Positions 1 through 23,327 of a DNA stretch of 23,327 bases are shown here, piece after piece. The stretch comes from a virus: positions 1 to 23,327 of IMG/VR virus record IMGVR_UViG_3300047444_000253. One strand, 5' to 3'. The translations under genes and the position numbers were made by a program. The stretch's first letter is position 1. Each line of letters begins with the position of its first letter. Below the pieces are notes generated by a model. The model saw only the letters and a program-made list of their open reading frames with translations, was not told the DNA's origin and made no database searches.

Positions 1-1
1 T

Positions 2-946
2 GATACGGACAACGCCAAAAAAGCCGCCGGGATGCTGGCGAACGAGATGGATGCTGCACAGGCGCACTACGGTCTGTCTCCGTCGCAACGGAAACTGTTT
101 CCGAAAGCGTTGATGGATCAAATGCAGGAGAAGCTACACGCTGCCAATCAGGAAGGCGGCGAGGGAGCCTACAAATTCATTCTCGGTCAGGCTGCGGTCT
201 GGGGCGATAACTGGCCTAAGATTTACGCGCAAGCCAAGAAAGAGGAAGGTCCGCTGTTCGAGGTCATCGGCTCCCTGACGGACAATCTATCCCCTCGTGC
301 TGGCATTGCCTTGTCGGCTAACGCCAGTGTTCCGACCGCCAAGATACTCGAAACCATGCCAAAGGATCAGGTGACGGGGTTGCAGCAAGGCGTCGTGACC
401 TTGATGCAGGACTTCAACAAAACCGTGCATGGGTCAGACCGCGAGAAAACAATTCAAGCCTTCGATGACCAGACCAAGAAGCTCGCGGCTATTTATATGT
501 CTCAGGGCCTAGCGTCGTCTCCCACAGAGGCGGCAAAAATGGCCTTTGATGATGTGGTCGGAAAGCATTACACGTTCCAGGGAACGACGCGCATTCCAAA
601 GTCCGTTCCCTATGATCCGTCCGTTATCGGATACGGGGCGCAGGTCGCCAAAAGCCTTCTCGGGACTAAAATACCCGTCGCGTCCAAGTCAGACGCTCTC
701 GGTCGCGGTCTGACCGACCAGTATCTTGCCGATGCCACAGCGCAGAGCCTCAGAGATTTTGGAACCTGGGTAACGGCGCCCGGTGACGTTGGACTGGCAC
801 TACGTCAGGAAAACGGCCTATTTGCGCGGGGTGCCGATGGCAAGCCGATCATGCTGACGTGGAAGCAATTGTCTGATTTGGCTGCGGGTGGGCAACAAAC
901 CCCTGCGTCAACTGCCTTTGATTGGCAGTTCCGGTGGAACCAATAA
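2..946 (+). CDS. Large virion-associated protein, 3' part only
   Basis: The reading frame is open from the first bases of the window, so the gene begins upstream; about 314 codons are visible. The first ATG inside is at 32, but the codons before it continue in the same style, so it is probably not the true start. The protein is soluble-looking, rich in Ala, Lys and Gln, with no clear membrane segment and no catalytic motif that I recognise. It ends in TAA that overlaps the ATG of the next large gene (TAATG), so the two are translationally coupled. From its place ahead of two very large proteins and the tail/lysis genes I infer a structural or DNA-ejection protein. It could instead carry a peptidoglycan-cleaving domain in the missing N-terminal part. 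Confidence 0.6.
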   Translation, partial: DTDNAKKAAGMLANEMDAAQAHYGLSPSQRKLFPKALMDQMQEKLHAANQEGGEGAYKFILGQAAVWGDNWPKIYAQAKKEEGPLFEVIGSLTDNLSPRAGIALSANASVPTAKILETMPKDQVTGLQQGVVTLMQDFNKTVHGSDREKTIQAFDDQTKKLAAIYMSQGLASSPTEAAKMAFDDVVGKHYTFQGTTRIPKSVPYDPSVIGYGAQVAKSLLGTKIPVASKSDALGRGLTDQYLADATAQSLRDFGTWVTAPGDVGLALRQENGLFARGADGKPIMLTWKQLSDLAAGGQQTPASTAFDWQFRWNQ

Positions 947-3597
947 TGCCGATCTACTCCGGGCAAATGGATGTTGCCCCGGCAGAGGAGGATATCGGCA
1001 CTATGTCCGCCACGTTCGGACAGCAAATGTCAGAGACAATCGAGGGTGGGTTTACCGATAGTCTTACGGCTGGCCTAATCCGCTCAATCGCGATCCAGAA
1101 CGCAAAGTACGGTGTTATTCCGGGGGTGGAAGGACCGCAACCTGACCTACCTGCCGATGCCTTCGGTTCCGATATGCCGTTGGAGGACGCCAAGAAAAAG
1201 GTATCCGACAATCACCTTAAACTAAATCTCGGTACTAGCCCCACCATCAAGTCCGGTGTGTTGGACATGATGATGAACACGGAACGAGATCGGGTCGAAC
1301 GGCAGACCACCATCGAGCGCGGGCCGCACAACCTCTTTGCCGGGACGGCCACGCTTGGCACGTCGTTCCTAGTCGGTGCCCTCGATCCGATCAACATCGG
1401 ATTGGCGTCGATCCCCGTGGTGGGCGAGGCCAACTATGCCCGTTGGCTGGAATCCGCCGGTCAGAGCATCATCGGTCGCGCTGCCGTGCGCGGCGGAGTT
1501 GGCGCGGTATCCGGGGCGGCGTTCGGCGCCGCGACGATCCCGTTGGAGTATTACATCAATTCGGAGGAGGGCCGCGACTACCGTATGACCGACGCCTTGC
1601 TCTCCATCGTGGAGGGCGCGGGGCAGTTTGCCGGGATGAATGCGGGCTTTGGCCTGATAGGGGATATCTTCCGCAGGGCGACCGGACGGGCTCTCAGGAT
1701 GCCCGCCGACGCCATGAAGCCGTCCCCGGATAAGGTGTATTTTCCTGAAGGCTACTTCATACAAGAGCCTGGGAGGATTTACGAGGAACCTTCGCCTTGG
1801 AACTTCACCATACCGGAAATCTACCAACTCCCCCTACAGGCCAAAAAGGACGCCATGCAGGCGGCGGTGGCAGCGGTGGTGGAGGATAGGCCGGTAAGGT
1901 CGGCAGAACTCGTCGCTGAGGCGGCTAAAAACGATCCTCCGATAGCGGAGAGAGTACGTCCCGAGGAACCATTACCAATCTTTGCTCAACCAAGACCACT
2001 AGATGAATTTGCAAGTAACTTTGCTTATGAAAGAAAGCCATTAGAGCCAAACGACCGAAGGGTGGTCAATATAAGCAATAACCTAGACCCGCTAGTTAAG
2101 GAAACATCAAAGAAATTTCCGCAGATTGCAAAGACATTAGAACAGATCAGCAAAGACCTAAGTGCCGCCAACGACACAGGTATTGATGTTGAATCCGTTA
2201 TCGAGAGGCTAGATAATCAAATTGCATTGGTTGAAAAGAATGGTGGCGGTTCTTATTTAACCCGCCGCATTGGGCAGATGCTTGATGACGTAATCGAACT
2301 CAGGGACAAGCCGTTCACTGACGAGATGGCTCACCGTAGCGAGGTTAGCATCCTTCATGGGTACTATGAGCAGTTTTTCAATGAAGTAGTCAATCCAAAA
2401 GCCGGGACTGTTGGTGCCTCTATGTCTCTTAAGGAGAGATTAGAGGCTGCAAAGATGCACCTTGAACGGTTAAACAACACCATAGAAGCAAACAAAGGAA
2501 AGCCTCAAGGTGGTGGGAATAGACAACTCTTAACAGAAAAACTTGCCTACGAAGATGCGGTAAGCGCACTTGAAAAAAGTCAACCACGAAAAGTTCCAAC
2601 GCCTGCCGCCCCCACCTACGAGGAACTTCCTACCCTTACGGAGCCGCCCAAGATCACGGAGCCGTCCCTGTTCCAGCACGTCCGTTCTGTCGGCAAACTA
2701 AAGCCAACACCTGACGTTCTCTCCATCTTTGGTCGTCACCGTCCCGACCTGATGAACAAGGACACGGGCCTTACCCTCGACCAAATGCTGCCGGGGGTCG
2801 TCCAGGCGGGGTTTATCCACGACCAGGGTCGAATTTCCGGTGGAGAACTCACGAGCCGACCGGAGGACTTAGCCAACCTTCTGCGCGAGGAGGAGTCCGG
2901 AAACCGGCAGTTCCGTCTTGGGGCAGAGGACGCAAGAGCCACACAGGCTTTGAGCCGTAAGCGTCAGGAGTTAATGACGGACCTAAATGCTGAATTGCAT
3001 GGTTTGGGTACGTCCTACGCCTCTCTCCCCAAGAAAATGACCGACCGGGCTCTCTACATCATGTATGCTGACGGCAAGGACGCCGAAACGGCCTATAATC
3101 AGGCTATCATGGAGCAAGACTACTATGCCGAGAAAGCGGGGACGATCCGGCGGCACCCGGCGAACAAAACAGAAAATGAGCCCGCAGGACCATCGGGAGC
3201 AGGCCCAGATGATACGCGAGGACAGCGGGCCGGAGGAACTAGCGCAGGCGCACGATCTGCTGGCGAGGTGGGGCGACAGGAGTCTTGGCGAACCCTCTCA
3301 GACCTCGCAAGAGACGACGCCGCAGAACGAGAAGCTCTAGAGGCGTCGAAGGCCGCCGACGCCGTTCCCATGCCCGCCTCTATTACCAAGGACAAGGCAC
3401 TTGCGGCGGCGACGGCGGCGGAACAGGCGGCGGCAGAGGAAGTCAAACTGCACTACGATGCAGGGACTTTGCCGGAGGCCACTAAACAAGCATTAGACGA
3501 CGAACTTCTAAAAATAGACCAGACGACAAAGGACTGGTCGAACGCTCTTGAAACGGCAACGACCTGTCTCATTGGCGGAATGTTCGGAACCATCTAG
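946..3597 (+). CDS. Large internal/ejection-type virion protein (883 aa)
   Basis: An in-frame TTG at 922 is open, but ATG at 946 overlaps the previous stop (TAATG) and has GGTGG just upstream, so I choose 946. Residues about 120-240 form a Gly/Ala-rich hydrophobic block with the segments ALDPINIGLASIPVVG and GGVGAVSGAAFGAATIPLEY, like the membrane-interacting parts of podovirus ejection proteins. A middle part (about 340-550) is charged and coiled-coil-like, with KERLEAAKMHLERLNN. Near residues 745-785 there is a Gly/Pro/Ser-rich hinge, followed by an Ala/Glu-rich tail. The DNA for the middle part (about 1965-2600) is visibly AT-richer than either flank and uses different codons, which suggests a recombined module. 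The role is inferred from size, composition and place; no enzyme motif was recognised. Confidence 0.6.
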   Translation: MPIYSGQMDVAPAEEDIGTMSATFGQQMSETIEGGFTDSLTAGLIRSIAIQNAKYGVIPGVEGPQPDLPADAFGSDMPLEDAKKKVSDNHLKLNLGTSPTIKSGVLDMMMNTERDRVERQTTIERGPHNLFAGTATLGTSFLVGALDPINIGLASIPVVGEANYARWLESAGQSIIGRAAVRGGVGAVSGAAFGAATIPLEYYINSEEGRDYRMTDALLSIVEGAGQFAGMNAGFGLIGDIFRRATGRALRMPADAMKPSPDKVYFPEGYFIQEPGRIYEEPSPWNFTIPEIYQLPLQAKKDAMQAAVAAVVEDRPVRSAELVAEAAKNDPPIAERVRPEEPLPIFAQPRPLDEFASNFAYERKPLEPNDRRVVNISNNLDPLVKETSKKFPQIAKTLEQISKDLSAANDTGIDVESVIERLDNQIALVEKNGGGSYLTRRIGQMLDDVIELRDKPFTDEMAHRSEVSILHGYYEQFFNEVVNPKAGTVGASMSLKERLEAAKMHLERLNNTIEANKGKPQGGGNRQLLTEKLAYEDAVSALEKSQPRKVPTPAAPTYEELPTLTEPPKITEPSLFQHVRSVGKLKPTPDVLSIFGRHRPDLMNKDTGLTLDQMLPGVVQAGFIHDQGRISGGELTSRPEDLANLLREEESGNRQFRLGAEDARATQALSRKRQELMTDLNAELHGLGTSYASLPKKMTDRALYIMYADGKDAETAYNQAIMEQDYYAEKAGTIRRHPANKTENEPAGPSGAGPDDTRGQRAGGTSAGARSAGEVGRQESWRTLSDLARDDAAEREALEASKAADAVPMPASITKDKALAAATAAEQAAAEEVKLHYDAGTLPEATKQALDDELLKIDQTTKDWSNALETATTCLIGGMFGTI

Positions 3598-6113
3598 TGG
3601 CAACCGAACGGGAAGATTGCATCGACCGGATCATCAAGCAGACCGGCGGGCGCATTGGTCGCAAGGCATTAGAGGACGAACTCGACAAACTGTTTGAGGC
3701 GGCCAATAACGAGGATGGCCGCCCGCCCGCCTCGGCGATGGCGGAAGCGGCCCGCAAGCTCAACGACAAGTTTCTAGAAAAGTCCGCGCTCGATAAGCGC
3801 AACGCCAGAGAGTCGGCACTAAAATATACCGACCTGAAACGCCGCACCAAGCTAGGCCCGGATGCCTTTAGCAGCATCGACGCCATCCTAGTCGGGGCCA
3901 CCAAGGCGTTCGAGGGCAGCAAGAAGTCGGTGCAGGCCGTCATGCACGGCCTACGTGACCGTTTATCGGGCGGGCTAATTACCGACATGAAGGCCAAGGG
4001 CGTCCACGACGCCTTCGTGTCGGGCACCATCGAGGACGAAACGCAACTTGAACTCTACGAGTTGAACCGGGGGAAATTGGGCAGCCCCGGCGTCACAAAA
4101 AACACCATGGCGCTAGAAGCCGCCAAGGTGATCGAGAAGTGGCAGAAGATCAACGTCGATTACATGAACAAGGCGGGAGCCTGGATCGGCTCCTACCTCG
4201 GCTACATCACCCGCACTACCTACGATTCAGACAAAATCCGCCTTTCTGGCATGGACTACTGGAAGTCCAAGGCTAAGGAACGGATGGATTTGGAGCGCAC
4301 GTTCGGCAAATACAGCGACGTGCAATACGACAAGATCCTGACCGAAATGTACGGCAGGTTCGTGCGCGGTGAACACAAGCTCTATCAACTGCCGCTGGAC
4401 GATCTGGATGACTTGGGCAAGGGATTCGACATTGCCCGCAAGGCTTCCGCCCATCGCGAGGTGCATTGGAAGGATGGCCGCTCGTGGATGGAAAACAACA
4501 AGGAGTTTGGCGAAACCGGATTTAAGGATTCCGTCATTGGTTCTCTGCAAAACGGTGCCCGCACGGCCTCGTTGTTGCAGGCTTTCGGGAACGAACCCCG
4601 CCTTGCCTTTGAAAAACTGCTGGAGGAAACGAGGGTTGGGATTTCCGATCTGACGCAACGCAAGGCGTTCGAGAGCAAAATACCGTTCCTGCGAAACGAG
4701 TTTGCCTATCTTGATGGCTCTGCCAATATTCCGGTCAACGAAACAAGGGCGAGACTGGTCGGCAACTGGATGGCAGTCATGCGCTTGGGCCATCTGGGGT
4801 TCATGCCGTTCACATTGCTAGGCCATGGCACCACCAAGTTCTCCGAAATGCGCTGGCACGACATGGGCGCATTGGAACGCATCGGCAAGTCACTCTCTAG
4901 CTTCTTCCCGGCCCCCAAGGGATCGTTCAACGAGCAAGTCATCAAGATGGCCAATTGGGGTCAGGAGGCCGAGGTCGGCAGCATCCTCGCCCAATACGAC
5001 GCCAAGGACACGACGGTTGGAATGTTAAGCCGGTGGGAGGAACGGTTCTTCAAGTGGACCGGCTCTACTTTCATGACGGTTAACTCTCGGTCCAATCTGA
5101 AGGCCATGATAGCCAAGTCCATTGGAGAAAAATACGGCAAGCCATTCGAGGAGCTAGGCGCCCACGAACGGATGCTCTGGAACCAATACGGCATCGGCGG
5201 CAAGGCCGAATGGGATTTGTTCAACAAGGCCAATTGGCTTGAACTCAGCGGCGAGCGGGCTTTCACGCCCGATATTGTCCACGATATTCCTGACGCCGAC
5301 GTGGCCTCATACTTGAAGGCCAAGGATAAGAAAGTCCTGACCGAAGCGCAAATGACGCGGGCGGTGGCGAAGTTCAAGGATGATATGTCGCTCACGCTGG
5401 CCGGATACTTCGCGGATCGCGGCAGCATCGGCGTTCTTGAAGTCGGCGCTAAGGAACGTGCCCTGCTCTATGGTTCGACACGTCCGGGCGACCCGTACAA
5501 CATTGCCAAGAAACTGCTGTTTCAGTGGAAGCAGTTTCCATTGACCATGATGACAAAGGTGTGGGCGCGGGAACTGTACGGCGGTCAGGACAAATCGCAA
5601 ATCACGCGAGGTCTTATTGAACTCGCCATTGCCTCGACGGTCGCGGGTGCCGCCGCCAATATGTTGAGTCATGCGGCAAGAGGACAAAACCCCGTGAGCG
5701 ATTGGCAGAACCATCCCATGCAATCTCTAGCCGCATCCTTCATTCGTGGCGGGGCAGGCTCCATCTTGGGCGACTTCATGCTCGGCAATTACTCCCGGTT
5801 CGGACATTCGTTCCTCTCGACCTTGGCGGGTCCGACGATCTCTCAACTGGAAGATATCAACACCATTCGGCAGGACGTTTTACACGCCGCGCAGGGACAC
5901 AAGGCGCGTGAAGGCATTACAGAAACCGTGCAACTCATCCGTCGCAATACGCCGTTCATCAATACGTTCTACACGGAAATGGCGATTGATTATCTGTTCA
6001 TGTACCGATTCCAGGAATGGATGAATCCCGGATATCTCCGTCGCCATGAACAGCGCGTCAAAACACAGTCCGGTATTGACTACTGGCTGAAACCTTCCTC
6101 GGTCGTTCACTAG
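3597..6113 (+). CDS. Large virion protein, probable ejection/internal protein (838 aa)
   Basis: The GTG start overlaps the previous stop (TAGTG), giving tight coupling. The protein is mostly helical and charged at the N-terminus (residues 1-110, many Lys/Glu/Arg). A hydrophobic Ala/Gly stretch lies near residues 675-750 (IELAIASTVAGAAANML; GGAGSILGDFMLGN). Just before it is LLFQWKQFPLTMM, and near the C-terminus YLFMYRFQEWMNPGYLRR. This pattern of 'FQ-K-FP' plus a Tyr/Arg-rich tail recalls the last large structural protein of several podoviruses of proteobacteria, from memory only. It lies directly before the tail appendage genes. I infer a virion protein released with or guiding DNA into the host; the exact role is unknown. 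Confidence 0.55.
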   Translation: MATEREDCIDRIIKQTGGRIGRKALEDELDKLFEAANNEDGRPPASAMAEAARKLNDKFLEKSALDKRNARESALKYTDLKRRTKLGPDAFSSIDAILVGATKAFEGSKKSVQAVMHGLRDRLSGGLITDMKAKGVHDAFVSGTIEDETQLELYELNRGKLGSPGVTKNTMALEAAKVIEKWQKINVDYMNKAGAWIGSYLGYITRTTYDSDKIRLSGMDYWKSKAKERMDLERTFGKYSDVQYDKILTEMYGRFVRGEHKLYQLPLDDLDDLGKGFDIARKASAHREVHWKDGRSWMENNKEFGETGFKDSVIGSLQNGARTASLLQAFGNEPRLAFEKLLEETRVGISDLTQRKAFESKIPFLRNEFAYLDGSANIPVNETRARLVGNWMAVMRLGHLGFMPFTLLGHGTTKFSEMRWHDMGALERIGKSLSSFFPAPKGSFNEQVIKMANWGQEAEVGSILAQYDAKDTTVGMLSRWEERFFKWTGSTFMTVNSRSNLKAMIAKSIGEKYGKPFEELGAHERMLWNQYGIGGKAEWDLFNKANWLELSGERAFTPDIVHDIPDADVASYLKAKDKKVLTEAQMTRAVAKFKDDMSLTLAGYFADRGSIGVLEVGAKERALLYGSTRPGDPYNIAKKLLFQWKQFPLTMMTKVWARELYGGQDKSQITRGLIELAIASTVAGAAANMLSHAARGQNPVSDWQNHPMQSLAASFIRGGAGSILGDFMLGNYSRFGHSFLSTLAGPTISQLEDINTIRQDVLHAAQGHKAREGITETVQLIRRNTPFINTFYTEMAIDYLFMYRFQEWMNPGYLRRHEQRVKTQSGIDYWLKPSSVVH

Positions 6114-6120
6114 GTATCCA

Positions 6121-6900
6121 ATGCCAGAAATCCAAGGCAACAGCACCGTCGATAGGCTGGACGGTGTAAACCAAGGCGTAGCCTTCAAGGCGCCCGTCCG
6201 CTGCACGACGACGGGCTCTGACATTGGTGTGTTGACCGGACTGTTGACGCTGGATGGCGTGACGTTGATTGAGGGCGACCGCGTACTGGTCAAGGACCAG
6301 ACCGACGAGACGCTAAACGGTATTTACAATGCCTCGGCGGGCGATTGGGTAAGAACGCTAGACGCCAACGGCAACCGGGACTTGGTGTTTGGTTCTGCCG
6401 TTATCGTCAATGAAGGCACGGCAAACACGAGAGCGGTGTGGGCTCTCACTTGTACTGATAATCCGATTGTCATCGACCAGAGCCTTCTTACGTGGCAGCC
6501 TATCGGGTTCGCCACCATCACGATTGGCGCATTGCCACTATCGGCAAAAACCTCAGCCATTGAGTTCATTATATTTGGGTCTCCCATAGCAACCGGGGTA
6601 GCGGGCGACGTAGAGGTTCCTTGGGATTGCACAATCGACCGTGTGACGCTCGCCGGGGATACGACTGGATCAATCGTGGTCGATATCTGGGTGGGCGCCT
6701 ATTCCGGATATCCGCCGACCGTTGCCAATACAATAACGGCTGCCGCGATACCGACCATAGTTAGTGGCACCAAGTACCAGGACACGACCCTGACCGGATG
6801 GACTAAAAACATGAACGCGGGGCAAATGATTAGATACAACGTCAATTCTGTTTCCGCATTTGCCCGCTGCCTTGTGTCCATTCATGTGACCAAGAGGTAG
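6121..6900 (+). CDS. Tail fibre/appendage protein, two-domain
   Basis: ATG follows TAGGT seven bases after the previous stop. Residues 1-120 are a beta-rich module common in phage tail appendage proteins, with DGVTLIEGDRVLVKDQTDET and NGIYNASAGDW, ending near LTWQPI. Residues about 145-259 form a second beta-sandwich-like module with VPWDCTIDRVTLAGD, GSIVVDIWVGAY, YPPTVANTITAAAIPTI and LTGWTKNMNAG, a C-terminal unit I know from many phage tail proteins. The N-terminal module is repeated alone in the next gene. The likely role is receptor binding or decoration at the tail tip. Confidence is good for the tail assignment, lower for the exact position in the virion. Confidence 0.75.
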   Translation: MPEIQGNSTVDRLDGVNQGVAFKAPVRCTTTGSDIGVLTGLLTLDGVTLIEGDRVLVKDQTDETLNGIYNASAGDWVRTLDANGNRDLVFGSAVIVNEGTANTRAVWALTCTDNPIVIDQSLLTWQPIGFATITIGALPLSAKTSAIEFIIFGSPIATGVAGDVEVPWDCTIDRVTLAGDTTGSIVVDIWVGAYSGYPPTVANTITAAAIPTIVSGTKYQDTTLTGWTKNMNAGQMIRYNVNSVSAFARCLVSIHVTKR

Positions 6901-6901
6901 T

Positions 6902-7264
6902 ATGTCAACCGCCACAGACCGCCAAGGCGTCAACAACGAGGTCGCATTCAAGCCGCCCGTGCGGGTAGCGACTACGGGAGCCATTACGCTCTCAGGCTTG
7001 CAGACGATTGACGGGGTGGCCTTGGCCGACAGCGACCGGGTTCTAGTCAAGGACCAAGCCGATCAGACGACCAACGGCCTCTACAGCGCCACCACGGGCG
7101 ATTGGCCTCGCACCCTCGATTGCAACGGCAACCGGGATATCGTGAAGGGCTCTCTGGTTTTTGTAAACGAAGGCTCGACGCTTACCAAGACGATATGGGC
7201 GGTGACGGCCTCGGACCCTATCACCATAGACTCCACCAACATCACTTGGACGAGGATTGTCTGA
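6902..7264 (+). CDS. Small tail appendage protein, single module (120 aa)
   Basis: This protein aligns end to end with residues 1-120 of the preceding one: GVNNEVAFKPPVRVATTG, SDRVLVKDQADQT, NGLYSATTGDWPRTLD, NGNRDIVKGS, FVNEG and the final Thr-Trp strand. It lacks the second module. The ATG is two bases after the previous TAG, and its own stop is three bases before the endolysin start. It probably arose by tandem duplication followed by loss of the C-terminal domain. It could act as an adaptor, a chaperone or an alternative tip protein. Confidence 0.7.
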   Translation: MSTATDRQGVNNEVAFKPPVRVATTGAITLSGLQTIDGVALADSDRVLVKDQADQTTNGLYSATTGDWPRTLDCNGNRDIVKGSLVFVNEGSTLTKTIWAVTASDPITIDSTNITWTRIV

Positions 7265-7266
7265 CC

Positions 7267-7902
7267 ATGGCCATTACCCTCAAAGTCCTCGATATCAGCC
7301 ACCACAATACCGGGCCAAACGGCGGGCCTATCGACTTTGATCGAATTTATAGTTTCGGGATCAGGGGGATTATCCATAAGTCCACGCAAGGCACCGGCAT
7401 GGTTGACAATATGTATGCTTCTCGAAAGCAGGCAGCGTTGCGGGCAAACCTGCTATGGGGCGCCTATCACTTTGCCGATTCCAGCGACCCAGAGGAACAG
7501 GTTCAACACTTTCTTGATGTGGTAGCGCCCGAACAGACAACGCTTGTTGCTCTCGACTTTGAGCCCAACGGAAGCAATACAATGACGTTGGATGGGTGCA
7601 GGAAGTTCCTTCATTCGGTAGAAGATAGCCTTGGCCGCAAGGCAGTTCTCTACAGCGGAAATCTAATCAAAGAAACCTTGGGCGACGATAAAGACAAATA
7701 CCTGTCTGCCCACAGGCTTTGGATTGCACAATATGGTCCTGTGGCCAAAGTACCGCCTGCCTGGGATGACTACTGGCTATGGCAGTTCTCCGATGGAAAC
7801 GTAAATACGCACGGCATTAAAGTGCCGGGTATTTCCGGGCAGGTTGACATGAACTCTTACGAGGATAGCGACGAGGCGTTGACCGAGGATTGGCCGAGTT
7901 GA
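7267..7902 (+). CDS. Endolysin, glycoside hydrolase family 25 muramidase (211 aa)
   Basis: The frame is open from 7102, but the ATG at 7267 is three bases after the previous stop, and the family fold starts there. GH25 lysozymes cut the MurNAc-GlcNAc bond of peptidoglycan. The usual signatures are present: VLDISHHN with Asp9 near the N-terminus, IHKSTQG, WGAYHFA, the catalytic LVALDFEP with Asp97 and Glu99, AVLYSGN, LWIAQYG, and the late WQFSDG...VDMN pattern. The length matches a single catalytic domain without a cell-wall binding domain, as expected in a phage of Gram-negative bacteria. There is no signal peptide, so it should need the holin encoded next. Confidence 0.9.
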   Translation: MAITLKVLDISHHNTGPNGGPIDFDRIYSFGIRGIIHKSTQGTGMVDNMYASRKQAALRANLLWGAYHFADSSDPEEQVQHFLDVVAPEQTTLVALDFEPNGSNTMTLDGCRKFLHSVEDSLGRKAVLYSGNLIKETLGDDKDKYLSAHRLWIAQYGPVAKVPPAWDDYWLWQFSDGNVNTHGIKVPGISGQVDMNSYEDSDEALTEDWPS

Positions 7903-8294
7903 CTGCCGTTGATGCTTCGAGACTTTCAGAACCTACGGTGGAAGGAGAGTCTTGGCTAAACCGCACTTGGCGGCCACTAATGTCACTTCAATACCTGCTG
8001 GTTTGTTTGTGTGATTTTATTGTATTTCCTGCACTGACAATCGTTCTTAACGGTTCTGACCACACCCATCCTTGGCAGTCCCTTACGCTTTCGAACGGCG
8101 GCATGTATCATATAGCGATGGGCGCGATTGTCGGCGTGGCGACCTACATGCGTAGCCAAGAAAAGCTAGCGGTATTCAACGGACCAGTTGGCGCAGGGAT
8201 GTCTTCAAGCAGCACCACGATCACATCTACTCAGCAAACTAAAGACCAAACGGTTCCATCCGACGAGCCGACAAAACCGGGAAGGCCAGACTAA
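7890..8294 (+). CDS. Holin (about 134 aa)
   Basis: Residues 1-30 are soluble and include SWLNRTWRPL. A hydrophobic segment covers about 33-53 (LQYLLVCLCDFIVFPALTIVL without its ends) and a second lies at about 71-87 (GMYHIAMGAIVGVATYM). The tail is Ser/Thr/Lys-rich and polar. The WRPL motif followed by two membrane segments is typical of a large holin family next to phage endolysins. It overlaps the endolysin end. The exact start is uncertain: TTG at 7890, TTG at 7899 (overlapping the TGA) and GTG at 7938 are all in frame. It should form the inner-membrane hole that releases or triggers the GH25 enzyme. Confidence 0.8.
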   Translation: MAELTAVDASRLSEPTVEGESWLNRTWRPLMSLQYLLVCLCDFIVFPALTIVLNGSDHTHPWQSLTLSNGGMYHIAMGAIVGVATYMRSQEKLAVFNGPVGAGMSSSSTTITSTQQTKDQTVPSDEPTKPGRPD

Positions 8295-8731
8295 TGCGTA
8301 CTCACGGTCTAACACTAAAAGACGGTAAGTACCGACCAGAATATATTTCGTGGATTGCTATGCGAGTTCGGTGTATAAAGAAAAAAGATAAAGCATATCC
8401 TAGATATGGCGGCAGAGGAATTAAAGTGTGTGAAAGGTGGCTAAACGATTTTTCAGCGTTCTTTGATGACATGGGAGAGAGGCCAACAAAAAATCACTCT
8501 CTTGATCGTATTGACAACGATGGAGATTATTCTCCTGCAAATTGCAGATGGGCAACTTCTAAGGAGCAAAACACAAATAAAAGAAACATTGTTTTTATTG
8601 AGGTAAATGGGAGAAGGGTCTGTCTGAAGGATGCCGCGAGAGCGGTAGGTCTGAATTACGCTACTGTGAAATATCGCCGACTTTCCGGTTGGAAGGAATC
8701 TGAGTGGTTACAGCCAATTGGAGGCACATAA
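8294..8731 (+). CDS. HNH/AP2-like homing endonuclease-type protein (145 aa)
   Basis: This is a recognisable selfish-gene type of phages: EYISWIAMRVRC, then YGGRGIKVCERW (residues 38-49) and HSLDRIDNDGDYSPANCRW (68-86), containing the His68, Asp71, Asp74 and Asn83 expected of this HNH-like core. Residues about 104-140 form a helix-turn-helix-like unit (GRRVCLKDAARAVGL, YATVKYRR). It sits between holin and spanin with TAATG overlaps at both ends, so it fits the operon perfectly, yet its codons are clearly AT-richer than the late genes. Known relatives make site-specific DNA cuts and spread into cognate sites; activity here is inferred. Confidence 0.85.
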   Translation: MRTHGLTLKDGKYRPEYISWIAMRVRCIKKKDKAYPRYGGRGIKVCERWLNDFSAFFDDMGERPTKNHSLDRIDNDGDYSPANCRWATSKEQNTNKRNIVFIEVNGRRVCLKDAARAVGLNYATVKYRRLSGWKESEWLQPIGGT

Positions 8732-8991
8732 TGCCAGCAATTATTCTTTGGCTTATCGAAAGTAAGTTAGGACGAACCGTAGCCATATCGGTTGCTATCT
8801 TCATTGGCGTTGGAATTGGATGGTTGGTATTTGCAACTCATTACGAGAATATAGGGTATGCAAAAGCAATCCATGCCATAGCTGCACAGGATTCAAAAGC
8901 TATTAGCGAGGCACAACATGCGCGTCAGACTGTTAAGGACTGTAGGGATAGTGGCCATCAGTGGAATGTCAGCAGCGGGATGTGTGAGTAG
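8731..8991 (+). CDS. Inner-membrane spanin subunit (Rz-like, 86 aa)
   Basis: ATG at 8731 overlaps the stop of the HNH gene (TAATG); a GTG at 8704 in frame is less likely. A single membrane segment occupies about residues 13-33 (RTVAISVAIFIGVGIGWLVF), followed by a short periplasmic helix with KAIHAIAAQDSKAISEAQHA. The N-terminal anchor, periplasmic tail, position after the holin, and a lipoprotein gene nested in another frame at its 3' end together identify it as the i-spanin. It would link to the lipoprotein next door to fuse inner and outer membranes in the last step of lysis. It is shorter than lambda Rz. Confidence 0.75.
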   Translation: MPAIILWLIESKLGRTVAISVAIFIGVGIGWLVFATHYENIGYAKAIHAIAAQDSKAISEAQHARQTVKDCRDSGHQWNVSSGMCE

Positions 8992-9304
8992 TAACCTACC
9001 GGCTTCTATTGCTGGTGGAGAATGTAGAATCTTCCGCGCCCCTGATTATGCTATTCGTGGTAAAACCCAGGACGATCAAAATTACATAGATGATAACACT
9101 GAGGCGGGCATTGCCGCCTGCAAGTGGGCTCGCCCCAAGGCGCGGCCAGCCCCGGTCGTCGCACATCAAGCCGTCGTCGTGAGGGGAAAGACTAAGTTAA
9201 TCCCCGTGGCCGCGCCTCCGGTCAAGTCAACCGTGCCAGCCCCGCCTCCGGTCAAGAAGCATTGGTGGCAGAGGATAAGGCACCATGCCGCGCCGACGCC
9301 GTAG
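8918..9304 (+). CDS. Outer-membrane spanin lipoprotein (Rz1-like, 128 aa)
   Basis: It begins inside the i-spanin gene in another frame (74-nt overlap). The N-terminus is a lipoprotein signal, MRVRLLRTVGIVAISGM then SAAGC with the lipid-carrying Cys22. The mature part is Pro-rich toward the end (APPVKSTVPAPPPVKKHW), the usual feature of Rz1 proteins. At about 107 mature residues it is longer than lambda Rz1, and two further Cys (C36 and C68 regions) are present. It should sit in the outer membrane and pair with the product of the overlapping gene. Confidence 0.75.
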   Translation: MRVRLLRTVGIVAISGMSAAGCVSSNLPASIAGGECRIFRAPDYAIRGKTQDDQNYIDDNTEAGIAACKWARPKARPAPVVAHQAVVVRGKTKLIPVAAPPVKSTVPAPPPVKKHWWQRIRHHAAPTP

Positions 9305-9746
9305 ACCACCGCCTCCTCCACCGTCATACTTTGAGCGCGCTGTCGCTTGGATCAAGCGCAATAAAACGGTAACGACTTTTATCATTGGCTCCTTCGTCGC
9401 GGTTCCTAGCCTTTGGGCTAGTGTCGAGTTTCTCGATAAGGTCACTGATGATATCCAATTTGCCCGCCACGTCTATGTAAACGGCAGGGTCGATACCGTT
9501 GCCAAGAAAGCCGAGATATTGGGCGAGCAAAACCAAAATATTCTGCGCGATTTGCAAGTTGATACCGCCAATGGAAAGCTAGACGCAACTACAAATGAAC
9601 TAAAACGCTGGCAGGTAGAGTTAGCAAAACCTGGAAATGACCAACGTACTATTGATCTAATAACGCAGCGCATTAACGTCCTGACCGCTACCAAGGATAA
9701 GATAGACGCCCAACTCAAGACGCTGACTGCTATTACAGGTAAATAA
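9285..9746 (+). CDS. Membrane-anchored coiled-coil protein, unknown (153 aa)
   Basis: ATG lies 20 nt inside the end of the o-spanin gene. The N-terminus is strikingly basic and Pro-rich (PRRRRRPPPPPP), then one membrane segment at about 27-47 (TVTTFIIGSFVAVPSLWAS), then a long charged helix-forming region (60-150) with heptad-like leucines such as QNQNILRDLQVD and ELKRWQVELAK. The membrane anchor with a coiled coil and its place in the lysis cassette suggest a lysis-associated or virion-exit accessory protein. I do not recognise the family. Confidence 0.6.
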   Translation: MPRRRRRPPPPPPSYFERAVAWIKRNKTVTTFIIGSFVAVPSLWASVEFLDKVTDDIQFARHVYVNGRVDTVAKKAEILGEQNQNILRDLQVDTANGKLDATTNELKRWQVELAKPGNDQRTIDLITQRINVLTATKDKIDAQLKTLTAITGK

Positions 9747-9751
9747 ATCCC

Positions 9752-10027
9752 ATGACCTTTGATTGGACAATATCTCTTGGCAACATATTGACGGTCTTGG
9801 GATTCTGCGGAGCGGGAGTTGTCTTTGTAATGTTAATGAGAACCGATATGATGATTCTCGGAACTCGCGTTACCAATCTGGAGGGAGCCTTGCGCGAGTT
9901 GGTGCAATCAAATATCGCCTTGGCAGAAATGCGCGGGCGATTTCAGACGATGGACGAGCGTGTTACTATGATAAGCGAACGGCTCGATACGCATATCAAC
10001 TCCACCGGCTTTGGTCATCAACGATGA
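9752..10027 (+). CDS. Small membrane/coiled-coil protein, unknown (91 aa)
   Basis: One membrane segment is predicted at about residues 8-29 (SLGNILTVLGFCGAGVVFVML), followed by a helical, heptad-like part (TRVTNLEGALRELVQSN; DERVTMISERLDTHI). The start is ATG five bases after the previous stop, with only a weak ribosome site. The topology repeats that of the preceding gene: one anchor plus a coiled coil. It could be an antiholin-like or second pore protein, but that is speculation. Its TGA overlaps the ATG of the next gene (ATGA). Confidence 0.6.
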   Translation: MTFDWTISLGNILTVLGFCGAGVVFVMLMRTDMMILGTRVTNLEGALRELVQSNIALAEMRGRFQTMDERVTMISERLDTHINSTGFGHQR

Positions 10028-10338
10028 AACTCTACGGCTATCACCACCACCACAACGACAACCCCTGGGATGCCGCGCCAGCCTGGGCGATTGAACTAAT
10101 GGCGCTAATGGAGATCAATCACATGGCTACCAAGGCACAACTCGACAAGTTCATGGCTGACGTACAAGCGTTGATTGCGGCGGGTGTTGCGGAGATCACC
10201 GCAGCGGTTGCGGCGGCTCAGAATGCCAGCAATGACCCGGCTATCGATGCGCTGGATACTCAGGTAACACAGGCCACACAGGCCCTCACCGATGCCGCTG
10301 CTGCATTGCAGCCGCCGCCGCCCGCACCAACACCATAA
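10024..10338 (+). CDS. Small His-rich N-terminus, Ala-rich helical protein (104 aa)
   Basis: The ATG at 10024 overlaps the previous stop (ATGA); the longer frame from 9763 is only a shadow. The protein begins MKLYGYHHHHNDNPW with four consecutive histidines, then has a long Ala/Gln/Asp-rich helix (residues 35-95) with repeated ALTDAAAAL-like units and ends in a Pro tail (PPPPAPTP). No membrane segment is seen. It is the last gene before the late terminator. Function unknown; the natural His run could bind metal. Confidence 0.6.
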   Translation: MKLYGYHHHHNDNPWDAAPAWAIELMALMEINHMATKAQLDKFMADVQALIAAGVAEITAAVAAAQNASNDPAIDALDTQVTQATQALTDAAAALQPPPPAPTP

Positions 10339-10402
10339 TCCCGCACATACCGTGCGCGATCCCGCGCTGACGGGTTTCTCAGCTTCTCACTCCCGATACT
10401 TG

Positions 10403-10428
10403 ACCCGCCTAAGTCGGCGGGTTTTTTT
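10403..10428 (+). terminator. Intrinsic terminator of the rightward late operon
   Basis: ACCCGCC pairs with GGCGGGT around a six-base loop and is followed at once by seven T residues. It lies 64 bases after the last late gene and ten bases before the stop of the first leftward gene, so it separates the convergent units. The T run is on the plus-strand side only, so it should stop rightward transcription. Confidence 0.9.
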
Positions 10429-10437
10429 ATTGGTGGT

Positions 10438-10662
10438 CTAATCCTTCAAAGCGAGATATTCAGGCCACGCAATCTGCTTCGGGCCGGAAACGCAGATACG
10501 AGGATCACCTAGTTTTTTCATCATGCGCCAGTGATGTTCGGCTGCGATCTGCTCGTCCGTATAGCTAGAAAGATCGGCAGGGAAGTAGCACATTTGGGCG
10601 TGTGGTCCGCGATGGGCGCATCCTGCGGAGGTTTGACATTCAAGGCGGCTACAGACGTTCAT
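10438..10662 (-). CDS. Cys-rich small protein, paralogue of the next gene (74 aa)
   Basis: The N-terminal half is MNVCSRLECQTSAGCAHRGP then MCYF, nearly the same as the start of the gene at 10685-10870. The Cys/His spacing C-x4-C-x5-C-x-H is consistent with binding a metal, probably zinc. The second half is divergent, with Trp/Pro-rich IAWPEYLALKD. It is the last gene of the leftward array. The start is preceded by the array's conserved element (AATAGGCCGCCA before ATG). A short Cys-rich family like this is frequent in phage accessory regions; function unknown. Confidence 0.65.
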   Translation of the reverse strand: MNVCSRLECQTSAGCAHRGPHAQMCYFPADLSSYTDEQIAAEHHWRMMKKLGDPRICVSGPKQIAWPEYLALKD

Positions 10663-10684
10663 TGGCGGCCTATTTTGTTAGGTT

Positions 10685-10870
10685 TTACTGGTAGCCTCTG
10701 CGCGGGCAGAGAGGGTTCATGCAGGTCTGTTCAGAAGTTGGTGGGCAAATGCACCCCATTGGAGGCGACGACGGAAATACTGGAGCGCCGAAATAACACA
10801 TTTCACCCATCGGTCCGCGATGAGCGCACCCTGCACTAGTTCCACATTCAGTTCGGTCACATACGTTCAC
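10685..10870 (-). CDS. Cys-rich small protein, paralogue (61 aa)
   Basis: It starts at GTG (NVCDRTECGTSAGCAHRGP), preceded by GAGGAATAGGCCGCC. The first 27 residues match the neighbouring 74-aa protein almost residue for residue; the C-terminal half instead adds a Cys cluster, CICPP...CMNPLCPRRGY. The two genes look like a local duplication whose 3' parts have diverged or been swapped. Likely a small metal-binding protein; the partner is unknown. Confidence 0.65.
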   Translation of the reverse strand: MNVCDRTECGTSAGCAHRGPMGEMCYFGAPVFPSSPPMGCICPPTSEQTCMNPLCPRRGYQ

Positions 10871-10886
10871 GGCGGCCTATTCCTCG

Positions 10887-10919
10887 TGGGAAGAGCGGCC
10901 CCGGTTTGCGCTCTTCCCA
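10887..10919. other. Perfect 11-bp inverted repeat (hairpin) between leftward genes
   Basis: TGGGAAGAGCG and CGCTCTTCCCA are exact reverse complements around an 11-base loop. It occupies most of the only gap over 50 bp in the leftward array (10871-10952). No T run follows on either strand, so it is not a standard terminator. It could be an RNA processing or mRNA-stability hairpin ahead of the Cys-rich pair. Confidence 0.7.
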
Positions 10920-10952
10920 AGTTGCCGATTTAGTCTCCGGGCGGCTAGCGGG

Positions 10953-11153
10953 CTATTTCTCCAAACTGTGCCAGCGCAAACCGATGAACGTGACATCATC
11001 GTGTGGCCTGACTTCCATTGTTGCCGAATGACGTTCGCTCGGAAGCAAGTCATCCCATACGGCGGTCAGCCATTTAATGAAATCCACGGCTTGCGTCTCA
11101 GGATAGACGGAAAGGGTGCGACTGTTCATCACTGATCTACTGCGTCCAGCCAT
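10953..11153 (-). CDS. Small protein, unknown (66 aa)
   Basis: ATG follows the array element (ATTAGCCCCGCCA). The protein is basic at the N-terminus (MAGRSRSVMNSR), with a hydrophobic/aromatic middle VDFIKWLTAVWDDLLP and a C-terminal strand-like DVTFIGLRWHSLE. The composition suggests a small folded alpha/beta protein. I do not recognise it. It is transcribed with the rest of the leftward array. Confidence 0.55.
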   Translation of the reverse strand: MAGRSRSVMNSRTLSVYPETQAVDFIKWLTAVWDDLLPSERHSATMEVRPHDDVTFIGLRWHSLEK

Positions 11154-11169
11154 TGGCGGGGCTAATCCT

Positions 11170-11316
11170 CTAGGCGTGAATGACGCTCAGGCGAGTTAAA
11201 TGCTGTGGCCCGATCCGGCGCACTCTGCGAATATAGTCCGCCGCCTTCTTGCGATCAGTGAACGTCGCCTCATGGTAGTTCGCCCAATCGTGCCATATTA
11301 CATAAATCTCAAACAT
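11170..11316 (-). CDS. Small basic protein, unknown (48 aa)
   Basis: It reads MFEIYVIWHDWANYHEATF at the N-terminus, then a basic helix (DRKKAADYIRRVRRIG) and ends LTRLSVIHA. ATG is preceded by GAGGAGGAATAGGCCCGCCC, combining a Shine-Dalgarno-like AGGAGG with the array element. It lies eight bases after the upstream stop. The pattern of a beta strand plus an Arg-rich helix resembles small phage inhibitors or nucleic-acid binders, but no family is recognised. Confidence 0.55.
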   Translation of the reverse strand: MFEIYVIWHDWANYHEATFTDRKKAADYIRRVRRIGPQHLTRLSVIHA

Positions 11317-11324
11317 GGGCGGGC

Positions 11325-11486
11325 CTATTCCTCCTCGGCGGCTTCGATGCCAACCGATGTAAACGCCTCACACTTAAAACAGTACCACCCATTCGGATGA
11401 TCTTCGTCCCCATTGATCCAGACGCAGGGCTGGCCGCAGATAGCGCAGTGGCCGCAGATAGCGAAGTGTATGTCGCTTGATTTCAC
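11325..11486 (-). CDS. Zinc-ribbon-like small protein with duplicated knuckle (53 aa)
   Basis: It starts at GTG after the array element (TAAGAGCCCGCC). Residues about 8-21 read FAICGHCAICGQPC and a later WYCFKC supplies a second Cys pair, so a zinc-ribbon-like fold is likely. The DNA for the first Cys block is an 18-bp tandem duplication. The end is acidic (EAAEEE). The upstream neighbour's stop is ten bases away. Function unknown. Confidence 0.6.
   Translation of the reverse strand: MKSSDIHFAICGHCAICGQPCVWINGDEDHPNGWYCFKCEAFTSVGIEAAEEE
11433..11468 (-). repeat. 18-bp tandem duplication inside the zinc-ribbon-like gene
   Basis: Two adjacent 18-bp units (11433-11450 and 11451-11468) differ at one base. 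They encode the repeated Ala-Ile-Cys-Gly block of the 53-aa protein. The in-frame unit length looks like replication slippage that added a Cys pair. Confidence 0.85.
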
Positions 11487-11495
11487 GGCGGGCTC

Positions 11496-11693
11496 TTAAT
11501 CCAAGTTGACTGGCGCGTAATGAACGCGCTCCGTTTCCATGTTTTTAATCACCATCAAATCGCTCAGACGCGAATTGCCGAATGGCGGTCCGATTTTCAT
11601 CAGCCGAATAAATTTATCCATCGCGTCTTTCTCGTCCTGCGCCGCCAGTAGAACGTGAACATTACCGCTCGATACCTTGGCGTGCATGGGCAT
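11496..11693 (-). CDS. Small protein, unknown (65 aa)
   Basis: Two nearby ATG codons (MPMHAK) lie after ATAGAGCCCA, a shortened form of the array element. The sequence has a strand-like VHVLLAAQDEKDAMDKFI, a helix, then a second strand region LMVIKNMETERVHYA. Strand-helix-strand order with acidic patches suggests a compact alpha/beta protein. No family recognised. Confidence 0.55.
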   Translation of the reverse strand: MPMHAKVSSGNVHVLLAAQDEKDAMDKFIRLMKIGPPFGNSRLSDLMVIKNMETERVHYAPVNLD

Positions 11694-11699
11694 TGGGCT

Positions 11700-11876
11700 C
11701 TATCTCGTTTCTGTTAAGGCTATTTTGGCGTAGGTTCTATGGGCTACACCATATTCAAGATCGCAATCGGCTATCTTTCTAAGCGCCGTCCGCAGCCGTT
11801 CGATTTCGTCGTGTAACCGCTCTATTTTGTCGCGCAGTCCGGCAACTTCATTGAATGATGGTGCGAGTTCGCTCAT
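11700..11876 (-). CDS. Short coiled-coil protein (58 aa)
   Basis: MSELAPSFNEVAGLRDK is followed by a clear heptad pattern (IERLHDEIERLRTALRKI) that predicts a dimeric coiled coil over residues about 12-36. The C-terminal part is mixed (YGVAHRTYAKIAL). ATG is preceded by AAAATAGCCCC and lies four bases after the upstream gene's stop. A comparable short coiled-coil gene is at 14633-14788 on the other strand. Likely a small adaptor; partner unknown. Confidence 0.6.
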   Translation of the reverse strand: MSELAPSFNEVAGLRDKIERLHDEIERLRTALRKIADCDLEYGVAHRTYAKIALTETR

Positions 11877-11880
11877 GGGG

Positions 11881-12126
11881 CTATTTTGACAATTCTAGTG
11901 GCGAAGCATACTCAGCCGCTGCCAAGAACTCGCTAAATGGCTTTTCGATGTACAACTCACTCAACGTTTCAAGCATTTTTGCGGCAACAGTTTCTGATCC
12001 CACTATATCTAAGATCACCAACAGATCGAGAATAGGATCACGGGTTCCGGGATTCTGCTGAGGATTTGTTCTTAGGTGGGCGGCGACCCTGATTGTGGTA
12101 TCGTCGGTTCTAAATTGGTAACTCAT
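11881..12126 (-). CDS. Small helical protein, unknown (81 aa)
   Basis: The frame is open back to 12183, but ATG at 12126 follows the array element (GGAATAGCCCCGAAG) and sits eight bases after the upstream stop, so I start there. The N-terminus is polar (MSYQFRTDDTTIRVAAH). The C-terminal half is helical with hydrophobic spacing: DPILDLLVILDIVGSETVAA and KMLETLSELYIEK. No Cys, no signal. Unknown function. Confidence 0.6.
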   Translation of the reverse strand: MSYQFRTDDTTIRVAAHLRTNPQQNPGTRDPILDLLVILDIVGSETVAAKMLETLSELYIEKPFSEFLAAAEYASPLELSK

Positions 12127-12134
12127 CTTCGGGG

Positions 12135-12317
12135 CTATTCCTTCAACAATTCGGTTGCCTCTTTGCGCCACACGTCCAAGCACGTCACGCCGTCTGCCGC
12201 CATGTCGTTCGGGTCATTCTCGATCATGGCTTTTGCAAGCGCCTCAAGCCGACGAACGTAGGCAATCTCGTGGTAGTAGAGATCGCGGTGAACGGTGGTT
12301 AGCTGCGGCTCGCTCAT
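12135..12317 (-). CDS. Small helical protein, unknown (60 aa)
   Basis: The sequence starts MSEPQLTTVHRDLYYHE, then an amphipathic helix (RRLEALAKAMIENDP) and ends in a second helix (DVWRKEATELLKE). ATG follows GGTAGAGGCCGATC. A small two-helix protein of this kind is common in early regions of phages; I do not recognise a family. Confidence 0.55.
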   Translation of the reverse strand: MSEPQLTTVHRDLYYHEIAYVRRLEALAKAMIENDPNDMAADGVTCLDVWRKEATELLKE

Positions 12318-12340
12318 GATCGGCCTCTACCTTGTGAGGG

Positions 12341-12535
12341 TTATCGCTGTGGGCGTGTCTTGCGTGTTTCGATCACACCCTCGACTTCTTGAACGCCCTC
12401 AAGGCGATAAACGCCCATCTTGATCTTTTCGCCCAATTCGGCAGCGTCCATTGGGTTGTCGTAAGCGCCCAAGTATTCCGGGCCGGTCCCTCCATCTTCC
12501 CACTTCACATGCAAGACTTTTGGAAACTTTGCCAT
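12341..12535 (-). CDS. Small protein, first gene of the leftward array (64 aa)
   Basis: It starts MAKFPKVLHVKWEDGGTG and has a helix around PMDAAELGEKIKMGVY and a strand-like VQEVEGVIETRK. The ribosome site CAGGAGAAGG is the best in the array and may be the ancestral form of the degenerate elements downstream. Its promoter at 12556-12585 should drive all ten leftward genes. Unknown function. Confidence 0.6.
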   Translation of the reverse strand: MAKFPKVLHVKWEDGGTGPEYLGAYDNPMDAAELGEKIKMGVYRLEGVQEVEGVIETRKTRPQR

Positions 12536-12555
12536 TCGCCTTCTCCTGTTGACCT

Positions 12556-12585
12556 TATATAAAACCTTGACGTAGCCGTTGTCAA
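12556..12585 (-). promoter_or_regulatory. Leftward sigma70-type promoter
   Basis: On the minus strand TTGACA (12580-12585) is followed, with a 17- or 18-base gap, by TTATAT/TATATA (12556-12562). It is placed just upstream of the 64-aa gene and its AGGAGAAGG site. It is one of the best consensus promoters in the window. Confidence 0.75.
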
Positions 12586-12587
12586 GG
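12565..12587. repeat. Palindrome over the divergent -35 boxes
   Basis: CCTTGAC and GTCAAGG are exact inverted repeats separated by nine bases. The element TTGAC also occurs at 12549 and 12607, making four TTGAC/GTCAA half-sites within 63 bp. It may be an operator or a recombinase (res-like) site. Confidence 0.75.
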
Positions 12588-12595
12588 CGTATGTC
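12567..12595 (+). promoter_or_regulatory. Rightward promoter of the serine recombinase gene (possible)
   Basis: TTGACG (12567-12572) and TATGTC (12590-12595) are 17 bases apart and point toward the recombinase start at 12623. The -10 is a weak match. It overlaps the leftward promoter so that both -35 boxes lie in the two arms of one palindrome. Confidence 0.5.
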
Positions 12596-12622
12596 TAAGT
12601 TTCAATTTGACAGGGTTCGGGA

Positions 12623-13243
12623 ATGGGGTTTCTAGTCGGCTATGCCAGGGTTTCAACGGAAGATCAACGACTCGACCTACAAATCGACGCGCTCAAGGCA
12701 GCGGGGGTCTTGGACGACAATCTTCATGTTGAAAAAATATCTGGCGCGTCATCAAAAAGACCGGAACTCGACCTTGCGATTAAAGACCTCCGGGAAGGTG
12801 ACACTTTCGTTGTGTGGCGTCTCGACCGTCTTGCAAGGTCTATGCGCCAACTCTATGCCCGTCTCGACCAAATCTACGCCAAGGGAGCCTACTTCCGATC
12901 CCTCCAAGAAAGCTTCGACTTTGGAACTGTCAGCGGCAAACTCGTACTTGGCGTCCTTGGGCTTGTTGCTGAGTTCGAGCGGCAAATTATCGCCCAAAGG
13001 ACGTCTGCCGGTATTGCCGCCCTTAAAGCCCGCAAGGGTGCAGACCATAGGTGGGGGCGGCAGTTGTATATGACACCGGAGCGCGTCCGCCTCGTCGGGG
13101 ATTACTTGAACGGGCGGAACGGCAAGCCCAAGTTAAGCGGGCCGAAGATCGCCAAGAAAATGAAGGTCTCGACGGCCTCGATCTATGGCTACTGGAAACA
13201 AACCGGCAAAGGCACATTTGTCCGTAAACGCGATAAAGCATGA
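12623..13243 (+). CDS. Small serine recombinase (resolvase/invertase family, 206 aa)
   Basis: Members of this family cut and rejoin DNA through a serine-phosphate intermediate. The catalytic N-domain is intact: GYARVST with Ser11, GASSKRPEL, and WRLDRLARS (residues 65-73) with the conserved Arg residues. A long helix follows with LVAEFERQIIAQRTSAGI. The C-terminal part (about 155-200) is a helix-turn-helix with SGPKIAKKMKVSTASIYGYW. Its length matches Tn3-resolvase/Gin-type enzymes, not the large integrases. The ribosome site is weak. It opens a rightward group of microgenes, and its stop overlaps the first 69-nt repeat. It probably autoregulates from the upstream palindrome. The substrate could be multimers, an invertible segment outside this window, or host DNA. 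Confidence 0.9.
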   Translation: MGFLVGYARVSTEDQRLDLQIDALKAAGVLDDNLHVEKISGASSKRPELDLAIKDLREGDTFVVWRLDRLARSMRQLYARLDQIYAKGAYFRSLQESFDFGTVSGKLVLGVLGLVAEFERQIIAQRTSAGIAALKARKGADHRWGRQLYMTPERVRLVGDYLNGRNGKPKLSGPKIAKKMKVSTASIYGYWKQTGKGTFVRKRDKA

Positions 13244-13311
13244 GGAGATTTGTTCCCCACCGGACCTAAGCCGGTAAGTCGGCTCCCGGTGGGGTTATAA
13301 AAATAGGAGTT
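13243..13311 (+). repeat. 69-nt hairpin leader, copy 1
   Basis: It is identical over 69 nt to 13837-13905. It contains a nested stem-loop: CCCCACCGG (13255-13263) pairs with CCGGTGGGG (13286-13294), and inside it AGCCG pairs with CGGCT around GTAAGT. ATAGGAG, a ribosome site, follows the stem and precedes the 47-aa gene. It begins on the last base of the recombinase stop codon. Confidence 0.95.
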
Positions 13312-13322
13312 TAGAAATCCAG

Positions 13323-13466
13323 ATGCAGCCCGCAGAGAAAAATCGCTTAAGCATCCTTGTGGAAACAGTCTGTGGCCGTCGGCAAGATAAAGACCGAGCA
13401 GGCGCAGGGGCACCCTCGACCCGCTTTGGCAACGGGATGGAATTAACAAAACAGGAGCGATTGTGA
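13323..13466 (+). CDS. Microprotein (47 aa), unknown
   Basis: ATG is 12 bases after the end of the first 69-nt leader. It encodes a basic, low-complexity product: MQPAEKNRLSILVETVCGRR, then DKDRAGAGAPSTRFGNG. Its stop overlaps the GTG of the next gene (GTGA) with AGGAG in its own tail, so the pair looks coupled. Short and without a recognised domain, it may instead be a leader peptide; moderate confidence that it is translated. Confidence 0.4.
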   Translation: MQPAEKNRLSILVETVCGRRQDKDRAGAGAPSTRFGNGMELTKQERL

Positions 13467-13648
13467 GTGATAGAGATGAATACGGACGGTATGAACCGGA
13501 CGATGACGAGCGCCGCGAAGCATACTTTGCTCGCCGCTTTCGCCGGAAATATCTAACTTGCCTATGCGGGTATCCTGATTGGCCTGGGCAATGTCCTGGC
13601 CCAAAAAACTGCCCAGTTCACGGCGAAGATTTAAGCGACGAGGAATAA
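13463..13648 (+). CDS. Small Cys-rich acidic protein (61 aa)
   Basis: GTG start preceded by CAGGAGCGATT. The N-terminus is very acidic and Arg-rich (DRDEYGRYEPDDDERREAYF). The second half holds Cys33, Cys35, Cys44, Cys50 and His53 in the pattern CLCGYPDWPGQCPGPKNCPVH, consistent with a small zinc finger. The end is acidic again (EDLSDEE). Common type in phage accessory regions; function unknown. Confidence 0.6.
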   Translation: MSDRDEYGRYEPDDDERREAYFARRFRRKYLTCLCGYPDWPGQCPGPKNCPVHGEDLSDEE

Positions 13649-13658
13649 GGAGACGCCC

Positions 13659-13838
13659 ATGCTTCCCGAATCGGCGAAAGCCATCGAAATTGCTGATAAG
13701 CATCTTGTCGGTAAATCTCCAGCGCGACGCGCTGCGCTCGCCAAAGATATTTTAGTGGCGATCAAGGAATACGCCGAGCAAATGGCTACTGACGCCATCA
13801 AGGAAGCCTATTCGTCTGCAACCCCTCGCGTTAATTAG
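13659..13838 (+). CDS. Small helical protein (59 aa), unknown
   Basis: ATG preceded by AATAAGGAGACGCCC. The sequence is helical and Ala/Lys-rich: MLPESAKAIEIADKHLVG, then ARRAALAKDILVAIKEYAEQ and MATDAIKEAYSSATP. Its TAG overlaps the second 69-nt repeat just as the recombinase stop overlaps the first. Not previously recognised by me; ribosome site, composition and fit in the array support it. Confidence 0.6.
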   Translation: MLPESAKAIEIADKHLVGKSPARRAALAKDILVAIKEYAEQMATDAIKEAYSSATPRVN

Positions 13839-13905
13839 GAGATTTGTTCCCCACCGGACCTAAGCCGGTAAGTCGGCTCCCGGTGGGGTTATAAAAATAG
13901 GAGTT
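13837..13905 (+). repeat. 69-nt hairpin leader, copy 2
   Basis: Exact copy of 13243-13311, 594 bases downstream and in the same orientation. It leads, through the same ATAGGAGTT ribosome site, into the Xre-like gene at 13910. The identity includes the loops, so the duplication is recent or is kept by selection or gene conversion. Confidence 0.95.
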
Positions 13906-13909
13906 CTTT

Positions 13910-14134
13910 GTGGCAACACACCGTAAGCCGTTTAAGTGGAAGTCCTTTGGCAAGGATGTGAAACAAATGCGAAAATCTATGGGGTGCGGATTGAGACAGA
14001 TCGCGCGCAGGGAAAAAATATCCCGTTCAACATGGTGCCGCGCAGAACAAGGGAAGCCCTTGACCGTGCCTCAATTCTTAAAATTTTGTCTTTGGATGCA
14101 CCTTGATCCGTTCGCCTATATGGTCACGAGGTAG
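13910..14134 (+). CDS. Xre/Cro-type helix-turn-helix protein (74 aa)
   Basis: GTG start just after the second 69-nt leader. A helix-turn-helix is visible at about residues 27-55: GLRQIARREKISRSTWCRAE followed by QGKPLTVPQFLKFCLWM, as in Cro/CI-like repressors (the SRSTWCRAEQG recognition helix). The basic N-terminus (HRKPFKWKSFGKDVKQMRK) is short. It is about the size of Cro. It could regulate the divergent promoter at 12540-12600 or the 69-nt leader itself; that is inference. Confidence 0.75.
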   Translation: MATHRKPFKWKSFGKDVKQMRKSMGCGLRQIARREKISRSTWCRAEQGKPLTVPQFLKFCLWMHLDPFAYMVTR

Positions 14135-14145
14135 AGGAGTCTGGA

Positions 14146-14526
14146 ATGTCACAACGCGACAAGCATGAGTTTCAGTTCACCGGCAAGCAGATCGGTGACG
14201 CAGCCAAAGCCGAATACGAGTACCACGGCAATCGCGTTATCTTTTGGAAAAAGGAACAGCGCGATGCCATCGACAAGGCCAAGGCTCTCGGTTTGGAAGT
14301 TTCTGAATACCAGGTGACGGGCGGCGTTCACGCTCAGATGGTCATCAACCCGACGCTGCAAGCGAGGATCAATGAGTGCGCAAATAAGATTCAGACACAC
14401 CAGCGAGCAGCCGACGCCTTCCAGATCGAGGCGGCGGCGTATGGTACGCAAGCGGAGCGCGTCTATCAGCTTCATGCAGACGATGTGATCTATTTCCGGC
14501 TCGCTGGCAGCCATCGTCCCGAATGA
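14146..14526 (+). CDS. Soluble protein, unknown (126 aa)
   Basis: ATG with AGAGGAGTCTGGA upstream, 11 bases after the Xre gene. The N-half has GKQIGDAAKAEYEYHGNRVI and WKKEQRDAIDKAKALGLEV, the C-half a long helix with Gln/Ala (ARINECANKIQTHQRAADAF). No membrane segment and no Cys cluster. I do not recognise the family; the gene is intact and its composition matches its neighbours. Confidence 0.65.
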   Translation: MSQRDKHEFQFTGKQIGDAAKAEYEYHGNRVIFWKKEQRDAIDKAKALGLEVSEYQVTGGVHAQMVINPTLQARINECANKIQTHQRAADAFQIEAAAYGTQAERVYQLHADDVIYFRLAGSHRPE

Positions 14527-14548
14527 CTTGAATGTAGAGGAGATTTTC

Positions 14549-14623
14549 GTGGGACAGTGGATGATCGCAATCGGAATGTTTATTTACGGAGTTTCGATGT
14601 TGATGCGTTCTCTTGGATATTAG
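14549..14623 (+). CDS. Membrane microprotein (24 aa)
   Basis: GTG preceded by GAGGAGATTTTC. It reads MGQWMIAIGMFIYGVSMLMR then SLGY: one hydrophobic helix and a short basic end. The strong ribosome site, close spacing and an overlapping ribosome site for the next gene (TAGGAGG on its stop) support translation. Products of this size often modulate a membrane protein; target unknown. Confidence 0.55.
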   Translation: MGQWMIAIGMFIYGVSMLMRSLGY

Positions 14624-14632
14624 GAGGCGACC

Positions 14633-14788
14633 ATGGGAAAGAAGCAAAAGCCTGAGCCGTCACCTAAGCCAAAAATGGTTTTTGACATTGCTATATTTGA
14701 ATCTGCGGCTACTGAGATCGAGCGACTACAGAGGGTGATCGAGGATCTAAAGGAGGAAAACAATGCTCTACGATCCAAAGTGGAATAA
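14633..14788 (+). CDS. Short coiled-coil protein (51 aa)
   Basis: ATG with AGGAGGCGACC. A basic Pro/Lys head (GKKQKPEPSPKPK) is followed by FDIAIFESAATEIERLQ and a heptad helix RVIEDLKEENNALRSK. It overlaps the next gene by 26 nt and supplies that gene's ribosome site (AAAGGAGGAAAAC). Its build recalls the 58-aa coiled-coil gene of the leftward array. Confidence 0.6.
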   Translation: MGKKQKPEPSPKPKMVFDIAIFESAATEIERLQRVIEDLKEENNALRSKVE

Positions 14789-15020
14789 ACCAACTTTACA
14801 GGGCTTCATTGCTTGGCTTGGTCAACAGCCGCCCGAGCAGGAATACGAATACAATTCCTGCAATGTTTGCGCTATCGGGCAATACGCCAACTCGCTTGGC
14901 TTGCGGTACATCGACATCCTTGAGGATACCGACGTAACACATTGGAACAATGTTATAGCGTTCCCGCTTCCTAGAACTTTCGGCGCAGCTTATCAGCGAG
15001 CGTTACAGGCTCAACCGTGA
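14763..15020 (+). CDS. Small protein, unknown (85 aa)
   Basis: It begins MLYDPKWNKPTLQGFIAWLG and contains YNSCNVCAIGQYANSLGL (a CxxC) and a C-terminal part ending FGAAYQRALQAQP. The family is one I have seen as an unnamed product in phage genomes of Alphaproteobacteria, without a function. Excellent ribosome site inside the preceding gene. The stop overlaps the next start (GTGA). Confidence 0.65.
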   Translation: MLYDPKWNKPTLQGFIAWLGQQPPEQEYEYNSCNVCAIGQYANSLGLRYIDILEDTDVTHWNNVIAFPLPRTFGAAYQRALQAQP

Positions 15021-15187
15021 CTGAGAATGAGAGGGGCGCAGGACCTTTTACGCCAATGCAGAAGCTATGGGTGGGCATTGTTCTGTCTATTTTGATATGT
15101 GTTTATCTGGCATTTTTAGTTGGCTGCACGACAACGCAGACTGATTGGAGCGGGATAGCTAAGACTGTGGGGCGGAGTAGTCCCTAG
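15017..15187 (+). CDS. Lipoprotein-like membrane microprotein (56 aa)
   Basis: GTG at 15017 overlaps the previous TGA; an internal ATG at 15056 is also possible. After a polar head there is MQKLWVGIVLSILICVY, then LAFLVGC with Cys37, a good lipobox, and a short Thr/Ser tail (TTTQTDWSG). Likely an inner- or outer-membrane lipoprotein; such phage lipoproteins often act in superinfection exclusion, but that is not shown here. It converges with the HNH gene on the other strand (4-nt overlap). Confidence 0.6.
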   Translation: MTENERGAGPFTPMQKLWVGIVLSILICVYLAFLVGCTTTQTDWSGIAKTVGRSSP

Positions 15188-15540
15188 CGCCAGCGTGAGA
15201 AAATCGGGGTTCCGTCAAAGTGTCGTCCTGGGATTGTTCTTTTCTTCCGTCCAATACCTAAATGCTTCTTTCTCACCCTATCGTCCTTGGCCTTCAAGGC
15301 ACGATCCGCTTTGGTCTTCTCTCGGTGGGGAATAACCAATGCCGGAGCCAGATTCGACTCTCTGTGAAGGCCCCCGTTGCATAGTGCGACAATGTGTTCC
15401 AGGTCCCACGCTTCTCCAGGGCGGATTTTGCGTCCCGATAAATAACAACAACCATCAAAGAAATTAAAAATGCGTAGGCGAACCCTCGGAGGAACGTGTG
15501 CGTCATCGGTAGCCCCTATCCACTCGTCGTTGCTACGCAT
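15184..15540 (-). CDS. HNH endonuclease (118 aa)
   Basis: The core reads CCYLSGRKIRPGEAWDLEHI then VALCNGGLHRESNLAPAL and IPHREKTKADRA, giving the HNH residues His49, Asn63 and His72. The basic tail (KKHLGIGRKKRTIPG) could bind DNA. It overlaps the upstream gene by eight bases and is last in the recombination unit. It might be a free-standing homing nuclease or a processing nuclease. It lacks the second CxxC seen in some HNH proteins. Confidence 0.8.
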   Translation of the reverse strand: MRSNDEWIGATDDAHVPPRVRLRIFNFFDGCCYLSGRKIRPGEAWDLEHIVALCNGGLHRESNLAPALVIPHREKTKADRALKAKDDRVRKKHLGIGRKKRTIPGRHFDGTPIFSRWR

Positions 15541-16033
15541 TGGCTGCCAACTTCTCAGGTTCTACCCCTACCATTTCCCCCACAATATCGAGGACCGATT
15601 GCTTGCTTAGTTGGAACTCTTTGGCTCCCATGGCGCGTTTGCTTTGGGACTTTGGAGTGTAGAGCGTTACCGTCGAGCCCTCTATTGTCACCATTGAGTA
15701 GTCGATGGCTGCCTTCATGAAGGCTTGCACCCTGACCGCCTCGGCGTGGGACGTGCAGACAATTGATTTCTGGTCGGCATAGCCAGCGGCAATCAGGGCG
15801 CGTTTTCGTAGGTGTTCTGAGGTCGGGTAGAGGTCGGTCAGGTTCTCAGGCAAGTTCTGCCATGCGTCCTCTATGGCGGCGAAATAATGGTCATGGCTTG
15901 CGCGGGACCGTTCGGCCTCCTCCACCATGCGGTATGTCTGCCCGACGACGTATTGTTTGTCGCATAGCCTCTTGAACCGGGTATCCGGCACCATGTTGTC
16001 GCCGTCCCATACAAATTTTACCGGCTGGATCAT
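15533..16033 (-). CDS. Phage protein of recombination region, unknown (166 aa)
   Basis: Its upstream end overlaps the exonuclease stop (ATGA). Notable parts: DTRFKRLCDKQYVVGQTYRM, HYFAAIEDAWQNLPENL, YPTSEHLRKRALIAAGYA and a late QLSKQSVLDIVGEMVG. The HLRKRALIAAGY part is a conserved patch that I have seen in unnamed phage proteins beside exonuclease/annealing genes. No nuclease or helicase motif. It may assist recombination or replication. Confidence 0.65.
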   Translation of the reverse strand: MIQPVKFVWDGDNMVPDTRFKRLCDKQYVVGQTYRMVEEAERSRASHDHYFAAIEDAWQNLPENLTDLYPTSEHLRKRALIAAGYADQKSIVCTSHAEAVRVQAFMKAAIDYSMVTIEGSTVTLYTPKSQSKRAMGAKEFQLSKQSVLDIVGEMVGVEPEKLAANA

Positions 16034-16668
16034 GCTACTAATTTCTCCTTTGGCATGGGGTACTGCTTCGTCAACGCGGCCACCTTCTCGTCCAACTCGT
16101 CCAGAAACACCGATACGATGGACTCCAGTTCCTTAATTCTGGCGTCGTCTCGGTTAACGCGCTGGATGAACAGCCGCATGGTTTCCGGCATACGCGGGTC
16201 GTAGCTCACGAAGTCGCACCATTTCCGTCCCGTGCAGGAAAGTTGCCATTGGATTTGCGTCAGGTATTTCTTGTCTATTCCGTCTCCTAGCAGAGTGTCT
16301 ATGTGGGTTGCCGTGTTGGGACACTTGATTTCGACAAGGCCCGCGTCGGTTATCAATCCGTCCGGGCTCGCGCCCGACATGGAAATCTTTGGGTGCGGCA
16401 CAAATCCTGACAACTCTACGGTCGCGTCAGTGCGAAACTCGTAGGCGGCTCTAGCCTCCGGCTCCGTCTGCGTTCCCCATTGCATAGCGGCGTTGGTGTA
16501 GGACTCGGCCACGGTTCCCGTGAGGCGCTCGGCAATGAGTTGGGCCATGTAGTTAGCGCGACTGGCTCCCCATCCCGTCTTTGTCTGTGCCGCCACGTCC
16601 GACACACGCGAGGCCGTCACCTTGCCAAGACGTTCGGCAAACCATTCCGGTGTTCCCTGTTCAATCAT
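16030..16668 (-). CDS. YqaJ/lambda-type exonuclease (212 aa)
   Basis: This enzyme family resects double-stranded ends for annealing recombination. Visible: GTPEWFAERLGKVTASRVSD (the family start), then MSGASPDGL with Asp103 and GLVEIKCP with Glu113 and Lys115, forming the D-(X)n-ExK metal site, then QIQWQLSCTG. The length is close to lambda exonuclease. It lies just after (in transcription order) the ERF annealing gene and overlaps it by four bases, the classical exonuclease/annealing pair. Confidence 0.92.
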   Translation of the reverse strand: MIEQGTPEWFAERLGKVTASRVSDVAAQTKTGWGASRANYMAQLIAERLTGTVAESYTNAAMQWGTQTEPEARAAYEFRTDATVELSGFVPHPKISMSGASPDGLITDAGLVEIKCPNTATHIDTLLGDGIDKKYLTQIQWQLSCTGRKWCDFVSYDPRMPETMRLFIQRVNRDDARIKELESIVSVFLDELDEKVAALTKQYPMPKEKLVA

Positions 16669-17381
16669 TTTGGCTTCCTTTTTGCCTCTAGTGCCGCGAC
16701 GGCCTCGTTCAACTTGCTGGCCGGGAGATCGGCTAGGCTGTTGACCTTCATGTATTTGCAGAACTTAACCTTGTCGGCGGTCACTTCGTCGGCAAGGGAA
16801 ATTAGGTCGGCAAGCTGCTGGTCGGTGATCTTATCGACAGAGCCCTGACCATCGTCGTCGGTGCTTGATGCCAAGCCCAAGGCGGCCTTCAGGGTATAGC
16901 GTTGCAGGTACGTCACGGCACTGCCGAGGGCCTGGATGGCGTTCTTGCTGCCGCTGGTGTCGAATCCTGCCGTCAGGGAGTTTTCCTCACTGTGGCCGTC
17001 CCTGTGCGACACGATGCAGGTCACGGTAACGCCAGTTGCCTCCGAGTTGGTGCGGAAGCGATAGGATAGGCCATGCTCGGCCAAGATTGGGTCAACCGCC
17101 TTGGCGATTGTGGCAAGATCCTCAAACTTGTAGGAAGTTTTGCCTTGACCGAAGTTAACGTCACGGTTTTTGACAATCACCGGCATGGTGGACTTGGCGG
17201 ATGCAATGGCGTTGTCGAACGCCTTGCGGGCCTGATTACGTTCCCACCTCTCTTGCAGGCCCATGAGTTTTTCGGCCAACTCTATGTTGCCGCCTGACAC
17301 GGCTTGCATGAGCAAGTCCATGGGCGTCGGCGCGTGGGTCTGCGGTAACTGCGGCTCAATCTTCGCTACTGCGGCGTTCAT
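16665..17381 (-). CDS. ERF-family single-strand annealing protein (238 aa)
   Basis: ERF proteins pair complementary single strands, as in phage P22. The family core is clear: YKFEDLATIAKAVDPILAEH (84-103), GLSYRF, CIVSHRDGHS, and ALGSAVTYLQRYTLKAALGL (151-170) followed by an acidic SSTDDDG. A basic, Ala/Lys-rich C-terminus completes it. Partner: the exonuclease downstream. Together they likely repair or concatenate the phage genome. Start ATG at 17381, two bases after the upstream stop. Confidence 0.9.
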   Translation of the reverse strand: MNAAVAKIEPQLPQTHAPTPMDLLMQAVSGGNIELAEKLMGLQERWERNQARKAFDNAIASAKSTMPVIVKNRDVNFGQGKTSYKFEDLATIAKAVDPILAEHGLSYRFRTNSEATGVTVTCIVSHRDGHSEENSLTAGFDTSGSKNAIQALGSAVTYLQRYTLKAALGLASSTDDDGQGSVDKITDQQLADLISLADEVTADKVKFCKYMKVNSLADLPASKLNEAVAALEAKRKPK

Positions 17382-17383
17382 GT

Positions 17384-17758
17384 TTACCTCGCTGCTGTTC
17401 GTGATGAAGGGTCAACAAAGACGTACCCGCGCACGTCGCGGTCGTGTATCCAAGATAAATGCCGCCCGCCGTTATAATCTCTCACGGTCCATATAGATCC
17501 GCTGACCTGCGAGAGAAGCAACATGACATGATGGTGGCGAACGGCGGCCATGCCCGGTGCTGCTGCCGTGTGTCTGAACTTACGCGCCCATTCCCAGGCA
17601 AGATTCAGCGCCTTGTCTTGCAGGCCAAGATATAGACGCAAGCCGCATCCGCAATACGAATGTGGGCAACCGGCTGGCCTGCCGCCGATGACTTGTGCCT
17701 TCACTGGAGCCCCGAACAACGCAAACATAATTGCGGCCATAGCTATCTTGCGTTTCAT
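17384..17758 (-). CDS. Secreted protein, Rhizobiales-type (124 aa)
   Basis: A clear Sec signal peptide (MKRKIAMAAIMFALFGAP then VKA, cleavage after residue 21) exports it to the periplasm. The mature part has Cys-rich CPHSYCGCGLRLYLGL, then LNLAWEWARKFRH, GMAAVRHHHVMLLL, and VRDYNGGRHLS. This order recalls an unnamed secreted family of Bradyrhizobium and relatives, from memory. The HHH and Cys could form a hydrolase-like or metal site. It is co-transcribed with recombination genes, which is unusual for an exported protein; it overlaps the upstream microgene by four bases. Confidence 0.75.
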   Translation of the reverse strand: MKRKIAMAAIMFALFGAPVKAQVIGGRPAGCPHSYCGCGLRLYLGLQDKALNLAWEWARKFRHTAAAPGMAAVRHHHVMLLLSQVSGSIWTVRDYNGGRHLSWIHDRDVRGYVFVDPSSRTAAR

Positions 17759-17865
17759 TGTGTCAAAACCCCCGTTATGAGTAGCCCCGCAACGATAAGG
17801 ACCACACTAGCAAAGAAGGTTATCACAAAGGCGTCTCGGATGGTGACGCAAATCTCTCTAAACAT
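17755..17865 (-). CDS. Single-span membrane microprotein (36 aa)
   Basis: ATG at 17865 is chosen because the longer open frame extends antisense-like into the 89-aa gene. The product is MFREICVTIRDAFVITFFA then a hydrophobic run (VVLIVAGLLITGVLTQ), one membrane span with a basic N-end. It overlaps the upstream stop and the next start (ATGA), so it fits the operon. Function unknown. Confidence 0.6.
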   Translation of the reverse strand: MFREICVTIRDAFVITFFASVVLIVAGLLITGVLTQ

Positions 17866-18127
17866 CGAATAGCACTCCGCCCTCGGAGTACCATTTTCCG
17901 TCCTCTCGTTTGGTGGGATTGCTGAACTGCGCGAAGCCGCAGCCGTCGAGATGTTCGAGCCAGCGCATTTTCGAGGTAATGCACTCCTGCACCGCCTCTT
18001 TGCTTTCTCCGACAAGTTTGTAGGCCCTGAAATTGGGCCGAAGGGGGTCGTCCATCCACTCAACCTGCACGGTAGCTTTGCGAACGGCCTCTTGGCCTTT
18101 CAACATGAACTGCAAAACGTCTGACAT
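17858..18127 (-). CDS. Small protein, first gene of the recombination unit (89 aa)
   Basis: ATG with CGAGGAAAACCCC upstream. Sequence features: MSDVLQFMLKGQEAVRKATV, a WMDDPLRPNFRAYKLVG region, and HLDGCGFAQFSNPTKRE near the end. Soluble and mixed alpha/beta. Not recognised. It is the first gene after the leftward promoter at 18163-18191. Confidence 0.65.
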   Translation of the reverse strand: MSDVLQFMLKGQEAVRKATVQVEWMDDPLRPNFRAYKLVGESKEAVQECITSKMRWLEHLDGCGFAQFSNPTKREDGKWYSEGGVLFDV

Positions 18128-18143
18128 GGGGTTTTCCTCGCGG

Positions 18144-18195
18144 TTGACTTTTCGATATTGCCAATGTAAAGAGGATGGATGCCAAAGTCAATATC
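18144..18195. promoter_or_regulatory. Candidate operator with two nested inverted repeats
   Basis: TTGACTTT (18144-18151) mirrors AAAGTCAA (18184-18191), and GATATTG (18154-18160) mirrors CAATATC (18189-18195). They enclose the leftward promoter and the start of the RHH gene. A TTGACT box for rightward transcription sits in the left arm. This suits a repressor such as the adjacent ribbon-helix-helix protein. Confidence 0.6.
18163..18191 (-). promoter_or_regulatory. Leftward promoter of the recombination unit
   Basis: On the minus strand TTGACT (18186-18191) and TACATT (18163-18168) are exactly 17 bases apart. The -35 lies inside the first codons of the divergent RHH gene. Transcription would begin near 18156 and read the 89-aa gene, secreted protein, ERF and exonuclease. 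Confidence 0.75.
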
Positions 18196-18352
18196 AAAAA
18201 TTGGTCGCCCCAAGACCTACCGGGTTCCGGTGCTAGTCAGGATGGACCGCAAGGTTCTTAAACTACTGGACCGTTGGCGAAAATTGGCGCCCATTACGAG
18301 GGCCGAGGCCATCCGTCAGATTGTTGATGATTTTGTGAGGGGAAACCCATGA
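18179..18352 (+). CDS. Ribbon-helix-helix (CopG/Arc-like) regulator (57 aa)
   Basis: ATG with AAAGAGGATGG upstream. After a basic head (MPKSISKIGRPKT), the strand YRVPVLVRMD (residues 14-23) is followed by helix A, RKVLKLLDRWRK, and helix B, TRAEAIRQIVDDFV, the strand-helix-helix order of the family, which binds DNA as dimers through the strand. It is too short to have been listed in a plain ORF scan at 60 residues. It is divergent from the recombination promoter, so it likely represses that promoter and itself. The stop overlaps the next start (ATGA). Confidence 0.85.
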   Translation: MPKSISKIGRPKTYRVPVLVRMDRKVLKLLDRWRKLAPITRAEAIRQIVDDFVRGNP

Positions 18353-18810
18353 AATGGTCCGACGCTCAAATCGAGCTTCTTAGGCGCCTGCACGCGACTA
18401 AGGAGACATTTTCCCAGATTGCTTGGTCTATCAACCGGACCTTCGGCACGTCTTTCACGCGCAACGCGGCCATAGGCCAAGCGGGGCGCCTGCACTTAGA
18501 GTCCCGCGCCCCTGCCGGGAACCAGTCGGCCCGCGCCAAACGCACCAAGCCCCGCGTCCGCAAGTCCTACGTCCCCCGCCCACAGACCTTTGAGCCTAGT
18601 CAAATCCCGACCGCGTTCACTGTGACACTGATGGACCTGGAGCCGTGGATGTGCCGGTACGTCGAGGGTGACGGGCCGTTCTACTACTGCGGCCAGCCAG
18701 CGGCAGAGAACACGTCATATTGTGCATTGCACCATGAGGTCTGTCATGTTTGCTCCAACTATCAGCGAGTACGAGCTACAACTAGATCACCATTACCGGG
18801 AGGTTCGTGA
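18349..18810 (+). CDS. gcrA: GcrA-family cell-cycle regulator homologue (153 aa)
   Basis: GcrA is an alphaproteobacterial sigma70 cofactor that activates promoters at methylated sites. The N-terminal DNA-binding unit is seen: MKWSDAQIELLRRLHATKET, SQIAWSINR, and the recognition helix TRNAAIGQAGRLHL (residues 37-50). A basic Pro-rich linker follows (60-85). The C-terminal part TLMDLEPWMCRYVEGDG then YYCGQPAAENTSYCALHH has Cys102, Cys114, Cys125 and His128/129, the RNA polymerase-binding/zinc-like end of the family. The length is slightly below bacterial GcrA. As a phage copy it could redirect host transcription at GANTC-methylated promoters. Overlaps the RHH gene and the next gene. Confidence 0.85.
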   Translation: MKWSDAQIELLRRLHATKETFSQIAWSINRTFGTSFTRNAAIGQAGRLHLESRAPAGNQSARAKRTKPRVRKSYVPRPQTFEPSQIPTAFTVTLMDLEPWMCRYVEGDGPFYYCGQPAAENTSYCALHHEVCHVCSNYQRVRATTRSPLPGGS

Positions 18811-19378
18811 GCGGCTAATGTGCCCACAGGCCACGCGCCCGGACACGCCCATTGAGTTTAGAAGGCCGGTTGGCCTCACAGGCTGGCAAGCGGATAAAAA
18901 CCGACAGGCGGCCATTGCTAGGGCAAAGGAGGCGGTTTACGAAGCCCAGGCTACGATAATAGCAGCGCAAGAGGCTTTTCCAGAGATTGATTTCCTACAC
19001 CCTGACTACCCAAGAACGCACACATGGCCGAAGGGTTTTATCAACAGGATAAAAAAATTAGTCTGCAAGGAATTTAACATATCCCTCATAGACATGGAGT
19101 CGGCAAGACGATTGGACGCTTATGTTCTTCCGCGCCATGTCGCAATTTATCTGTGCAGAACTCTCACAATTAAATCGTATCCAGAGATAGCCCGTCGTTT
19201 TGGCGGGCGAGATCACACAACCGCAATCCATGCTGTCCACAAAACAGAGGAACGGATGTTGGCCAACCGAGACTTTTGTCAAATTGTGGTGTTGCTACAA
19301 GAAAAGCTTGAGCGGGATTTGGCGTCGTGGCGTTCTAATGGTACTGTTTCAAGTGGAGATTCGCGATCTCCACTCTAG
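18746..19378 (+). CDS. Stand-alone DnaA domain IV protein (210 aa)
   Basis: ATG at 18746 has ATGAGG six bases upstream and sits inside the end of gcrA in another frame; earlier in-frame ATGs (18668, 18734) lack a good site. Residues 1-90 are a helical region without a known domain. From about 95 to 170 the sequence matches the DNA-binding domain IV of DnaA: FINRIKKLVCKEFNISLID, SARRLDAYVLPRHVAIYLCR, SYPEIARRFGGRDHTTAIHA with the GGRDHTT signature. DnaA domains I-III (including the ATPase) are missing, so it can bind DnaA-box-like DNA but cannot melt origins. It lies just before two hairpins and the replication gene. Confidence 0.88.
   Translation: MFAPTISEYELQLDHHYREVRERLMCPQATRPDTPIEFRRPVGLTGWQADKNRQAAIARAKEAVYEAQATIIAAQEAFPEIDFLHPDYPRTHTWPKGFINRIKKLVCKEFNISLIDMESARRLDAYVLPRHVAIYLCRTLTIKSYPEIARRFGGRDHTTAIHAVHKTEERMLANRDFCQIVVLLQEKLERDLASWRSNGTVSSGDSRSPL
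19352..19374 (+). other. Hairpin at the end of the DnaA-IV gene
   Basis: AGTGGAGAT and ATCTCCACT are exact complements around the loop TCGCG, a 9-bp stem that ends just before the stop codon at 19376. No T run follows. Together with the next hairpin it lies ahead of the replication gene. Confidence 0.8.
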
Positions 19379-19422
19379 GGCGGGCGTCGGGTCTAGCTGA
19401 CACTAGATCGGCCCCGCCCGCC
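19379..19422 (+). other. Long GC-rich stem-loop in the DnaA-IV / replication gene gap
   Basis: GGCGGGC (19379-19385) pairs with GCCCGCC (19416-19422), and TCTAG with CTAGA around the loop CTGACA. It fills the 70-base gap before the replication gene and has no following T run. It may attenuate the operon, be read through with the help of the NusG-like protein, or be part of an origin. Confidence 0.7.
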
Positions 19423-19448
19423 TAACCCGTGTCAGAGGGAGGCCCGAT

Positions 19449-20252
19449 GTGGCCCGGATCAGATCAATCAAGCCGGAATTTTGGACTAGCGCACAAATCT
19501 TGGAATGTTCTCGGAATGCTAGACTACTGTTCATAGGTCTGTGGAATTTCTGCGACGACTACGGTCGCCATCCTGCCAGTGCAAAGCAGTGCAAGGCAGA
19601 GGTATTTCCAGCCGATGACCTAACAGAATCCGACATTAAAAATATGTTGGATGAGTTAGAAAAGAACAACCTAATTACCGTTTATGGTCATGAAGATACA
19701 GTGTATTTTCATGTAACAGGGTGGAAACATCAACGCATCGACAAGCCTCAAAAACCAAAATATCCAGACCCATTAGACGAGTATTCCGAGAATCTTCCAC
19801 GAACATTCCCGCCTGATAGGATAAGAGAGGATAAGATAGGAGAGGATAAGATATTAGAGGTCGCGCCGAAGCGGGCGCGAACCGAAAAAGGGTCTCGGCT
19901 TCCTGTTGATTGGTTTCCTTCTCTTGAAGGCAAGAGCTTTGCAGACAGCAAGATAGGTCCGCAACGGGCCGACGAGGAACTAGAAAAGTTCAAGGACTAC
20001 TGGTGCGCGATTCCGGGTCAGCGTGGCGTCAAACTGGATTGGCAGCGCACATGGAACAACTGGATTCGCAACGCGGGAGGAATGAATGGATACCGAGGAT
20101 CGAGATCACTTCAAGACGATGCAAAATCCGTCTCAAAGGCGCTTGGACGTATGGAAGAAGCAGCAGCACGAGGCGAGCTTACGATCAAGCCCAGGCCAAC
20201 CTTATTACCAGCAGGCGGCGAAGGCCATTTGCGGCTGTTACCGAAGGGATGA
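19449..20252 (+). CDS. Phage replication initiator / replisome organiser-like protein (267 aa)
   Basis: GTG with GAGGGAGGCCCGAT upstream. The start, MARIRSIKPEFWTSAQILEC, then ARLLFIGLWNFCDDYGRHPA and CKAEVFPADDLTESDIKNML, is a well-known phage replication protein N-domain with a winged-helix fold. A polar linker (IREDKIGEDKILE, residues about 125-137) joins it to a C-terminal part with WQRTWNNWIRNAGG. The linker DNA holds three GGATAAG repeats. Similar phage proteins bind an origin within their own gene and load the host helicase (lambda O-like); this is inferred. Its 3' end overlaps the next gene by 167 nt. Confidence 0.8.
   Translation: MARIRSIKPEFWTSAQILECSRNARLLFIGLWNFCDDYGRHPASAKQCKAEVFPADDLTESDIKNMLDELEKNNLITVYGHEDTVYFHVTGWKHQRIDKPQKPKYPDPLDEYSENLPRTFPPDRIREDKIGEDKILEVAPKRARTEKGSRLPVDWFPSLEGKSFADSKIGPQRADEELEKFKDYWCAIPGQRGVKLDWQRTWNNWIRNAGGMNGYRGSRSLQDDAKSVSKALGRMEEAAARGELTIKPRPTLLPAGGEGHLRLLPKG
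19819..19850 (+). repeat. Three GGATAAG iterons inside the replication gene
   Basis: GGATAAG occurs at 19819, 19829 and 19844 in a repeated AGAGGATAAGA context, 10 and 15 bases apart. The reverse complement CTTATCC contains TTATCC, the core of DnaA boxes. It lies in the linker-coding part of the replication gene, where lambda has its origin. Confidence 0.7.
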
Positions 20253-20625
20253 GGCGCAAGACCCGGAAGCATTTGCCAATGCCTTGACTGCTATTTTGTC
20301 GGAATATGATAGTCAAGTTGTTGATTATGTTGCCGACCCACGTACTGGCGTAGTTACCGAATTTCCCATGGGATTACCAAATGTCGGGCAGATTAGGGAG
20401 TTTTGCGACAAGATTCGGCATCGGATGCACGAGGCAGCAAAGCCGATAACTCGTGCAATAGCAAAACCTTATGTACCTCCTCCGGTTAAGCCGGGACAGG
20501 TGACCTATCAGGAATTTACCAAGTTGGCGGCGGAAGGAAAAACCAAATCGCGGCCTATTGGGAGATTTGAGGACAAGGACGACAAGTGGAATCGAGGTGT
20601 TGGCTATGCTCGCCCCACCGTCTAG
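20086..20625 (+). CDS. Replication-associated protein, unknown (179 aa)
   Basis: ATG with GGGAGG five bases upstream lies well inside the replication gene in another frame. The N-terminus is polar (MDTEDRDHFKTMQNPSQRRL). From about residue 45 it has QQAAKAICGCYRRDEAQDPE, a helical part FANALTAILSEYDSQV, DPRTGVVTEFPMGLPNVGQI and a Pro/Lys linker. The phrase LPNVGQIREFCD is typical of unnamed phage proteins following replication initiators. A helicase-loader-like role is possible but unproven. Its end overlaps the NusG-like gene by 20 nt. Confidence 0.7.
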   Translation: MDTEDRDHFKTMQNPSQRRLDVWKKQQHEASLRSSPGQPYYQQAAKAICGCYRRDEAQDPEAFANALTAILSEYDSQVVDYVADPRTGVVTEFPMGLPNVGQIREFCDKIRHRMHEAAKPITRAIAKPYVPPPVKPGQVTYQEFTKLAAEGKTKSRPIGRFEDKDDKWNRGVGYARPTV

Positions 20626-21115
20626 CCAAAACTGCTACGTTTTCGTAGCCCACCCCCACGCAGAAACCCGCGCCTGTGCGAAAATCTCCGCGCTAGGTTT
20701 CCGTACATGGCTGCCGATAGAAAAACGCATCCACCGCCGCCCACGGGGCAAGCCGGTGGTCCGTGAGAATCCCCTGTTTCCGCGCTACGGGTTTGTCTGG
20801 TGGGGCCCGTCCGACGACTACGGCGCTATATTGCACTGCAAGGGCGTCATGGATTTATTGCCCAACCGAACCCGTCCGATAGCCGTCAACGAACACCTGA
20901 TAGAAGGGCTGAAGCTGGCAGAGCAGATAGGTGTATTTGACAGAACGAAGCCGCCGCGTGTCGGCCACAAGGTCGAGGTCATGGACGGCCCTTACGCACA
21001 ACAGATAGGCCACATTGCCCGAGCGCGGGCCGCTGATAGGGTGAAGGTCATGTTGAGGGTATTCGGGGCGCTGCGGGAGGTGGAGGTTCCGCTAATGGCG
21101 CTGCGTGAGGTCTAG
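20606..21115 (+). CDS. NusG/RfaH-like transcription factor (169 aa)
   Basis: ATG at 20606 has GAGGTG six bases upstream; the frame is open earlier, but those residues are not NusG-like. NGN domain: QNCYVFVAHPHAETRACAKI, ALGFRTWLPIEKRI, then NPLFPRYGFVWWG and ILHCKGVMDLLP. KOW domain at about 117-145: PPRVGHKVEVMDGPYAQQIG. Length and order fit NusG. NusG-type proteins bind RNA polymerase and alter pausing, termination or antitermination. As a specialised phage paralogue it likely promotes read-through of GC-rich hairpins or represses host genes. It is last in the rightward early operon. Confidence 0.85.
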   Translation: MLAPPSSQNCYVFVAHPHAETRACAKISALGFRTWLPIEKRIHRRPRGKPVVRENPLFPRYGFVWWGPSDDYGAILHCKGVMDLLPNRTRPIAVNEHLIEGLKLAEQIGVFDRTKPPRVGHKVEVMDGPYAQQIGHIARARAADRVKVMLRVFGALREVEVPLMALREV

Positions 21116-21290
21116 CCTGAGACAGAGCTACATAGGAGCCCAACAGGAGTTCTATGGTGCGGCTTATGGGCCATTTACCAGCGGCGAGGCGTTGACAATG
21201 GCGCTGCGAGACGCCTAATAGCTTGCTGGCTTCCTCGGTGGAGGAACAGCCTAGCAACGCGAGGGTTTCTAGATAGGTTTGCCGATCCAT
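21048..21290 (-). CDS. Helix-turn-helix regulator, Rhizobiales phage type (80 aa)
   Basis: MDRQTYLETLALLGCSSTEE then ASKLLGVSQRHCQRLAAGKW and PISRTIELLL form a compact helix-turn-helix, a type that recurs in phages and prophages of Rhizobiales as far as I remember. A Pro/Ala-rich tail (PHAAPLAEPPPPAAP) runs antisense into the NusG-like gene for 68 nt. No good ribosome site is visible before ATG 21290, so it may be weakly translated or leaderless. It could regulate the convergent operons. Confidence 0.65.
   Translation of the reverse strand: MDRQTYLETLALLGCSSTEEASKLLGVSQRHCQRLAAGKWPISRTIELLLGSYVALSQARPHAAPLAEPPPPAAPRIPST
21117..21131 (+). repeat. 15-bp direct repeat, copy 1 (copy 2 at 21391-21405)
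   Basis: CTGAGACAGAGCTAC occurs identically at 21117 and 21391, bracketing most of the HTH gene and the hairpin pair. A related stretch, GAGACAGAGC then CATAGGAGC, lies at about 21811 inside the signal-peptide code of the secreted protein and matches copy 1 almost base for base. Confidence 0.75.
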
Positions 21291-21315
21291 TGGGTGTGGC
21301 TCGCTTGTTCCTCGC

Positions 21316-21370
21316 GGGGCATGAGCCCCTGGTGGTTAGGGCCGGGAGTTCTGCCAAGTTCTCCCGGCCC
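21316..21370. terminator. Paired hairpins between convergent operons
   Basis: First GGGGC-ATGA-rich loop-GCCCC at 21316-21329, then a perfect 10-bp stem, GGGCCGGGAG (21339-21348) with CTCCCGGCCC (21361-21370), loop 12 bases. It lies between the rightward early operon and the leftward accessory genes. No T tract follows on either strand, so if it terminates transcription it needs a factor; it may otherwise stabilise RNA ends. Confidence 0.5.
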
Positions 21371-21390
21371 GCTATCCTGTTAGCCACGGT

Positions 21391-21405
21391 CTGAGACAGA
21401 GCTAC
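21391..21405 (+). repeat. 15-bp direct repeat, copy 2
   Basis: Identical to 21117-21131 and 274 bases away. The segment between the copies contains the start of the HTH gene and both hairpins. Confidence 0.75.
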
Positions 21406-21453
21406 TTACCCATGTCTCAGAGTAGTAGAGTACCGGAACCATATCGTGCTGTT

Positions 21454-21858
21454 TCAGAAGCCTTTTAGGTGCATTTGAACGGACACGTCGAGGATTTCGT
21501 TCTGGCGTCCGTTGACGTAGCAGGTGCCGCGCCTGCCGCCGGTGTGGCCCCATTGGTCGTGGACGGCACAAATCAAGGGTTTGTTGCCGACAATATCGCG
21601 CAGGGCTTTACCGCCGTCCTTAATCCGTTTCTCCGGCACGTTGCAGGCGTCCCATTGTTCCATGTTGTCGAGGGCTATCCAGCCGTAGTTTAGGTGGAAG
21701 CCGTAGAGCGTGTACTCTTTGCTCCAATCGACTTGGCCGAACTCTACGCCGCACGAGCCCCAATGGCCGCACGGCATAGACAGGTTTGGTTTATTGTCTG
21801 CGGCCTGGGCCGAGACAGAGCCGCATAGGAGCATGGCGAGGGCGATGGGTTTAAGCAT
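21454..21858 (-). CDS. Secreted Cys-rich protein, unknown (134 aa)
   Basis: Signal peptide MLKPIALAMLLCGSVSAQA, cleaved near residues 19-20. The mature part has five Cys (30, 36, 72, 97, 113) able to form disulfides in the periplasm, with PCGHWGSCGVEFGQVDW, YTLYGFHLNYGWI, KPLICAVHDQWGH and GRRGTCYVNG. The fold looks like a small beta-rich protein. As the last gene of the leftward accessory unit it may act on the host envelope, for example in exclusion of other phages; not shown. Overlaps the upstream stop by eight bases. Confidence 0.65.
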   Translation of the reverse strand: MLKPIALAMLLCGSVSAQAADNKPNLSMPCGHWGSCGVEFGQVDWSKEYTLYGFHLNYGWIALDNMEQWDACNVPEKRIKDGGKALRDIVGNKPLICAVHDQWGHTGGRRGTCYVNGRQNEILDVSVQMHLKGF

Positions 21859-22093
21859 TTGTGCCGCACATTTTGTTCAGCGTCATTCGGACGGCTTGCG
21901 TTGCCATTGTGCCGAGTTTGTATTCTTCGGTCTTTGGCTCCGGTCGCCATGACGTGAGATAGTTGAGATAGGCTTGCGCGTAGGCTCTTTTTTCTTTATT
22001 GCGGATATGGTTCACATATTTCTGAGCATTGGCACGCATCAAGTCTTTATAATCGTGCATGATTTCGTTTGTTTCCATAGCGGTGTCAGTCAT
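21851..22093 (-). CDS. Small helical protein, unknown (80 aa)
   Basis: MTDTAMETNEIMHDYKDLMR then AQKYVNHIRNKEKRAYAQAY and LNYLTSW indicate a basic helical protein, ending TLNKMCGTNA. It overlaps both neighbours by eight bases, so it is part of the leftward operon. A second ATG five codons in (METNE) is also possible. Unknown function. Confidence 0.6.
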   Translation of the reverse strand: MTDTAMETNEIMHDYKDLMRANAQKYVNHIRNKEKRAYAQAYLNYLTSWRPEPKTEEYKLGTMATQAVRMTLNKMCGTNA

Positions 22094-22304
22094 CGGTCGG
22101 CTCCATTAACATCTCGATAAGATCAAGCTGGTTTGCCTCGTCGCTGAATAGCCCATGGTCGCACGGTATTTGCGGCTTGGCTGCCATCAGCGGCGAGTTT
22201 GCTTTGCGTTGGGCTAGGGCGGCTTGATCCCGTGCCAGCGGATTAGTTAGGCTAGGGCTGGTATTCCAGCCGCTAGCGTTGAACCAGTCTTTATGGCCAC
22301 TCAT
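22086..22304 (-). CDS. Small protein, unknown (72 aa)
   Basis: It reads MSGHKDWFNASGWNTSPSL then polar, with PQIPCDHGLFSDEANQLDL and an acidic end (IEMLMEPTDD). The ATG overlaps the upstream stop by four bases. It has the look of a disordered small phage protein. No family recognised. Confidence 0.55.
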   Translation of the reverse strand: MSGHKDWFNASGWNTSPSLTNPLARDQAALAQRKANSPLMAAKPQIPCDHGLFSDEANQLDLIEMLMEPTDD

Positions 22305-22492
22305 GGGGCAAGCCTATGAAAAACCTCGCGGCAGACCGCATTAAAACGGGTTTCACTCATAGCCGCCAAGGTATCTACATTGGGAAAGTGTGAAGCGGTG
22401 GCATAGCGTGTTGCCCCCGATGCTTTTTGAATGACCGCTACCATGTGGGTAGCGACTGCCACGATCTTCCAAAGTTTGCTTTCGATGTTCAT
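22301..22492 (-). CDS. Small protein, unknown (63 aa)
   Basis: MNIESKLWKIVAVATHMVAV starts with a partly hydrophobic helix, then YATASHFPNVDTLAAMSETR and a final FNAVCREVFHRLAP. AGGTAG precedes the ATG. The helix is marginal as a membrane span. Operon position between the 72- and 80-aa genes supports it. Confidence 0.5.
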   Translation of the reverse strand: MNIESKLWKIVAVATHMVAVIQKASGATRYATASHFPNVDTLAAMSETRFNAVCREVFHRLAP

Positions 22493-22494
22493 GA

Positions 22495-22737
22495 CTACGC
22501 TACCTTTCTGGCGCGCACGTTTGCGCCGGGCTGGCAGGCTTGCAGGAATAGATTGCGGTTGAATAGACTGTTATCGGATTGAAACATTACCGCAATGCGG
22601 CATTTTGTTTCGTCCCATTGATCGAGAGCGGTAAACGTACCCTCACAATCGTCGCCATGCTCAAATTGTTCGCCGGGATGTATTTCCTGCATCACCTGCG
22701 CGATAGCCTGATAGTGCCGTTTGCTGAATTGTGCCAT
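22495..22737 (-). CDS. Small protein, unknown (80 aa)
   Basis: I prefer the ATG at 22737 over one ten codons upstream (22767), since CGCGAGGACAAGACA gives a good ribosome site. MAQFSKRHYQAIAQVMQEIH, then GDDCEGTFTALDQWDETK and CRIAVMFQSDN. This resembles short phage proteins that I have seen without function, with the SKRHYQAIAQVM start. Soluble. Confidence 0.6.
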   Translation of the reverse strand: MAQFSKRHYQAIAQVMQEIHPGEQFEHGDDCEGTFTALDQWDETKCRIAVMFQSDNSLFNRNLFLQACQPGANVRARKVA

Positions 22738-22781
22738 TGTCTTGTCCTCGCGGTTGTCCCTAGCCATAAGGGAGGTTAAAT

Positions 22782-23108
22782 TTATCGGCTTGCGCTATCG
22801 TAACCATCGCCCCATGTGGCCGATGCGTCTTTGCCCCATGCGGTGAATTGTGTTTCCAAAGCCTCGTACATCATCGCGTCAACGCTATCGAGTTCCGGGC
22901 CGTTCTCAGCCATTCCCGGCTTGTATTCGCTAGTTGAAAGCGCGGAATAGAGGTTTGATGATTGCCCACTGTGCCAATCGTTTGCAAACCAGTAGATTGC
23001 ACATTCGACCGGAAACGATAGCGTCATATCGTCCACCGGATCACACTCGGAACCGAACTGCTGGCGCAAATAGTCGCGCATTTCCTGTGCTGTCGGGTCT
23101 TGGTTCAT
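22782..23108 (-). CDS. Acidic small protein, unknown (108 aa)
   Basis: MNQDPTAQEMRDYLRQQFGS then FPVECAIYWFANDWHSGQSS, YSALSTSEYKPGMAENGPEL and a late WGKDASATWGDGY. CGAGGGTGAC precedes the ATG. The AIYWFANDWHSGQ part is conserved in several unnamed phage proteins, as I recall. Very acidic overall; it may mimic DNA or bind a basic partner, but there is no direct sign. Confidence 0.6.
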   Translation of the reverse strand: MNQDPTAQEMRDYLRQQFGSECDPVDDMTLSFPVECAIYWFANDWHSGQSSNLYSALSTSEYKPGMAENGPELDSVDAMMYEALETQFTAWGKDASATWGDGYDSASR

Positions 23109-23140
23109 GTCACCCTCGCATATTCGGCAGGATTGCCGTA

Positions 23141-23162
23141 GTAGCCGCCCGTGAGCGGCTAC
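23141..23162 (-). other. Hairpin between leftward genes
   Basis: GTAGCCGC and GCGGCTAC pair exactly around a six-base loop in the 64-base gap between the 108-aa gene and the gene cut by the window edge. No T run follows. It may be a processing or attenuation site. Confidence 0.55.
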
Positions 23163-23172
23163 GGCTGCAATC

Positions 23173-23327
23173 TCAATTAGCTATCAATTGAGCTTCGAAT
23201 TTATCGAGATATTGCTCGATTTGTGGATTGCCGTATTTCATGCCGTGCTGTTTGTAGCAGTGCCAACAAACGACTAGGCCCTGATCCTTTGACGCTGAGC
23301 ACAATGGGCAGCGCAGGCAATTACGTG
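23173..23327 (-). CDS. Zinc-finger-like small protein, 5' part cut by window end
   Basis: The visible C-terminal 51 residues begin at the window edge. NCLRCPLCSASKDQ and VVCWHCYKQHGMKYG give Cys pairs C-x2-C-x2-C and C-x2-C, typical of a zinc finger of a phage family that ends with a helix (QIEQYLDKFEAQLIAN). The start and promoter lie outside the window. Confidence 0.65.
   Translation of the reverse strand, partial: RNCLRCPLCSASKDQGLVVCWHCYKQHGMKYGNPQIEQYLDKFEAQLIAN

Follow-up and report, generated by a model that had tools for sequence, protein, structure and literature searches.

A 69-nt hairpin element duplicated between stop/ribosome-site joints of a viral microgene array headed by a serine recombinase gene

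The recombinase and its microgene arrays

The window, i.e., the entire 23,327-nt stretch of viral DNA analyzed here (IMG/VR record IMGVR_UViG_3300047444_000253), encodes a serine recombinase of the resolvase/invertase type (12623–13243, + strand; PF00239, E = 7e-38; PHROG 125, DNA invertase), the best PDB matches of which are DNA-invertase chains. Two divergent microgene arrays flank this gene, and both are present in the window: the leftward array (10438–12535, − strand) and the rightward array, of which the recombinase is the first gene. All further features of the rightward array lie on the + strand. The recombinase is followed by the first copy of a 69-nt element (13243–13311), a 47-aa ORF (13323–13466), a 61-aa microgene with a Cys-rich C-terminal half (13463–13648), a 59-aa microgene (13659–13838), the second copy of the element (13837–13905), and a 74-aa Xre-like HTH gene (13910–14134). 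The remaining microgenes, of 126, 51, and 85 aa and smaller, occupy 14146–15020, and the array is closed by a lipoprotein/spanin-like gene of 56 aa (15017–15187), as it is by similar genes in three relatives (L131, L143, and L144).

The initial annotation counted three microgenes between the two copies. The 61-aa gene is, judging by its homologues, a real gene, because relatives are encoded in seven other viral contigs (68–97% identity). The 59-aa gene is preceded by a good AGGAG, and its own stop codon TAG shares bases with the AGGAG at the start of copy 2. The 47-aa ORF is doubtful. The start codon nearest to copy 1 is 13 nt away from AGGAG, which is a poor ribosome-site spacing, and no relatives of this ORF were found; for these reasons, copy 1 possibly serves only a decayed gene, or none at all. 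The position of copy 2 is favorable, its AGGAG being followed, at the ideal spacing of 6 nt, by the GTG start codon of the Xre-like gene. The identification of the latter as an Xre regulator is backed by an HTH_19 match (E = 8e-4) that is weak and falls below the Pfam cut-off. A viral contig that also carries the 61-aa gene, L007, contains a tandem array of at least ~17 repeats of 27 nt (3977–4624).

Several other features of the window should be mentioned. An Erf-type annealing protein (PF04404) is encoded in it, as is a phage protein of the NusG/RfaH type (20603–21115, +; PF02357, E = 1e-7). A gene for a GcrA-type regulator (PF07750), followed by a gene for a DnaA C-terminal-domain protein (PF08299; together 18349–19378, +), points to an alphaproteobacterial host. 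Upstream of the recombinase lies a dyad, CCTTGAC-N9-GTCAAGG (12565–12587), which may be an operator or a site of recombination; several relatives have dyads of this type at the corresponding place.

Recombinase relatives, 12 at first and then 47, were compared with the window. In the close set (L131 and L143–L148; 78–92% amino acid identity), a series of tiny genes likewise follows the recombinase, and its content varies by virus. The rightward joint between neighboring genes has the form AAATAGGAG(cggcc)ATG; its TAG terminates the preceding gene and overlaps the ribosome site. The leftward joint is different, TTGAAGGAATAGGCC(gcc)ATG, the joints of the leftward array of the window being of the type TTGAAGGAATAGGCCgccATG. 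L144 also has a divergent leftward array (4966–6400, −) with the joint TTGAAGGAATAGGCC(gcc)ATG. Several genes of the leftward array end in LKE or LKD codons, since this joint extends into the coding sequence. Two neighboring microgenes of the window are 71% alike over 80 nt (10582–10661 and 10790–10869; MNVCSRLECQTSAGCAHRGP / MNVCDRTECGTSAGCAHRGP).

The hexamer TAGGAG occurs 2–9 times per 2.5 kb downstream of the recombinase in the window, L131, and L143–L148, versus 0.2–0.5 expected, and AATAGGCC is enriched on the opposite side of the recombinase in several of these viruses. In most of these arrays, TAG of almost all TAGGAG hexamers is the stop codon of an open frame and has a start codon after it. 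The window is less strict in this respect than L131 or L147, as a start follows two of its four TAGGAG. According to a simple gene caller that demands a ribosome site, 48 of 67 intergenic gaps are 8–13 nt long; the gap that holds copy 2, 71 nt as called, is one of five in the range of 41–99 nt.

Identity, fold, and distribution of the 69-nt element

Direct-repeat comparison within the window confirmed what the initial annotation had reported, namely that the sequences at 13243–13311 and 13837–13905 are identical at 69 of 69 positions and spaced, start to start, by 594 nt. Extension of the alignment gives 72 nt at 99%, with the sole mismatch located immediately 5′ of the 69-mer. The runner-up direct repeat in the 23.3-kb window reaches only 71% identity, and an exact direct repeat of 69 nt is far beyond chance. 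Both copies, as described previously, open on a stop codon and end in a common ribosome site, although the gene behind copy 1 is doubtful. Copy 1 (AGGAGATTTGTT-hairpin-TTATAAAAATAGGAGTT) begins with the final base of TGA (13241–13243), the stop codon of the recombinase, and runs from this stop/SD joint to the next SD; copy 2 opens within the stop codon TAG of the 59-aa gene (13836–13838) and runs from that joint to the SD preceding the Xre-like gene. Thus, the 69-mer spans from AGGAG of one joint to TAGGAGTT of the following joint, and the 3′ end shared by both copies is ATAGGAGTT. The string AATAGGAG occurs twice in the window, each time within a 69-mer, and up to eight times in relatives, mostly in the array.

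For the RNA of the 69-mer, a stable hairpin is predicted (−27.7 kcal/mol, z = −3.0), with none of 200 shuffled sequences being equally stable. The fold consists of a 9-bp stem, CCCCACCGG/CCGGTGGGG, an asymmetric internal loop, ACCUA/C, a 5-bp stem, AGCCG/CGGCU, and a 6-nt loop, to which weak outer pairs are added. In copy 1, the hairpin occupies 13255–13294 (+), with outer arms at 13255–13263 and 13286–13294 and inner arms at 13269–13273 and 13280–13284; copy 2 has the same fold (13849–13888, +). An A-rich stretch and then the ribosome site follow on the 3′ side. It should be noted that the opposite strand folds equally well or better (−28.8 kcal/mol, z = −4.0); for this reason, the fold alone carries no information on which strand, or whether DNA, matters. 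What is said below of the function of the hairpin derives from the folding of a single sequence. The predicted accessibility of the ribosome site is unequal between the two copies. Folds of longer leaders, in which long-range pairing masks the ribosome site of the Xre-like gene, were no better than those with shuffled flanks, and a leader peptide of 16 codons (TTG TTC CCC ... TTA TAA) was set aside, as AGGAG is just 2 nt from its TTG.

It is extremely improbable that the 69-mer is an intrinsic terminator or that its repetition is an assembly artefact. The hairpin is GC-rich, as a terminator would be; however, both strands lack a U-run 3′ of the stem (TTATAAAAAT on +, AACAAATCTC on −), which sets it apart from intrinsic terminators, and a pattern scan of the 69-mer returned neither a terminator nor a promoter match. 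An artefact might be suspected in a single metagenomic contig, but each copy has unique flanks, and 69 nt is shorter than the usual read length. Rfam, at the curated threshold, gave no matches in the whole window.

No homologue or further copy of the 69-mer was found in viral contigs, phage and plasmid records, the whole records of the relatives, or ~780 sampled genomes of one order and its class, sets that may not include the records closest to the genome of the window. The only match in the phage and plasmid records, of 20 nt and located in a tail gene, is due to chance, and the ~780 genomes gave one 21-nt match (E = 0.009); the negative result in these genomes is weak, because the recombinase was not found there either. 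Exact and gapped stem patterns detected nothing related in viral contigs, the matches in L010 and L011 being unrelated GC hairpins, and chance GC hairpins were among the matches listed in the gapped-stem scan of genome contigs. A covariance model of the 69-mer, applied to the relatives, gave only weak, joint-like matches (L136, E = 0.58; L131, E = 1.9). A similar hairpin is absent near the 61-aa homologues in all seven viral contigs. Other non-coding slots in relatives (81 nt in L147 and 63 nt in L145) do contain hairpins, the fold of which is no better than that of shuffled sequences. Among the viruses compared, no collinear array with zero or one copy of the 69-mer was found, and the duplication is therefore not polarized. 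The hairpin is at present a single-virus curiosity. The shared post-transcriptional control of two genes proposed in the initial annotation thus lacks support, no homologue having been found and the gene behind copy 1 being doubtful; nor were variable numbers of the unit seen, as no relative has any copy of the 69-mer.

These results also bear on the view that the serine recombinase uses the 69-mers as att- or res-like sites, placed around an excisable 594-bp unit in an integron-like array. Copy 1 does open on the recombinase stop codon, and in relatives the variable array starts with the recombinase gene, which is conserved. However, such sites should be conserved together with the enzyme, whereas the 69-mer is missing from the close relatives despite an enzyme identity of 78–92%. 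Moreover, the dyad at 12565–12587 is a better putative candidate for a recombination site, and what the joints have in common is no longer than a ribosome site. Unlike integron-like systems, the arrays have no site at cassette boundaries that is conserved with the recombinase, and their joints share only the short stop/SD motif. In our opinion, this explanation is highly improbable.

Repeat ends and cassette exchange in related viruses

Duplications that end at joints are found in several relatives. In L148, a complete Dam methyltransferase gene (PF05869) makes up a 511-nt segment present in two identical copies (8838–9348 and 11521–12031); each copy starts with AGGAG and finishes in TTGAGGAGC, so that both ends lie on AGGAG. 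A repeat of at least 252 nt in L146 has its left end at AGGAGCG, its other end being off the contig, and a 98-nt repeat in L159 likewise has its left end at AGGAGCG. The right ends of a 28-nt repeat in L147 and of a 96-nt repeat in L152 and L153 (a pair counted once) are in AAATAGGAGC and AGATAGGAGG, respectively. Altogether, 8 of 11 repeat ends fall on AGGAG, or 6 of 9 without the window, and with ends assigned to classes by eye, the latter count corresponds to P ~1e-6 if joints make up 5% of array sequence and to 3e-3 if they make up 20%. A 73-nt exact repeat in L168 (4364–4436 and 5661–5733, at the recombinase 3′ end and 1.3 kb downstream) belongs to a distant, differently organized virus and was left out.

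The leftward array of the window provides an example of exchange. A cassette at 10438–10672 (−) is 97% identical to L144 4966–5200, while its flanks are unrelated and the recombinase genes of the two viruses share only 71.4% DNA identity. The borders of this cassette are a start joint and a stop codon TAG.

The events in these sequences are joint-bounded; the data do not show that AGGAG itself is the crossover. Because all joints contain AGGAG, two copies will match across it regardless of the exact position of the break within the joint. Moreover, selection for intact genes would also favor breaks in joints. The joint-ended duplications and the swapped cassette of the relatives agree with the earlier suggestion that units may be lost or amplified, with the qualification that the unit is better described as an AGGAG-bounded 69-nt slot than as the 594-bp, three-gene unit originally proposed.

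Known systems and the role of the hairpin slot

The start-associated sequences (SAS) and extended SAS (ESAS) of Cluster K mycobacteriophages are nearest in kind to the element described here. SAS are 13-bp asymmetric motifs with the consensus GGGATAGGAGCCC, located directly upstream of start codons in 11–19 copies across the genome, and ESAS have 17-bp imperfect inverted repeats upstream, in which changes do not preserve RNA pairing; the function of both is not known (PMC3203893). Similar SAS are present in Microbacterium Cluster EF phages (PMC7302621). Both in SAS and in the arrays, a ribosome-site motif that includes ATAGGAG is repeated before small genes, sometimes with the stop codon of the preceding gene, and, as with ESAS, an inverted repeat lies directly upstream of the motif in some cases. 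Nevertheless, the 69-mer is not a member of this family, because motif, copy number, and inverted repeat all differ. Thus, the 69-mer ends in AAAATAGGAGTT and the joints of the relatives read AAATAGGAGcgg, only the ATAGGAG core being common with the SAS consensus; the motif here, AAATAGGAG, is that of one array, whereas SAS are genome-wide; the hairpin, different in sequence, is present in two copies in one virus; and its arms, of 9 and 5 bp, are perfect and of other sequence than those of ESAS.

The comparison with ESAS, which were judged likelier to be DNA-binding sites than hairpins (PMC3203893), lends some weight to the idea that the inverted repeat acts as DNA, as the operator of the Xre-like regulator or another protein-binding site, and copy 2 is indeed immediately upstream of the HTH gene. 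We nonetheless consider this quite unlikely: the inner and outer arm pairs are off-centre, with 5 nt between them on one side and 1 nt on the other, an uncommon arrangement for a DNA dyad, and a promoter match is absent from the 69-mer.

Alternatively, the hairpin may be a processing site at which host RNase III cuts the RNA into separate mRNAs with defined ends. Its location between genes, just ahead of a ribosome site, and its architecture of a 9-bp stem, asymmetric loop, 5-bp stem, and weak outer pairs would suit this role, and R1.1, the RNase III site of T7 early mRNA, is likewise an intergenic hairpin with an asymmetric internal loop (4/5 nt in a 60-nt RNA; PMC6121014). The geometry, however, is only partly like that of the T7 site, and the paired length is short, which matters since the enzyme of the alphaproteobacterium S. 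meliloti needs longer dsRNA than does that of E. coli (PMC6121014). In contrast to the T7 sites, the present hairpin has short stems, and no family of sites related to it was found. Processing by RNase III is, on balance, unlikely.

A further parallel is gene 14 of Corndog, which is flanked by a 17-bp direct repeat, whereas relatives have just one copy of this sequence (PMC4351075). Small-gene turnover and a direct repeat at a stop/start junction are common to both cases. Unlike in Corndog, no empty site was found in relatives, and the joint motif is array-wide and is found also at the duplications of other cassettes.

We favor, at a probability of about 0.55, the reading in which the 69-mer is a gene-free slot of the microgene array, copied by recombination with breaks in the joints, and most likely a leader that provides insulation or independent initiation. 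The identity of the copies, their fold, the joint motifs, and the joint-bounded duplications and exchange in relatives were observed, whereas we infer the mode of recombination and the insulation. According to this reading, tiny exchangeable cassettes, linked by stereotyped stop/ribosome-site joints, would flank the serine recombinase, and the 69-mer would have reached its second joint through recombination with break points in joints. The route we favor is recombination at AGGAG based on homology or microhomology, with the Erf-type annealing protein of the phage as a reasonable candidate agent. At the ordinary joints of 8–13 nt, with the stop codon inside the ribosome site, a terminating ribosome could restart directly. 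The hairpin slot would shift the next ribosome site by ~60 nt, placing a stable stem and an A-rich segment ahead of it, and the Xre-like gene would thereby be uncoupled, or insulated, from translation of its upstream neighbor.

A bolder proposal is that the recombinase-centred divergent arrays form a gene-capture platform, in which the serine recombinase or Erf carries out joint-specific insertion, duplication, and exchange, and the hairpin is a functional non-coding cassette. We regard this as very unlikely.

Whatever the role of the hairpin slot, the array and its joints are of greater interest than the hairpin itself. The origin and rearrangement of the many tiny genes of phages is a long-standing question. 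With a shared joint, and with duplications and swaps that end there, the idea that translation signals may serve as recombination seams becomes directly testable.
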